Source: Gammaproteobacteria bacterium
GTDB lineage: Bacteria; Pseudomonadota; Gammaproteobacteria; Acidiferrobacterales; Sulfurifustaceae
Assembly (NCBI GenBank): GCA_029863005.1
Contig: JAOTWF010000002.1
Span: 17,545 to 81,544 of the forward strand
Reading direction: 5' to 3'
Length of the DNA stretch: 64,000 nt
Made by a program: the position numbers and the translations under genes. The notes beneath the pieces are model-generated. The model was not told the origin of the DNA and made no database searches. It worked only from the letters and a program-made list of their open reading frames with translations. Within the stretch, counting starts at the first letter, position 1. Every line of letters begins with the position of its first letter. Below are positions 1 through 64,000 of the stretch, in pieces.

Positions 1-69
1 AAAACCAAAAAGGTGTCAAAAAAATCCAAACGCAGAGCAGGGAAGAAGTCAAAAGCTAAGCGCCGCTAA
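1..69 (+). CDS. C-terminal end (partial) of a Lys/Arg-rich basic protein, possibly histone H1/HU-tail-like; 5' end outside window
   Basis: Frame 1 reads KTKKVSKKSKRRAGKKSKAKRR* and stops at 67-69; extreme K/R composition. Confidence 0.5.
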   Translation, partial: KTKKVSKKSKRRAGKKSKAKRR

Positions 70-320
70 GCGATATTATACAGGTGTTCCTTCTGATGAA
101 GAGAGGAGTAGATGCATGGGTGGTAATCTATTCATTTTATTATTTTACATAATATACATTATACGAATAATGTGAAACCATGGACTTTCATTCATGACTG
201 CCAAAGTCTAAGACACTTACAAAAAGCCCACCTTACCCATAAACTCTTAAGGCAATACCGCCAGAATTTGAAAGGTATTATTCTTAGATAGAACTCTAAA
301 TGAATCTATAAACTATTTGT

Positions 321-3300
321 TTATTTGGATATATTTTTTGGTGCTAAAAGGGCTACGGGAAAATATGAGAGCAGTGAACTTACGGTAAAGAATAATTTCC
401 CTTCCCGCTTAACTGTCTCCACTGGTTCCCCGGTAAGTACATTGATATAGCCGTGCCCGATCTGAGGAGCCTCTATCCGGGTATCCTTCCAGATGGCCGG
501 GCCCAAGGGAGCTGAATGGTTATCTGTGATCAAGCGTGTCAACAAGCGCGGGACGATCACATTTATGGCCTGATCGTTGTGTATGCGGGAAAAAGCGCAT
601 AAATGGTCGATTTTTTCGCCTTCGGGGCTTAATGGCAGGTAATCCCCCTCGGTAAACCATTGGGGATGGTGACGACGCAGCATTAATACCCGCCATATCA
701 GATAAAGCTTGGCGCGCCCGTCCTCCATGGTTTTCAGCAAAGCGTGGACCTGTTCGGGGCGTTTTTCCACGTTAGTCTGTGCCACGGAGATAACCTCATC
801 CAACAGGCGTTGCCGGGTGAAATGGTCCACCGGCCGGCGGTTGTCCGGATCAACCAGGCTCAAATCGAACAATTCACAGCCTTGATAGATATCCGGCACG
901 CCGGGCGAAGTGAGCTTCAGCAGGGTCTGGCTTAACCCATTGAGGTAGCCCAGCGGAGCGATGCGGTGCACGAGAGTCTGAAAATCGTCCAGGAATAGGT
1001 TGCGTTCGAGCGAGTTCAGCAGCCCTTTCACGAAGTCGCATACGCCCTCCTCGTACTCCTTATTCGGGTTGATCCAGCTGGTGTGGGCCTTGGCCTCGCG
1101 GATCGCCTTGAGCATGTAAGCCTCGATACGTTCACGCACGGATTCGAGCTGCGTTGCATTGACCTGACCCGGCGGCCACATGCCCAATAACGTCTGATAG
1201 AACAGGTATTCATCATTTTGACTTGGCGCCCAGCCGGTGGAGAGCCGACGCTTTTTGCTGCGATTGATGCGACTCCAGCGCGCCAGGTGCTCGCGCCATT
1301 CTCCCGGAATCTCTGAAAGTACATTCAGACGGGCACGCACATCCTCGCTGCGTTTGGTATCGTGCGTGGAGGTGCTCAACATCGCATTCGGCCAGCGGCG
1401 CTGGCGTTCCTGGTTGGCATGGTGAAAGGCCGCGGGGGATACGGCGAATCGGCGCAGATCGGCGCCGACCTCATTCAGCGAGACCAGGCGGTTGTAACGG
1501 TAGAACAGCGTGTCCTCCATTCCCTTGGCCATTACCGGCGAGGTGAACTGTTGAAAGCGCATGGTGAACTCCACCACCGCCCTTTTATACCGCTCGCTGC
1601 GCCCTTCCAGATCCTCCAGTAACAGGATGCGGCGTATGAAGTCAAAGATCGAGACATCGGCCGCCGTGCTGCGGCGTTTTGCAGCCGCGATCGCCCAATC
1701 GACATAACGCCGGTCCTCATCTGTGACGCTCTCGCTCGTGACATAAGTTCGGTAAACCGGAAAGCAGGCGACGACCTCGAACAAGGCGGCACGCTGTGCT
1801 GTGTGCGTAAAGTCGCGTGTGTGCCGGTCGGATTCCGAGATGCGATCGAGATAGTTGGCGAGCACGTGCAGCTCGCTTGAGAGTGCGGTACGCATGACGA
1901 GTTTTTTACACTCATATAGTTGGTCATCGAGGTCCGGCTGATTGCCTGCAAAACGACGATAAATGCGATCCATCTCGCGTTCAGACGGTCCGTAGACAAA
2001 CAATCCGTTCACCAGGTTAGTGAATTCATAACCGGTCGTGCCGTGTACCCGCCAGTTGTCCGGTAGCCGTTCGTGGCTGGCGAGAATTTTTTCGGCCACC
2101 ACGAAAAGCGCCGGTTTTGTCTCTGCACGAGAAGCGCTGGCTATTTCTGCGGACGGGGCATTCCCTGACAATGCCAGAAGCCGTTGTTCCAGACGTTCAT
2201 AGTATTGCGCGGGATCGTACAGCCCATCGGGATGGTCGATGCGCAAGCCATCAACCTGACCACGACTAATCATCTCGAAGATTAAGCGATGGGTGGCATC
2301 GAAGACCTCCAGGTTTTCCGTGCGCAGCCCGGCCAGATCATTAATATCAAAAAACCGACGATAATTAATTTCATCGCTCGCTACCCGCCAGTAAGAAAGC
2401 CGAAAGGCCTGAGCCTCCAGCAATTCATGCAATAAATCAAAGCGGGTGGCTTCCGTACCGGCACCATTGAACGTTGCCACGTTTTCCTCGACGAATTGGC
2501 GAATATCCGAATGATCACGTATGAGTTGTGCGAGTCGGCGCTTATGCGCCTCTTTGTCTCGACGCCGTTCCTTGATCCGTGTCTCATAGGTTTGTGAGCG
2601 CTGCGGCAGATTGCGCAGCGCTGTAACCAAGCTCTCGTAATCAGACAACAGGGGGTGCTCGGGGCCGAGTTTCTGTTCCAGGCGCATGTGATCGTGATGC
2701 AGGATCAACGGGAAGGTGTGCGGGTCAATGGGGAGGCGATGCTGGAAATAGCGCACGGCAAACGCTCCCTGCTCCGCTTCGAACACCAGCTTGAGTTCGC
2801 CACTTTCTAACAATTTGCCGTAATGATCGCCAAGTACCGGACACAATACCTTACCTCGCAGATCTTCCTTCGGTGGCTGCCAGTCGATATCGAAAAAATC
2901 AGCATAGGCAGACGATTGACCGTTTTCCAGGACGTCCATCCACCAGTGGTTGTCATCACCCCCCACGCCCATATGGTTTGGAACGATGTCGAGTACCTGC
3001 CCCATCCCATGTTCATGCAGTGCTTGCACGAAGCGATCAAAATCCTCGGGGCTGCCGACCTCCGGATTGAGAGAGTTATGATCGACGATGTCGTAGCCAT
3101 GCTGACTTCCCGCGCGCGCCTTGAGATACGGCGAGGCATAACAATGACTGATGCCAAGACGGTGCAGGTAGGGAACGATGGCGGCCGCTTGGATGAAGGT
3201 GAAGTCGCGGTGGAACTGCAGGCGGTAGGTGGCGGTTAGGGCGGTCGCAGCCGGGCGCTGCCTGGCAGGAGCCGGAGCCGGTGAGCGATGCGCGCGCAAT

Positions 3301-5471
3301 AATGCCGTGAGTTCGCGCCAGCGAGCATCTTTCGGTAAATCCTCGATGTCGAGCATGATCCGGTATCGCCAGTTGGGTCGTTCGGTCGAGGTACCCGGTA
3401 AATTGACCTGGCGCCGCTGTCCCAGCACGTCCTCGAGCTGAACCAGCATGATTTTCGACGGGGCGTGGGCGAGATAATCGTGAATCGCGCACGCCAGTTT
3501 CGGCGTCATCTCCGGGCTCGAAACCGGATGTACGGTAAGACCAGCTGGCAGCAGTTTTTCGCGATCCAGTGCCAGCAGCAGACGTGCGCGATCTTCGGCG
3601 CGCGCGATCACCTGTCGGTTCCGGTCTGCCTCGGATGGATAATGATTGAGCGCCGCGCGTTCCACCAAGTCATCACCATGCCAAAAACCGGCCAAGGTCG
3701 GCAGATCATGAGTGCTGATGGCCACCAGGGCTTGTGCCGGGTAGGTTACCGGCAACCGGAAGTCCCCCTTTTCATCTTTCTCAAAATACAGCAAACGGTA
3801 GGAAAGCACGCCGAGTGCCGCCAGCTTGGTGCGCACCTCTTCCGGAACGGTGCCCAGATCCTCGCCCACCACGAGACAGTTATTACGCTGGCTTTCGAGG
3901 GCGAGAATGCCCAGCAGATCATCGAAAGGATATTGCACATAGGTACCATCAGCCGGTCCACCCTCCTCCGGCACCCAGAACAAGCGCATGAGCCCCATGA
4001 CATGATCGATGCGCAGAGCCCCACTGTTGCGCATGTTCGCGCGGAGAGTGGCGATGTAAGGCGCGTAGGCAGATTCTCGCAATTCGTCCGGATTCCACGG
4101 TGGCAACCCCCAATTTTGTCCGTTAAGGTTGTAATCATCTGGCGGTGCGCCGATGCTCACGCGTGCCACGTAAAGCAATTGGTTCGCCCAGGCCTCGGCG
4201 CCGGCACGGTCCACACTGATCGCGAGATCCTGGTAAAGGCCCACACCCAGTCGCAACTCCATCGAGCGCCGGCCACAGGCGGCCAATTGTTCGTCGGCCT
4301 GCCATTGCAGGAATTGATAGAACTCGACGCGGTCCCGGTGCTCTTCGGCAAATTGTTTGACTTGAAGTGAACGCGGGTCTCGGTACGGCTCGGGCCATAC
4401 CGGCCAGCCCCAGATTGATGGATCCTGTGAATGAAATTTTTCCTGCAAGGCCTCGTACAATGCATGCCGGTGCAGCGCCTCGCCCTCGCGCTCGCAAAAG
4501 GCTGTGAAGGCACGGGCACGTTCCGTGCGACGTGCGGCATGCTGCGTGCGAAAATGTTCGAAAACCTCCTCCAGGACCGGCCACTTCATGGCCGCGACTC
4601 CGGGATAATCAACCAGTTCCGCCGCGCGCAGGGCCTGCAATCGCGCCTGGAAATCCGAGGCGGTAACTTTCCGCCGAGCCGGCTCGCACTCGGCGTACTC
4701 GGGAATCGCTTCGACATCTATATACAGAATGTTCAGGAACAACCGGCTCGAAGGACTGTAGGGACTGGCATGTGGCGGATTGTGGGGAAACAGCGCGTGC
4801 AGCGGATTAAGCCCGATAACGTTGGCGCCGTTGGCGCCACATTCCTCGACGAGTCGGTATAAATCGGTGAAGTCGCCAATTCCCCAGTTGCGCCGCGAAC
4901 GTACAGCGTACAGTTGCACCGCCGGTCCCCAGACTTTCCCATCGCCGCAAAGTGCGGGTGGCTGGAAACAGGCGTTGGGCGCCGCGATGAGCAACATGCT
5001 TGCGGTTTTTTCCCCGTGCCTCGCCTCGAAGCGGTGATAACCGGATGGCAGCGATTCCGTTAGTGTCAAACGGTATCGGGCGATGGCCGTGCCGTCGACG
5101 ACATGCTCTTCCTGGTTTACCAGATCAGTTGGCTGAATTTTTCCCTGCACCATGCCTCCATCTTCGAGGTGCAATGTCCATTCAAATGCTGTACCGGACT
5201 GAGCCCGTGGCAGCATGATGTCGACACTCCACGATGTTGCCGCCGCACGCACCACCTGGCCCGGTGGCAGCAGACGTTGCCAAGCGCGTCGATCAAGCGC
5301 CGCCAGCGCCTCCTGCCGGTGCGCCTCATCTTCAGCGTGGATGCCGAGAGCCATGAGCAAGGCGCTCGCTGATTCCGGGGAGACAGTGTGTGTTTTGCCC
5401 CAGATATCGATGTAGGCAGTATCGATGCCAAAATCACGACAAAGACGTTCGAGCGTTTCCGGATCGTTCAT
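321..5471 (-). CDS. Fusion protein: N-terminal 4-alpha-glucanotransferase (MalQ) + C-terminal maltooligosyltrehalose synthase (TreY)
   Basis: 1716 aa. MalQ motifs (WGPAVQLYAVRSRRNWGIGDFTDL, ALRIDHVMGLMRLFWVP, GEDLGTVP), then a Pro/Ala linker (RSPAPAPARQRPAATA), then TreY motifs (TYRLQFHRDFTF..., YLHRLGISHCYASPYLKARAGSQHGYDIVDH, GLRIDHPDGLYDP, SPGVPDIYQGCEL). Confidence 0.93.
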   Translation of the reverse strand: MNDPETLERLCRDFGIDTAYIDIWGKTHTVSPESASALLMALGIHAEDEAHRQEALAALDRRAWQRLLPPGQVVRAAATSWSVDIMLPRAQSGTAFEWTLHLEDGGMVQGKIQPTDLVNQEEHVVDGTAIARYRLTLTESLPSGYHRFEARHGEKTASMLLIAAPNACFQPPALCGDGKVWGPAVQLYAVRSRRNWGIGDFTDLYRLVEECGANGANVIGLNPLHALFPHNPPHASPYSPSSRLFLNILYIDVEAIPEYAECEPARRKVTASDFQARLQALRAAELVDYPGVAAMKWPVLEEVFEHFRTQHAARRTERARAFTAFCEREGEALHRHALYEALQEKFHSQDPSIWGWPVWPEPYRDPRSLQVKQFAEEHRDRVEFYQFLQWQADEQLAACGRRSMELRLGVGLYQDLAISVDRAGAEAWANQLLYVARVSIGAPPDDYNLNGQNWGLPPWNPDELRESAYAPYIATLRANMRNSGALRIDHVMGLMRLFWVPEEGGPADGTYVQYPFDDLLGILALESQRNNCLVVGEDLGTVPEEVRTKLAALGVLSYRLLYFEKDEKGDFRLPVTYPAQALVAISTHDLPTLAGFWHGDDLVERAALNHYPSEADRNRQVIARAEDRARLLLALDREKLLPAGLTVHPVSSPEMTPKLACAIHDYLAHAPSKIMLVQLEDVLGQRRQVNLPGTSTERPNWRYRIMLDIEDLPKDARWRELTALLRAHRSPAPAPARQRPAATALTATYRLQFHRDFTFIQAAAIVPYLHRLGISHCYASPYLKARAGSQHGYDIVDHNSLNPEVGSPEDFDRFVQALHEHGMGQVLDIVPNHMGVGGDDNHWWMDVLENGQSSAYADFFDIDWQPPKEDLRGKVLCPVLGDHYGKLLESGELKLVFEAEQGAFAVRYFQHRLPIDPHTFPLILHHDHMRLEQKLGPEHPLLSDYESLVTALRNLPQRSQTYETRIKERRRDKEAHKRRLAQLIRDHSDIRQFVEENVATFNGAGTEATRFDLLHELLEAQAFRLSYWRVASDEINYRRFFDINDLAGLRTENLEVFDATHRLIFEMISRGQVDGLRIDHPDGLYDPAQYYERLEQRLLALSGNAPSAEIASASRAETKPALFVVAEKILASHERLPDNWRVHGTTGYEFTNLVNGLFVYGPSEREMDRIYRRFAGNQPDLDDQLYECKKLVMRTALSSELHVLANYLDRISESDRHTRDFTHTAQRAALFEVVACFPVYRTYVTSESVTDEDRRYVDWAIAAAKRRSTAADVSIFDFIRRILLLEDLEGRSERYKRAVVEFTMRFQQFTSPVMAKGMEDTLFYRYNRLVSLNEVGADLRRFAVSPAAFHHANQERQRRWPNAMLSTSTHDTKRSEDVRARLNVLSEIPGEWREHLARWSRINRSKKRRLSTGWAPSQNDEYLFYQTLLGMWPPGQVNATQLESVRERIEAYMLKAIREAKAHTSWINPNKEYEEGVCDFVKGLLNSLERNLFLDDFQTLVHRIAPLGYLNGLSQTLLKLTSPGVPDIYQGCELFDLSLVDPDNRRPVDHFTRQRLLDEVISVAQTNVEKRPEQVHALLKTMEDGRAKLYLIWRVLMLRRHHPQWFTEGDYLPLSPEGEKIDHLCAFSRIHNDQAINVIVPRLLTRLITDNHSAPLGPAIWKDTRIEAPQIGHGYINVLTGEPVETVKREGKLFFTVSSLLSYFPVALLAPKNISK

Positions 5472-7318
5472 GCCCGACCTCCCCTACCGGCATCCAGGAA
5501 CCACCATACCGACCATGGAGGCAAGGTATTATCAAAGTCGGTCGTTGTTCCGGATGGCAGATGATATAGCACTCTTTCGCCCGGCCGGGCGACATCTGTG
5601 ATCGTTTGTTCTCCCATGTTGGCCAACAGGGTCAGCATGGTGCCGTCCGCCAGCTGCCAGTGGGCGCGCAAGCCGCGGTCGTCGAGCGTTTCATATTCAG
5701 CGTTTCTGGCCGGCAGGTTGCGCAACCACGGGACGATTTCGCGCGCGCGCAGGCCTAGCAATTCCCGGTGGAATCGAAACCAAGTCTGTGCCGTTTCGGT
5801 CCGTAAGCTTTCTCGATCAAGACGGGTGCGCAGAAAGGTCTTTTCGTCATTGGGGTCTGGAATGCGAGCACGTGCGTTTTCGTCGCTGAATTCGGGGAAG
5901 CGCGCGAACTCATTACGCCTTCCTTCCGTCACTGCGGTGGCCAGCTCGGGTCCGAAATCACAGAAAAAAAGAAACGGTTGCGACGCTCCCCACTCTTGTC
6001 CCATGAACAGCAATGGTGGCGAAGGCGCCAGCAACAGGATTGCCGTGGCCGCGCGCACTGCGTCTTCCGGCGCAATTCGGGTAATACGCTCGCCCATGGC
6101 GCGGTTGCCGATTTGGTCGTGATTCTGCAAGAAAGACACAAACGCCGTTGCCGGCAGATGGCGCGAAGTTTCTCCGCGACGCGCACCGTGACGGTAACGC
6201 GAAAGATCATCCTGGTAGGCGAAACCCTCGGTAAGACATCGACCCAGATGGTGCACCGGATGGTCGGCAAAATCTTCGTAATATCCACCCTGCTCGCCGG
6301 TAGTCAGCACATGAAGCGCGTGATGGATGTCATCGTTCCACTGGGCGACGTACCAGCGCGGGTGATGAGCAACATCCCTCTCGAGATAACGCGCGGCGTT
6401 GTGTTCGTTTTCGAGCACCAGATGCACTTGGCGTGTAGCGCCCGGTCCGGTCAGTATGGCTCGTGCAATGTCCTGTAGAATATCAGGCTGGGAATCGTCG
6501 ATGATGGCATGCACCGCGTCCAGCCGCAGGCCATCGACGTGATACTCCTCGATCCAGTAAAGCGCATTGTGGATGAAAAAATCACGCACCGGAGCGCTGT
6601 CCGGTCCGTCAAAATTGATGGCAGCGCCCCACGGGGTGTGATGCCGGTCTGTAAAAAAGGCCGGGGCGTACAGATGCAGGAAATTACCATCCGGCCCGAA
6701 ATGGTTGTAAACCACGTCGAGAAACACCATGAGCCCGCGCGCATGGGCGCTTTGGACCAGGTCTTTGAGTTCTTCCGGCGTACCGTAAATGCTGTCCGGC
6801 GCGAACGGCAGCACACCGTCATATCCCCAGTTGCGCCGGCCGGGAAAATCTGAAAGCGGCATCAACTCGATGGCCGTGATGCCCAGATCGACCAGTTCAT
6901 CAAGGCGCTGTTTCACGCCGGCATACGTGCCAGCTTCCGTGAATGTGCCGACGTGCAATTCATAGATCACGGCTTCTTCCCAGGGACGTCCGTGCCATGA
7001 CGCATCTTTCCATTCCCATGCCTCGGGATCGACCGCCTGGGTGGGTCCGTGCACATCCTGTGGCTGGAAGCGCGACACCGGATCGGGAACACGTTGACCG
7101 CCGTCGATGCGATAGCGGTACAGTGTTCCTTGTCTGGCGCGATCCGTGGTAATGCTGAACCAACCGTCTGCTTCCTTCTTCAGTGGCAACAAGGTTTCCT
7201 TGGATGAATCATCCAGGCACAAATCTACGGTGTGAGCGCCTGGCGCCCACAATCGGAAACGCCAGGTCCCGTCCGATTGGGGTTCGGCGCCAAAAGGCAT
7301 GGAATGTCGTCGCTTCAC
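5468..7318 (-). CDS. treZ: Malto-oligosyltrehalose trehalohydrolase (TreZ)
   Basis: GH13 with N-terminal CBM48-like region (FRLWAPGAHTVDL), DVVYNHFGPDGNFLHLYAPAFFTDRHHTPWGAAINFDGPDS; 4-nt overlap with the TreY fusion ORF. Confidence 0.93.
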   Translation of the reverse strand: MKRRHSMPFGAEPQSDGTWRFRLWAPGAHTVDLCLDDSSKETLLPLKKEADGWFSITTDRARQGTLYRYRIDGGQRVPDPVSRFQPQDVHGPTQAVDPEAWEWKDASWHGRPWEEAVIYELHVGTFTEAGTYAGVKQRLDELVDLGITAIELMPLSDFPGRRNWGYDGVLPFAPDSIYGTPEELKDLVQSAHARGLMVFLDVVYNHFGPDGNFLHLYAPAFFTDRHHTPWGAAINFDGPDSAPVRDFFIHNALYWIEEYHVDGLRLDAVHAIIDDSQPDILQDIARAILTGPGATRQVHLVLENEHNAARYLERDVAHHPRWYVAQWNDDIHHALHVLTTGEQGGYYEDFADHPVHHLGRCLTEGFAYQDDLSRYRHGARRGETSRHLPATAFVSFLQNHDQIGNRAMGERITRIAPEDAVRAATAILLLAPSPPLLFMGQEWGASQPFLFFCDFGPELATAVTEGRRNEFARFPEFSDENARARIPDPNDEKTFLRTRLDRESLRTETAQTWFRFHRELLGLRAREIVPWLRNLPARNAEYETLDDRGLRAHWQLADGTMLTLLANMGEQTITDVARPGERVLYHLPSGTTTDFDNTLPPWSVWWFLDAGRGGRA

Positions 7319-8439
7319 ACAGGCTCCGTGGTATGTTTCTCTCGCCGTTGTTCGAGTGCGGCCTGGAGCTTGTCGAACGGCTCGATGAATTTTTTTACTC
7401 CCTCATCTTCCAGTTGCTGTGCCACGGTTTCAAGGTCAATGCCATGTCTGGCCAAACCGGCGATGGCATCGTCGGACTGTTTGAGTTCCTGCTCCAGACG
7501 CAATGCCGGATTGCCATGCTTGCGGTAGGCATTCAGCGTTTCCGGAGGCAGGGTATTGACCGTATCGGGCCCGATCAGGGGCTCAACGTATTTTACGTCG
7601 CTGTAAGTCGGATCCTTGGTGCCAGTACTGGCCCACAACAGCCGCTGCGACTGTGCGCCTTGCCCGGCGAGCCGGTGCCAGCGCTCCGACTTTTCCATCT
7701 CATTCCAGATCTGGTAGGCACGGCGTGCATATGAAATTGCTGCCGTGCCGCGTAGAACAGAAACAGATTTATCCTTGTTGCCGATCGCATCGAGGCGCTT
7801 GTCCACCAGCACATCGATACGGCTGAGGAAAAAGCTCGCCACCGAGGCCACCGAGGACAATGGTATTCCCGCCTTCACGCGATCTTCCAGACCACTTAGC
7901 CAGACATCCAACACTTCACGATAGCGTGCCAGTCCGAACAACAATGTCACATTGACATTAACGCCCTTGGCGATGAGTTGCCTTACCGCCGGCAGCCCTT
8001 CCCGGGTGCCGGGGACTTTGATCATGATATTGGGCCGGTGCAGCCGTTCCCACAGTCGCACCGCTTCCTTCACGGTCTTGGCCGTGTCGTAGGCCAGGTG
8101 CGGCGAGACCTCGATGCTCACATAGCCATCGCGCCCCTTGCTGCTTTCATATACCGGCAGAAACAGGTCGGCCGCGTGCCCGATGTCTTCAAATACGATA
8201 GTTTCATACATTTCCGTGGCATTCTGGGCGCTGAGCGCCAGCCGGGCGATTTCCGCGTCGTAATCCTCGTGGCCGGTGATGGCCTTTTCAAAAATGGCCG
8301 GATTCGACGTTATGCCCGCCAATCCGTCACGCTTGATCAAGTGTGCCAGTTCTCCGCTTTCGAACATTCCACGCTCAATGTAGTCGAGCCAGATGCTCTG
8401 GCCCAGGGACCTGATGCGCAATAAGGGGTTGGTAGTCAT
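7315..8439 (-). CDS. tal: Transaldolase
   Basis: GLAGITSNPAIFEKAI, PNIMIKVPGTREGLPAVRQLIAKGVNVNVTLLFGLARY; ~370-aa subfamily without a Pgi fusion. Confidence 0.93.
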   Translation of the reverse strand: MTTNPLLRIRSLGQSIWLDYIERGMFESGELAHLIKRDGLAGITSNPAIFEKAITGHEDYDAEIARLALSAQNATEMYETIVFEDIGHAADLFLPVYESSKGRDGYVSIEVSPHLAYDTAKTVKEAVRLWERLHRPNIMIKVPGTREGLPAVRQLIAKGVNVNVTLLFGLARYREVLDVWLSGLEDRVKAGIPLSSVASVASFFLSRIDVLVDKRLDAIGNKDKSVSVLRGTAAISYARRAYQIWNEMEKSERWHRLAGQGAQSQRLLWASTGTKDPTYSDVKYVEPLIGPDTVNTLPPETLNAYRKHGNPALRLEQELKQSDDAIAGLARHGIDLETVAQQLEDEGVKKFIEPFDKLQAALEQRREKHTTEPV

Positions 8440-8460
8440 ACGATGTTCCTCATGGAAATG

Positions 8461-9753
8461 TCATGGCTTGCTCACGGTGACCGGCAGTCCCGAGGCAGAC
8501 AGGCGCTGTTGGTTCAAAGAGAATGTCGCTTCGAAGGCGCTGAACAGATCCAGATATTGCTCGATCAATCGGCTCATGAGAAACCGCTGGCGCACGGTTT
8601 CGCGCGCACGACGTCCGATTTCCCCCCGCCGCCCGGGATCCCGCAGCAGTTGTATAAGGCACTGCGCCGCCGTCTCTACGGAAGCAGCGAGGAAACCATT
8701 GATGCCTTCCTCGATCTGGTGGCGAATGCCGCCGCAATTACCCCCGACAACGGCGGCACCCTTCCACATCGCCTCCGTGACGGTAAGTCCGAATCCTTCA
8801 CGTAGCGATTTCTGCATCACCACGGCGGCACGTCGCTGTAGCGCATTTACCAGCGCGCTGTCCTCGGCGGTGAGAATGATGATGCGCTCCTCCTTTCGGG
8901 ACAGGAGAGATTCAAATACTTCTTGTCCTTCAGGATCATCGGTCGCCACGTTGCCCAGCAGCACCAAGGTGGCATCGACCTCCGTGCGTGCGAGATTAAA
9001 TGCCTGGATCACCCCTTCCGGATCCTTCCAGTGGTCAAAGCGCGACACCTGGACCACGATCGGCAGGTCATCGGGTATCCCATAGTGTTCGAGCCGGTCC
9101 TTGATCTCGGCGGCTCCCATCTCGGCGTTCTTGAGCGAGAACGGGTTGATGGCCGGCATGATCGACACCTGTGGCGGGGCGATGCGCTGCGCGTACTCGG
9201 GCAACGACAGGATTACCGCATCGTACTCATTAATGAAACCGCGCAGGTATTCCCAGATCTCGGGATTGGGCTGCGAGAGATCGATATGGCAGCGCCACAT
9301 CCAGGGACAGGTGCGACGGAAATGGCGAATGAGCGGCAGAGGCTGAGGATCGTGGATCACCACCACGTCGTAGCCCGTCAGGTCCATGCGCAACGCATTC
9401 TGGACCACAATTTCTTCGTAGACCTCTTTCTTCAGCTCCGTGAGGTTGATCTTCGCGCCCTGCAGGGCGTTATGGATTTTCTTGGTTACGTTAAAAAAGT
9501 CAGGGCTTCCCTGGATAAGGCGCCAGTCGGCCTTGATCCCGAGGCTGCGCGCGAGCAGCGTGGCCGATGACAGCATCTCGGCCACGCCGCCGCCATAGAA
9601 CGTCGAACTCAGGTGCAGCACACGCAGATCTCGCAGCCGGTGCGCTTTGTGCAGGATCCGCTCCAAGACCTCGTCGCCGATCAGCGGCGCGTAGTCCTCG
9701 ATGTTGACGTGCCAGGAGTGCTTTTTCACGGCGCAACGCCTCAATACGGCCAT
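8461..9753 (-). CDS. GT4-family glycosyltransferase, trehalose glycosyltransferring synthase (TreT)-like; alternative GTG start at 9729
   Basis: [59 protein letters not shown]; domain pattern of TreT. Confidence 0.8.
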
Positions 9754-12155
9754 TTCCAGTCGCGCACTTCGGGCATGTCCTGCCCGTGTCGTGCGATGTA
9801 TTCGCGATGCCGGATGCGCTTGTCACGCATGCGCTGCTTTAGGTATGCGGCGCGGGATCCGAGGGTCGGGACACGATCGATGACATCCGCTACCAAGTGG
9901 AAGCGATCGAGATCGTTGCGCACAACCATGTCGAACGGCGTCGATGTGGTGCCCTCCTCCTTGTATCCACGCACATGCAGATTGGGGTGGTTCGTACGCC
10001 GGTAGGTGAGGCGGTGGATCAGCCAGGGATAGCCGTGATACGCGAAGATGATCGGCTTGTCGGTGGTGAACAGCGTATCGAAATCCTTGTCCGACAGTCC
10101 GTGCGGATGCTCCTCGCGCGGCTGCAGTGTCATGAGATCGACCACGTTGACCACACGCACCTTGAGATCGGGCTGGTGTTTGCGCAACAAGTCCACGGCG
10201 GCCAAAGTTTCCAGCGTGGGCACGTCGCCGGCGCAGGCCATGACCACGTCCGGATCTGCACCTTCGTCGTTGCTGGCCCACTCCCAGATGCCAATGCCCT
10301 TGGTGCAATGCGTCACGGCGGCGTCCATATCAAGCCATTGCGCCTCCGGCTGCTTGCCAGCCACAATCACGTTGATGAAGTCGCGCGAACGTAAGCACTT
10401 GTCGGTCACGTACAGGAGGCTGTTCGCATCTGGCGGCAGATACACTCGGATTACGTCCGCCTTCTTGTTGACCACATGATCGATGAATCCCGGATCCTGA
10501 TGAGAAAAGCCGTTGTGATCCTGGCGCCAGACATGCGAGGTCAGCAGGTAATTAAGCGAAGCGATGGGTTGTCGCCACGGGATTTCGCGCGTGACCTTGA
10601 GCCATTTCGCGTGCTGGTTGAACATCGAATCGACGATGTGGATGAAAGCCTCGTAGCAGGAGAAAAAACCGTGCCGGCCGGTCAGGAGGTAGCCTTCCAA
10701 CCAGCCTTGGCAGGTATGCTCGCTCAGTATTTCCATCACTCGGCCATCGGACGCGAGATGATCGTCTTCGGGCAGGGTATCGGCCAGCCAGGTGCGGCCA
10801 GTAACCTCCAGCAGTGCGCCTAGCCGGTTCGAAGCGGTTTCATCCGGCCCCATAACACGAAAATTACCCCGCTCCAGATTGAGCTTCATGACATCGCGCA
10901 GGAAATTTCCCATGACCCGAGTCGCCTCCGCCCGTGATTGACCCGGTTTAGGGACTTCCACGGCGTAGTCGCGAAAATCCGGCAGGCGCAAATCTTTCAG
11001 CAGGACACCGCCGTTGGCGTGCGGATTCGCGCCCATGCGCCGGGTCCCGGTCGGTGCCAGCTCCGCCAGTTCCGGCCGCAGCGCGCCGATATCATCGAAC
11101 AGTTCCTCCGGGCGGTAGCTTTTCATCCACTGTTCCAGCAGATGGACATGTCCGGGTTTTTCCGCCATTTCGGAAAACGGCACCTGGTGTGAGCGCCAGG
11201 AGTCCTCGGTTTTCTTGCCGTCGACTTCCTTCGGCCCGGTCCAGCCCTTAGGCGAGCGCAAGATGATCATGGGCCAGCGCGGCCTTGTAACAGAACCGGT
11301 GGCGCGCGCCTGGGCCTGAATTGCCTTGATCTCACCAATGACTGTATCGAGGACGAGCGCCATCTGCTGATGCATGAGTTGCGGATCCGCGCCTTCGACA
11401 AAGTACGGTTTGTAACCGTAGCCGATGAAAAGACTTTCAAGCTCATCACGGCTGATGCGCGCCAAGATGGTCGGATTCGCAATCTTGTAGCCGTTCAAAT
11501 GCAGGATCGGCAGCACCGCCCCGTCATGTATCGGATTGAGAAATTTGTTCGAATGCCAGGCAGTTGCGAGCGGCCCGGTTTCGGCTTCGCCGTCACCGAC
11601 CACACAGGCGACGATCAGATCCGGATTGTCAAAGGACGCACCGAAGGCGTGCGAAATAGCGTAGCCGAGTTCACCGCCTTCATGGATAGAGCCGGGCGTT
11701 TCCGGTGCGACATGGCTCGGAATTCCACCCGGAAAGGAAAATTGCCGAAACAGTTTCTTCATTCCCTCGGCGTTTCGAGGAACATCCGGGTACACCTCAC
11801 TGTAGGTTCCCTCGAGCCAGGTGTTTGCGACCAACCCGGGCCCGCCGTGACCGGGACCGGTGATATAAATCATATTAAGATCATCCCTCTTGATGACACG
11901 GTTCAGATGCGCATAAATGAAATTGAGCCCCGGCGTGGTGCCCCAATGGCCCAGCAGCCGCGGTTTGATGTGCTCCAGCGTGAGCGGAACCCGGAGCATT
12001 GGGTTGTCGAGCAGGTAAATCTGCCCGACCGAGAGATAGTTGGCCGCGCGCCAGTAGGCATCGAGACGGCGCAGTTCACCGGAGGAAAGCGGCCCCTCGC
12101 TTTCCCCGCGGGAAGGTTTCATGCGCGCCGGAGTAGCCGTTGCGTGTTGTGTCAT
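9741..12155 (-). CDS. xfp: Xylulose-5-phosphate/fructose-6-phosphate phosphoketolase
   Basis: [76 protein letters not shown] before ATG at 12155 (track ORF extends to 12182). Confidence 0.95.
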
Positions 12156-12182
12156 GTTGCACCTCCATTGTCTGCAGCCCAA

Positions 12183-13313
12183 TCAGGATTCGGCGGTGGC
12201 GGCCAGTGCCGCTTGTGCCAGTATCCGGGCTTCGTTGACAGGAATCACCCAAATCTCCGCGCGGCTGTCCGCGCGGCTGATAAGTTGTTCGTTGCCGGCG
12301 ATGAAGGCATTTTTCCCGGGATCGAGACGGATGCCGGCCCATTTCATATTCTCGAAAATCCGCGCACGGATCTCTGGGGCATTCTCACCCACGCCTCCGC
12401 CGATCAGGACTGCATCCACACCGCCGAGCACGGCTATGTACGCCCCGATGTATTTCCGGATTCGGTAGCAATAGAGATCCACCGCCCGCTGCGCCCGGGG
12501 ATCGCCGGATTCAAGCAATTCGCGCATGTCGCCGCTGAGCCCGGAGACGCCCAGCAAACCGGAGGCGTCATTGAGCAGGCGCTCGGTGTCCTGCGGCGAA
12601 AGGTTTTCCCGTTGCTGCAGGTGGGTGATTAGCCCTGCATCGATATCGCCACTGCGGGTGGCCATGACCAGCCCCTCTAGGGGCGAGAAACCCATGGAGG
12701 TGTCCTTCACGCCGTCCTTGTCCGTGGCCGTGATCGAGCATCCCGCGCCGAGCTGAAGCGAAATGATGCGTTGTTCATGCGCGGCACCGGAGCGCCGTTC
12801 CCGCCAGCGGCGCCACATAGCCTCATGCGCCAGGCCGTGAAAACCATAACGACGCAAGTGATGCCGTTCTGTCATCTCGGCTGGAAGTGCGTAGATTCGT
12901 GCCACTTCCGGAAGCCGTGCGTAATAGGCTGTATCGAAAACGGCCACCTGTTTTACCGCAGATCCCAAAGTTTCGCGACAGGCACGCATCCATTGCAAGG
13001 CTGCCGGATTATGCAATGGCGCGAGCGGCGCGAGTCTGTCAATTTCCGCTTCCACCTCGGGGTTGATCAAAGTGGGGAATTGCAAGTTGTCACCACCGTG
13101 CACCACGCGGTGCGCGACAAGAGCGAATCCGGAGAGAGCGTGCGTCTGAATAAACTGACGCAATACTTCCGTTGCTTCCGTTGCCTTGTCCGAACTCGAC
13201 TCATGACGCGCATATGCTATCTGCTCCATCCGGTTTTCCGCTGCTGTTTCAAAGGCAACGAGACGGATGGACGAACTCCCGGCATTGACCGTCAGAATCT
13301 TCACCTTCTGCAT
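12183..13313 (-). CDS. ackA: Acetate kinase
   Basis: VKILTVNAGSSSIRLV, FDTAYYARLPEVARIYALP, DTSMGFSPLEGLVMATRSGDIDAGLI; likely start MQKVKIL at 13313. Confidence 0.93.
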   Translation of the reverse strand: MQKVKILTVNAGSSSIRLVAFETAAENRMEQIAYARHESSSDKATEATEVLRQFIQTHALSGFALVAHRVVHGGDNLQFPTLINPEVEAEIDRLAPLAPLHNPAALQWMRACRETLGSAVKQVAVFDTAYYARLPEVARIYALPAEMTERHHLRRYGFHGLAHEAMWRRWRERRSGAAHEQRIISLQLGAGCSITATDKDGVKDTSMGFSPLEGLVMATRSGDIDAGLITHLQQRENLSPQDTERLLNDASGLLGVSGLSGDMRELLESGDPRAQRAVDLYCYRIRKYIGAYIAVLGGVDAVLIGGGVGENAPEIRARIFENMKWAGIRLDPGKNAFIAGNEQLISRADSRAEIWVIPVNEARILAQAALAATAES

Positions 13314-13363
13314 TCCTTGGTGCGCCGCCACATATGCCGTGTGCTTTCGTCAGGCTAAAAAAC

Positions 13364-13404
13364 ACTATACCGCGGCTGTTTTACGGGTTCTTGATATCGA
13401 TCAA
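13364..13404 (-). promoter_or_regulatory. Putative FNR/ANR-dependent class II promoter for ackA-xfp (FNR box 13391-13404; -10 TATAGT at 13364-13369)
   Basis: Perfect TTGAT-ATCG-ATCAA inverted repeat followed on the minus strand after 21 bp by TATAGT, giving a box centre near -41 relative to a predicted start around 13357; ackA ATG at 13313. Confidence 0.6.
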
Positions 13405-13568
13405 TTCATTCAACTATTACTCAGTCGGGTGCTGAATCGCGAAAACGTTCAGCCGTATCCGCGGATTCACTTGATTGCCAACCGCCCGCCGTGCCAGTTG
13501 CGCATTGTCTTGGCTCTGTTCACCGTGGACAAGCCATGGCTAGCGGTTGGGCGCGCAGACATGAAAAA

Positions 13569-13925
13569 TTATTTCCGGTGTCTGGCAGCTGGCTTCCAGG
13601 GCCAGTGCCCTTCGATACCGTACTCGAGGGTGAAACTGAGAAAGGCGCGTATCAGTACGATCACGCCCAATACTGCCACGCTCTCAAACGAATGCGAAAC
13701 TGCCACGGTGCGGATGATGTCCCCGGCGATCAGGAACTCGAGCCCCAGGATAATCGCCTTTCCCAATTTGCGACGGTACTCGCCATACACGGCGGATTTG
13801 TCGGCTGCATGCCACTGCGTGAACACCCACACCGTCGCCAGCGCGAAACCCGCCAGGATCGTGAAAACCCCGACCGCTTCCATGATTACCGCTGATTGGC
13901 CAAACAGTTCCTTGAGTGTATGCAT
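13569..13925 (-). CDS. DUF1622-type small integral membrane protein
   Basis: MHTLKELFGQSAVIMEAVGVFTILAGF...YRRKLGKAIILGLEFLIAGDIIRTV; start set at 13925. Confidence 0.75.
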   Translation of the reverse strand: MHTLKELFGQSAVIMEAVGVFTILAGFALATVWVFTQWHAADKSAVYGEYRRKLGKAIILGLEFLIAGDIIRTVAVSHSFESVAVLGVIVLIRAFLSFTLEYGIEGHWPWKPAARHRK

Positions 13926-13947
13926 ATCGTCCTCTCTGTCGAAACCA

Positions 13948-14151
13948 TCACCGCTTGCGCCGCAGGGACAGATAGCCATGCAGCAACCAACTGAGGACCA
14001 TGCCAACCGCCAGCACAACCAGAATCATCAGCGCTCTGGACATGGACACGGTCCAGAACAGAAACCGGATTTCGACCACGGTCGTGTTTTGAAAAATAAA
14101 CACGGCAATCATCATGGAAAGCAGGAATGCCAGAATAAGTTTAAATGACAC
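13948..14151 (-). CDS. LapA/DUF1049-type small membrane protein
   Basis: VSFKLILAFLLSMMIAVFIFQNTTVVEIRFLFWTVSMSRALMILVVLAVGMVLSWLLHGYLSLRRKR; GTG start assumed at 14151. Confidence 0.6.
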   Translation of the reverse strand: MSFKLILAFLLSMMIAVFIFQNTTVVEIRFLFWTVSMSRALMILVVLAVGMVLSWLLHGYLSLRRKR

Positions 14152-14173
14152 GCGTAGTTTCCAGTCAGATATA

Positions 14174-16312
14174 TTATGTCGGGGTGCCGGGATCCATTTC
14201 ACGCATGAGCACGAAGGAACGACCCTGCAATGGATAGGTGTGCGTGCCTTCAAATGTTCCGTCGCGCGCGAGCCCGGCTTCATGGCTGGTATCCAGCTCC
14301 GTCTTCCACAGCTTGCCCGGATGATAGGCCGGCAAAACGAATCCTATTTCGTCATGGTGAGCGTTGATGAGAAGCAGGAAGTTGGCGTCCGAGATGGGTT
14401 GGCCGCGGTCGTCATATTCATTCAGTCCAGCGCCGGCGAGCAACAGACCCAAACAACGGGCAAATGACTGCTGCCATTCCTCGTCGGTCATTTCGTTCCC
14501 GTCGGGCTTGAGCCAGACGATGTCTTTGATTTCGCTGCCACGAATCTGACGTCCTTGAAAGAAAGAACGACGTCGGAACACGGGATGTCGCTGAAGAATT
14601 TGGATGATACGACGCGTGAATTCAATCAGTTGGCGGTCATCCGGCTTGAGGTTCCAATCGATCCAGTTGAGTTCATTGTCCTGGCAATAGGCATTGTTGT
14701 TGCCGCCTTGAGTGCGTCCCATCTCGTCCCCCGCCAGCAGCATGGGTACACCTTGTGAGAAGAAAAGCGTCGCCAGAAAATTGCGCTTTTGCTGGGCGCG
14801 CAGCGCCTTGATCGCCGGGTCATCGGTCGGACCTTCGACCCCGCAATTCCAGGACAGATTGTGATCGTGGCCGTCACGGTTGTTCTCGCCGTTTGCCTCG
14901 TTGTGCTTGTCGTTGTAACTGACCAAGTCGTGCAGCGTGAATCCGTCATGCGCTGTTATAAAGTTGATGGAGGCGTACGGCCGGCGGCCGCTGTGGCCGT
15001 ACAGGTCGCTGGAGCCGGTGAGGCGATAAGCCAGCTCGCCGATCACGCCGCCCTCGCCTTTCCAGTAGGCGCGCACCACGTCCCGGTATTTGCCGTTCCA
15101 TTCGGTCCAGCCTACGGGGAAATTACCGACCTGGTATCCGCCCTCACCCAGGTCCCAGGGTTCCGCGATGAGCTTCACCTGCGACAGCACCGGATCCTGG
15201 TGGATAATGTCGAAAAAGGCGGACAGTCGGTTAACCTCGTGCAGCTCGCGCGCCAGCGCCGAGGCAAGATCGAATCGAAACCCGTCCACATGCATCTCAA
15301 GTACCCAGTAACGCAAACTGTCCATGATGATCTGCAATACACGTGGGTGCTGCATATTGAGCGTGTTGCCGCAGCCGGTGAAATCGACGTAATAGCGCGG
15401 ATCGGTCGCACTCAGGCGGTAATAGGATTCATTGTCGATGCCGCGGAAAGAAAGCGTGGGCCCCAGTTGGTTGCCTTCGGCGGTGTGGTTGTACACCACA
15501 TCAAGAATGACCTCGATGCCGTTCGAGTGCAACGTCTTGACCATGGTCTTGAATTCGCTGATGCGACCGGTAGCCGAATAGCGCATGTCCGGAGCCAGGA
15601 AACCGATCGAATTGTACCCCCAGAAATTCCGTAATCCCTTTTCCACGAGGTTTCGTTCGTCCACGAAGGCGTGAACCGGCATGAGCTCGACGGCCGTGAT
15701 GCCGAGATGTTTGAGATGCCGGATTACCGGCTCGGTGGCGAGCCCGGCATAAGTTCCGCGCAGGGGCGCCGGCACCTGTGGATGATTCTGCGTGAACCCT
15801 TTGACGTGCAGTTCATAAATAATGGTCTCGTGCCACGGCGTGCGTGGCGGTTTGTCACCGCCCCACGTGAAGGCCGGGTCGATGACCCTGCACTTTGGCA
15901 CGCCTGGCGCGTTGTTGCTGCGGTCGAACGACAGATCTTCCTGTTTGTGGCCCACGCGGTAACCGAAATCCGCGTTACTCCATTTGACCTGACCGACGAT
16001 CGACTTTGCATAGGGATCGAGCAGCAACTTATTGTGATTGAAGCGTTTTCCTTTTTTGGGTTCGTAAGGCCCGTAAACTCGATAGCCGTATAACAACCCG
16101 GGTCGCGCGTCGGGCAAATAGCAGTGCCAAACCAGGTCAGTCTGCCAGGATAAGGCAATGCGCGTGATTTCGCGATTCCCCTTGGCTTCGAACAGGCACA
16201 ATTCCACTTTCTCGGCGTGCTCGCTGAACAATGCGAAATTCACCCCTTCGCCATCCCAGGTGGCGCCCAAGGGATAAGGTCCACCCGGCCAGACCGGCAT
16301 ATTATTGTTCAT
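14174..16312 (-). CDS. glgX: Glycogen debranching enzyme
   Basis: [82 protein letters not shown]. Confidence 0.95.
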
Positions 16313-16418
16313 GGACTAATCATCCTATTTTCATTCTTCAACGGCCAAATTCGGGCCGACACACAGGACACCGGCACTTACCCCAGCCTCTATACATGGC
16401 TGAATACGCCTTATCGTT

Positions 16419-17102
16419 TTATTTATCGTCAGAAGACCCCTTTTTCGGCCACCAGCGCGCGAGCAGATCGCCCGCGGTCTTTTGCCCGCCGATCCCGAAG
16501 GCCAGCGCCAGCGCCAAGACAACACCGGCCAGCAAAACCATAAAGGTCTGGCGTATGATGTCAGTTACCACGTTCACCTGGTCAAGCGCGATGAGTACGA
16601 CAAAAACCATGATGGCGTATTGCGCGATGCGGCCAAGAAGTTCTGCATCTTCCATTCCCACGTTCTTGCTGTAGGCGGAAACCAACTGGGAAATGAAACG
16701 GGCGAAATACAAGCCCACCGCCAGGATCAACACCGCTACGACGACCTTGGGAATGAAGAGCACGATCTGGCTCACCAGTTCGGTGACATAGGTCAGGCCC
16801 AGACTGTTGAAGGCGACCATCAGCGTCAGCAGGATCACCAGCCAGTATCCTAGGATGCCCAGGACACCGGCCATACCGGCTTGAATACCGCCTTGGCGCA
16901 GAAAGCCGTCGATGCCGGCCTTTTCCGTGAGCACGTGGAAATTGATGGTCTGCAAACCCTTGACCACCACCAGTTTGACGAATTTCGCCAACAGCCAACC
17001 GGCGACAAGAATTATAATTGCCAACAACAGTCTCGGCAAAAAAACTCCCAATTGCGCGAGAAAGGCCCGTGCCGGCTCGAGCGCCAAATTTACCTGTTCC
17101 AT
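16419..17102 (-). CDS. Mechanosensitive-channel-related TM-helix-repeat membrane protein (CmpX/MscS-like without an obvious beta domain)
   Basis: 227 aa, repeated hydrophobic helices (LLLAIIILVAGWLLAKFVK..., VVAVLILAVGLYFARFISQLVS), ending ALAFGIGGQKTAGDLLARWW. Confidence 0.7.
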   Translation of the reverse strand: MEQVNLALEPARAFLAQLGVFLPRLLLAIIILVAGWLLAKFVKLVVVKGLQTINFHVLTEKAGIDGFLRQGGIQAGMAGVLGILGYWLVILLTLMVAFNSLGLTYVTELVSQIVLFIPKVVVAVLILAVGLYFARFISQLVSAYSKNVGMEDAELLGRIAQYAIMVFVVLIALDQVNVVTDIIRQTFMVLLAGVVLALALAFGIGGQKTAGDLLARWWPKKGSSDDK

Positions 17103-17229
17103 AGGTCCTCCTTTATGACATCGAAAAAAAACACGGCAGCCATCGTTACGCCGCCCCCACTTACCATATCATCACGGGAGAAAGCTTTATATTAAACCGT
17201 GCACGCCACACCCGTCCGGCAGCATCGTT

Positions 17230-20200
17230 TCATTCCAGCAGGCTTGATATCCCCATCAGCGGGATACGTGCCCACGAGGGACGGTTGTTCAGCTCGTAGC
17301 GCAACTCATAAAATGCTTTTTCAAGCATAAATAGTCTTAACAACCCGCGCGCCTGATCCCAGTCAGAATAGATCCCAGCAATCCGCACATGCGCCTCATA
17401 GGATTGCAAGAATGTGCGGGCGACCTCGGTTTCCCATTCATGGATCACCGTTTCGACCTGCACGGAATCCTCCGATTGTTCGGCGGTTATGTGCGACGCG
17501 GCGGTATAGGCCGCATAATTGAACGAACGCAGCATGCCCGCGACATCCCGCAACGGAGAATGTTTGCGAAGCCGTTCGTCCAGCGAACGCGCCGGCTCGC
17601 CCTCGAAATCAATAATGACAAAATCATTCTGCCGCAACAGCACCTGGCCGAGATGATAATCTCCGTGATAGCGGGTTTTCAGGGACTCCAGACCCTCGGG
17701 GACGCATTCCTCGATCCAGTCATGAACGATTTTGCGCCGCTCGATGAGCGACGCTGCCATCACCCGCATATCATCGGTAAGCGAATCGAGACGCTCCTCG
17801 AGCAGCCCAAGCGTGGCGTCCGCCTCTTCACGCAGACGATGTTTCCAATCGGTTATTTCACGTTTGCCGACGGGCTCAGGTTCGAAGGCCGGGTCACCCG
17901 TGGACATGGCCAGGGCCCGGTGCAATTCGCCCGTTCGCTGACCGAGCACCTGTATTAGATTGAGAAAACCCCCGTGCACCTCGATCGATGATACGGATGT
18001 TTCAGCAGGTCCCCGATGCTCCTCCAGGAAACGTTCCAGGTAATTCAGCGTGTAGGTCCAGCCATCGCCCTGGTTCTCGACAAATCCCTGAAGGACAGCC
18101 AGGGTCATCAAGCCGCCATCATTGGCCACGTATTCCACGGCGCCCGCGACTGGCACGATGTTTGGAAATTGCGCCACCTCGGTCAGGAAGCGGCCGACCT
18201 CCACCTCCGGGCTCTCTCCGGATTGCAAACGACGGAACGCCTTGAGAAACAGCCGATTGCCAATCACGATAGCGGTGTTGCTGCCTTGCGCAGCGGATGG
18301 GCGAACCGTCAGTTCGTTTATGTCATCGCCGGCCAATTCGCGGAAGGCTTTCGTGGGCACGAAACGGATCGTCCCGGCCGTGCCGGCCAGCTCACGTCCG
18401 GTCCCGATGGCTTCCACCATGGCGCGGCAAAACATTTCATCTGCCAGGGCATCGCCCATGATGCCGATGCGCGCCTGCTGACGTACCCGCGCCAAGCTCG
18501 CCGGTAACAATCCTCGCTGGCGTTCTTCTGGTTCGTGCTCCCAGACCAGTGACAGCGGTAAGAAGTAGATTGATTGATCGCCAGCGCCGCCTTCGATGCG
18601 GTACAGCGATATAAACCAGCTATTGGAATCCATCTCCCAGACAACATGTTCGATCAATACGGCACGCGTCATCGGTTCGCCCTTGGCGGCGAACCAGCGC
18701 TGCGCCGCCATAAAGTGGGGCAAGACATTGTTTTCTAGCTGGATGCGGACTTTATCGGCCATGCCGATGCGCCAGGGGACTACGCGCTCACGGAAGAAAC
18801 TGCTCCAGCCATCGAACAGCACCAATAACGGCAGCTCTTCGCGCGGCAGACGTTCCTCGTGCCAGGACGGTACTTCCTCACCCTTGGCAAGTCGGAACCA
18901 GTAAAAACCATGGCCATGCAGGGTGAGCAGATACGGGAGTTCGCCGATTGGCGGGAACGCCGTGCGACCCATCATTTCCACCGGTACGCAGCCTTTATAC
19001 TTGCCCAGATCGAGCTCCACCGGTTGCGCCGAGCGTGCCAGATTGGCCACGCACAGAATGGTTTCGTTTTCGTACTCGCGCAGAAATGCCAGGATTTTTC
19101 GATTGCCCGGTTTGAGAAAATGCAAGGCCCCGCGACCGAAGGCTTGGTGGCTCTTGCGCACGCTGAGCAAACGCTTCATCCAATTAAGCAATGATGAGGG
19201 ATCGCGAGACTGCGCCTCCACATTCACGGCCTCGAACCCGTATACCGGATCCATGATGGGGGGAAGGAACAAGCGCTGAGGATCGGCATGGGAAAAACCG
19301 GCGTTACGGTCGGGGCTCCACTGCATGGGCGTGCGCACACCGTTGCGATCACCCAAATAAATATTGTCCCCCATGCCAATTTCATCACCATAATAAAGAA
19401 TGGGAGAACCCGGCATCGACAGGAGCAGACTGTTCATGAGTCGAATTTTTTCGAAATCGTTGTCCATGAGTGGTGCCAGTCGGCGGCGGATACCGAGATT
19501 CAGACGTGAGCGGGGGTCGGCGGCGTACATGCGGTACATGTAATCGCGCTCCTTGTTAGTCACCATTTCAAGTGTAAGCTCGTCATGATTGCGCAAGAAA
19601 ATCGCCCACTGGCAGTTTTCAGGTATCTCCGGCGTCTGGTTCATGATTTCCACGATGGGATGACGGTCCTCCTGGCCGATGGCCATGTACATGCGTGGCA
19701 TCAAGGGAAAGTGGTAGGCCATATGACACTCGTCACCGGAACCGAAATAGTCACGCACATCCTCCGGCCACTGATTGGCCTCGGCCAGGAACATTCGGTT
19801 CTTGTAATGATTGTCGATCACGGATCGCATCTGCTTGATGACGGCGTGCGTCTCGGGGAGGTTCTCATTATTGGTGCCCTCGCGCACGCACAGGTAGGGA
19901 ATCGCGTCGAGGCGCAGCCCGTCCACGCCCTGATCCAGCCAAAATTGCATGACCTTGGTGACTGCTTTCACCACCTGGGGATTATTGTGGTTAAGATCAG
20001 GCTGATGTGAGAAAAAGCGATGCCAATAATAGGACTTGGCCGTATCGTCCCAGGCCCAGTTGGATTTCTCGGTGTCGGAAAAAATAATACGTGTATCTTC
20101 ATATTTCTTGACGGTATCGCTCCACACGTAGAAATTACGCTTGGGCGAACCGGGCGGCGCCTTGCGTGCCGCCTGGAACCACGGGTGCTGGTCCGAGGTA

Positions 20201-20541
20201 TGGTTGATGACGAGTTCGGTGATGACTCGCAGACCGCGCTCGTGCGCCGCCTTCACGAAGACCTGAAAATCCTTGCGCGTGCCGTATTCAGGATGGATAT
20301 TCCGGTAGTCGGAAATATCATAGCCGTCGTCGCGCATGGGCGACGGATAAAACGGCAGGATCCACAACGTGTTGACACCCAGTTGCTGCAAATAATCGAG
20401 CTTTGAGGTCAGTCCCGCAAAGTCACCGATACCGTCATTATTGCTGTCGCAAAATGCCTTGACGTGAATCTCATAAACGACGGCATCCTTGTACCAGAGC
20501 GGATCGTCGATGAGGATTTCGTGGCGGCGTTCACTGGTCAT
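17230..20541 (-). CDS. treS: Maltose alpha-D-glucosyltransferase (trehalose synthase, TreS) fused to maltokinase
   Basis: 1103 aa; [42 protein letters not shown]-terminal maltokinase motifs ([63 protein letters not shown]). Confidence 0.95.
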
Positions 20542-20553
20542 GCGCTTTACACT

Positions 20554-22566
20554 TTACATGTAGTAGTCAAAATCATGTTCGGTATGCACGCGGCGGCGCA
20601 GGCGGAAGATATGCGCCGGCACGGTTTGCGGGTCGAGTTCGACGTAATTGCGAACTCCGTTCCAGATGTAGCGCCCCCCCGTCAGCAAGTCATGCACCTG
20701 GTACGGCTGCTCGCTCGGCAGGCCCAGTGTATCGAGCGGCAATTCAACCCAGCCCGATTGCCGGTGATGCGGGTCGAGGTTGACGACTACCAGGATGATG
20801 TCGCCCAGATCCTCAGTGGTCTTGCTGTAACAGATCAGTTTGTCATTGTCGACGGGATAGAACTGCAGCCCCCGGTCGCTCTGCAATGCCGGATTCTCGT
20901 GGCGAATGCGGTTCACGCGAGTGATGAAATCGCGCAGGCTGTCGGGCCGATCCAGATTCCAGCGACGCAACTGGTATTTTTCCGAATCCAGATATTCTTC
21001 GCTGCCGGGCTCACGCGCACGGCTCTCAGACAGTTCGTACGCCGGGCCGTAAATGCCGTAATTCGCCGCCAGCGTTCCCGCCAACACCAGTCGTATCATG
21101 AATGCCGGCCGGCCCCCAAACTGAAGGTATTCATTGAGGATGTCGGGTGTGTTGGGCCATACGTGCGGGCGAAAATACTCACGCCCTTCGGATTGGGTGA
21201 GCTCGGTGAAGTATTCGGTCAGTTCCTGCTTGGTGTTGCGCCATGTGAAGTAGGTGTATGACCAGGTGAACCCGAGCTTGGCCAGACGGTGCATGACCTT
21301 GGGACGGGTAAAGGCCTCGGCCAGAAACAAGACGTCGGGATGGGCGCGCTTGATGTCGGCGATGGCCCATTCCCAGAATGGGAACGCCTTGGTATGCGGG
21401 TTGTCGACGCGGAATATCTGCACGCCCTGCTCGATCCAGAAATCGAAGATGCTTTTCAGCTCGCGCCAGAGCTCCTGCCAGGATTCGCCCTCGAAATCGA
21501 AGGGGTAGATGTCTTGGTATTTCTTCGGTGGATTCTCGGCATATTGCACACTGCCGTCCGGCCGGCGGCGGAACCACTCCGGATGCTCCTTTACGTACGG
21601 ATGATCCGGTGAACACTGGTAAGCGATATCCAAGGCGATTTCCATTCCAAGTTCTTTGGCCTTATTCACGAACCAGCGGAAATCGTCGAGCGTGCCGAGT
21701 TGTGGGTGCACAGCCTTGTGACCGCCCTCTTTTGCACCAATCGCCCAAGGGCTGCCGACGTCTTCCGGCTTGGCGGTCAAGACGTTGTTGGGCCCCTTGC
21801 GGAATGACTGGCCGACGGGATGAATCGGCGGCAGATAAACCACATTAAATCCCAGGGAAGCAGCGTAACGCAGGCGTTCTTCGCAATCACGGAAGCCGGC
21901 ATGCTTGTCGCCGTCGCAGGAGCGCGGAAAAAATTCGTACCAGGAGCTGTAACGAGCGCGCTCGCGGTCAACTTCCAACATTAATTCTTTGTCATAACGG
22001 GTGACAAAGCGGCGTTCGGCGTGGCGCCCCATCAACTTCGCGGTCTCTTCATCCAAGGCCACGCGGCGTTTTTCCGTCAAAGCAGCGCCACCGCTGAGCG
22101 TGCGCGCAAGCGCGTTCAGACGTTCCGCGTCTTTCCCGGTGATGTTCGCGGCGGCTTTTTTGACAAGCTCGGAACCGGTCAGAAAGACCATTTTCAAATC
22201 CGGATCGGTGTCCGGCCGACGCTCCAAGTCGTGACACCAGGACTGGTAGTGATCAACCCAAGCCACGATCGTGTAGCGGTAACGACCGACCTCGGTCACT
22301 TGAAAAGTGGCGTGCCAGCGATCATTGACCAGGGGGACCATGGGAACTTCGGTCCATTCGTGGGAGGTCTCGCGCCGGTAGAGCAACAGGCTTGCGAGCT
22401 TATCGTGCCCGTCGACGAACACGTCCGCCTCGATCGTCACCGGCTCACCGACACTACGCTTGATGGGATAGCGACCATTGTCAACTTCAGGACGCACGCC
22501 TTCGATCACCACTCGGCTTTGCCCGTCGGTGGAAATTGGCGATGGGGGAACCCGGGTTTTAGCCAT
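20554..22566 (-). CDS. glgE: Alpha-1,4-glucan:maltose-1-phosphate maltosyltransferase
   Basis: RVVIEGVRPEVDNGRYPIKRSVGEPV, YLPPIHPVGQSFRKGPNN, IFRVDNPHTKAFPFWEWAI; start taken at MAKTRV (track ORF to 22593). Confidence 0.95.
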   Translation of the reverse strand: MAKTRVPPSPISTDGQSRVVIEGVRPEVDNGRYPIKRSVGEPVTIEADVFVDGHDKLASLLLYRRETSHEWTEVPMVPLVNDRWHATFQVTEVGRYRYTIVAWVDHYQSWCHDLERRPDTDPDLKMVFLTGSELVKKAAANITGKDAERLNALARTLSGGAALTEKRRVALDEETAKLMGRHAERRFVTRYDKELMLEVDRERARYSSWYEFFPRSCDGDKHAGFRDCEERLRYAASLGFNVVYLPPIHPVGQSFRKGPNNVLTAKPEDVGSPWAIGAKEGGHKAVHPQLGTLDDFRWFVNKAKELGMEIALDIAYQCSPDHPYVKEHPEWFRRRPDGSVQYAENPPKKYQDIYPFDFEGESWQELWRELKSIFDFWIEQGVQIFRVDNPHTKAFPFWEWAIADIKRAHPDVLFLAEAFTRPKVMHRLAKLGFTWSYTYFTWRNTKQELTEYFTELTQSEGREYFRPHVWPNTPDILNEYLQFGGRPAFMIRLVLAGTLAANYGIYGPAYELSESRAREPGSEEYLDSEKYQLRRWNLDRPDSLRDFITRVNRIRHENPALQSDRGLQFYPVDNDKLICYSKTTEDLGDIILVVVNLDPHHRQSGWVELPLDTLGLPSEQPYQVHDLLTGGRYIWNGVRNYVELDPQTVPAHIFRLRRRVHTEHDFDYYM

Positions 22567-22576
22567 GAACTGGCGC

Positions 22577-24568
22577 TCAGCGATCAGGCGCACTCGGCGC
22601 CTTCAAGTAAACGATGCTCAGGGGCGGCAAAGTCAACGAGATCGAATGATAGCGGCCATGGCACGGGACTGGCGCGGACTCTACGCCCCCCACGTTCCCC
22701 TGACCGCTACCGCCATAGATCGTGGCATCGCTGTTCAAGATTTCACGCCAATAGCCACTGCGCGAAACCCCAATGCGATAATTGGCTTGTGGGACCGGCG
22801 TGAAATTGCAAACGACCAACACCACGTCCTCCGGCTTCTCGCCCTTGCGGAAAAAACTGATGATACTGTGTTCCCAGTCGTGCAGGTCCGCCCACTCGAA
22901 ACCGCTCGAATCAAAGTCACGCGCGTACAGTGCTGGCTCGCGCCGGTACGTATGGTTGAGATCTTTCATCCAGCGCTGAACCCCCTGATGCGGAGCCTGC
23001 TCGAGAAGATGCCAGTCCAGGCTCTGATCGTGGTTCCATTCGCGCCATTGCCCGAATTCGCTGCCCATGAACAGGAGTTTCTTTCCCGGATGGCCGTACA
23101 GGTAACCGAACAGGCATCGCAGATTGGCGAACTTCTGCCAGTCGTCGCCCGGCATTTTCCCGAGGAGCGAACCCTTGCCATGCACCACTTCGTCATGCGA
23201 GAACGGCAATACGAAGTTTTCATGAAACGCATACATGATGCTGAAAGTGAGCTGGTTGTGGTGATATTTCCGGTGGATCGGGTCGTGCGAGAAATAATCC
23301 AGCGTGTCGTGCATCCAGCCCATGTTCCACTTCATGCCGAATCCCAGCCCTCCGAGATAGTTCGGACGCGAGACCATAGGCCAGGAGGTCGATTCCTCGG
23401 CGATGGTCTGCGTGTCAGGGTGATCGCGGTACACAGCCTCGTTCAGATCGCGCAGAAACTGGATCGCGTCGATGTTTTCCCTGCCGCCGAATTCATTCGG
23501 TATCCATTCACCTTGGCGGCGCGCGTAATCGAGATACAGTATTGACGCGACGGCGTCGACCCGCAGTCCGTCGGCGTGGTATTTGTCGAGCCAGAAGAGC
23601 GCACTCGAAGTCAGAATCGAACGCACTTCGTTGCGGCCATAATTGAAGATGCTCGAATTCCATTCCGGGTGGAAACCGCGTTTGGGATCGGCATGCTCGA
23701 ACAAATATGTACCGTCGAAGTACACGAGCCCGTGCTCGTCTGTGGGAAAGTGCGATGGCACCCAGTCGAGGATGACGCCGACACCACCCTGGTGCAGGCG
23801 ATCGACCAGATGCATGAATTCCTGCGGGGTACCGTAACGTGCCGTGGGCGCGAAGTAACCCGTGGTTTGGTAGCCCCAGGAGCCGTAGAACGGGTGTTCC
23901 GTGACCGGAAGAAACTCCACATGGGTGAAACCCATGTCTCGAACGTACTCGGTCAGTTGTGAGGCGTGCTCGCGGTAGTGGAAGGAGCGGTTGCCCTCGT
24001 TCGGGACGCGCTTCCACGACCCGAGATGAGTTTCGTAGGTGGACATGGGGGCATTCAACGCGTTGACCTTGCTCCGCTCCTGCATCCACATCTGGTCTCC
24101 CCACTGGAAATCCAGGTCCCACACGATCGAGGCGGTGCGAGGCGGTGTTTCGGTATGCAGGGCAAAGGGATCGGTCTTCTCAACTTGGTAATTCCGGTGA
24201 TGGGAGGTCAGGTGATATTTATATTTTGCCCCGCGGGTCACTCCAGGAATGAATCCCTCCCAGATTCCCGAATCATCCATGCGCGCCGTTAATAGATGCG
24301 AATTGGACCGCCAGCCGTTGAAATCGCCGACAACGGCCACTTGACGGGCATTGGGTGCCCAGACCGCGAAATAGACACCGGCGACGCCATTGACGACATG
24401 CAGGTGTGCTCCGAGCTTGTCATACAGACGGAAATTCCTGCCTTCCTTGAACAGGTAAATGTCGTGCTCTGTCAGCAGGCTGACACCATTTTGAACGGGT
24501 TGGACATCGACAGATTTTATGTCTTTCGTCCGCGTTGTCGCCATAAAGAGCCTCCTGGCTACCGCCAC
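22577..24568 (-). CDS. glgB: 1,4-alpha-glucan branching enzyme
   Basis: [75 protein letters not shown]. Confidence 0.97.
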
Positions 24569-24782
24569 TTAGACCGGTTAATTACTCGGCTTGTTGGTCC
24601 GCCGGTTGTTGCTGCACAATGCTCACGCAATAAATCAGCGGTGGTTTCAAGTGATGCAAGATGTTCGGTTGTTGCGATGAGTCAGATTATTGTCACCGTG
24701 CTTTCGCGATGATCGCGCGATGGATACCGTTGCACGGACTGTCGTCATGAACGATGGCTTGTATTTATATTTTGATATTTTG

Positions 24783-24814
24783 ACTTTACCGCATATCCAG
24801 TATTTGATCAAATA
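24783..24814 (-). promoter_or_regulatory. Putative sigma70-like promoter of the glgB operon with a 14-bp perfect palindrome over the -35
   Basis: Minus strand TTGATC-17 bp-TAAAGT (24811 to 24783); palindrome TATTTGATCAAATA at 24801-24814. Confidence 0.35.
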
Positions 24815-24944
24815 TTTTGCGCTGTAACTGTATGAAATAGATACAAAAGAGTGATTTTCTTCATGCGATGGAGGTCCGGCCCCAATTGTTCATGAAGAGG
24901 CCATGCAACAATAATTTCAAACGCAAGGTGGGATGAATCGACTG

Positions 24945-25736
24945 TCAAGCATCCACTACGGCAGAATTGGCATTCTTGAACAGTGAAAAGAAATTGCGTG
25001 TAGTAATTTTCGCGATGAGTTCAAAATCGATCCCGCGTACCTCCGCCAGGCATTGGGCGACGTGCCGCACATAGGCCGGCTCATTGGTTTTTCCCCGATG
25101 CGGTGCGGGCGCAAGATACGGAGAATCGGTTTCGATCAGCAGACGATTCTCCGGCACCTGTTTTGCCACGTCACGCAGCGATTCGGCGTTGTGGAATGTC
25201 ACGATGCCAGAAAACGAAATATGGAAATCAAGGTCGAGGGCCTGACGCGCCACCTGTAAACTTTCGGTGAAGCAATGCATGACGCCACCTACCTCGCTGG
25301 CCTTTTCCTCACGCATGATACGCAAAGTATCTTCTGCCGCCTCGCGGGTATGAATGATGAGCGGCTTGCCGGACTGTCGCGCCGCACGGACATGTTGACG
25401 GAAACGTTCTTGCTGCCAGATCATGTCGCCGTGTGAGCGGTAATAATCGAGGCCGGTCTCACCGATGGCCACCACGCGCACATCATTCGCCAGGTCCGTT
25501 AATTCATTCATGGTCGGCTCGCGCCCTTCCCGCTCGTTGGGATGCACACCCACCGAGGCAAAAATGTCCGGATGATTGTGCGCGATGGCGCGGATTTCAG
25601 GAAAAGTTTCGAGCGTGACCGACACGCACAGCATGTGTCCGACCCCGTTGTCCCGGGCTCTTTGAATTACTTCTTCCAGGTTGCTATGGAGGGGATCGAA
25701 ATTGAGATGACAGTGGGAATCAACGAGTAGCGTCAC
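24945..25736 (-). CDS. TatD family metal-dependent hydrolase (YcfH-like)
   Basis: LLVDSHCHLNFD, IGETGLDYYRS, LLIETDSPYLAPAPHRGKTNEPAYV; GTG start 25736 next to the PilZ stop (track ORF extends to 25892). Confidence 0.92.
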   Translation of the reverse strand: MTLLVDSHCHLNFDPLHSNLEEVIQRARDNGVGHMLCVSVTLETFPEIRAIAHNHPDIFASVGVHPNEREGREPTMNELTDLANDVRVVAIGETGLDYYRSHGDMIWQQERFRQHVRAARQSGKPLIIHTREAAEDTLRIMREEKASEVGGVMHCFTESLQVARQALDLDFHISFSGIVTFHNAESLRDVAKQVPENRLLIETDSPYLAPAPHRGKTNEPAYVRHVAQCLAEVRGIDFELIAKITTRNFFSLFKNANSAVVDA

Positions 25737-25737
25737 G

Positions 25738-26142
25738 TTACATCGTGTGCGTGAGCCGGTCGGAATTGAGCGCGCCGGCCAGGATGCCTTCAATTTTGTT
25801 GCGTGCAATGCCGGAATCTTTCTCGCTGAACTGGACACCGATTCCGGCGGTGCGGTTGCTCTGCGCGCCCGGAGGCGTGACCCAGACGACATGGCCGGCG
25901 ACCGGAATCTTTTCTTTGCTGTCCATTAGGGTCAGCAGCATAAACACCTCTTCGCCCAGCTTGTAAGACCGGTTACTTGGTACAAAAATACCGCCACCCT
26001 TCACGAAAGGCATGTACGCTGCGTACAGCGCATTTTTGTCCTTGATGGTCAGGGACAGAACGCCGGGTCGCGCCGCGACTGGCATAGGTTTTCCCGCCTT
26101 GGGTGCGCCGGCGGAAGGTTGTGCGGTGGTTTTATCGATCAT
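25738..26142 (-). CDS. PilZ domain protein (type IV pilus PilZ-like)
   Basis: SLTIKDKNALYAAYMPFVKGGGIFVPSNRSYKLGEEVFMLLTLMDSKEKIPVAGHVVWVTP; location between holB and tatD. Confidence 0.88.
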   Translation of the reverse strand: MIDKTTAQPSAGAPKAGKPMPVAARPGVLSLTIKDKNALYAAYMPFVKGGGIFVPSNRSYKLGEEVFMLLTLMDSKEKIPVAGHVVWVTPPGAQSNRTAGIGVQFSEKDSGIARNKIEGILAGALNSDRLTHTM

Positions 26143-26161
26143 AGGAAGCGACAGCTCATTT

Positions 26162-27178
26162 TCATTGTAGTCGGCTCAATCGGACCCAGCGTATCAAAAC
26201 ATCCTCCAGCATCAATAGTTCATCGATCGGGCTGTTAAGCTGACGATATTTCTCAAGAATAGCATCAATAAAATCGTATAACTCGCTAATTTTATATTTA
26301 TTTTTTATAACAATCTCAAATGATACTGCCTCTTTGTTCATCATAGCCGATACAGGGGCGCCCTGACCTAATTTGATGAGGTCGTTGGCAAATCCATACA
26401 GCCAGCCGAGAACGCGCGCTGTTCCCATACCTTTCCAGCGGGTGGCACAGGCCACCGGATGTTCCCGCGACTGGGTCAGCGCCGCCAGATCCTGAAGCAG
26501 TTGAGCGCGTAGCTGAAGAAAATCCTGGGACTCGAGGGATTCCGCCAACAACGGTGAACCTCCTGCATAATTCAGAAGCCAAGCCGGGTTTCCTCCAGAA
26601 TTAGGTCGGGCCCGCAGCCAGGCCAGCCCGACCGCGGCGGCTGGCTGCCTAAAAAGCAAACGGGCGCAGCGGCTGCGAATCGTAGCCGGCAAGCGTGCCG
26701 GATGGCTGGTGACCAGCAGCAGCATGCAGCCCGAGGGGGGCTCCTCGAGCTGTTTCAGCAGGCTGTTGGCAGCATTGAGATTCATGGCCTCCGCCGGCGA
26801 TATGATCACCACCTTGCGCTTGGCCGTATGCGGTCGCAGCGACAGAAAATCCCCCAGCGCGCGGATCTGGTCCACCGTAATACTTCTGGCTTCGTCCGCC
26901 AGCCCGATACCGGAAAGATCGGGATGGGTGCCGACCCGGAACAGGTGACAGGCATGGCATTGCCCGCAGGCCACGGCATTTCGCGGGCGCTCGCATAAAA
27001 ACGCCTGGGCCAGCTGCACCGCAAAATCATGCTTGCCGAGACCAGGGCGCCCTTGTAACAACAGCGCATGCGGGAGCTGGTCGAACTGGCGTGAAAGAGC
27101 CGACCACAACGCCTCATGCCACGGGTAACGTTCTGGCGCCGCGGAAAAACGGTCCACCGTAGGGTTATCACCGGCCAT
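26162..27178 (-). CDS. holB: DNA polymerase III subunit delta'
   Basis: PHALLLQGRPGLGKHDFAVQLAQAFLCE, CGQCHACHLFRVGTHPD, NAANSLLKQLEEPPSG; start MAGDNP at 27178 overlapping tmk. Confidence 0.92.
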   Translation of the reverse strand: MAGDNPTVDRFSAAPERYPWHEALWSALSRQFDQLPHALLLQGRPGLGKHDFAVQLAQAFLCERPRNAVACGQCHACHLFRVGTHPDLSGIGLADEARSITVDQIRALGDFLSLRPHTAKRKVVIISPAEAMNLNAANSLLKQLEEPPSGCMLLLVTSHPARLPATIRSRCARLLFRQPAAAVGLAWLRARPNSGGNPAWLLNYAGGSPLLAESLESQDFLQLRAQLLQDLAALTQSREHPVACATRWKGMGTARVLGWLYGFANDLIKLGQGAPVSAMMNKEAVSFEIVIKNKYKISELYDFIDAILEKYRQLNSPIDELLMLEDVLIRWVRLSRLQ

Positions 27179-27797
27179 GCACCGCCTCCTGCAGCACGCT
27201 GACGATTTGCTGCTCGACCTGCTCAATAGGGCGGCTGGCGTCAATAATTCGAATGCGTTTAGGCTCCCGGGTAGCACGAGCAATATAAGTTTCTCGAACC
27301 CGCCGGAAGAATTCATTGTTTTCGCGTTCGAAACGGTCTGGTTCGCTGCGCTGTCCGGCACGTTCACGCCCGGCTTCCACGGATACATCAAAGAGCAATG
27401 TCAGATCCGGGCGAAGGTCGCCCTGCACCCAGTTTTCGATGGCCGCGATCCGGTCAGCATCCAGACCTCGGCCACCCCCCTGATAGGCATAAGTGGCATC
27501 GGTAAAACGATCACACAACACCACTTTGCCAGCTTCCAGGGACGGGCGTATCACCTTGCTGATATGTTCGGTGCGCGCGGCAAACATCAAGAGCACTTCA
27601 CTCTCCGGCGCGATGTGGAGTTGTTTACTGTGCAACAGAAAATCGCGAATGTGCTCACCCAGTTCTGTTCCGCCAGGTTCGCGCGTGACGACCACATCGC
27701 AGCCTTCGTGCTGCAACCATTGGTGAATGAAGTCGAGGTTGGTGCTTTTACCGGCACCCTCCCCGCCTTCCAGCGTGATGAATAATCGACGTGGCAT
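27168..27797 (-). CDS. tmk: Thymidylate kinase
   Basis: FITLEGGEGAGKSTNLDFI, VTREPGGTELGEHIRDFLL, CDRFTDATYAYQGGGRGLD. Confidence 0.96.
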   Translation of the reverse strand: MPRRLFITLEGGEGAGKSTNLDFIHQWLQHEGCDVVVTREPGGTELGEHIRDFLLHSKQLHIAPESEVLLMFAARTEHISKVIRPSLEAGKVVLCDRFTDATYAYQGGGRGLDADRIAAIENWVQGDLRPDLTLLFDVSVEAGRERAGQRSEPDRFERENNEFFRRVRETYIARATREPKRIRIIDASRPIEQVEQQIVSVLQEAVHGR

Positions 27798-27812
27798 GGA
27801 AACTATTAATAA

Positions 27813-28874
27813 TTAAGGCGACAGTTTAATTTTTGAAGTATGTCCCACGGCATCCGGAGCCCTCGAGGGAAATACATTACGCGATTTTCCCTTGAGCTGA
27901 TATTTGAGCACGGCACGGTTGTGCTCCTCCAGCGAACTGGAAAATTCGTGGCTGCCATCGCCGCGGGAGACGAAGTACAGCGCCTTTGTCGCCGCAGGAT
28001 GCAGTACCGCCTGCAAGGCCTCTTTCCCGGGCATGGCCACCGGCGTCGGCGGCAGGCCCTTGCGCGTATACGTGTTATAAGGCGTGTCGTTCCGCAGGTC
28101 CTTCAGCCGGATGTTGCCGTCAAACTCTTTTCCCATGCCATAGATCACGGTCGGATCAGACTGCAGACGCATACCGAGTCGCAACCGATTAATGAAAACT
28201 CCGGCGATCAAACCGCGTTCATTGGCTTGACCTGTTTCCTTTTCCACAATGGATGCCAAAATCAGCGCCTCGTAGGGGTTATTAAGCGGAAGATTGTTTT
28301 CACGGCCTTCCCATGCCCGTTGCAAGAGTTGTTGCATTTTGTCATAGGCATTCGCGAGAATCATGATATCGGTTTGTCCGGCCGAGTAATAATAGGTATC
28401 TGGAAAGAACCGTCCTTCCGGATGCTCATCGGAATGACCCAGGCGCTCCATAACGGCCTCGTGGGATTTTCCTGTTAGCGTCCGTCCGAGTTTGGGCGCC
28501 GCCGTCAGCGCGGCTAAAAACTGCCCGAAGGTCCAGCCTTCGACCAGCACCACCGAGTACTCGATCACTCTACCGGCGATGATTTGATCGAGTAGTTCGC
28601 GCGCCGACATCCCATCGCGAAAACGATATTCCCCCGATTTCAAAGCGCGGTCATGGCCGGTCAAATGTGCCAACAAGACAAAAGAATGACTTTCCGGCAA
28701 GACATGGCGTGCGCTGAGCATGCGCGCGAACGCGCGCAGGCTCGTACCGGGCTTAACTTCATAAGTTTCACTGCCGGGGCGAAGGGGATGATTCCAGGAC
28801 CACAGCAGATAGGCGGAACCAATCAGAAAAAGGCCGATCACGCCGAAGATGATTCTAATAATCGATGTGCGCAT
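27813..28874 (-). CDS. mltG: Endolytic murein transglycosylase (YceG/MltG)
   Basis: NNPYEALILASIVEKETGQANERGLIAGVFINRLRLGMRLQSDPTVIYG; TM N-terminus. Confidence 0.95.
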   Translation of the reverse strand: MRTSIIRIIFGVIGLFLIGSAYLLWSWNHPLRPGSETYEVKPGTSLRAFARMLSARHVLPESHSFVLLAHLTGHDRALKSGEYRFRDGMSARELLDQIIAGRVIEYSVVLVEGWTFGQFLAALTAAPKLGRTLTGKSHEAVMERLGHSDEHPEGRFFPDTYYYSAGQTDIMILANAYDKMQQLLQRAWEGRENNLPLNNPYEALILASIVEKETGQANERGLIAGVFINRLRLGMRLQSDPTVIYGMGKEFDGNIRLKDLRNDTPYNTYTRKGLPPTPVAMPGKEALQAVLHPAATKALYFVSRGDGSHEFSSSLEEHNRAVLKYQLKGKSRNVFPSRAPDAVGHTSKIKLSP

Positions 28875-29673
28875 CGCGGACAGCTTCCTGTATCCGTTGG
28901 GTGATCCGGCCTACGGGATATTCCCGTGTTTGAATGCGGCGCACTGGCCATAACCCAATCAGGCTGTTGGTCAAAAAAATCTCATCGGCGGCCAGGATGT
29001 CCGCGCGAGTCAGTACGTTAATATTACAGGGGATGGAAAGCGCCGCGGCATTCTCCAATACCACAGCGCGCATCACGCCTTCCACGCCACTGTGCGTCAG
29101 ATCCGGCGTAATCAAACTTCCGCGCACTACAATGAAAAGATTCGTCATGGTTCCGTCAATGACATGACCGGCCTCATCCTGCATCAGGCCTTCGGCGCAA
29201 TCATCATTCAATTCCATCCTTCCCAGTATTTGTTCCAGGCGGTTGAGATGCTTCAGACCCCCGAGCCGGTTGTGACGTGATATCAGGGTATGACAGAACT
29301 GGACACTGACGCCTTGCGTGCGACGCTGCGCAGGATAATCCGGCCACGGAAACAGACCAACGGTTCGCGTCGGCTCCACTCCGATGGATGGCGCATACCC
29401 CCTCCCCGATATCCCGCGAGTGATAACAATCTTCAGTACGCCACGACTGGCGCCTCGGCATATCTGTCCTGATTCGTGCTGCAAAAGTTCAGCTGAAGGT
29501 GCCTGGATACCAAGTCGGGCCGCGCCGTTAAGCATACGCCGCAGATGTTTATCCCAGAGCAGAGGCTCGCCGTTTTCAACTGCCAATGTTTCAAATAGTC
29601 CATCGCCGAATTGAAAACCGCGGTCAAGAGCCGATACGCTCCCCTCAGCAAATCCATTGACAAGAAGCATCAT
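28855..29673 (-). CDS. pabC: Aminodeoxychorismate lyase
   Basis: SALDRGFQFGDGLFETLAVENG, EGLMQDEAGHVIDGTMTNLFIV; between mltG and pabB. Confidence 0.92.
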   Translation of the reverse strand: MMLLVNGFAEGSVSALDRGFQFGDGLFETLAVENGEPLLWDKHLRRMLNGAARLGIQAPSAELLQHESGQICRGASRGVLKIVITRGISGRGYAPSIGVEPTRTVGLFPWPDYPAQRRTQGVSVQFCHTLISRHNRLGGLKHLNRLEQILGRMELNDDCAEGLMQDEAGHVIDGTMTNLFIVVRGSLITPDLTHSGVEGVMRAVVLENAAALSIPCNINVLTRADILAADEIFLTNSLIGLWPVRRIQTREYPVGRITQRIQEAVRDAHIDY

Positions 29674-31082
29674 GGAATCCCGAGAGCCACGAGCAGGCCC
29701 CGGGCCTTGGCACGGGTCTCCGCCAATTCACGCTCTGGTACTGAATCGGCGACAATGCCCGCCCCGGCACGCAGGGAAATATTTTGTCCGCTTCGCACGA
29801 TGGTACGTATCAGAATGTTCAGATCAAGACTGCCATCATGATTGATGTATCCCATCGCTCCGGTGTAGGCACCGCGAGGCGCTCGTTCCAGTTCGGCGAT
29901 TATTTGCATGCATCGCACCTTGGGGCATCCGGTGATCGTGCCACCGGGAAACACGGCGCGTATCACCTTTGCCGGTGTCATGTGTTCCTTCAGTTCACCG
30001 CTGACTTCCGAAACAATATGGTGCACATGACGGTAGGATTCCAGTGTCATGAATTCACTGACGCGGATCGATCCGGTCCGGCAGACGCGCCCGAGATCAT
30101 TGCGCTCGAGATCGATCAGCATCACGTGCTCGGCACGCTCCTTGGGGTGCCGCAACAGATCCTGAGATAAAGCGAGGTCGTGGACAGGATCCGGGCTGCG
30201 CGGAAAGGTTCCAGCGATGGGGCGCGTGTGCACACGGTTGCCACGCACTGCCACCAGTCGCTCTGGCGATGAACTGATAACAGCGCGGTCATTATCCCAG
30301 GTCATCATGCCGGCAAACGGACCGGGATTCGCGGCACACAAGCGGCGAAACAGTCTACTTGAGCTCACGGGCGATAACAGTTTGGCGCGCCACAGACGCG
30401 AAAGGTTCACCTGAAACACATCGCCAGCGCGGATGTACTCCTGAACCACTTTTACATTCTCGAGAAAATCCCGTGATGCTTCCTCGCTAGCTTCCATCAC
30501 AGGGAAGGCATCGTCGGTTGCTGCCGTCGAGGCGGCCAGCACGTCTTCTTCCAATTGAGGCATGAGTTCCGCGGCGCATTCTGTCTCGCACATCAGCCAG
30601 CTCTGTTGCCGAGCCCGGTCAACGATCAAAGCTGCCGGAATGCGCACGGCACAGGCAACTGGGAAAGCTGAGTCAAATTTTATGCCTGTGACAGTAGGCT
30701 CGATTTGAGACACCATTTCATATCCGAAAAATACAAACCAGCCGCCGGTAAACGGTAGTTGATCGGGGCTTGATAGGTAATCCGGCACCGCGAAAGATTT
30801 TGCTTGCCATTCGCGCTCGAAGGTTTCCAGGAAATCGCCATGGCCTTGCCGTTGCCCGTTGCGATAGAGCTGGGAATCCGCTTCTAATGTCAGGGTTTCG
30901 CCAGGAAAAGCGAACAGCATGTCATAGCGGGCACGCGGTGTACCGTCCGCTACGCTGGCCAGCAGGTGCGGATATCGTTCGGGTAAGCGTGAATGCAGCG
31001 CAACGAGATCGGGGATATATGTCAGGCGGCGACAGACATATCCCGGGGGGATTATGGCTTGCTCTGCTGGATGGGCATTCAC
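29670..31082 (-). CDS. pabB: Aminodeoxychorismate synthase component I
   Basis: [74 protein letters not shown]. Confidence 0.92.
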
Positions 31083-32338
31083 ACCAATTTGCGAAATACC
31101 AGCGTCCCGTTGGTGCCACCGAAACCGAAGGAATTGGAAATGGCGACTTCAATTTTCATCTTGCGCGCTGTATTGGGCACGTAATCCAGGTCGCATTCCG
31201 GGTCAGGGGTGGTGAGGTTGATTGTGGGTGGTGCCACCTGGTCCCGCAGCGCGAGAGCCGTGTATACCGCTTCGATTCCGCCAGCCGCGCCCAGGAGGTG
31301 GCCTGTCATGGATTTTGTCGAACTCATGGCGAGCTTGTGCGCATGATTGCCAAACGCGGACTTGGCGGCCAGCGACTCGGCCTTATCGCCAAGCGGAGTG
31401 GACGTGCCGTGGGCGTTGATGTACTGCACCTGTTCGGGATTAACGCCGGCATTGCGCAAGGCATTGTGCATACAGCGTGCCGCCCCCTCACCACTCTCCG
31501 GCGGGCTGGTCATGTGATAGGCGTCCCCGCTCATACCGAAACCCACAAGTTCGCAGTAGATTTTTGCGCCGCGCTTTTTGGCGTGCTCGTATTCTTCAAG
31601 CACCACAGCACCCGCACCCTCGCCCAGTACAAAGCCATCGCGGTCCTTGTCCCAGGGACGGCTGGCGGTCTCGGGACTGTCGTTTCGCGTGGACAGGGCC
31701 TTGGCGTTGCCAAAACCGGCGATCGCGGTCGGCGTGATAGCAGCCTCGGCACCACCGGCAATCATGACATCGGCATCACCGTATTCGATCAGTCGGCCGG
31801 CGTCACCGATCCCGTGCGTGGCCGTGGCGCAAGCGGTGACCATGGAAAGATTCGGCCCCTTGAGCCCGTACATCACCGAGAGGTCACCCGAAATCATGTT
31901 GATGATGCTCATGGGAACATAGAACGGCGATACCCGACGCGGCCCTTTTTCCTTGATGGTCAGTGTGGTGTTTTCGATCGTCCCGACGCCGCCAATTCCG
32001 GCGCCGAGGTGCACGCCAATGCGCTCGGCGTTGGCTTCCGTCACTTCTATCCCTGAATCTTTGATCGCCTCGATGCCAGCGGCCATCCCGAGCTGGATGA
32101 ATCGGTCCATGCGGCGCGCTTCCTTCTCGGAAATGCCGAAGGCGGTCGGATCGAAATTCTTAACTTCGCCGGCGATAGTGGAAGGATAATTGCTGGCGTC
32201 GAACAGCGTGACCGGGCCGATGCCGCTTTGGCCGGCGAGGATACGGCGCCAGTTTTCCGCGACACCGATGCCAAGGGGGGACAGGACACCAAGGCCGGTT
32301 ATGACGACACGCCGTTTGCTCAAAGCCGAGTTCCTCAT
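31079..32338 (-). CDS. fabF: Beta-ketoacyl-ACP synthase II
   Basis: [51 protein letters not shown]; start ~32338 (track ORF to 32371). Confidence 0.96.
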
Positions 32339-32418
32339 CTGGGCGCGGCACCGCTGCGCTATGAAAACCAAGAGGCCGTCATCCTATCCGGGTGACGGCC
32401 CCTTATTCTAATGAGTTA

Positions 32419-32655
32419 TCAGTTCAGACGGGAGTTAATGTAATCGATGGCCTGCTGGACGGTGGTGATTTTTTCCGCCTGCTCGTCCGGAATTTCGCAG
32501 TCAAATTCCTCCTCCAGCGCCATCACCAGCTCAACCGTGTCAAGGGAATCCGCGCCCAAGTCATCCACGAAGGAGGCGGCGGGCTTAACCTCGCCCTCAT
32601 TGACGCCCAACTGCTCCACGACAATCTTCTTGACGCGTTCTTCGACACTGCTCAT
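32419..32655 (-). CDS. acpP: Acyl carrier protein
   Basis: [63 protein letters not shown]. Confidence 0.98.
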
Positions 32656-32776
32656 GAGTGATTATTCCTCCAAGAATTGACGTTACAGCCCTCGTGCGGG
32701 CGCCTAGTTAACACCATTTACACAAAACCGTCCAGCCGATCATTTAAGGGGGTTATTTCAGTTATATATACCCGAT

Positions 32777-33520
32777 TTAGTTCATGTACATCCCGCCGTT
32801 TACGTGCAGGGTGCTACCGGTAATATAGCCGGCCTGCGGCGAGGCGAGGAATGCCACGGCTGCGGCCACTTCTTCGGCCAGCCCTAACCGGCCCAGCGGG
32901 ATTTGCTTGAGCAGCGCTTCTTTCTGCACCTCCGGCAGGGCCCGGGTCATGTCGGTATCGATGAACCCCGGCGCCACCGCGTTGACCGTTATATTCCGCG
33001 AACCCACTTCGCGCGCGAGCGCCTTGGTGAATCCGACCAGCCCCGCCTTGGCGGCGGCGTAATTCACCTGTCCGGCGTTGCCGATCGCCCCCACTACCGA
33101 GCTGATGCTGATGATGCGCCCGCCGCGCGCCTTCGTCATGGCACGCAGGCAGGCCTTGCTCAAGCGATAAACCGATTTGAGGTTAGTGTCCAGAATGGCA
33201 TCCCACTCCTCTTCCGACATGCGCAACAGCAGGTTGTCGCGCGTGATGCCGGCATTGTTTACCAGAATCGTCGGCGCGCCGGCGGATTTTTCGATCTCGG
33301 CTAAAGCGGAAGCAATCGATTCTGTGCTGTTCACTTCCAGCACCACGCCCTTTCCTGCCGCGCCTTTTTCCTTGAGCACACTGCTGATATTTTCAGCACC
33401 GTCCTGGGAGGTGGCCGAACCGAAAACCTGGGCACCCTGCTTCCCCAGTTCCAGTGCAATGGCCTGACCGATTCCACGACTGGCACCAGTAACCAGCGCG
33501 ATTTGCCCTTTCAAATTCAT
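32777..33520 (-). CDS. fabG: 3-oxoacyl-ACP reductase
   Basis: IALVTGASRGIGQAIALELG, NNAGITRDNLLLRMSEEEW, YAAAKAGLVGFTKALAREV. Confidence 0.96.
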   Translation of the reverse strand: MNLKGQIALVTGASRGIGQAIALELGKQGAQVFGSATSQDGAENISSVLKEKGAAGKGVVLEVNSTESIASALAEIEKSAGAPTILVNNAGITRDNLLLRMSEEEWDAILDTNLKSVYRLSKACLRAMTKARGGRIISISSVVGAIGNAGQVNYAAAKAGLVGFTKALAREVGSRNITVNAVAPGFIDTDMTRALPEVQKEALLKQIPLGRLGLAEEVAAAVAFLASPQAGYITGSTLHVNGGMYMN

Positions 33521-33539
33521 GGTCGTCCTTGTTTTTGCT

Positions 33540-34478
33540 TTATGCGGGAGAAATTTTGCTGATCGTTTCCCGTATCGTGGACGGGTCGTAAACCGAATAT
33601 GTCTCGAGGCTTTTTACGATACGCTTGTTCAGCCCGGTCAACACCTTCCCCGGTCCGCATTCTACTATTTGAGTGACACCCTCGACAGTCATTTTCTGGA
33701 TGGTCTCCACCCAGCGCACCGGCGATTCTATCTGGCGCACGAGCGCATTTCTAATCGCATCAGGATTGGATTCCGTCTGCACATGCATATTATGGATCAC
33801 GGGAATCTGCGGAGGGCGGATATCCGCTTGCTTCAGTCGCTCAGCCATTTGCTGCGCGGCCGGATGCATCAGGCGACTATGTGCCGGCACGCTCATCGGG
33901 AGCCGCACGGCGCGTTTGGCGCCAGCCGCCTTGGACTGTTCCAAGGCGCGCGCCACCGCTGTGGCGGTGCCGGCAATCACGACCTGTCCGGGCGTATTGA
34001 AATTCACGGCATCCAGGACCTCGCCTTGGGACGCCTGTTCGCAGAGTTGGCGAACCGCGTCATCCTCAAGACCCAAAATCGCGGCGATGCCGCCCTGTCC
34101 GGCCGGCACCGCCTGCTGCATGAAACGCGCCCGATCCGACACCAATTTCATGGCCTCGGGAAATTCAATCGACCCGGCACATACCAGCGCAGAATATTCG
34201 CCGAGGCTGTGGCCAGCCATGCAACCGGGTCGCGGGCCCTTGGCGGCCAGCCACGTGCGCCAAGTGGCCACCCCCGCCGCCAGCATGATGGGTTGAGTGA
34301 TCTCGGTTTGATTCAGTATTTCATCCGGCCCCTGCACTACCAGTTGCCACAGGTCTTTGCCCATCGCCAGCGAGGCTTCGGCGAAAGTTTCTCTGACAAT
34401 GGGGAATTCCTCCGCCAGGGCATTCATCATACCCACGGATTGGGATCCTTGTCCGGGAAAAACAAATGCCACCGTCAT
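33540..34478 (-). CDS. fabD: Malonyl CoA-ACP transacylase
   Basis: MTVAFVFPGQGSQSVGM, MAGHSLGEYSALVCAG; start 34478 (track ORF to 34556). Confidence 0.96.
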   Translation of the reverse strand: MTVAFVFPGQGSQSVGMMNALAEEFPIVRETFAEASLAMGKDLWQLVVQGPDEILNQTEITQPIMLAAGVATWRTWLAAKGPRPGCMAGHSLGEYSALVCAGSIEFPEAMKLVSDRARFMQQAVPAGQGGIAAILGLEDDAVRQLCEQASQGEVLDAVNFNTPGQVVIAGTATAVARALEQSKAAGAKRAVRLPMSVPAHSRLMHPAAQQMAERLKQADIRPPQIPVIHNMHVQTESNPDAIRNALVRQIESPVRWVETIQKMTVEGVTQIVECGPGKVLTGLNKRIVKSLETYSVYDPSTIRETISKISPA

Positions 34479-34584
34479 GGATAATTCCAGACTATTTTTC
34501 TCACCACTTGGGCGAGAAGGATGCCAGGTAAAAACGGAATGACTCTGCCAAAACAAAGCATTCCTGCACGTTGAATTGTGCGAT

Positions 34585-35577
34585 TCAATATTTCAATAAC
34601 ACAGAACCCCAAGTGAATCCGCCGCCGAAGGCCTCCATCATGACGGTATCTCCGAGCTTGATTCTTCCGTCACGAACCGCTTCATCGAACGCCAGTGGGA
34701 TCGAGGCTGCCGAGGTGTTGCCGTGGCGATCTACCGTCATGACCACATGGTCCATGGACATGCCGAGTTTTTTTGCCGTTGCCGCAATGATGCGGTGGTT
34801 GGCCTGATGTGGCACGAGCCACTGGATGTCGGTCTTTTTCATATGGTTCGCCGCCAGCGTCTCATCCACGATGCGGCCGAGCGTGTTCACCGCGACTTTG
34901 AAGACTTCGTTGCCTTCCATTTTCACGTAGGCCGTTCCGTCCCTGACCTTGTCATATCCTTTGGAGATACCTGACGGTACGCTCAAGAGATCCTTGTATT
35001 TTCCATCGGCATGCAGATGCGTGGAAATAATTCCCGGCGTGTCGGACGCCCCCAGGATCATGGCACCGGCACCGTCGGCAAACAACACGCATGTCGTGCG
35101 ATCGGTCCAGTCAATGATGCGCGACAGAGTCTCGCTGCCGACTACCAGCGCACATTTGGCCGAACCAGTGCGCACGAACTTGTCTGCGACGCTAAGCCCG
35201 TACACAAAACCCGTGCACACCGCCTGCACGTCGAATGCCGCACAGCCGTGTATCCCGAGACGATCCTGGATCAGGCAGGCCGTGCTGGGAAACACTTGGT
35301 CAGCGGTGGTGGTCGCCACCACAATAAGGTCTATTTCCCGAGCACTGATACCGGCTGCTTCAATCGCGCGTCGCGCGGCCTGCTCCCCCATGAAAGCGGT
35401 GGTCTCGTCTTCGCTGGCGATATGGCGCTCACGAATTCCGGTACGCTCGACGATCCATTGGTCCGTGGTCTCGACCATTTTTTCGAGATCATGATTGGTG
35501 AGCACCTTGGCCGGCAGGTAGCCGCCGGTGCCGATGATACGAGAATAGGTGGTACCGGCATCGCGGCTCATGCTCAC
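34585..35577 (-). CDS. fabH: Beta-ketoacyl-ACP synthase III
   Basis: [62 protein letters not shown] start 35577 or ATG 35571. Confidence 0.96.
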
Positions 35578-35684
35578 GGCGCCTCCGATCGAACAAACAA
35601 GATCATGGCGCCGTCCTGTCGGCGTCCTGTGGCCTTCGCCGGTCGCATCCCCACTTGCGGTGGGGCCCCTGCTCCGCGGCTCAT
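35574..35684 (-). CDS. Candidate 36-aa small ORF between plsX and fabH ([36 protein letters not shown])
   Basis: Open frame translated by hand; ATG overlaps plsX TGA (ATGA, 35681-35684) and its TGA overlaps the fabH GTG (35574-35577); below the ORF-track length cut-off. Confidence 0.3.
35609..35665 (-). promoter_or_regulatory. Structured leader upstream of fabH with two CAGGACG motifs (CsrA/RsmA-type) and strong hairpins
   Basis: Minus strand CAGGACG at 35629-35623 and 35618-35612; CGCCG-ACAGGA-CGGCG hairpin (35624-35609); CCCCAC-CGCAA-GTGGGG hairpin (35665-35649). Confidence 0.4.
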
Positions 35685-36700
35685 ACCACTACACCCTTGG
35701 CAGCCATTGCCGTCAGCTCCTGACCAATGCGTTCCGGCACATTGTTTTTCACTTCCGCCAAGGCTCCGAGAATGGCATGTTCAAAGGCTAGCACGTCGGC
35801 TCCGCCGTGGCTTTTAATTACGGTCCCGTTGAGCCCGATCAACGTCGCACCGTTGTAGCGGCGTGGATCCACGCGTTTCCGGAATGCTTGCAATACCGGC
35901 AGGGACACGAACGCGGACAACCGGGTCAGCAGGTTGCGCTTGAATTCTTGTTTTATGAAATGCGTGATCATCTGCGCCAACCCCTCGCTGGTCTTGAGCA
36001 TGACATTGCCGACGAATCCGTCGCAGACAACAACGTCCAGGTCGCCGGTATAGATTTCGTCACCTTCAACGAAACCGGCATAGTTCAGTGAACTGGCGCG
36101 CAAGAGTTCATGGGTTTTTTTTACGGATTCATTGCCCTTGATATCTTCTTCGCCGATGTTGAGCAGGCCCACGCGCGGACGGGGCTTGCCCTCGACGGCA
36201 CTGACCAGGATGGAGCCCATCACAGCAAATTGCAAAAGCTGCTCCGGCGTGCAATCCACATTGGCGCCCAGGTCGAGCACGTGCACATGATCGTGCATGG
36301 TCGGCAACGCGGTGATAATGGCCGGCCGATCGATACCCGGAAGCGTCTTGAGCACAAAGCGTGCAGTGGCCATAAGCGCGCCGGTATTCCCGGCGGAGAC
36401 GGTGGCCTGGGCGATTCCTTCTTTTACCAAGTTGATCGCCAGGCGCATGGAAGAATCTTTTTTAGTGCGCAAGGCTTGCGCAGGCGGTTCATCCATGCCG
36501 ACAATTTCAGAGGCGTGGTGAATGGTAAGGTGTTCACTGATGGTTTGCTTATGGCGCTGAAGCTCGGCTTCAATGGCTTCCTGTTGCCCGACCAGAATAA
36601 GCTTTACCGCCGAATGCTGCTTCAGCGTCTGAAGGGCCGCGGGCACGGTGACGCTCAGACCGTGATCACCCCCCATGGCGTCGAGGGCAATCGTGATCAC
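35681..36700 (-). CDS. plsX: Phosphate acyltransferase
   Basis: [53 protein letters not shown] start. Confidence 0.96.
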
Positions 36701-36738
36701 GTTCTCAAGTTCCTGATTGTTTACGGATCAAACCGGGA

Positions 36739-36918
36739 CTATTCCGATTTGGTGTCCAGCACCTTGCGGCCACGATAGTATCCGTCAGCGGTGACATGAT
36801 GGCGGCGATGCGTTTCGCCACTCGTCTTGTCCACGGAAAGTGCCGACTTCTTGAGGGCATCGTGAGAACGACGCATCCCGCGACGGGAAGGGGAAACTCG
36901 GCTTTTCTGTACGGCCAT
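36739..36918 (-). CDS. rpmF: 50S ribosomal protein L32
   Basis: Translated by hand: [59 protein letters not shown]; 59 aa, absent from the ORF track. Confidence 0.97.
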
Positions 36919-36954
36919 AACAATTCCTCGATAAAAGTTAGTAAATAAACTGAC

Positions 36955-37488
36955 CTACCTGGTTTTCTTCATCTTGCCCAACACGGCAAACGGATTTTTT
37001 CCTTTCTCACCGACGCCTCTGTCGCGCGCCACGTATGACTTGGCCGGGCACTGGTTCAAATCATGCATTGGCACCATCGGCATCTCCAGCAGCAACTCAT
37101 CCTCCACCAGGGCGCTCAGTGAAAGAGGTTTGTCCACCACTAAGACATCTACATCGCTATCGTTCTGTACCAGCCGTTCTCCCGCCTTTATCAGAATCAC
37201 CGAGGGTGAGGCTTCCAGTTCCAGGTCCATTGCCTCCAAACATCGCTGGCAGGTGACCCGCAGGTGAACGTGCAAGATCCCGTGCATCAGGAAAATCTTT
37301 TCGCCTTCCGAACGCTCAAATGAGAGATCGACGAAAATATCTCCCGACCCCGCAAGACTCCCTGGCGCCATCCGCGGCATGCTTTTCAACGGGAGGGTGC
37401 CTGTCAGATGCGCGCCTCGTTCTGCCAGCTGTATCGGATCGATACTTTCAGGCAACTGTCCGTGCCGCGCCTTCCAGGATGACGACAT
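36955..37488 (-). CDS. yceD: YceD family (DUF177) protein
   Basis: C-x2-C region (CQRCLEAMDLELE) and NQCPAKSYVA; directly upstream of rpmF; start 37488 with GAGGGG RBS. Confidence 0.9.
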   Translation of the reverse strand: MSSSWKARHGQLPESIDPIQLAERGAHLTGTLPLKSMPRMAPGSLAGSGDIFVDLSFERSEGEKIFLMHGILHVHLRVTCQRCLEAMDLELEASPSVILIKAGERLVQNDSDVDVLVVDKPLSLSALVEDELLLEMPMVPMHDLNQCPAKSYVARDRGVGEKGKNPFAVLGKMKKTR

Positions 37489-37652
37489 AAATCCCCTCTC
37501 AAAGCCCGGGACTGTCCCCGAATCGGACATTAACAACCGCATCCGGCCGTTTTCTGCTCACAGTAGGCCCGATACAGGCCGCGCATCATATATTTGCTAC
37601 AAACTTGTGTCAAAATAGGGTTTTAGGACTTATTGTCGGACAGCTAATCCTG

Positions 37653-37681
37653 TTGACACTATTGTCCCCTTTCCGTAAAAA
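37653..37681 (+). promoter_or_regulatory. Putative sigma70 promoter for the pycA/oadA-like operon
   Basis: TTGACA (37653-37658), 17-bp spacer, TAAAAA (37676-37681), upstream of the TTG start at 37737. Confidence 0.45.
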
Positions 37682-37736
37682 ACGAGACGCAACGCCCTAA
37701 AGGGGCGCCGGGCGGACGTCTCAGCGGAGTTTCAGC

Positions 37737-39155
37737 TTGATCGAAAAAATTCTGGTTGCCAACCGCGGCGAAATCGCGGTGCGCGTGGTGCGTGCCTGCG
37801 CTGAAATGGGCATAAAATCCGTCGCCATCTACACCGATGCCGACCGTCATGCGCTGCACGTCAAGAAAGCCGACGAAGCCTATAACGTTGGACCGGACCC
37901 CGTGGGTGGCTATCTCAATGCCCACCGGATCGTAAATTTGGCGGTGGCCACCGGCTGCGATGCGCTGCATCCCGGTTATGGTTTTCTTTCGGAAAACCCC
38001 CAGCTGACCGAAATCTGCGCCCGGCGTGGGATTATCTATATTGGCCCTTCCTTGGAATCCATCCGCCGGATGGGCGACAAAACTGCCGCACGCGCAGCCA
38101 TGGTAGCCGCCGGTGTCCCGGTGATACCGGGCAGTGAGGGCAATCTCAAGGATATCGCCGACGCCTTGAAATTGGCCAATCGAATCGGCTACCCGGTGAT
38201 GCTCAAGGCCACCTCGGGTGGCGGCGGGCGTGGCATCCGACGCTGCAACGATGAAGCGGAGCTCAAACGCGCCTACGAGCGCGTTGTCTCCGAGGCCACC
38301 AAGGCCTTCGGGAGCGCCGAGGTCTTTATGGAAAAGGCAATCGTCAATCCGCGCCACATCGAGGTTCAAGTTCTCGGCGACAAGCACAACAACATCATCC
38401 ACCTGTTCGAGCGCGACTGCTCGATCCAGCGGCGTCACCAGAAACTGATCGAAATCGCTCCATCCCCGCAGCTTACCGAAGAGCAGCGCACGGCGGTGTG
38501 CGAACTGGGCGTGCGTGCTGCTCGCTGCGTCAATTACCACAATGCCGGGACCGTGGAATTTCTGTTCGACCAAGAGGGGAAGTTTTACTTCATGGAAATG
38601 AACACCCGTCTGCAGGTGGAGCATACCGTGACGGAACAGATCACCGGCGTGGATATCGTCCAGGAACAGATACGCATCGCCGAAGGACGACCTCTCTCCT
38701 ATCGTCAGGAAGACATCCAGCGACGCGGTTACGCGATCCAATTTCGCATTAATGCCGAAGATCCAAAAAACGATTTCCTCCCGAGTTTCGGACGTATCAC
38801 GCGCTATTACGCTCCGGGCGGTCCAGGCGTGCGCACCGATGCTGCCATTTACACCGGTTATGAATTTCCATCGCATTACGACTCCATGTGCGCCAAACTC
38901 ACGGTGTGGGCGCTCACCTGGGAAAAGGTTTTGGCCCGGGCCCGGCGCGCACTGTTTGATATGGGTGTGCACGGCGTGAAAACCACTAAACCCTTCTATC
39001 TGGAAATACTCGGCACGGAAGAGTTTCGGGACGGAAAGTTCGACACCGGATTCATAGAACAGCACCCGGAACTGCTAAACTACTCGGTCCGTCGTCCGCC
39101 CGCCGATCTGGCGGCGGCCATCGGTGCCGCGATTGTGGCGCATCACGGTCTGTAG
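37737..39155 (+). CDS. pycA: Biotin carboxylase subunit (pyruvate carboxylase subunit A type)
   Basis: MIEKILVANRGEIAVRVVRACAEMGIKSVAIYTDADRHALHVKKADEAYNVG, MEMNTRLQVEHTVTEQITGVDIVQEQI; TTG start. Confidence 0.9.
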   Translation: MIEKILVANRGEIAVRVVRACAEMGIKSVAIYTDADRHALHVKKADEAYNVGPDPVGGYLNAHRIVNLAVATGCDALHPGYGFLSENPQLTEICARRGIIYIGPSLESIRRMGDKTAARAAMVAAGVPVIPGSEGNLKDIADALKLANRIGYPVMLKATSGGGGRGIRRCNDEAELKRAYERVVSEATKAFGSAEVFMEKAIVNPRHIEVQVLGDKHNNIIHLFERDCSIQRRHQKLIEIAPSPQLTEEQRTAVCELGVRAARCVNYHNAGTVEFLFDQEGKFYFMEMNTRLQVEHTVTEQITGVDIVQEQIRIAEGRPLSYRQEDIQRRGYAIQFRINAEDPKNDFLPSFGRITRYYAPGGPGVRTDAAIYTGYEFPSHYDSMCAKLTVWALTWEKVLARARRALFDMGVHGVKTTKPFYLEILGTEEFRDGKFDTGFIEQHPELLNYSVRRPPADLAAAIGAAIVAHHGL

Positions 39156-39170
39156 GAATAAAGAGGAAAC

Positions 39171-41012
39171 ATGGCCTCGTCGTCAAAGAAAGTGATGGTG
39201 ACCGATCTGGTGTTGCGTGATGCGCACCAGTCGTTGCTGGCCACACGCATGCGCACCGAGGACATGCTGCCCATCTGCGACAAGCTCGACAAGGTTGGTT
39301 ACTGGTCGCTGGAAGCCTGGGGAGGCGCTACCTTCGATGCCTGTCTGCGCTTCCTGAAGGAAGATCCTTGGGAACGGTTGCGTAAACTAAAACAAGCGTT
39401 ACCCAAAACACCAATCCAGATGCTGTTGCGCGGCCAGAACCTGCTTGGCTATCGTCATTACTCCGACGACGTGGTCAAGGCCTTCGTGAAAAAGGCGGCA
39501 GAGAACGGCGTCGATGTGTTCCGCATCTTTGACGCCATGAATGACATGCGCAACCTCAAAGTTTCGATCGAGACCGTGCTTGAGGCCGGGAAGCATGCGC
39601 AGGGCGCCATTTGCTATACCACCAGCCCCGTGCACACCACCGAACACTTTGTCGAAATGGCACGGGTAATGGAGAAAATGGGCTGCCAGTCCATCGCCAT
39701 CAAGGACATGGCCGGCCTGATCACGCCGGCACGCACCGTAGAGCTGTATCAGGCACTGTCCAAGGCCGTGAAAATCCCGCTCGCCTTTCATTCGCACACG
39801 ACCGTGGGCGTAGCCAACATCTGCATGTACCTCGCCGTCGAGCACGGGGCAAGACACATCGACACGGCGATCTCCTCGCTTTCCTGGGGCACCAGTCATT
39901 CTCCGACCGAAAGCATGGTGGTCGCCCTGCGCGAAACTCCCTACGACACCGGCCTGAACCTCGAGTCGCTCCAGGAGATCGGCTTTTACTTCCGCGAGGT
40001 GCGCAAGAAATACCACCAGTTTGAGAGTGAATACGCGGAGATCGACACGCGCGTGCAGGTAAGCCAGGTGCCGGGGGGCATGATCTCGAACCTGTCGAAC
40101 CAGCTCAAGGAACAGGGCGCACTCAACCGCATGAACGAAGTGCTGGCAGAAATCCCGCGTGTGCGAGAGGATCTCGGCTTCCCGCCGCTGGTGACACCGA
40201 CCTCCCAAATTGTCGGTACTCAGGCCGTGCTCAACGTGCTCACCGGAAACCGCTACAAAAGCATCACCAACGAGGTGAAGCTCTACCTCCAGGGACGCTA
40301 CGGAAGAGCACCGGGCAAGATCAACGACGCCGTGCGCAACATGGCCATTGGCAGCGAGGAAGTGATCACCTGCCGCCCGGCGGACAAGATCAAGCCCGAG
40401 CTCCATCGCTTGCGGGAGGAAATCGGCGATCTCGCCAAAAGTGAGGAAGACGTCCTGACTTTTGCCATGTTCCCCGAAATCGGGCGCAAGTTTCTCGAAG
40501 AGCGCGCCGCCGGTACCCTCACCCCGGAAGAACTCAAGCCGCCCAAATCCGCGGTAACGACAGGCCTGCCGGCCTACGCGCCAACGGATTTCAATGTCAC
40601 GATGCATGGCGAGACCTATCACATCCGCGTCACTGGCGCCGGTCACAAGACCGAAGAACAGCGTCCGTTCTTCGTTTCGGTGGACGGTGTGCCGGAGCAA
40701 ATTCTCATCGAAACGCTCACCGAGACGATTCCGACCGATGCCGGCATGGTGGACACACGCCGCGCGTCCAAAGGATCGAAGCGACCCAAAGCGTCCAAGG
40801 AAGGCCATGTCACCAGTTCCATGCCCGGCACCATCGTGGACATCCTGGTCAAGGCCGGCGCCAAAGTGAAAGCCGGCGACCCGGTGCTGGTAATCGAGGC
40901 CATGAAAATGGAAAACGAAGTGCCGGCCCCGGTGGCCGGGATGATTAAGGCAGTAAATGTCGCCAAGGGTGACAGCGTTAATCCCGACGAAGCCCTGGTT
41001 GAGATTGAATAA
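39171..41012 (+). CDS. Pyruvate carboxylase subunit B / oxaloacetate decarboxylase alpha-type carboxyltransferase with biotinyl domain
   Basis: VTDLVLRDAHQSLLATRMRTEDMLPICDKLDKVGYWSLEAWGGATFDACLRFLKEDPWERLR; C-terminal biotin motif VIEAMKMENEV. Confidence 0.92.
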   Translation: MASSSKKVMVTDLVLRDAHQSLLATRMRTEDMLPICDKLDKVGYWSLEAWGGATFDACLRFLKEDPWERLRKLKQALPKTPIQMLLRGQNLLGYRHYSDDVVKAFVKKAAENGVDVFRIFDAMNDMRNLKVSIETVLEAGKHAQGAICYTTSPVHTTEHFVEMARVMEKMGCQSIAIKDMAGLITPARTVELYQALSKAVKIPLAFHSHTTVGVANICMYLAVEHGARHIDTAISSLSWGTSHSPTESMVVALRETPYDTGLNLESLQEIGFYFREVRKKYHQFESEYAEIDTRVQVSQVPGGMISNLSNQLKEQGALNRMNEVLAEIPRVREDLGFPPLVTPTSQIVGTQAVLNVLTGNRYKSITNEVKLYLQGRYGRAPGKINDAVRNMAIGSEEVITCRPADKIKPELHRLREEIGDLAKSEEDVLTFAMFPEIGRKFLEERAAGTLTPEELKPPKSAVTTGLPAYAPTDFNVTMHGETYHIRVTGAGHKTEEQRPFFVSVDGVPEQILIETLTETIPTDAGMVDTRRASKGSKRPKASKEGHVTSSMPGTIVDILVKAGAKVKAGDPVLVIEAMKMENEVPAPVAGMIKAVNVAKGDSVNPDEALVEIE

Positions 41013-41096
41013 GGCTTAAAATCTCCAAGGCGCGAATTCACTGGATAATCATCTTCCCACGCACCACTCTCCAGCAAGATAGCTGTCGATCGTTAC

Positions 41097-41672
41097 ATGA
41101 AACTAATTTTGGCTTCCTCCTCCCCCTATCGCCGCGAACTGTTGGAGCGGTTGAAAATTCCCTTTGAGGTGATCACTCCGGAGATAGACGAAACTCCGCG
41201 TTCCGGCGAAGCACCGGAACAAGTGGTCGAAAGACTGGCTATCGAAAAGGCGGAAAAAGTGGCCAACCAGAACCCGGGGGCGCTAGTGATCGGTTCGGAC
41301 CAAGTAGCGGTCTATGACGAGAAAATCGTAGGCAAACCGCATAACCACGACAAGGCCGTGGAACAACTGCGCAGTGCTTCGGGGAAAACCGTGACGCTAT
41401 ACACCGGGCTCGCGCTGATCAATGCCGCTACCCGGCGCGTGCAATGCGAGGTCGTCCCGTACCGCGTAACTTTCCGCCACTTGAATGAGGGACAAATCGA
41501 ATCTTACCTGCGTCAGGAACAACCATACTCCTGTACCGGCAGCGTCAGATCGGAAGGCCTGGGCATCGCCTTGCTGGAGAAATTCGAGGGCGACGATCAC
41601 AACACCCTGATTGGGCTGCCGCTCATCCGCCTGGTACGGATGCTCGAAAGCGAAGGGATAAAAATAATTTAA
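41097..41672 (+). CDS. Maf family nucleotide pyrophosphatase (YceF-like)
   Basis: LILASSSPYRRELLERLKIPFEVI...VIGSDQVA...KPHNHDKAVEQL. Confidence 0.94.
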   Translation: MKLILASSSPYRRELLERLKIPFEVITPEIDETPRSGEAPEQVVERLAIEKAEKVANQNPGALVIGSDQVAVYDEKIVGKPHNHDKAVEQLRSASGKTVTLYTGLALINAATRRVQCEVVPYRVTFRHLNEGQIESYLRQEQPYSCTGSVRSEGLGIALLEKFEGDDHNTLIGLPLIRLVRMLESEGIKII

Positions 41673-41706
41673 TTAATCGTCACCCAAACACAGGCCAGGA
41701 ATTTGG

Positions 41707-42690
41707 TTATTTCAGAACTGGCGCACGGCCAAGAAAATCGGTGCCGAGTGTTTGCGCCATGGCCGTACCCAGTCGTCGTGCAAATCGGTCGAAGACGTTT
41801 TCCCGATAAGTGTAATCGACGATTTCTTCCGCGCCGATCACCTCGCGCGCCACGTAACTGGTGCCGCCGAGACTGTCCACCAAACCCATCTTGATGGCTT
41901 CTTCACCCGTCCAGAAAAGTCCCGAGTACATGTCCTTGGTTTCCTTCAGTGCTTCACCTCGTCCCTGGCGTACAGTGTCGATAAATTGCTTGTGAATCTC
42001 AGTGAGCATTTGCTGGGCATGTTTCACTTCCCCAGGCTTCACGGGTCCGAAAGGATCAAGAAAACCCTTATGCTCGCCGGCAGTGATGAGGCGTCGCTCC
42101 ACGCCGAGTTTCTTCATCGAATCCACGAAGCCAAAACCATTCATGAGCACACCGATGGAACCGACGACGCTCGCCTTGTCGGCATAGATTTTGTCTGCGG
42201 CCGCGACAACGTAGTAGCAGCCCGAAGCGCACACGTCACCAATGACGGCATACAAGGGGACCTTCGGATATTTCGTGCGCAAGCGTTTTATTTCATCGTT
42301 GATATAGCCGGCCTGCACCGGGCTCCCGCCAGGGCTGTTGGCGCGCAGGACAATACCCTGAGTTGTTTTGTTCTCAAACGCGGCACGCAAACCGGAAATG
42401 ACGTTGTCAGCGTTGGCGAGGCTGTCGGCACTGATTACGCCTTGCATGTCGATGAGTGCGGTGTGACGTGACTTCAGCGCTTTGCTGCTCAAGCTATCAG
42501 ACATCGCGATCACCAAAACCAATACCAGATAGATGGCGAAGAACAGCTTGAAGAAAATGCCCCATCGACGTGACCGACGCTGCTCCGTCAGCGAGGCAAA
42601 CGCCAGCCGTTCAAGCAGATCACGCTCCCAGTGTGCTGGCCGGCCGTTGGCGGCGGAATCCGCTAGGGGAGAAGGATTGTCGTCTGTCAT
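41707..42690 (-). CDS. sppA: S49 family signal peptide peptidase SppA-like protease
   Basis: GIVLRANSPGGSPVQAGYINDEIKRL, YVVAAADKIYADKASVVGSIGVLMNGFG; N-terminal TM. Confidence 0.92.
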   Translation of the reverse strand: MTDDNPSPLADSAANGRPAHWERDLLERLAFASLTEQRRSRRWGIFFKLFFAIYLVLVLVIAMSDSLSSKALKSRHTALIDMQGVISADSLANADNVISGLRAAFENKTTQGIVLRANSPGGSPVQAGYINDEIKRLRTKYPKVPLYAVIGDVCASGCYYVVAAADKIYADKASVVGSIGVLMNGFGFVDSMKKLGVERRLITAGEHKGFLDPFGPVKPGEVKHAQQMLTEIHKQFIDTVRQGRGEALKETKDMYSGLFWTGEEAIKMGLVDSLGGTSYVAREVIGAEEIVDYTYRENVFDRFARRLGTAMAQTLGTDFLGRAPVLK

Positions 42691-42700
42691 TACCTGGACC

Positions 42701-43090
42701 TCATGAAACGCTTTTTGAACCTACCAAGTGTAGATCATCCCCGGGTTCAAGGAGAATGACGCCATTTTCCTCGGTCACCGGAAGCTTCACCAGTCCCGTG
42801 CCCACGCACGGACCACCGACACAGGAGCCGGTGGCTGGAATGTATCGCGCGCCGTGCGTGGCACACAGCAGGTGCTCGCCAAAGGCGTCGAAAAAATCTC
42901 CCTCGTTCCAATCGAGCTCCAGGGAGCGGTGGGCGCAGCGGTTGAGATAGCCGTGCGCCACACCGTTGAAACGAATCACGAAGGCGGGAGCCTCCTCGCC
43001 GCAACGGAGAACCGCAAAACGAAATCCGCGCCCGCGTTCCGTCAAATCGCGGCTGCGGCAGATGATTGATCGCGGTTCGGCTGAAGCCAC
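42701..43090 (-). CDS. Rieske [2Fe-2S] domain protein
   Basis: C-x-H (NRCAHRSLELDW) and C-x2-H (LLCATHGARY) ligands. Confidence 0.9.
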   Translation of the reverse strand: MASAEPRSIICRSRDLTERGRGFRFAVLRCGEEAPAFVIRFNGVAHGYLNRCAHRSLELDWNEGDFFDAFGEHLLCATHGARYIPATGSCVGGPCVGTGLVKLPVTEENGVILLEPGDDLHLVGSKSVS

Positions 43091-43728
43091 GCATAAACCT
43101 CATTAAACGAATCAAGACAGGCCAGTGGACCATGCTCCATGAGCAATTCGCGACCGTGCACGCCGTATGTCACCGCCAGGCTATCCAGGCCCGCTTGGCG
43201 TGCCATGTGCATGTCGTAGGTGGTGTCGCCCACCATCAACGCCCTTTCCGCCTTGATACCCGTATGCTGCAAAATATCCTCCAGCATCCGTGGATGCGGT
43301 TTGGAGAAGGCCTCATCGGCACAACGTGTGATTCGGAAAAGATGTGCCATGCCGGTATCGCGCAAAACTCGATCCAGCCCGCGGCGCGCCTTGCCAGTTG
43401 CCACCGCCAACAGAAAACCCTTGGCCACGAGCGCTTCCAGTCCTTCACGCACGCCCGGGAACAGCGGCATTTCCGTCTGATCAAGATGCAGAAAATGTTG
43501 GCGATAACGTTCGATGACCTCGGCGCGCGTGGCATGGTCCACTTCGGGCAACAACTGCATAACGGCCTCAGAGAGACCGAGACCGATGACATGACGCGTG
43601 GCCTCCTCGCCAGGAGGCGGTGCACCCACATCATTCACGGCCACCGTGAAACAGCGCACGATTTTTGCGACGGAATCCATGAGGGTGCCGTCCCAATCAA
43701 ATACGATTAGGTCATGCCGCGGTTTCAT
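43042..43728 (-). CDS. HAD-IA family hydrolase (phosphoglycolate phosphatase-like)
   Basis: LIVFDWDGTLMDS, VATGKARRGLDRVL, MVGDTTYDMHMARQAG; start MKPRHD at 43728. Confidence 0.92.
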   Translation of the reverse strand: MKPRHDLIVFDWDGTLMDSVAKIVRCFTVAVNDVGAPPPGEEATRHVIGLGLSEAVMQLLPEVDHATRAEVIERYRQHFLHLDQTEMPLFPGVREGLEALVAKGFLLAVATGKARRGLDRVLRDTGMAHLFRITRCADEAFSKPHPRMLEDILQHTGIKAERALMVGDTTYDMHMARQAGLDSLAVTYGVHGRELLMEHGPLACLDSFNEVYAWLQPNRDQSSAAAAI

Positions 43729-44677
43729 GTGCGAGGCGTTCGAGTAAGGCAGTGAGTTCGGCAGGAAGCGGGGCTTCAACGTTTATTTTTTGATCGTGCA
43801 GCGGATGTGAAAACTGCAGCCGCCAGGCATGCAGAAACATGCGCTTCAGCCCAAGCCGTTGCAGGTGCCGGTTGAAGTCGCGATCACCGTATTTGTCGTC
43901 TCCGGCGATGGGATACCCCGTGTGGGCGGCGTGCACGCGCGCCTGGTGGGTGCGGCCGGTGAGCAGGCGGATCTCCATCAGCGAGGACGAAGCGTAGCGT
44001 TGCCGCGGCGTGAACACACTTGCCGCTTCCCGCCCCTCCTCGGTCACCTCCACCATCCGCTCGCCCGACCGCGGACGGTTCTTTTCCAGCGACGCCCGCA
44101 CTTCACGTGCGCCGCCGCGCCAGGCCCCGGCCACCAGGGCGAGATAAGACTTCTCGAGCTGGCCGTCACGCAGCATCCGGTGAAGTCGGAGCAATGCCGG
44201 CCGGCTTTTGGCCAGCAGCAGGCAACCGGAAGTGTCGCGGTCCAGGCGATGCGCCAGTTCCAGGGACGGAATTTCAGGACGCAAGCCGCGCAAGGCCTCA
44301 ATCAGCCCGATGCTGACCCCGCTGCCGGCATGTACGGCCAGGCCCGACGGTTTGTTGATGACCATCAGGTCGTCATCCTCATGGATAATGCGTGGCAACA
44401 ACCAGGCAAAACCTTCTGCCTCCCCGGCCTTAAGCGCCGGGGGCGCTTGTCGCAAGGGGGGTATCCGCACTACATCCCCCGCTTCCAAACGGTACTCCGG
44501 GCGCGCCCGGCCCTTGTTGATCCGCACCTCGCCCTTACGCAGGATGCGGTAGATGCGGCTCTTGGGAACACCTTTGAGGGTAGCGATCAGAAAATTGTCC
44601 AGGCGCTGGCCAGCGCGGGTTTCATCAATTTCGAGGTAACGAACAGCGGGAGGAACAGGGTCTACGGCCTTTTTCAT
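43712..44677 (-). CDS. rluC: 23S rRNA pseudouridine synthase (RluC type)
   Basis: S4-like N-term (QRLDNFLIATLKGVPKSRIYRILRKGEVRINKGR), HRLDRDTSGCLLLAKS, LTGRTHQARVHAAHTGYPIAGDDKYGD; divergent to rne. Confidence 0.93.
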   Translation of the reverse strand: MKKAVDPVPPAVRYLEIDETRAGQRLDNFLIATLKGVPKSRIYRILRKGEVRINKGRARPEYRLEAGDVVRIPPLRQAPPALKAGEAEGFAWLLPRIIHEDDDLMVINKPSGLAVHAGSGVSIGLIEALRGLRPEIPSLELAHRLDRDTSGCLLLAKSRPALLRLHRMLRDGQLEKSYLALVAGAWRGGAREVRASLEKNRPRSGERMVEVTEEGREAASVFTPRQRYASSSLMEIRLLTGRTHQARVHAAHTGYPIAGDDKYGDRDFNRHLQRLGLKRMFLHAWRLQFSHPLHDQKINVEAPLPAELTALLERLAHETAA

Positions 44678-44809
44678 TCCATCGAAATAATAACAGATTG
44701 CTGCGTGGCCATTTCGTTTGCTATAGTGCAGATGTGTACTTTCAGTTAATTCTATGAATTTAACGCAAGTACTCGAAACGCAACGGATTTTTTGCGCGAG
44801 CTTAAGCCA

Positions 44810-45199
44810 GCGCGGGTCTTTCCGCACCGTTGCCCACCGGCCCACACGATCCGGTGCTTACACCTGAAAGCGGACTGAACCCAAAATGGGTAACACGCCT
44901 CTCCCCTAATTCCTGTAGAGGCGTATGGATTAGACGCTCCAGATTGAGCGAGTACCTGCCGAGATCAGTACAGGCAGACGACGCGTGGGACAGGCAAAAC
45001 CTGTTCACGGCGTGATTAATAGTCTGAATTGCAAAACCGCGCAATGTTTTTTGGCGCGGGACCAAAGGTAGAAGGCCACCGAATCACATCAGGCGGCCTC
45101 TGCACCCTGTCGGCAGGACGAGGTTCCACCATGTCGCGCTGAAAACAACAGCGCGGCCGGAATTGCGCGCCAATCCGGACGTCGGGGACACCAACAACA
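44810..45199 (+). ncRNA. Long structured 5' UTR of rne (possible autoregulatory leader)
   Basis: ~500-bp rluC/rne divergent gap with hairpins ACGCCTCT/AGAGGCGT (44895-44902/44917-44924) and CACCGG/CCGGTG (44835-44840/44851-44856); no supported ORF. Confidence 0.5.
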
Positions 45200-47566
45200 A
45201 TGAAGCGTATTCTTTTCAACGCAACTCATCCCGAGGAGTTGCGCTTGGCTGTGGTCGACGGCCAGAAACTGCTTGATCTCGACATCGAATCCTCCACCTA
45301 CCAGCAGAAAAAGGGAAATATCTACAAGGGCAAGATAACCCGTGTAGAACCCAGTCTGGAAGCCGCTTTCGTGGACTACGGTTCTGAACGTCAGGGTTTT
45401 CTGCCCCTCAAGGAAATCTCCCGCCTCTATTTCCAGGATTACAACGAGCGCACCCCCATGAGCCAGGTGCGCATCAAAGACGTTATCCGGGAAGACCAGG
45501 AATTGATTGTCCAGGTGGACAAGGAAGAGCGCGGCACCAAGGGGGCGGCGCTGACCACCTTTATCAGCCTTGCCGGGCGTTACCTGGTGCTGATGCCGAA
45601 CAACCCCAAAGGCGGCGGGATTTCCCGACGGATTGAGGGCGAGGAACGCGCCGAATTGCGCGAGGCCATGGCACAACTCAAACTTCCCAATGACTACTCT
45701 GTCATTGCCCGTACCGCCGGTATCGGTCGCTCAGCTGAGGAATTGCAGTGGGATCTCGACTACCTGATTCATCTGTGGGAGGCCATCTCCAAGGCCGCAC
45801 AGGACCGTGCTGCGCCCTTCCTGATCTACCAGGAAAGCAATCTGGTGGTGCGCGCCACCCGCGATTACCTCAAGTCAGACATCGGCGACATCATGGTGGA
45901 TAATCCGGAAATCCACGAGCGCATGTCGAAATTCATGCAACAAGTGGCGCCGCAGTTTCTGGACAAACTCAAGCTATACAAGGACGAAACCCCGCTGTTC
46001 TCGCGCTTCCAGATTGAACATCAGATCGAATCGGCATTCTCACGTGAAGTACGCTTGGAATCGGGCGGCGCGGTCGTGTTCGACAAGACCGAGGCGCTGG
46101 TCACCATCGACGTCAACTCCTCGCGCGCTACCAAGGGAGCGGACATCGAAGAGACGGCGTTGAATACGAATCTGGAAGCGGCTGAGGAAGTCGCCCGTCA
46201 GCTGCGGTTGCGTGACCTTGGTGGCCTGATTGTCATCGATTTCATCGACATGACACCCGAGCGCAGCCGTCGCGAAGTGGAAAACCGTCTGTTCGAATCG
46301 CTCAAGATGGACCGTGCCCGTACCCAAGTCGGGCGTATTTCCCGCTTCGGCCTGCTCGAGATGTCGCGCCAACGCCTGCGCCCCTCGCTCGGAGAGTCCT
46401 CCAGCCTGATCTGCCCTCGCTGCCGGGGGACCGGACACATTCGCAGTGTCCAATCCTCCGCCCTCTCGATCCTGCGCATGATCCAGGAAGAGGCCATGAA
46501 GGAAAACACCGCAGCTGTGCATGTCCATTTGCCGATCGATACCGCCACTTTTCTGCTTAACGAAAAACGCATGGAGATCAGTGCGATCGAGTCGCGCATC
46601 GGCACCCCGATCATGGTCATCGCGATGCCGGACATGGAAACACCGCACTATCACATCCGCCGTCTGCGGATCGATGAATACGAGGCCGAGGCCGATGTTC
46701 CCAGTTACGAGATCGACCTTATCGAGGACGATGAAGAAGAAGAAAGAAAACCCACTCCAGCGGCACCAGATACCACGGAAGCCGAAAAACCGGTAATCGG
46801 TCCGCTCACCCACGCCGCGGCCCCGCCGGAGCGCTCGAAGGCCGCGGTCAACGGCGGCGGCCTCATCAAAAAATTCATAACCGGCCTCTTCGGAACAAAA
46901 GAAAAGGAGGAAAAAAAGCCCTCATCGTCGGCACGCCCGGCGCGCCAGCACCCGCCGCACCGGGGGCATGGTGGTGGACGTCCGCCGCATCGGCCTTCTC
47001 ATGGACAACGCCATGAGCGACATGAACGTCATGGACATTCTGACCGACGCCCCGGTGGACAGGAACAGGGTCGCCCACGTCCGCCCCAGACACCACAGGC
47101 GGGGAATTCCTCCGGCCCAAGTCCCGGCAACGAAGCCAATTCGTCTCAGCGCGAGCGCCATGAAGGCACAGGGGGAAGACGCCGTCGTCGGGGCCGTCGT
47201 CGGGGACGTGGTCAGGAAAACCGACCGCCACAAGACCGGCAAAACCCGAACGCACGCCAAGGTGACACGGAATCGAGCAAACCGTCTGAAGGATCGGCGC
47301 GGGAATCACGCCATTCGCGGGAGGAGACGCCTCGTGTGCCGGCAACAACGGCACTTACTGCTCCGGAAACATTAACGAGCCATGAGTCGTACGTCTCTAC
47401 CGTAACCAAAGCACCGGAACAGAATGATGGCTGGCATACTCCCTCCGCCGATGATTCCGTGCAGGAAGCACATGGGCGTCCGGATAAAGTGGAGTCGCAG
47501 CCAAAACCGGAGTTGGTTCAGGTCGAAACCCGGTTTGATAGCGACGACGATAAAGGAAACAAATAA
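45200..47566 (+). CDS. rne: Ribonuclease E
   Basis: MKRILFNATHPEELRLAVVDGQKLLDLDIE, S1 domain, IDVNSSRATKGADIEETALNTNLEAAEEVARQLRLRDLGGLIVIDFIDM, Zn-link CPRCRGTG; Arg/His/Pro-rich C-terminus. Confidence 0.97.
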   Translation: MKRILFNATHPEELRLAVVDGQKLLDLDIESSTYQQKKGNIYKGKITRVEPSLEAAFVDYGSERQGFLPLKEISRLYFQDYNERTPMSQVRIKDVIREDQELIVQVDKEERGTKGAALTTFISLAGRYLVLMPNNPKGGGISRRIEGEERAELREAMAQLKLPNDYSVIARTAGIGRSAEELQWDLDYLIHLWEAISKAAQDRAAPFLIYQESNLVVRATRDYLKSDIGDIMVDNPEIHERMSKFMQQVAPQFLDKLKLYKDETPLFSRFQIEHQIESAFSREVRLESGGAVVFDKTEALVTIDVNSSRATKGADIEETALNTNLEAAEEVARQLRLRDLGGLIVIDFIDMTPERSRREVENRLFESLKMDRARTQVGRISRFGLLEMSRQRLRPSLGESSSLICPRCRGTGHIRSVQSSALSILRMIQEEAMKENTAAVHVHLPIDTATFLLNEKRMEISAIESRIGTPIMVIAMPDMETPHYHIRRLRIDEYEAEADVPSYEIDLIEDDEEEERKPTPAAPDTTEAEKPVIGPLTHAAAPPERSKAAVNGGGLIKKFITGLFGTKEKEEKKPSSSARPARQHPPHRGHGGGRPPHRPSHGQRHERHERHGHSDRRPGGQEQGRPRPPQTPQAGNSSGPSPGNEANSSQRERHEGTGGRRRRRGRRRGRGQENRPPQDRQNPNARQGDTESSKPSEGSARESRHSREETPRVPATTALTAPETLTSHESYVSTVTKAPEQNDGWHTPSADDSVQEAHGRPDKVESQPKPELVQVETRFDSDDDKGNK

Positions 47567-47572
47567 ATTAAT

Positions 47573-47838
47573 AACCCGCCTGTAGCCGCCGGATCTCGAG
47601 ACGAAGGATTTCGGAAACGGCGGCATTGCGCCTAGGGAAGCTTTGCTCAGGGCAGCTTCCTGCGTCCATTGCCGAAGGGGCTGCCAGATCCCGAGACGAA
47701 GGTTTTCGGAGATGGCAGCCGGCGACTCAAGGAATAAGGCTCTGGAAGGGCAGCCCTGCTTCCTCCGTCCGAAGGAGCTTCGCCACGGGACGGAGTCGCG
47801 CGTTCTCCTTGGGCATTGGGCGCTAGGCGGGTTTTTTT
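47573..47838 (+). ncRNA. Structured repeat-containing element in the rne 3' region (candidate 3'UTR-derived RNA or elaborate terminator)
   Basis: Enclosing inverted repeat AACCCGCC-TG-TAGC (47573-47586) / GCTAGGCGGGTT (47822-47833) then seven T (47832-47838); internal hairpins 47585-47624, 47636-47660, 47679-47720 and about 47764-47793. Confidence 0.45.
47592..47712 (+). repeat. Two imperfect copies of a 26-nt core (47592-47617 and 47687-47712)
   Basis: gatcTcgagacgaaggAtttcggaAa versus gatcCcgagacgaaggTtttcggaGa: 23/26 identical, start-to-start 95 nt. Confidence 0.8.
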
Positions 47839-48317
47839 CAGGCCCGCAACCGGGCACGCCGGATATCCTCGAGCAAGCCCTGCGCGGCGTCCTCGATCAT
47901 GTCGAGGACACGATCGAATCCCCCCGCTCCGCCGAAATACGGGTCGGGAACTTCCTGCTCCGCTCGGCTCGTGGCAAATTCCATGAACAGTCGGATGCGG
48001 GACTCCAGACCCGGAGGGCAAATTTCGAGCAGGTTCTCGTAGTTTTCCCGGTCCATGGCCAAAACGTAATCGAATTTCTCAATATCACTGGCCACGGCCC
48101 GGCGCCCCCGCAAACGGCTGATGTCGATCCCGCGACGCGCGCACGCGGCTTGGGCGCGCTCATCCGGCGCTTCGCCGATGTGATAGGCATGAGTGCCCGC
48201 CGAATCAATTTCCATTTGCTGTTCAAGCCTGTGCTCGAGCACCAATTTGCGGAAGACGCCCTCCGCCGTTGGCGAACGGCAGATATTGCCAAGACATACG
48301 AACAATACTTTAACCAT
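47838..48317 (-). CDS. Low molecular weight protein-tyrosine phosphatase
   Basis: KVLFVCLGNICRSPTAEGVFR (CX5R loop), DPYFGGAGGFDRVLDMI; start 48317. Confidence 0.94.
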   Translation of the reverse strand: MVKVLFVCLGNICRSPTAEGVFRKLVLEHRLEQQMEIDSAGTHAYHIGEAPDERAQAACARRGIDISRLRGRRAVASDIEKFDYVLAMDRENYENLLEICPPGLESRIRLFMEFATSRAEQEVPDPYFGGAGGFDRVLDMIEDAAQGLLEDIRRARLRA

Positions 48318-48339
48318 CGATCTGACCAGTTGTTCCCAA

Positions 48340-49083
48340 TTATTGGCTGAAAAATTTCCGCACGCGCTCAAGGTCTTCCGGCGTGTCCACACCGGCTCCG
48401 GGCAGGAGATGTGTTTCATGCACCACAATCCGTTCACCGTGCCACAATACGCGTAACTGTTCGAGCTGTTCGGCTTCCTCCGGCGGACAGGCCGGCCACG
48501 AGGCAAAGCGTCGGACAAATCCGGCACGGTAAGCATAAAGTCCAATATGCCGATAGGCACGAATCACTCCGCCGCCCTTTCCGGCCATGAACTCACGCGG
48601 CCAGGGAATGGCGGCACGACTGAAGTATAAGGCACAACCTTCGGCATCGAGAACGACTTTCACTACGTGAGGATTGGTCAGCGTCTCGCGGTCATTGATG
48701 GCGTGACAGGCCGTTGCCACCTCTGCGTCTTCGTGGGACGCCAACTTGTCCGCCACTTCGCGTATCAGCTTCGGCGGCATCAACGGCTCGTCCCCTTGCA
48801 GGTTCACAACAATTTCATCTGCGCCGATGTCCAGCTTTTCGATGGCCTCGGCTAACCGGTCCGTGCCTGAGCGATGCCTGGCAGAAGTCATAACCGCGTG
48901 CGCACCGAAGCCGTCGGCCGCTTGGCACACACGTTCGTCGTCTGTGGCAATGATGACTTGGCTTGCCCCACTCTTGACGGCGCAATCATAGACCCGCTGA
49001 ATCAACGGCCGACCAGCAACGTCCGCCAGTGGCTTTCCTGGCAGGCGAGTCGAGGCATAACGCGCAGGGATAATAATATGCAT
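48340..49083 (-). CDS. kdsB: 3-deoxy-manno-octulosonate cytidylyltransferase
   Basis: MHIIIPARYASTRLPGKPLADVAGRPLIQRVYDCA, VNLQGDEPLMPPKLI. Confidence 0.96.
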   Translation of the reverse strand: MHIIIPARYASTRLPGKPLADVAGRPLIQRVYDCAVKSGASQVIIATDDERVCQAADGFGAHAVMTSARHRSGTDRLAEAIEKLDIGADEIVVNLQGDEPLMPPKLIREVADKLASHEDAEVATACHAINDRETLTNPHVVKVVLDAEGCALYFSRAAIPWPREFMAGKGGGVIRAYRHIGLYAYRAGFVRRFASWPACPPEEAEQLEQLRVLWHGERIVVHETHLLPGAGVDTPEDLERVRKFFSQ

Positions 49084-49127
49084 GGATGAAATGGAAAGTT
49101 CTCGCGGGGGGTGACCGCGATCAAGGA

Positions 49128-49310
49128 TTATTTCGGGAGTTCTTCCTCGGCCACTTTCCGCGCCTCGTCCTCCAGCATGACAGGAATGTCATCTCGAATC
49201 GGATACGCGAGGCGGTCGGCCTTGCAGATCAGCTCTGATTTTTTCTTGTCATAAATCAGCGGGCCTTTGCATGCCGGGCAAACCAGGATGTCGAGCAGTT
49301 TTTTATCCAC
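49128..49310 (-). CDS. Trm112 family protein (YcaR-like)
   Basis: [46 protein letters not shown]. Confidence 0.95.
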
Positions 49311-50286
49311 GCCATTTCTCCTTTAGTTCTTGCCAAACCGCTTCACCGATACGCGGGTCCGGTCTGGCATCGATCATCAGATACCAAACATGATCCCCTG
49401 CAAAGCGCTCGCATTTTACCGCATCTTTATGCGTCATGATCACCGGAAGATTGTCAGGGAAACGGATATCCTGCGCGCGGTACCGATGGTGGTCGGGAAA
49501 CGGGTGCTCGATGGTTTCGATGCCCAATCGCCGCAGGTGTGCAAAAAATCTCGCCGGGTGGCCGATGCCGGCCACGGCATGGACGGTTTCTCCCCGGAAC
49601 GATCCGGTCGAGGCGTAAGCCTCTGGCAGATTCACCCGGCACAGGCCGGAATCCTTCAGTTCCATGCCCAATTCGCTTTCTCGCGGCGGGCCGGTCACCA
49701 CACGCAGTGAAATATCCCGCAAACGACTGAGCGGTTCGCGCAGCGGTCCGGCGGGCAAACAATAACCGTTACCGAAGCGGCGCTCGCCATCAATGACGGC
49801 AATCTCGATATCGCGAGCCAGACGCAGGTGTTGCAAACCATCGTCACTCACGATCACATCGCAACGGTGCTCGCGGATCAGGTATTGCGCCCCGCGCACG
49901 CGATCCGGGTCGGCCGCCACCGGACACTCGCTTTGCCGCGCCAGCATCACCGCCTCATCCCCCACCACGTCGGGATCATGGATCGGCGTCACGCCATGCG
50001 GCCAGTCTGCGGCACTGCCGCCATATCCGCGCAGGACAATTCCTGGGCGCATACCCTTTTGCCGCAGGAAGGTTGCCAGCCACAGGACCAGCGGCGTCTT
50101 GCCGCTGCCGCCAACCGTGATATTGCCAACGACGATGACGGGCACCGGCAGCTTCACGGAGGTCATGACGCCGAACCGGTACAGGGCCCGGCGCATCAAC
50201 ATCAGCAGACAGTACACCCAGCTCACCGGGCGCAGCAGCAGGCTCAAGGGTGTCTTGTGATACCAGTGCCACTCCAGCCAATGCAT
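49303..50286 (-). CDS. lpxK: Tetraacyldisaccharide 4'-kinase
   Basis: [49 protein letters not shown]; start MHWLEWHWY 50286. Confidence 0.95.
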
Positions 50287-50335
50287 TTCTGTAGCCCCGC
50301 TCGCTGCGCTCGCTCGTCTTGCCGTATTGATTGAA

Positions 50336-52090
50336 TCAGCCGGACGGGTTTTCGAGGAATTGGTTGCGGTACAATCCGGCATAGATTCCGTTGCGTGCCA
50401 ACAGCTCGCGGTGTGGTCCACTTTCCACCACCCGCCCCTGCTCCAGCACCACAATCCGGTCGGCATGCTCAACCGTGGACAGACGGTGCGCGATCACCAG
50501 CGTGGTCCGGTGCTCCATGAGTTTTTGCAACGCCGCCTGCACCAGGCGTTCGGATTCCGTATCGAGAGACGACGTGGCTTCATCGAGAATCAGGATCGGA
50601 GCGTCCTTGTACAAGGCGCGCGCGATGGCTATGCGTTGGCGTTGTCCGCCCGACAGCAGCGCACCGCGCTCGCCCACGCGCGTGTCCAGTCCTTCCGGAA
50701 GGCGCTCCGCAAATTCGAGCACATGGGCCGCCCGCGCCGCCGCCAGCACCCGCTCCTCGTCGATGGCTTTCTCTTCGCCATAAGCGATGTTGTGACGGAT
50801 GGAATCATCGAAAAGGATGTTCTCCTGTCCGACGAGTGCGATTTGCCGACGCAGGCTGACCAGGGTCAGGTCGTTGATGTCGGTATCATCAATCCGGATC
50901 GCACCGCGGTCGGCACGGTAGAATCGCGGCAGCAGGCTCACGATGGTGCTCTTGCCGCTGCCCGATTGTCCAACCAGCGCCAGCACCTGACCGGGCTCGA
51001 CGGCGAAGGAAACATCTTCCAATACGTCCCGCTCGGCGCCAGGATAACGAAAGCCGACGCCCCGGTATTCGACGCGGCCGCGGGCGCGCTCGAGCGCTAT
51101 CGTTCCGGTTTCCGGCTCCGGTGGCTCATCCAGCACGGTGAAAGTACTTTGCGCCGCCGCCAAGGATGTCTGGATAGTTTCGTTGATGCGCGCCAAGCGG
51201 CGGCTTGGACCCATGATCCACATGGCCGCAATGATATAAGAGGTGAACGTGCCCGCGCTGATCTCCCCCGAAAGCAACGCAATATAAATTACCAACCCAA
51301 GCGCGATGGAGCCCGCGAATTGCAGTAACCCCATGCCGATCGCGGACACAGCCACCTTGCGCAGCGTCTGACGGCGGTTTTTTTCATTGCCGCGCTCGAA
51401 AGCGCGGAGTTCAGCGGGTTGCCCGCCGAAGGACTTGACCACGCGCTGACCATCGCCCGCCTCGCGCACTACCTGTGAAATCTCGCCCATGCTCGTCTGA
51501 ATTTCGAGACTGGCGCGCAGGAAACGCCGGTTCATGGCACGCAGCAGCAGGGTTGTGATCGGTAACAGCACGGCAAAGACCAGCGTCAATTTCCAGTTGA
51601 GGTACAGCAACCACGCGGCGAGCGCCAACAGGGTGAGCCCATCGCCAATTACGACATACGGCACCTGGGTGACGCCGGCGGCGATTTGCTCGACGTCATA
51701 AAGGAGGCGCGAGATCAGTCCGCCCGAGGGGCTCGTATCGTAATACCGGCTGGGGAGATACAGCATGCGCCGGAAAACATTATTACGCAGATCAAACGTG
51801 ACACGCCGACCTATCCAGGCGGTGCCGTACTGCGCGAAAAAGTTTCCGATCCCGCGCGCCAGAAACATCAGCACGATGAGCGGTGGGATGATTTTGATCG
51901 CCGCGGGATCGCGTTGCACGAAACCCTCGTCCATGAGCGGCTTCATTAAGGCGGTGAAACCGGCAGCGGAGGCCGACAGCACAACCATGCCGCCAACGGC
52001 GATGACGAACATCCACTTGTATGGCCAGGCGTAGGCCAGCAGCCGTCGATACAGCCGCAGGTTTCCGTTGGCAGCCGGAATTTTACTCAC
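50336..52090 (-). CDS. msbA: Lipid A export ABC transporter ATP-binding/permease protein
   Basis: VLALVGQSGSGKSTIVSLLPRFY, LLSGGQRQRIAIARALYKDAPILILDEATSSLDTESE; TM region. Confidence 0.96.
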   Translation of the reverse strand: MSKIPAANGNLRLYRRLLAYAWPYKWMFVIAVGGMVVLSASAAGFTALMKPLMDEGFVQRDPAAIKIIPPLIVLMFLARGIGNFFAQYGTAWIGRRVTFDLRNNVFRRMLYLPSRYYDTSPSGGLISRLLYDVEQIAAGVTQVPYVVIGDGLTLLALAAWLLYLNWKLTLVFAVLLPITTLLLRAMNRRFLRASLEIQTSMGEISQVVREAGDGQRVVKSFGGQPAELRAFERGNEKNRRQTLRKVAVSAIGMGLLQFAGSIALGLVIYIALLSGEISAGTFTSYIIAAMWIMGPSRRLARINETIQTSLAAAQSTFTVLDEPPEPETGTIALERARGRVEYRGVGFRYPGAERDVLEDVSFAVEPGQVLALVGQSGSGKSTIVSLLPRFYRADRGAIRIDDTDINDLTLVSLRRQIALVGQENILFDDSIRHNIAYGEEKAIDEERVLAAARAAHVLEFAERLPEGLDTRVGERGALLSGGQRQRIAIARALYKDAPILILDEATSSLDTESERLVQAALQKLMEHRTTLVIAHRLSTVEHADRIVVLEQGRVVESGPHRELLARNGIYAGLYRNQFLENPSG

Positions 52091-52514
52091 GCGCCGCTTG
52101 GCCGGACGGCTGTTGCGTGGCGAAGGTCAGGCGAGTAAAGCCAAGACGACGCGCCGAATCCATGACGCGGATGACGGCTTCGTGCGGGGTTTGGGCATCG
52201 GCATGCACAACGACCAGCGGATCCTTGTTGGCTCCGGCCGCGCGCGTCAATGCCCTTCGCAGAACTTCCGGCGTGGCATTCAGCAATTGCTGCTCACCGA
52301 TATACATCTGGCCTTTCGCGTCGATCGTCACGCGCAGTGACGGCAGATTCTGCTTCACTTCGGCCGAGGCTTCAGGCAAACGTATACTCAGTCGCGCTTC
52401 ATTCGAAAAGCTGGTCGTGACCACGAGGAAGATCAATGTCATCAACAAAACATCTATCAACGGTATCAGATTCAGTTCCGGTTCTTCGTCGGGGATGGCG
52501 GTGCGGAAATTCAT
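52083..52514 (-). CDS. ExbD/TolR family biopolymer transporter
   Basis: MNFRTAIPDEEPELNLIPLIDVLLMTLIFLVVTTSF. Confidence 0.93.
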   Translation of the reverse strand: MNFRTAIPDEEPELNLIPLIDVLLMTLIFLVVTTSFSNEARLSIRLPEASAEVKQNLPSLRVTIDAKGQMYIGEQQLLNATPEVLRRALTRAAGANKDPLVVVHADAQTPHEAVIRVMDSARRLGFTRLTFATQQPSGQAARE

Positions 52515-52521
52515 ATGTCGG

Positions 52522-53142
52522 TCAATCGCTTTCGCGCTCACGCTCGCCTTGGAGCACTTCGACCAGTTTGATGGCCTCAGACTCCATATTGATGATTAGC
52601 TCATTCACGCGCCCGCGGAAATAACGGTAGAACATGACGCTGGGAATAGCGACCGCGATTCCCGCGGCGGTGGTGATCAGTGCGGTGGAAATACCGGCGG
52701 CAACGATGGAAGGATCACCCACACCGTGCTGACCGATGCCGGAAAACATCTGGATCATGCCGATGACGGTCCCGAACAGGCCGAGAAACGGCGAGATAGC
52801 CGCAATGGTGCCGAGGCTACGAAGATAGCGCTCGAGATCCGGCACCACGTGGCGTCCGGTGTTTTCAATGGCCTCCTTGACGATTTCCCGGTCATGATCG
52901 CGGTTGACCAGCCCCGCGGCCAGGATTCGGCCAAGCGGCGAGTTGTCGCGCAGCGCCGCCAGATGTGAGGGCTCGAGCTCGTTGCGCTCCAGCAATTGCA
53001 TGACTTGCGCCAGTAAATCGGGCGGCGTCACGTATTTTTTCTGCAGCGACCAGAAGCGCTCGCCGATGATCGCCAGGGCCGCGACGGAACACAGGATGAT
53101 CGGCCACATGACCCAACCCCCTGCCTTGATGAGCTCGAACAT
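52522..53142 (-). CDS. MotA/TolQ/ExbB proton channel family protein
   Basis: MFELIKAGGWVMWPIILCSVAALAIIGERFWSLQ, ISPFLGLFGTVIGMIQMF. Confidence 0.93.
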   Translation of the reverse strand: MFELIKAGGWVMWPIILCSVAALAIIGERFWSLQKKYVTPPDLLAQVMQLLERNELEPSHLAALRDNSPLGRILAAGLVNRDHDREIVKEAIENTGRHVVPDLERYLRSLGTIAAISPFLGLFGTVIGMIQMFSGIGQHGVGDPSIVAAGISTALITTAAGIAVAIPSVMFYRYFRGRVNELIINMESEAIKLVEVLQGERERESD

Positions 53143-53234
53143 GCCGTGATTCCCGGGTAGAAAAGTGCGGCTAATGTAACAGACACGGAGAAATCCTCAA
53201 AGACAGTCGAGCAAAAACAGAATGTTGCAGCCAG

Positions 53235-55499
53235 TCACGGCGCATACCAATAACGTCGATGCCAGTCCCGGTACGCGGTGACTTCCAATCCGTCGGCGCG
53301 TAGCCGGATTTCCAGTGCGCCGGCGGAGGCAGAATCGTGCAATCGTATCCCGCGCTCGGCATATCGTTGAACGACGTCAGGGTGCGGATGACGGTGACGG
53401 TTGCGGTAACCTATCGGGAACAGAACATGGCGTGGCGCGACCGCCTCAATGAAACCGGACGTGGATGAAGTTTTGCTGCCGTGATGCGGCGCCACCAGGA
53501 TTTCCGCGCGCAGGCGATCTCCCCAGAGTTCCACCAGTCTTTTTTCCGCCCCGGCCTCGATATCGCCCGGAAGGAGGATGCTACCGAAGCGGCTGCGCAC
53601 CAGCAGCACGCACGAGGAATCGTTTTGAGGCCTGGTACGGTCGTCATCCGGGGACAGCATCAGGAAATCCACCCCGTCCCAGCTCCACGACTGCCCGCGC
53701 TGACATTGCTTTGCCCCGGGGAGCGTTTCCGGAACGCTGCTGAGGCGTTTGTCCACGGGCAAGGCGCGCAGCACGGAAAAGGCGCCACCGGTGTGATCGT
53801 TATCACCATGACTGATCAACAGGGCATCGAGGCGACGCACGCCGCTGGCGCGCAAGTACGGTTCCACGACCGCCTTCCCGGTGTCAAAATCCCCAAAACG
53901 CGGTCCCGCATCGAACAATAAGGTGTGCCCCTGGGTGCGAACGACGGCCGCGAGCCCCTGACCGACATCGAGCAAAGTAAACCACACCTCCGCCGGCGCC
54001 GGCCCTGCCGGTCGGATCAGAAACAGCGGCAGCAACCACACACCACCGACCCAGCGCGCGGGCCACCCGCGCGGTGCCAGCATCAATATCACACCCATTC
54101 CACCGCACAACAGTGCCCACATCGGGGGCGCCGGCTGCGACAACTGGCTGAATGACAATTCCGCCAGTCCAGCCAACGCTTGCCACAACAAGTGCAGCAG
54201 CCATGCCGCGAGTTGGAACAAAATGCCGGCAACGTCCGGAACAATCCCCAGCCACAGCGCGCCCAGCAGCGTCAGCGGCACCACCATTAGATCGAATACC
54301 GGCACCGCCAGCATGTTCGCCACCGGCGCCACCAGCGAGACTTGCTGAAACATCGCCAACATCAGCGGCAGCATGCCAAGCGCGATGGCCCACTGGATGT
54401 AACCCAGTCTCCAAACCAGCGGTTTCAATGATCGGTCGCCCTGGATCACGAGCAATATTACGGCGACAGCGGCAAACGATAGCCAGAATCCCACAGCCAT
54501 GATCGCGAGCGGATCGTAAATCAGCACCGCCAGGCCGGCGACGGCCAGCAACTGTGAGGAGGGAAAACGCCGTCGCAGGAGGATGCCGGACATGGCCACG
54601 GCCAGCATGATGAGCGCGCGTTGTGTGGGGACCACGAAACCGGCCAGGGCGGCGTAACAACTGGCGGCCAACAGCGCACAGATCGCACCGAACTGGGGTG
54701 CCGGCAAGCGCAAAACCGTCGATCCCGGCAGCGCCCACAGCCAACGTGCCAGGAAAAACATTACACCGGCGATCAAACTGATGTGCAGACCGGAAATCGC
54801 AACCAGATGCAGGGTGCCGGTGCGTCGCAGCACTTCCCACTGCTCGGTACCAAGACCACGCCCGTCGCCGTTGGCCAGCGCCACAATGATACCGGCGTAG
54901 TCGTTTCCGGGCAGGCGCTCTCGAATGCGCTCGCCCAGGTCCTGGCGCAGGCGATTAATATTGTGCCAGGCGGGCTCCCCGCCGAGACTCATCGGTGCCA
55001 CGTCGTCACGCACGTAACCCTTGGCACGGATCCGGTCCCGAAACAAATGCGCCTCGTAGTCGAAACCGCCGGGGTTCTGGTAACCGTGCGGCCGTTTGAG
55101 GCGGACTTTCAGGCGCCACGTCTCACCGGCGTGCGGTTGAAAACCCGGCGCTCGGCTGGTGAGCAGAATCCGCCGGGGGATCGATACCGGTTTGCCCTCG
55201 TGTTCAGCACGCGTTACTTCAAGCTCGAATCGCTGTCCGTAATCCGCCCGGCGGGGAATATCGTCAATCATCCCCTCGACCACCAGGTCCTGGCCCTCAA
55301 GTTCTCGCGGCAGGTCCTCCTCCAGGATTAACCCGGCGCGGAAACTCATCCATGTCACCCCGGCCACAAAGAACAGCACCATGAACCAGAGGGGACGCCA
55401 AAGCGCCAGCCCCAGGAGCGGCAACAGCAGCAGCGACCACCACAGGGAAGGCAGCGCGGCCAACTGCTGCACCCACAGCACCCCAACGAGGAAGGCCAA
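53235..55499 (-). CDS. comEC: DNA internalization-related competence protein ComEC/Rec2
   Basis: GTLHLVAISGLHISLIAGVMFFLARWLW, metallo-beta-lactamase-like C-term (DVGQGLAAVVRTQGHTLLFDAGPRFGD, LLISHGDNDHTGG). Confidence 0.94.
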   Translation of the reverse strand: MAFLVGVLWVQQLAALPSLWWSLLLLPLLGLALWRPLWFMVLFFVAGVTWMSFRAGLILEEDLPRELEGQDLVVEGMIDDIPRRADYGQRFELEVTRAEHEGKPVSIPRRILLTSRAPGFQPHAGETWRLKVRLKRPHGYQNPGGFDYEAHLFRDRIRAKGYVRDDVAPMSLGGEPAWHNINRLRQDLGERIRERLPGNDYAGIIVALANGDGRGLGTEQWEVLRRTGTLHLVAISGLHISLIAGVMFFLARWLWALPGSTVLRLPAPQFGAICALLAASCYAALAGFVVPTQRALIMLAVAMSGILLRRRFPSSQLLAVAGLAVLIYDPLAIMAVGFWLSFAAVAVILLVIQGDRSLKPLVWRLGYIQWAIALGMLPLMLAMFQQVSLVAPVANMLAVPVFDLMVVPLTLLGALWLGIVPDVAGILFQLAAWLLHLLWQALAGLAELSFSQLSQPAPPMWALLCGGMGVILMLAPRGWPARWVGGVWLLPLFLIRPAGPAPAEVWFTLLDVGQGLAAVVRTQGHTLLFDAGPRFGDFDTGKAVVEPYLRASGVRRLDALLISHGDNDHTGGAFSVLRALPVDKRLSSVPETLPGAKQCQRGQSWSWDGVDFLMLSPDDDRTRPQNDSSCVLLVRSRFGSILLPGDIEAGAEKRLVELWGDRLRAEILVAPHHGSKTSSTSGFIEAVAPRHVLFPIGYRNRHRHPHPDVVQRYAERGIRLHDSASAGALEIRLRADGLEVTAYRDWHRRYWYAP

Positions 55500-55567
55500 C
55501 GTGGCGACGCGGATGACAGTCTCCTTGGCTGTTATTTTTATTTCGTGAGAATATACACCTGAAATTT

Positions 55568-56098
55568 ATGGCAAAAAAATATATCAGGCGATATTTCCCG
55601 GACCCCCACAAGATCCGTGATCACAAGCATCTGCGAATTTTCGGCAAGCTGCTACACGATCCCAACCTGTGGCACCTGAACCGCCGCTCCGCTTCGGGAG
55701 CGTTTGCCGTGGGACTTTTCATGGCCTTCGTCCCCATGCCTTTCCAGATGATCCCCGCGGCCGCGGCCGCGATCCTGTTGCGCGTCAACCTGCCGATCTC
55801 GGTGGCGCTGGTGTGGATCACCAATCCTCTGACGATGCCTCCGGTTTTCTATTTCAGCTACAGCCTCGGCGCGTGGATTCTCGGCACGCCGATGCACTCG
55901 GTCGGGTACGACTTTTCCTGGGAATGGATCACCACGGAACTCACCCGCGTCTGGAAGCCGTTTTTACTGGGTTCGTTCCTGGTAGGCGCGATCAGCGCCC
56001 TGCTTGGCTACCTGGGCATCCGCGGCCTGTGGCGTTGGCACGTTGTTCGTGATTGGGAGAAACGGAAAAAAGTCCGGGACCGGACAACGCCAACCTAG
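55568..56098 (+). CDS. DUF2062 domain membrane protein
   Basis: [68 protein letters not shown]. Confidence 0.9.
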
Positions 56099-56898
56099 AC
56101 GGACTTGAGCACGCCGTCTTCCAACTTGAGCACGCGATCCATGCTTTCCGCGAGCGCGGGATCATGGGTGGCGATGATGAAACAGGTCTTGAGCTCACGA
56201 TTCAGTTCCAGCATCAGCTCGTAAATATTGTGCGCATTCTCACGGTCAAGATTGCCGGTCGGCTCGTCCGCCAATACACACAGGGGACGCGTCACCATGG
56301 CACGTGCCACGGCGGCACGCTGGCGCTCGCCGCCTGAAAGTTCACCCGGCCGGTGGTGCAAACGTCCCTCGAGACCGACGCGCGTGAGCATGGCCTGCGC
56401 CTGACTGATCGCCTCCGCCGTCGGGGCGCGCCGCACCAGGAGCGGCATGGCAACATTCTCCAGCGCGGTAAATTCATTCAGCAAGTGATGAAACTGGTAG
56501 ATGAATCCCAGCAGGCGGTTGCGCAACTGGCTGACTTCCGCTTCGTTCATTTTCGTCAGGTCCTGCCCGTCGATTTCCACTTGCCCTGCCGTGGGCCGGT
56601 CGAGACCGCCAAGCAAATGCAGCAAAGTGCTTTTGCCCGAACCGGAGGCGCCGACAATGGCCACGCGTTCGCCCGGTGCGATCCGCAGGTACACGCCTTT
56701 TAATACGTGCACATTAAACGAACCCTCGTTGAAAATTTTCTGCAGGCCGGTGGCGCGCAGGATGTGTTTTTTATCAGGCTTATCCGGCGTGGCCGACGAC
56801 TCGGCCGCCAGAGGGTCATCGGCCGGGGCAAGGTTGTCTGCGGCGTTATTCTCCTCGGCCATGGGCGTCTTCCCTTTCTTTTCGGATTTCCGGCTCAT
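56095..56898 (-). CDS. lolD: Lipoprotein-releasing ABC transporter ATP-binding protein
   Basis: [79 protein letters not shown]; alternative start MAEENN 56862. Confidence 0.95.
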
Positions 56899-58139
56899 TC
56901 GTATCGCAAAGCCTCAGCCGGCTGCACCTTGGAGGCGCGCCAGGCCGGATAGAGAGCCGACAGTAAACCCAGCACCAGCGTGCAGCCTGATACCAGAAAC
57001 ACGTCGGACCAGTGCAGATCCGATGGCAGCTCACTGATGAAATAGACATCCGCCGAAATGAACGACGTGCTGAACAGACGCTCGATGCCGTGCACAATTG
57101 GCTCAACATTGAGCGCCAGCAGAATACCGCACACCGTACCCACCAGGGTGCCAACCACGCCGACGACTGAGCCGTGCGCGAGGAAGATGCCCATGATGCT
57201 ATTGGGACTGGCGCCGAGTGTTCGCAGAATAGCAATATCCGCACGCTTCTCAGTGACCACGACCACCAGCGTGGACACCACGTTGAACATGGCGACGGTG
57301 ACAATGAGCAGCAGGATCACGAACATCACGGTTTTTTCGATTTTGAGGGCGCGGAAAAAGTTGCCGTGCTCGCGTGTCCAGTCGCGCGCAAGGTAATTCG
57401 GCCCCAAGGCGGCCTCCAGTTCATGCGCCACCCGCGGCGCGGCATCGACATCATTGAGCTTCAGGCGCAGCCCGCTGGTTTGATCGCCCATCTGGTAGAG
57501 CTTGGCGGCATCCGCGAGATGCATCAGCACCAAGCCATTGTCGTATTCATACATATCCATTCTGAAGATGCCGACCACGGTAAAGCGTTTGAATCGCGGC
57601 ATGAGGCCGGCGGGCGTCACCAGCGCCTGGGGGATGACGAGCGAAACCGGCGAACCCAGGGTGAGATCTAGTTTCCACGCGATCGCACTGCCGATCACAA
57701 CGCCGAATTCATCCGGCTTCAGTGACTCCAGGCGGCCTTCGAGCATGCGGTGGCCGAACTCGGATACCTGCAATTCCTCACTCGGCAGGATGCCACGCAC
57801 CATCACGCCGCTTACGGTTTTGCCACGCGACACCATGCCCTGCCCGGTAATATAGGGTGCGCGAGCGATAATACGCGGATTCTGGAGTTGGCTTGCCGTG
57901 CCTTTCCAGTCGCGCAGCTGGCCATTGGTTTCGGTGATGGTGACGTGTGAGATTACCCCAAGGATGCGGCCACGCAGCTCTTTCCCGAAGCCGTTCATCA
58001 CCGATAGCGTGGTAATGAGCGCGGTGATACCAAGCGTGATCCCAAGAATGGAAATGAGCGAGATGAAGGAGATAAAGTGGCTGCGTTTGCGCGCGCGGGT
58101 GTAACGCAAGCCGACGAAAGCCTCAAACGGACGAATCAT
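56895..58139 (-). CDS. Lipoprotein-releasing ABC transporter permease (LolC/E family)
   Basis: [48 protein letters not shown]-terminal MacB-like TM segments. Confidence 0.94.
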
Positions 58140-58181
58140 GGCCCGGCATTAAACACAGATGCCTGGATTCGCACAAGGGCT

Positions 58182-59321
58182 TTACCCGCCGTCATTGACC
58201 AGCACCGCACTGCCGTCATGATTTTCCAGAACGGTACCATGCTGTAACGACAATTGCTGCAAATGCCCCACCATCTGCGATGCCTCCGGTCCCGCGAGCG
58301 CACGCGGTTGAAACACGACTTCGGCATTTTTCACATTGAGCGGGAACAGGCGCAGCTCTTGCCACCGTCCGTCGCGGAACGTGAGCAGCGCAATCGCGCT
58401 GCGCGTGGCGGTATTGCTGTAAGAGCCGAAAGCGAAATTGCCGAGACTGTAGAGGATCACGCCGTGCCGGTAGCGTTCCACACCTTGCAGGATATGCGGA
58501 TGGTGTCCCAGCACCGCGGCGGCGCCCGCTTCGATCGCCGCGTGTCCCAGCTGCACTTGGTAGTCGCGCAGCTCGGTTTTCCCTTCTTGGCCCCAATGAA
58601 AAGAAACCACCACGATATCGGCCTTTTCGCGCGCCGCTTTAACATCGGCGCGCACAAAACGCTCGTGACCGAAGGCGGTGCCGGGGGTGTCCACACCGGC
58701 CCAGAATTCTTCCGGAAACGTCAGGGAATAGGCCAGAAAAGCGACCGTCACCCCGTCAACCACCATATAGAGAGGTCGCCGCGCCTCGGCCAGATTACGC
58801 CCTGCCCCGGCATAGCCGATGCCAGCCCTATCCAGGGCCGCGCGGGTGTCGGCCAGCCCTTCAGGACCGTAATCCAGCGTGTGATTGTTGGCCAGCGATA
58901 CAACATTGAAACCGGCACGCGAGAGTGCTGGCGCCACCTTCTCCGGCGGCGAGCGGAAGACATATTGCTTGCTGGTGGCAGGCTTGCCCCCATCAGTCAG
59001 CGGACCTTCCAAATTTCCGAAGACGATCTGCGCCTGCTTCAAGATGCCCTGGGTTTGTTCGAACGGATAATCGTAGCCGAATTTGCGCAGCTCCGGTGTC
59101 GCCGTGCCACCGAGCATGATGTCACCGACCGCGGCGATGCGGATTTCTTTCGGTGGTGCGGGCGCTGGGATGGGTGTGGGAATGGATACCGGCGCCTGAA
59201 CCTCCGGCGTGGCTTCCGGCATCGAACGCGGCGCGGGCGGCGTGGCACAAGATACAGACAGGGCGCCGAACAGCGTCACGAGCAGGCGCCACCGACCGCC
59301 AACCTGTCGGATCAGAATCAT
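58182..59321 (-). CDS. CapA family protein (poly-gamma-glutamate synthesis-type phosphoesterase)
   Basis: IRIAAVGDIMLGG, VFGNLEGPLTDGG, NVVSLANNHTLDYGPEGLADT, VVSFHWGQEG, AVLGHHPHILQGVE. Confidence 0.92.
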   Translation of the reverse strand: MILIRQVGGRWRLLVTLFGALSVSCATPPAPRSMPEATPEVQAPVSIPTPIPAPAPPKEIRIAAVGDIMLGGTATPELRKFGYDYPFEQTQGILKQAQIVFGNLEGPLTDGGKPATSKQYVFRSPPEKVAPALSRAGFNVVSLANNHTLDYGPEGLADTRAALDRAGIGYAGAGRNLAEARRPLYMVVDGVTVAFLAYSLTFPEEFWAGVDTPGTAFGHERFVRADVKAAREKADIVVVSFHWGQEGKTELRDYQVQLGHAAIEAGAAAVLGHHPHILQGVERYRHGVILYSLGNFAFGSYSNTATRSAIALLTFRDGRWQELRLFPLNVKNAEVVFQPRALAGPEASQMVGHLQQLSLQHGTVLENHDGSAVLVNDGG

Positions 59322-59336
59322 GAAGCAATTATAGAT

Positions 59337-59813
59337 TTATCTTTTCGCGGATGCTGATTTTTCGCGTGCGCCGGCCAGCCGGATAAGCGATCGGCGCAGT
59401 GCCGGATCCAGAATGTCATCGGCCACGCTCTTGATGAGATGGGCGGCGCTGGCGGGTATGCGACTGGGCAAGGAAACCGATTGGCGCTTTTTCTCGCCCG
59501 GCACGCGCGCCCGCTCCGGGAGCACCCGTACGTACAGCTCGCGCAAATCGTGGAAAAAGGGGTCGTCGCGCAACTCATTCATGAGTTCTGCCTGACTGTG
59601 TCGCAGCCGGCTGGCCCAGGCGGAGGTGTCGGCACGCAGACTCAGGCGGCCGTTAACGTAACTGACGGGGAAGCTGTGTGAGACCAATGGTTCTCCCACG
59701 TTCGTCTTCCAATGCGAAAGCAAGCTGGAGAGTTTGTCCATGTGCACGCCTGCCCGTTTGAGTATCTCAGTAGGTAAATGGGTGCTGGCATTCCGGGGTC
59801 CATTCTTTGACAC
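59337..59813 (-). CDS. DUF721 family protein (DciA-like)
   Basis: LLSHWKTNVGEPLVSHSFPVSYVNGRLSLRADTSAWASRLRHSQAELMNELR. Confidence 0.75.
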   Translation of the reverse strand: MSKNGPRNASTHLPTEILKRAGVHMDKLSSLLSHWKTNVGEPLVSHSFPVSYVNGRLSLRADTSAWASRLRHSQAELMNELRDDPFFHDLRELYVRVLPERARVPGEKKRQSVSLPSRIPASAAHLIKSVADDILDPALRRSLIRLAGAREKSASAKR

Positions 59814-59922
59814 GGGCTTCTTACCTCTTGTGTTCGATCCATCCAGCGCGGGCGATCATTATCCTCAAATTAGAATCACACGCAACGTTGACAAGTGAAA
59901 ATTTTTTTTAAATCGCGCTAAC

Positions 59923-60648
59923 ATGCAATTTATGAACCAGAGTTCAGACAAGATTGCCAGCCATTTAATCCTTGTTAAGCAATCGATCGCCGACGCCGCG
60001 CAAGCGTGCACAAGAAGTTCCGACGCTATCCGATTGATTGCCGTATCAAAAGGTCATTCGATTAATGCGATTGCGCAAGCCATGGCAGCCGGACAGAAAG
60101 ATTTTGGTGAAAGTACAACACAGGAATCCCTTCCAAAAATTTCACAGTTCGGAAATCCGTCCATCGACTGGCATTTCGTTGGCCATCTCCAAGCCAATAA
60201 AGCAAAATTCATCCCCGGAAATTTTTCATGGGTGCATTCACTGGACAGTCTCGCCCTGGCGCGCAAGCTTTCCCGACAATTGGAAGAAAAATCAGCAAGC
60301 GTTAATATGCTGATCGAGGTCAATATCACGCGTGACGAAAAAAAACATGGCGTTGTCCCTGAAAAGCTTTTTGATTTCATCGACCAACTGATGAAGGCAG
60401 ATCTCCCTTCCCTCCCATTGCGCGGTCTCATGACCATCGGTCCCTACCATGCCCCCGAAAAGGAAATTCGCCGGTGTTTCGCGGAATTGCGACATTTACG
60501 CGATGACTGTCAACGTCGGTTTGGACTGAAAAATTTTACGGAACTGTCCATGGGCATGAGCGGTGATTACATTGAAGCCATTAAAGAAGGCGCCACCATG
60601 CTACGAGTGGGGACGGCGATCTTCGGCGAGCGCGATTATTCGAAATAA
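59923..60648 (+). CDS. yggS: YggS family pyridoxal phosphate homeostasis protein
   Basis: IRLIAVSKGHSINAIAQAMAAGQKDFGES, WHFVGHLQANKAKFI, LSMGMSGDYIEAIKEGATMLRVGTAIFGERDY. Confidence 0.95.
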   Translation: MQFMNQSSDKIASHLILVKQSIADAAQACTRSSDAIRLIAVSKGHSINAIAQAMAAGQKDFGESTTQESLPKISQFGNPSIDWHFVGHLQANKAKFIPGNFSWVHSLDSLALARKLSRQLEEKSASVNMLIEVNITRDEKKHGVVPEKLFDFIDQLMKADLPSLPLRGLMTIGPYHAPEKEIRRCFAELRHLRDDCQRRFGLKNFTELSMGMSGDYIEAIKEGATMLRVGTAIFGERDYSK

Positions 60649-60739
60649 ATCCTGAACTGGCGGCGTCGTATAGGATCTGAAAGCCGGATAATTTTGTTAA
60701 AACAAGTTTTTTTCTTACTTCCAAGCAAAGGAGCTCTTC

Positions 60740-61204
60740 ATGATGAAGCACGGCATTACTCGCAAACTGTTATTTACGGGCATGATGCTGGCCGCTCTGG
60801 TCCCGCTGGGATTGAGTGCGGCCGAACCGGAAGATGTCATCAAATATCGTAAAAACGTGATGAAGGCCATCGGCGGCCATACTTCCGCCGCGGCCGCAAT
60901 CGTGCAGGGAAAGGTCGATTACAAAGCCCATCTGGCCGAGCATGCACGCGCCCTGCAAGTGCTGACCAAAGATATTCCTGCCCTGTTCCCGAAAGACTCC
61001 GATTTCGGTGACACCGAGGCCAAGGATGCCGTCTGGACCAAGCGCGCGGATTTTGAAAAGGCCGCCAAGAATGCCCGAACCAAGGTCGAGGCCTTTGCCA
61101 AAGCAGTGCAAGGCGGGAATCAGCAGGCGATGGCTGCCAGCTTCAAGGACATGGGTGAAGGCTGCAAGGGGTGTCACAAGGATTTCCGCAAGGAAGAAAA
61201 ATAA
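60740..61204 (+). CDS. Cytochrome c' (c-prime)
   Basis: Signal peptide; helix-rich ~130-aa mature protein with C-terminal heme motif CKGCH. Confidence 0.88.
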   Translation: MMKHGITRKLLFTGMMLAALVPLGLSAAEPEDVIKYRKNVMKAIGGHTSAAAAIVQGKVDYKAHLAEHARALQVLTKDIPALFPKDSDFGDTEAKDAVWTKRADFEKAAKNARTKVEAFAKAVQGGNQQAMAASFKDMGEGCKGCHKDFRKEEK

Positions 61205-61222
61205 CACCTACGCCGGTCGTCG

Positions 61223-62119
61223 TTGGTGATGAAAAATCTGGCAATGCACAAGAGCGTCGCCGTGTGGCTATTCATCAGCGTCGCTCCGGTTTTGTCTGCG
61301 GCGGATGATGCATTACCGCAAGGCGAATATCTCTTCCACGCCGCCGGATGCGCAACATGCCATACTCAAGAGGACAATAAGGGTTCTCCGCTAGCCGGCG
61401 GACGGGCGCTCAAGACCGCCTTTGGCATCTTCTATTCCTCCAACATCACGCCTGATCCCGACACCGGCCTCGGCCGCTGGAGCGAGGCCGATTTCCAACG
61501 TGCCTTGCGCGAGGGAATAAGCCCGGAGGGGAAACATTATTATCCGGCTTTTCCCTATACCTCTTATACGCAACTGACCGATGCCGACCTTCGCGCCCTG
61601 AGGAAATATCTCTTAAGCCGTCAACCGGTGCGGCAGGCCAACAGGCCGCATGAGCTGCCGTGGTATCTCCGCGCACGTCCCCTCTTGAGCTTCTGGAAAA
61701 TGCTGTATTTCAGGCCCGGAGTTTTTCAGCCGCTGGCTGACAAACCACCGGCCTGGAACCGCGGTGCGTATCTGGTTAAAGCCGTGGCCCATTGCGGCGA
61801 ATGCCATACGCCACGCCACTTTTTCGGCGGATTCAAGGAGGCGCAATACCTGGCCGGGAATCCGCATGGCGTGGACGACACCAAGATTCCCAACATCACA
61901 CCGGACAGAAAAACCGGGATAGGCAAGTGGAGTGCGAGCGACATCGCGGATTACCTCGAAACCGGCATGACCCCGGACGGCGATTTCGCCGGTGATCTCA
62001 TGGCGGATGTCATCGATAACAGCACATCCGTCCTGATCCGGGAGGACCGCCGCGCCATCGCGGCCTACCTGAAATCACTGCCGGCGGTAGAGTCTTTAGC
62101 GCGCTCGCCCAAAAAATAA
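61223..62119 (+). CDS. Diheme cytochrome c family protein
   Basis: Signal peptide; two heme motifs CATCH and CGECH; GRALKTAFGIFYSSNITPDPDTGLGRWS. Confidence 0.92.
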   Translation: MVMKNLAMHKSVAVWLFISVAPVLSAADDALPQGEYLFHAAGCATCHTQEDNKGSPLAGGRALKTAFGIFYSSNITPDPDTGLGRWSEADFQRALREGISPEGKHYYPAFPYTSYTQLTDADLRALRKYLLSRQPVRQANRPHELPWYLRARPLLSFWKMLYFRPGVFQPLADKPPAWNRGAYLVKAVAHCGECHTPRHFFGGFKEAQYLAGNPHGVDDTKIPNITPDRKTGIGKWSASDIADYLETGMTPDGDFAGDLMADVIDNSTSVLIREDRRAIAAYLKSLPAVESLARSPKK

Positions 62120-62137
62120 GGATGGAACTATGGGAAA

Positions 62138-62154
62138 CCCCTGAAATCCAGGGG
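62138..62154 (+). terminator. Hairpin after the cytochrome genes (possible terminator stem; no U-run)
   Basis: CCCCTG-AAATC-CAGGGG, 6-bp perfect stem 19 nt after the cytochrome stop. Confidence 0.3.
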
Positions 62155-62308
62155 CAGAAGGAAACACCGTTTTCGACTGTCGTGGCGCGAAATTAGGCTA
62201 CAGTTAACCTAAATAAACGCGTTTACTTCCCTGATTCTTGACTATTAATTACTATGGGACACATATATTAAAAAAGGGGCGCATTCGCTTCGTTCAGTCT
62301 CTCACCAG

Positions 62309-63592
62309 ATGGTCGATATAGGAAAAAAACGAATTGATGTCATAGATCTTAGGCCGGGAATGTATATCTCCCAGCTGGATCGTCCCTGGCTGGAATCTCC
62401 TTTCCTGTTTCAGGGCTTCGAGCTGCGCACGGACGAAGAAATGGACCTGCTCAGGAAACACTGCAAATACGTCATCATCGATACCGCCCTGGGGCTTGAT
62501 GTGTTGCCCTTAAGCAACCGCGTCGAATACGAATCGCGGATGCGCGCCATCCAGGTGGAGGAAGACCAGCTAACGGCAAAGATCAGGGAACTGGCCGATT
62601 CCCCCGGCAGGACGCGGACTCGACCGGCCTACGAAGACCAGGCCCCGCTGGAGCAGGAAATCCCCCGCGCCCGTGAAATTGAATCCAGCGCACGAGATGT
62701 GATGAACGATATGTTGCGCAATATTCAAAAGGGCAAGGAATTCAGCATGGAGCTCGTCACCAAGGTGGTGACCAACATGGTTAATAGCATGATCCGCAAT
62801 CCGGATGCCATGGTGTGTTTGACTTACATGCGCAAGATCAGCGAATACACGGCGCTGCACAGCATCCGCACCGCCATTCTTGGTATCGCGTTCGGCCGCC
62901 ACCTGGTTTTCACCAAGGATCAATTGATCGAACTGGGGGTAGGCCTGATGCTGCACGATATCGGCATGCTGAGGATCCCCAAGAATATAATCGAGAAGCC
63001 CTCCGGCCTCGACGCAGCGGAATTCGAAATTATGAAACGGCACGTGGGCTGGGGTGTGGCGCTGATCAAAAATAATGGTGGGATCCCCCCATTCGCGATG
63101 CAGGTCGTGCAACAACATCACGAGCGCCATGACGGCGAAGGCTATCCCGTGCGCCTGAAAGGCGACGCCATCAGCCAGGTGGGATACATCGCCTCCATCG
63201 TCGACGTGTACGACGCCGTGACCAGCGACCGTATCTACTCCGGCGGCATGTCAGCCGAAGAGGCACTGAAACGCATGTACGAATGGCGGGAAAAAGATTT
63301 TCACGCCGAGCTGGTGGAGGATTTCATCCGTTGCATGGGAATTTTCCCCATCGGTTCTTTGGTGGAACTCAGTACGGGTAGCGTCGGGGTCGTGATCTCG
63401 ATCAACCGTGCCCGCCGCTTGAAGCCCAAGGTGGCGCTGGTGTTGACCGCCGACAAAAAACCCTACAGTCACAAACTTGTTACCGACCTGATGGAGCACA
63501 CGGACGGCAAAGGGCAGGAAATCAAGATATCGCGCGTGCTCCCGGTCGGCTCGTACGGCATCCATCCTATGGACCACATCGTGCGGATATAG
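62309..63592 (+). CDS. HD-GYP domain protein with N-terminal DUF3391 (putative cyclic-di-GMP phosphodiesterase)
   Basis: DLRPGMYISQLDRPWLESPFLFQGFELRTDEEMDLLRKHCKYVIID; HDIGMLRIPKNI, QHHERHDGEGYPVRLKGDAIS. Confidence 0.93.
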   Translation: MVDIGKKRIDVIDLRPGMYISQLDRPWLESPFLFQGFELRTDEEMDLLRKHCKYVIIDTALGLDVLPLSNRVEYESRMRAIQVEEDQLTAKIRELADSPGRTRTRPAYEDQAPLEQEIPRAREIESSARDVMNDMLRNIQKGKEFSMELVTKVVTNMVNSMIRNPDAMVCLTYMRKISEYTALHSIRTAILGIAFGRHLVFTKDQLIELGVGLMLHDIGMLRIPKNIIEKPSGLDAAEFEIMKRHVGWGVALIKNNGGIPPFAMQVVQQHHERHDGEGYPVRLKGDAISQVGYIASIVDVYDAVTSDRIYSGGMSAEEALKRMYEWREKDFHAELVEDFIRCMGIFPIGSLVELSTGSVGVVISINRARRLKPKVALVLTADKKPYSHKLVTDLMEHTDGKGQEIKISRVLPVGSYGIHPMDHIVRI

Positions 63593-63685
63593 AATGGGCG
63601 GCACGCTCTTTGAGATTTATCAATTAATAATCTTTCCGGGTACAATCAGATCCGGATCGGGCTGACGGCGCGGGGGAGGAATAGC

Positions 63686-63871
63686 GTGAGTGACGACGAA
63701 GACACCGACAATGGAACATACAATGGACCCGAGCGCCGGAAAATGGTCCGGCGCTCAGGCAAGCAACGTCGTGATCAATCACGCTGGAACGTGGACAGCC
63801 CCATCCGCCGCAAAGGCCCAGGCCGGCGCGCGCACGACAAGTTGCTGAAAAAAAAGGATCACGATAAATAA
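63686..63871 (+). CDS. Small basic hypothetical protein with RR repeats
   Basis: 61 aa: MSDDEDTDNGTYNGPERRKMVRRSGKQRRDQSRWNVDSPIRRKGPGRRAHDKLLKKKDHDK; GTG start with GGGGAGGA RBS. Confidence 0.5.
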   Translation: MSDDEDTDNGTYNGPERRKMVRRSGKQRRDQSRWNVDSPIRRKGPGRRAHDKLLKKKDHDK

Positions 63872-63988
63872 GCCTCATCGAAGTTTGTTTGTTAGCGCCA
63901 CTCTTGAAAACCTTGACCTGATTATTTTAGTCACCGCCTGCGCCAACCACACTGAGCGCATAAGGAACCTTGCTCCACAGGGAGGAAC

Positions 63989-64000
63989 ATGGAACTGCTT
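63989..64000 (+). CDS. Possible start of a CDS running off the window (MELL...)
   Basis: GGGAGGA RBS 2 nt upstream of ATG; only 4 codons visible. Confidence 0.35.

Follow-up and report, generated by a model that had tools for sequence, protein, structure and literature searches.

A conserved FNR-type box with class II promoter geometry upstream of ackA-xfp in Acidiferrobacterales-like bacteria

Does the palindrome lying upstream of ackA and xfp form part of an oxygen-responsive promoter, and, if so, which metabolic route would it control? We addressed this question in the window—i.e., the whole 64-kb stretch of DNA analyzed—and in the genome to which it belongs, an Acidiferrobacterales-like MAG of 2.45 Mb (95% complete) from a relative of sulfur oxidizers. 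The FNR-type box TTGATATCGATCAA, at positions 13391–13404, is composed of palindromic half-sites and matches TTGATN4ATCAA exactly and, being palindromic, on both strands. The minus strand reads TTGATCGATATCAA (13404–13391), followed by 21 nt (13390–13370) and the −10 hexamer TATAGT (13369–13364), so that the position of these elements upstream of ackA-xfp agrees to the base with the original prediction. Taking the transcription start predicted from the −10 position (13357 on the minus strand, ± 1–2 nt; 7 nt past the hexamer), the box centre (13397.5) falls at −40.5, and a start one base later would place it at −41.5; both are class II positions. The −35 position is occupied by AAGAAC instead of a −35 hexamer, and scanning positions 13250–13700 revealed neither a consensus sigma-70 promoter nor a terminator. 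The absence of a consensus sigma-70 promoter and of a −35 element is expected of an activator-dependent promoter. Relative to the predicted start, the site thus displays the arrangement that characterizes class II promoters—a box ~21–22 bp from the −10 hexamer without a good −35—in line with the geometry proposed originally. In E. coli, 19 of the 23 FNR-activated promoters with a known start have their site at −41.5 ± 4 (PMC3688515). The same combination of TTGATN4ATCAA near −41.5, a −10 element and an absent or replaced −35 is found in the class II FNR promoters of narG, dmsA and focA-pflB in E. coli and of ccoN and uspA in Sphingopyxis (PMC3688515; PMC7713065). Unlike these cases, the target here is ackA-xfp together with glucan/trehalose genes, and the start is a predicted one. 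We assign a probability of roughly 80% to the reading that FNR genuinely activates this site as a class II promoter, which would drive ackA-xfp and, in this genome, by read-through, the genes that follow in the same direction.

A close ackA was present in 14 of the 57 genomes of the order, which constituted the comparison set. Half of them (7/14, window genome included) carry a perfect box no more than ~150 bp ahead of ackA; among the seven boxes, five different N4 cores occur (CGAT, GGAC, GCGT, GAGG and GGAG). The −10 element lies 21 bp from the box in six of the boxed genomes (TATAGT or TATCGT) and 22 bp away in the remaining one (TATAAG). An eighth genome has a one-mismatch box with the identical 21-bp spacing and TATCGT, and a ninth has a one-mismatch box without a clear −10. 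In the other five, three of them from the genus of the window genome, no box with ≤1 mismatch was found in the available ackA-region sequence; the same was true ahead of xfp in loci ordered xfp-ackA. The nearest named relative, Sulfuricaulis sp. S40-5 (order Acidiferrobacterales), shares 79% ackA identity and has a perfect box. None of 15 ackA loci outside the order had a perfect box, and the promoter is therefore a lineage trait. Since four of the seven boxed genomes come from one genus, the number of independent lineages is ~3. When upstream regions were simulated with a Markov model, perfect boxes arose at a frequency of 1.5e-4, and a box plus TAnnnT at 20–22 bp in 1 of 280,000. The retention of box and −10 spacing while the N4 core varies represents a phylogenetic footprint of a class II FNR promoter, and the expectation that the palindrome would be kept in relatives was borne out in six genomes besides the window genome, with differing N4 cores. 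Separately, we observed that the ackA genes of G004, G007 and G008, all from the genus of the window genome, are 57–60% identical to window positions 12183–13304 and have no box, with FNR proteins 78–83% identical. Such low ackA identity within a genus would mean that the gene either evolves fast or was exchanged.

We also examined the distribution of boxes by pattern searches of the genome plus 176 kb of sequence. The genome holds 22 perfect TTGATN4ATCAA boxes, as compared with 0.9 expected under an i.i.d. model or 2.9 under a first-order Markov model; the reversed control pattern and a palindrome of the same composition (TTGTAN4TACAA) had no matches. All but one of the boxes (21/22) lie outside predicted genes, as called with a simple codon model that is rough around the other boxes. 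Within the window, the perfect box is unique, and five sites have ≤1 mismatch (shuffles at this threshold: mean 1.98, sd 1.42). While one to three perfect boxes would be expected in a genome of this size anyway, the overwhelming genome-wide excess at intergenic positions, together with the conservation of position, spacing and −10 across several genera despite changing N4 cores, makes a chance palindrome extremely improbable. Around the 21 other boxes (both strands), TAnnnT occurred 14 times at the four spacings of 20–23 bp vs. 17 times at 26 other spacings—a ~five-fold enrichment from which class II geometry can be taken to be common in this genome. One of the one-mismatch sites, TTGAGATTTATCAA at 63610–63623, lies shortly past an ORF end at 63592 and is a possible further FNR site.

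Several of the 22 boxes adjoin FNR-type target genes. The neighbours include genes for a COX1-type oxidase subunit (PF00115), a universal stress protein (usp), a membrane H+-pyrophosphatase, a DsrC-like protein, a Tll0287-like protein, Hsp20, a PRPP-synthetase-like protein and another Crp/Fnr regulator; in Sphingopyxis, Fnr directly controls oxidase and usp genes through boxes at −41.5 (PMC7713065). Some of these sites deserve mention in their own right. A perfect box (L135:934-947, G000:C123) lies 94 bp ahead of the gene for the membrane H+-pyrophosphatase (PF03030), a hint that energy saving via pyrophosphate under anoxia belongs to the same regulon. Perfect boxes ahead of a DsrC-like and a DsrE-like gene (L125:2501-2514 and L132:2501-2514) suggest that these sulfur-carrier proteins are part of the FNR-type regulon. 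Moreover, three perfect boxes fall within ~4 kb at L133:2501, 3114 and 6568 (G000:C115), where Hsp20, DUF6763, PRPP-synthetase-like and phosphoribosyltransferase genes make up a compact anoxia-type stress cluster.

Which regulator would read the box? The original prediction called for an FNR regulator, and one is encoded in the genome: the C123 protein scores 270.4 bits against the NCBIfam Fnr model (cut-off, 228), and its alignment to the solved FNR 5cvr matched C-x2-C-x5-C, the VCEIP cysteine and the ETVSR helix. Overall, four Crp-family HTH proteins score above the Pfam cut-off. Two proteins on C46, a cysteine-bearing one of 245 aa and another of 234 aa, have FNR-like E-T-x-S-R recognition helices and fall below the Fnr cut-off, and they are the main uncertainty over which regulator acts at the box. 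DNR-type proteins share the FNR box, the sequence of which cannot tell FNR from DNR, and a perfect box precedes the gene of the 245-aa protein. Accordingly, one of the C46 proteins might be the main reader, with nitric oxide/nitrate or a second sensor providing the signal in place of oxygen via FNR. However, no protein other than that of C123 reaches the Fnr cut-off, and FNR was found in every boxed relative; in the sister genome G002 (87% complete), box and FNR are both present, with no second Fnr-like match at E ≤ 1e-20. Control mainly by a C46 protein is hence unlikely, and FNR remains our preferred regulator. The presence of FNR was rejected as a discriminator of boxed and unboxed relatives, with an Fnr-type match in 56 of 60. 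We further noted that the second FNR-like protein (L006:1441-2178, G000:C46) bears an N-terminal cysteine cluster, CSCEVKACVLC, and an EETVSR helix, and that its gene, preceded by the perfect box, has molybdenum-cofactor-type genes nearby.

The genes behind the promoter, from ackA through malQ-treY, all lie on the minus strand with overlaps or gaps of no more than ~21 bp. The first, ackA (12183–13313), encodes an acetate/propionate family kinase (TIGR00016, 325.9 bits; cut-off, 293.4). Its start had been assigned to the ATG at 13313, a codon that is indeed present; however, the Shine-Dalgarno-like AAGGA (13318–13314) abuts this ATG and stands 9 nt from a GTG at 13304, the likelier start because AAGGA-N9-GTGAA is kept in G002. 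It is followed by xfp, coding for phosphoketolase (9741–12182; NF003619, 1532 bits); a gene for a TreT-like trehalose synthase/phosphorylase-type glycosyltransferase (8461–9753; PF21269 TreT_GT1, not reaching the threshold set for Thermococcales TreT); tal, transaldolase (7315–8439; TIGR00876, 343.7; cut-off, 233.75); treZ, malto-oligosyltrehalose trehalohydrolase (5468–7318; TIGR02402, 705; cut-off, 538.8); and a malQ-treY fusion for 4-alpha-glucanotransferase and malto-oligosyltrehalose synthase (321–5471; NF011077, 2325.7; cut-off, 2148). Owing to this colinearity, the promoter should feed all of them. Upstream, a gene for a DUF1622 membrane protein (13569–13925, minus strand; PF07784) separates this half of the cluster from the glgX half. 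As no terminator is visible before the promoter, its activity probably supplements transcription that reads through from the direction of glgX.

The phosphoketolase of the window contains all eight residues of the ATP-inhibition motif PWX2HX3YRX7HXRX31R, defined for the Synechococcus Xpk (PMC10365998) and also present in the Xfp of most relatives. A phosphotransacetylase was not found in the 95% complete genome, where the single weak PF01515 match sits in a PlsX-type gene, and AckA, with ATP formation, is thus the likely outlet for acetyl-phosphate. Both the Xfp motif and the failure to find Pta fit a conversion of acetyl-phosphate to ATP under anoxia. According to the mechanism that we propose, FNR would regain its [4Fe-4S] cluster and dimerize as oxygen falls; the dimer would then bind the box, situated ~41 nt before the start, and bring sigma-70 RNA polymerase to the −10-only promoter. 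Phosphoketolase would split xylulose-5-P or fructose-6-P to yield acetyl-phosphate, from which AckA would form ATP and acetate. This energy route, leading from sugar phosphates to acetate and ATP, would very probably be switched on when oxygen runs out. The box, its spacing and conservation, an FNR bearing the appropriate residues, the regulon context, the Xfp motif and the failure to find Pta are sequence observations, and we infer FNR occupancy, the start site, anoxic activation, the length of the operon and glucan as the carbon source. Given the ATP-inhibition motif of Xfp, two gates probably act on the route: synthesis at low oxygen and activity at low ATP.

Where would the sugar phosphates come from? 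The distal half of the cluster had been predicted to form an anoxic glucan-to-ATP route, a proposal that holds in part: the genes are tightly packed on one strand, and in g16, a sister genus, ackA-xfp is followed under the same conserved promoter by a gene for glucan phosphorylase (PF00343 with DUF3417; L140:10730-13285; also L144 and L147), but conservation of the box does not extend to treT, treZ and malQ-treY. Where longer sequence is available for relatives, what is conserved is box-ackA-xfp, and these three genes were found beside ackA-xfp in the window genome only. The glgX-ackA-xfp synteny is common to the window and G002, the contig of which ends inside xfp. That the trehalose genes do not travel with the box would agree with a different role for a real box, in which the operon serves mainly to divert Calvin-cycle sugar phosphates or to balance redox instead of consuming stored glucan, with osmoprotective trehalose genes incidentally co-transcribed. 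RuBisCO is present in the genome, and in cyanobacteria a drop in ATP leads Xpk to divert intermediates of the Calvin cycle (PMC10365998). Against this interpretation stand the g16 glucan phosphorylase located after xfp behind the same promoter, and the location of the window operon, which adjoins glgX, glgB and treS. We consider diversion of Calvin-cycle intermediates a sizeable possibility, albeit well short of an even chance. Glucan enzymes thus occur behind the promoter in two forms, which supports the glucan direction without proving it; making or turning over trehalose is an equally plausible role for TreY, TreZ and TreT. Returning to the reading based on stored glucan, we tentatively propose, with confidence only a little below even, a doubly gated emergency fermentation in Acidiferrobacterales-type bacteria. 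It would combine FNR-activated xfp-ackA, an enzyme kept inactive by ATP, genus-specific glucan enzymes (trehalose/malQ here, phosphorylase in g16) and an FNR-boxed H+-pyrophosphatase.

Elements of such a system have precedents. FNR/Anr control of ackA-pta is known from E. coli, with an FNR site at −74.5, and from P. aeruginosa (Anr) (PMC3688515; PMC8575079), and the P. aeruginosa phosphoketolase PA3613 is among the anaerobically raised genes (PMC8575079). The present locus resembles these cases in the oxygen-limited induction, which we infer here, of a route from acetyl-phosphate to acetate and ATP; unlike the FNR/Anr-controlled ackA-pta, it has xfp instead of pta, a class II box position and a single operon. 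It likewise resembles the Xpk-Ack pathway of Synechococcus elongatus PCC7942, an ATP source during anaerobic dark survival, in pairing Xfp with Ack and in the identical eight-residue ATP-inhibition motif (PMC10365998). Control by ATP at the enzyme level has been described for that pathway (PMC10365998), to which an FNR-type promoter is added here. We found no report of FNR-controlled xfp-ackA in Acidiferrobacterales in the open-access papers searched. The type of switch and the type of pathway are each known; what is new is the placement of xfp in one class II operon, together with downstream glucan enzymes that differ between two lineages. The locus provides a concrete, testable link of oxygen sensing to an acetate/ATP route in bacteria resembling chemolithoautotrophs, whose anoxic use of stored sugar is poorly documented in the literature searched. 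If the doubly gated fermentation proves true, these lithoautotrophs would survive anoxia through acetate fermentation of stored sugar.

Follow-up and report, generated by a model that had tools for sequence, protein, structure and literature searches.

The 3' end of rne in the window (the whole 64,000-nucleotide stretch of DNA analysed here) very probably carries a TA-flanked, MITE-like, non-autonomous mobile DNA element, inserted into the tetraloop of a bidirectional intrinsic terminator shared by rne and the convergent gene for a low-molecular-weight (LMW) protein-tyrosine phosphatase. Insertion is indicated by the dispersed, multicopy family to which the sequence belongs, by the occurrence of the same composite at other loci, by the uninterrupted terminators of congeners and by empty TA sites. 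The original prediction had treated the interval as a candidate structured repeat RNA of ~265 nt; it proves instead to be a composite of two ~125-bp repeats that are found elsewhere with unrelated flanks. A candidate RNA gene is replaced by a documented insertion event, with empty sites in congeners available for comparison.

The host site and its terminator

The upstream host gene, rne (RNase E), extends from 45200 to 47566 on the + strand, and its original identification is upheld by the open reading frame and a Pfam RNase_E_G match (E=1e-100). The convergent LMW-PTP gene lies on the - strand at 47838-48314, its start codon being approximate (Pfam LMWPc, E=2e-41; longest ORF 47838-48560). 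Between the two genes, the left arm of the terminator, AACCCGCC (47573-47580), is followed by TG, the left two bases of the original 4-nt loop (together 47573-47582, + strand), and then by TAGC at 47583-47586. On the right, the partners are GCTA (47822-47825) and GGCGGG (47826-47831), followed by seven T residues (47832-47838), so that the right arm and T-tract of the host terminator occupy 47826-47838 of the + strand, an assignment based on the sequence and on the congeners. All of the pairings originally proposed are present where they had been placed, and the T-run does end at the LMW-PTP stop codon, as had been noted. The window site can therefore be written CCCGCC-TG[TAGC...GCTA]GGCGGG-T7, with an insert of 243 bp in the terminator loop.

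The corresponding rne 3' ends of three congeners read CCCGCC-TTCC-GGCGGG (G002), CCCGCC-GCAA-GGCGGG (G004) and CCCGCC-ACCA-GGCGGG (G006), each with a T-rich stretch next and no insert, and the insert is missing at this position in all congeners that have sequence there. Because the same stem with a 4-nt loop is present without the insert in these three genomes, the enclosing 9-bp outer helix, as judged by sequence comparison, is part of the host rne/LMW-PTP terminator and not of the insert. This helix had originally been counted as part of the RNA, and scattered copies of the repeats do occur without it, the outcome originally named as one that would speak against the RNA. A terminator scan called the hairpin in the uninterrupted G006 ortholog (L082), a GC-rich hairpin with a short loop and a T-tract; the same scan called no terminator at the rne 3' end of the window, because the loop there holds the insert.

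The simplest history of the window site would be a TGTA tetraloop in which TA was doubled on insertion. A TGTA loop is kept in none of the relatives compared at the rne 3' end, and TA doubling at this site is therefore inferred from the other copies of the element. The insertion probably split a formerly compact terminator and gave rne a folded 3' UTR: the two arms would have to meet across the 243-nt folded insert, and the rne mRNA would carry a structured 3' UTR of ~260 nt. Termination may have become weaker or slower, with possible read-through antisense to LMW-PTP. Insertion of ERIC elements into 3' UTRs can alter mRNA stability (PMC2229807, PMC10969869).

Composite architecture of the insert

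From its sequence, the insert is a composite in which one element, A (~125 bp), is interrupted in one of its hairpin tips by a related element, B (125 bp). The 5' part of A, TAGCCGCCGG...TTGCCGAAG, covers 47583-47676 on the + strand and includes the first hairpin (47585-47624), the centre and the first arm of the second hairpin; it was recognized by a match to the A model, R1, at 47609-47677 (43.4 bits) and by 80% identity over A positions 1-96. Element B follows in the tip of the second hairpin of A at 47677-47801, + strand (match to model R2, 130.4 bits, E=6.9e-24), and copies in G001/G002 are 94% identical to it. Its sub-parts on the + strand are X (47679-47686), X'1 (47713-47720), Y1 (47721-47728), X'2 (47748-47755), Y2 (47762-47770) and Y' (47787-47799). 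The 3' part of A, ...CTTGGGCATTGGGCGCTA, at 47802-47825 of the + strand, supplies the second arm of the second hairpin and the right terminus, and here the R1 match reaches the end of the model. The junction TAs lie at 47583-47584 on the left and 47824-47825 on the right, and at 8 other loci the corresponding TA occurs once in the empty site and twice in the filled one.

As A is split by B, the two near-identical cores originally noticed 95 nt apart correspond to the first hairpin of each element, and they were confirmed as a 40-nt direct repeat with 83% identity (47585-47624 and 47680-47719). The further hairpins described at the time are also present, but they make up the distal half of each nested unit, and one of them, GGAAGCT/AGCTTCC, is private to the window copy; other copies have a conserved ...GGCTCATTGCGGCTA at that position. 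The interval folds strongly on the + strand (-138.2 kcal/mol, z = -4.5, with 0/200 shuffles as good), and the - strand also folds well (z = -2.9). As other genomes also carry the unit, the structure goes beyond chance. Some ORFs of the window list overlap the insert.

The A and B repeat family

Both elements are short (<200 bp), dispersed, multicopy and mostly intergenic. Element A measures 122-125 nt, with the consensus TAGCCGCCGGATCCCG(A/T)GGCGCAGCTCTTTCGGAGACGGCGGCAGTAGCGCCCATGGAAACATGGCTCATTGCGGCTAcCTGCGCCCATTGCCGAAAGAGCATTCGCCTCGGGCACTGGGCGCTA (n=24 copies) and ends that read TAGCCGCC... and ...GGGCGCTA. Its plan is TA-GC...GC-TA, two hairpins in inverted orientation flanking a structured centre, and its terminal inverted repeats (TAGC...GCTA) give either strand the form TAGCnnCC..CCCGAGGCG near its end. 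The models match copies on both strands. Element B measures 125-129 nt, starts with GGGGC(T/C)GCC and ends with GGAGTCGCC (n=19 copies); its ends (GG...CC) are unlike those of A, so the two elements need not move by a single mechanism. Almost every copy read has B in the tip of one of the two hairpins of A, and one has it in the tip of another B. Composites of the A(B) type recur in G001, G002, G004, G007 and G015, and those of G001, G004, G007 and G015 occupy unrelated places with unrelated flanks.

Searching the window's own genome with a 279-nt region yielded further loci, and that genome has about 4 in all. The same kind of search of 96 relatives gave strong matches in 8 of the 9 genus members (the window's own genome counted) and in a few others, with only a weak match in G003; G045, a further member of the order, also has a copy. 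The matches came as pieces, covering query positions ~17-110, ~106-235, or both joined. The R1 model found A in 11 of 41 relatives, namely 8/9 genus members, G012, G015 and, weakly, G010, and by our own count from this search there are about 70 loci in these genomes. Class-wide, 2 of 274 genomes match, both of them from the genus. A 22-base pattern matched 22 stretches among GTDB contigs, 21 of which come from gammaproteobacterial MAGs with labels that include Sulfuricaulis, Candidatus Muproteobacteria and Acidithiobacillales. These searches point to a range made up essentially of Sulfuricaulis and a few close relatives, for which the repeats could serve as a lineage marker. The family is apparently undescribed: we found no description of it in the open-access literature, including that on Sulfuricaulis repeats.

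Some copies depart from the common plan. In G008, an A copy on C1 (L156 447-604) has an extra insert of ~34 bp in its centre, GGGCAAGACGAGCGAAGCAGGGCTACATTTTC. In G007, a composite appears to be split by other sequence, AGAAGCTATCTCAAAATC..., at two contig ends (L050 and L055), a layout that suggests insertion into B. An exact match to the pattern of the second-hairpin tip of A also occurs far outside the range of the family, in Rhizobium terrae (L145 491-514).

Insertion sites and the TA rule

The flanks of A copies were joined and the genus was searched for uninterrupted orthologs of the resulting empty sites. Eight A insertions other than the one after rne show a single TA in the empty ortholog and TA...TA in the filled site: the copy on C18 of the window's genome compared with G002 (L168), a G002 copy compared with window positions 53097-53248, and the copies in L045, L052, L063, L073, L074 and L157, the last compared with six genomes. 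Of the remaining sites that have an empty ortholog, about half have diverged at the junction and are uninformative as to TA. The pattern fits duplication of TA on insertion, and the alternative, in which a TA-ended element inserts beside a TA, gives an identical pattern in the sequence. The TA is preceded by C or G in 27 of 30 A sites and followed by C or G in 27 of 30; of 30 copies, 12 have G immediately before TAG and 15 have C. A crude ORF call places 22 of the 30 sites between genes, and at several sites the gene upstream ends on the TAG of the A copy, as rng does in G006. One B copy stands alone (L053), at a GGG/CCC site of which G006 has the uninterrupted form.

In G015, the A copies of L046, L056, L061, L062, L064 and L071 have common flanks, CGGCACCGTAANCGG-TA...TA-CATCCNTGTACCACGG, because A lies there inside another short palindromic repeat, and this host repeat is seen in L046 without A and with a single TA (AAGCGG-TA-CATCC). 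In G005, an A copy on C96 (L149 ~7663-7786) is inserted in a high-copy dispersed repeat of the AATCCTGTnAATCCTG type, for which most congeners have dozens of matches in their genome, and the window's genome and G002 few.

Comparison with known repeats and the mobilising enzyme

The sequence features of the family agree with those of TA-targeted MITEs such as ERIC and Correia, and it may be regarded as a new family within that kind. ERIC, Correia/NEMIS and RUP are short inverted-repeat elements that end in TA (PMC2229807; PMC10969869). The enterobacterial ERIC (IRU, RU-1; 127 bp) resembles A in length, in TA at both ends, in its intergenic position and as an imperfect palindrome with a stably folding transcript, while the present family occurs in a different lineage and at a lower copy number. 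The Correia/NEMIS elements of Neisseria (~107 and ~155 bp) are likewise short TA-ended inverted repeats with a longer version that has an internal insert (PMC2229807); here, however, that insert is B, a palindromic element related to A, and the ends are short, each forming its own hairpin. The pneumococcal BOX, RUP and SPRITE repeats insert into each other, with SPRITE enriched near the 3' ends of convergent genes (PMC3049150), and A and B are similarly short structured repeats nested in one another.

A transposase acting in trans on the element ends at [C/G]TA[C/G] targets would account for the mobility. We found no autonomous relative in the genus genomes searched, though draft assemblies may lack it; the partner enzyme has possibly been lost or lies in missing contigs. 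A transposase of the TA-duplicating IS630/Tc1 type, as proposed for RUP, is a possible though doubtful mobiliser. RUP inserts at TA and provides the precedent through its matching IS630-Spn1 (PMC2229807), and TA is found both at the ends of A and at its empty sites, but no such matching element was found for the present family. The corresponding DDE_3 domain was not found in the genus genomes searched, apart from one 197-aa frame in G008, and with the domain nearly absent from the genus DDE_3/IS630 is not supported as the partner.

Spread in the manner of REP/BIME (REPIN) sequences, by a RAYT (a Y1 HUH transposase) recognising a hairpin and its GTAG foot in single-stranded DNA, appears quite unlikely. 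The two families do share inverted hairpin pairs with a TAG foot and an intergenic position; the composite, clustered layout resembles REP dimers, which can sit inside other palindromes (PMC3733652), and several congeners encode Y1_Tnp proteins of 170-200 aa. However, the present family has TA...TA junctions, its unit is ~125 bp and not 20-40 bp, and it has no fixed GTAG tag, given the near-equal use of G and C before TAG. Moreover, Y1_Tnp is absent from the window's own genome and from G012, both of which carry the element, and is found in G003, which does not; the Y1 loci examined have no element within 1.5 kb. With neither co-occurrence nor flanking copies, Y1_Tnp/RAYT was rejected as the partner.

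Stem covariation and the three-copy feet

The stem covariation originally noted holds across B copies. The outer stems of the first hairpin (X:X'1) and of the last (Y2:Y') covary, with 30 double-changed cells compared with a shuffled mean of 9.6 (0/500 shuffles reaching this value). X' occurs again downstream as X'2 and Y also occurs earlier as Y1, and the long-range pairs X:X'2 and Y1:Y', which together would make a pseudoknot, are paired in 97.5% of cases and covary as well (11 double-changed cells compared with 3.0, 0/500 shuffles). The same long-range pairs hold at 98.3% in A, with three double changes. All these counts come from related copies and represent few events, by eye about five coordinated changes. 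The foot sequence at each end is found again inside the element, and its three copies change in concert. Predicted energies pick no single form: a full foldback is favoured for A and local hairpins for B, and the X:X'2 pairing comes within 2-15 kcal/mol.

These joint changes of the feet most likely result from template-switch copying between inverted repeats in single-stranded DNA, from selection on alternative pairing, or from both. Template switching between inverted repeats is reported to create and maintain such covariation (PMC8794818), and would suffice to explain it here. We consider it unlikely that the interlocked repeats, in which X can pair with X'1 or X'2 and Y' with Y2 or Y1, persist because the element must alternate between a form with local hairpins and a long-range pseudoknot, as single-stranded DNA or RNA; such switching would define a type of structure-recognised mobile element undescribed for ERIC, Correia or REP.

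It is very unlikely that the rne 3' UTR holds a structured RNA, acting in cis or in trans, that selection maintains at the RNA level, even though the element lies right after rne and ahead of a T-tract, folds better on the + strand than on the - strand and has covarying stems. Copies sit after many unrelated genes, and no congener with sequence at the rne 3' end has the insert. The fold plan is identical on both strands and the stem mismatches are balanced overall (GT 28, AC 25), giving no sign of RNA-strand selection, with the exception of the long-range pairs of A alone (GT 15, AC 4); for these reasons, the covariation needs no RNA function. The Rfam scan, originally put forward as a check, gave no match in the interval with the Rfam 15 covariance models, even at E<=5. 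Two alternatives were first offered: the dispersed copies favour the mobile palindromic repeat, and the strand symmetry argues against an RNA structure under selection. The covarying triple foot is a warning that strong covariation of stems in bacterial intergenic DNA can arise from mobile palindromes and template switching, and not from selection on RNA.

Position in the terminator loop

A built-in preference of the element for terminator or hairpin loops is most improbable: the window insertion falls exactly in a tetraloop and B is located in the hairpin tips of A and B, but stem scores around the TA of 30 A sites are not above those of 2605 background TAs (Mann-Whitney p = 0.49), and the top 2% of scores include only the window and one other site. 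Loop targeting was accordingly rejected as a general rule for A, and with no loop preference the position of the window insert in a terminator loop is probably due to chance plus tolerance. An A copy in G006 (L229 1501-1625; C13:204663-204787) lies exactly at the stop codon of rng, the RNase G gene, with the TAG of the element serving as the stop. With rne in the window, two genes of the RNase E/G kind have an insert at their 3' ends, probably by coincidence.
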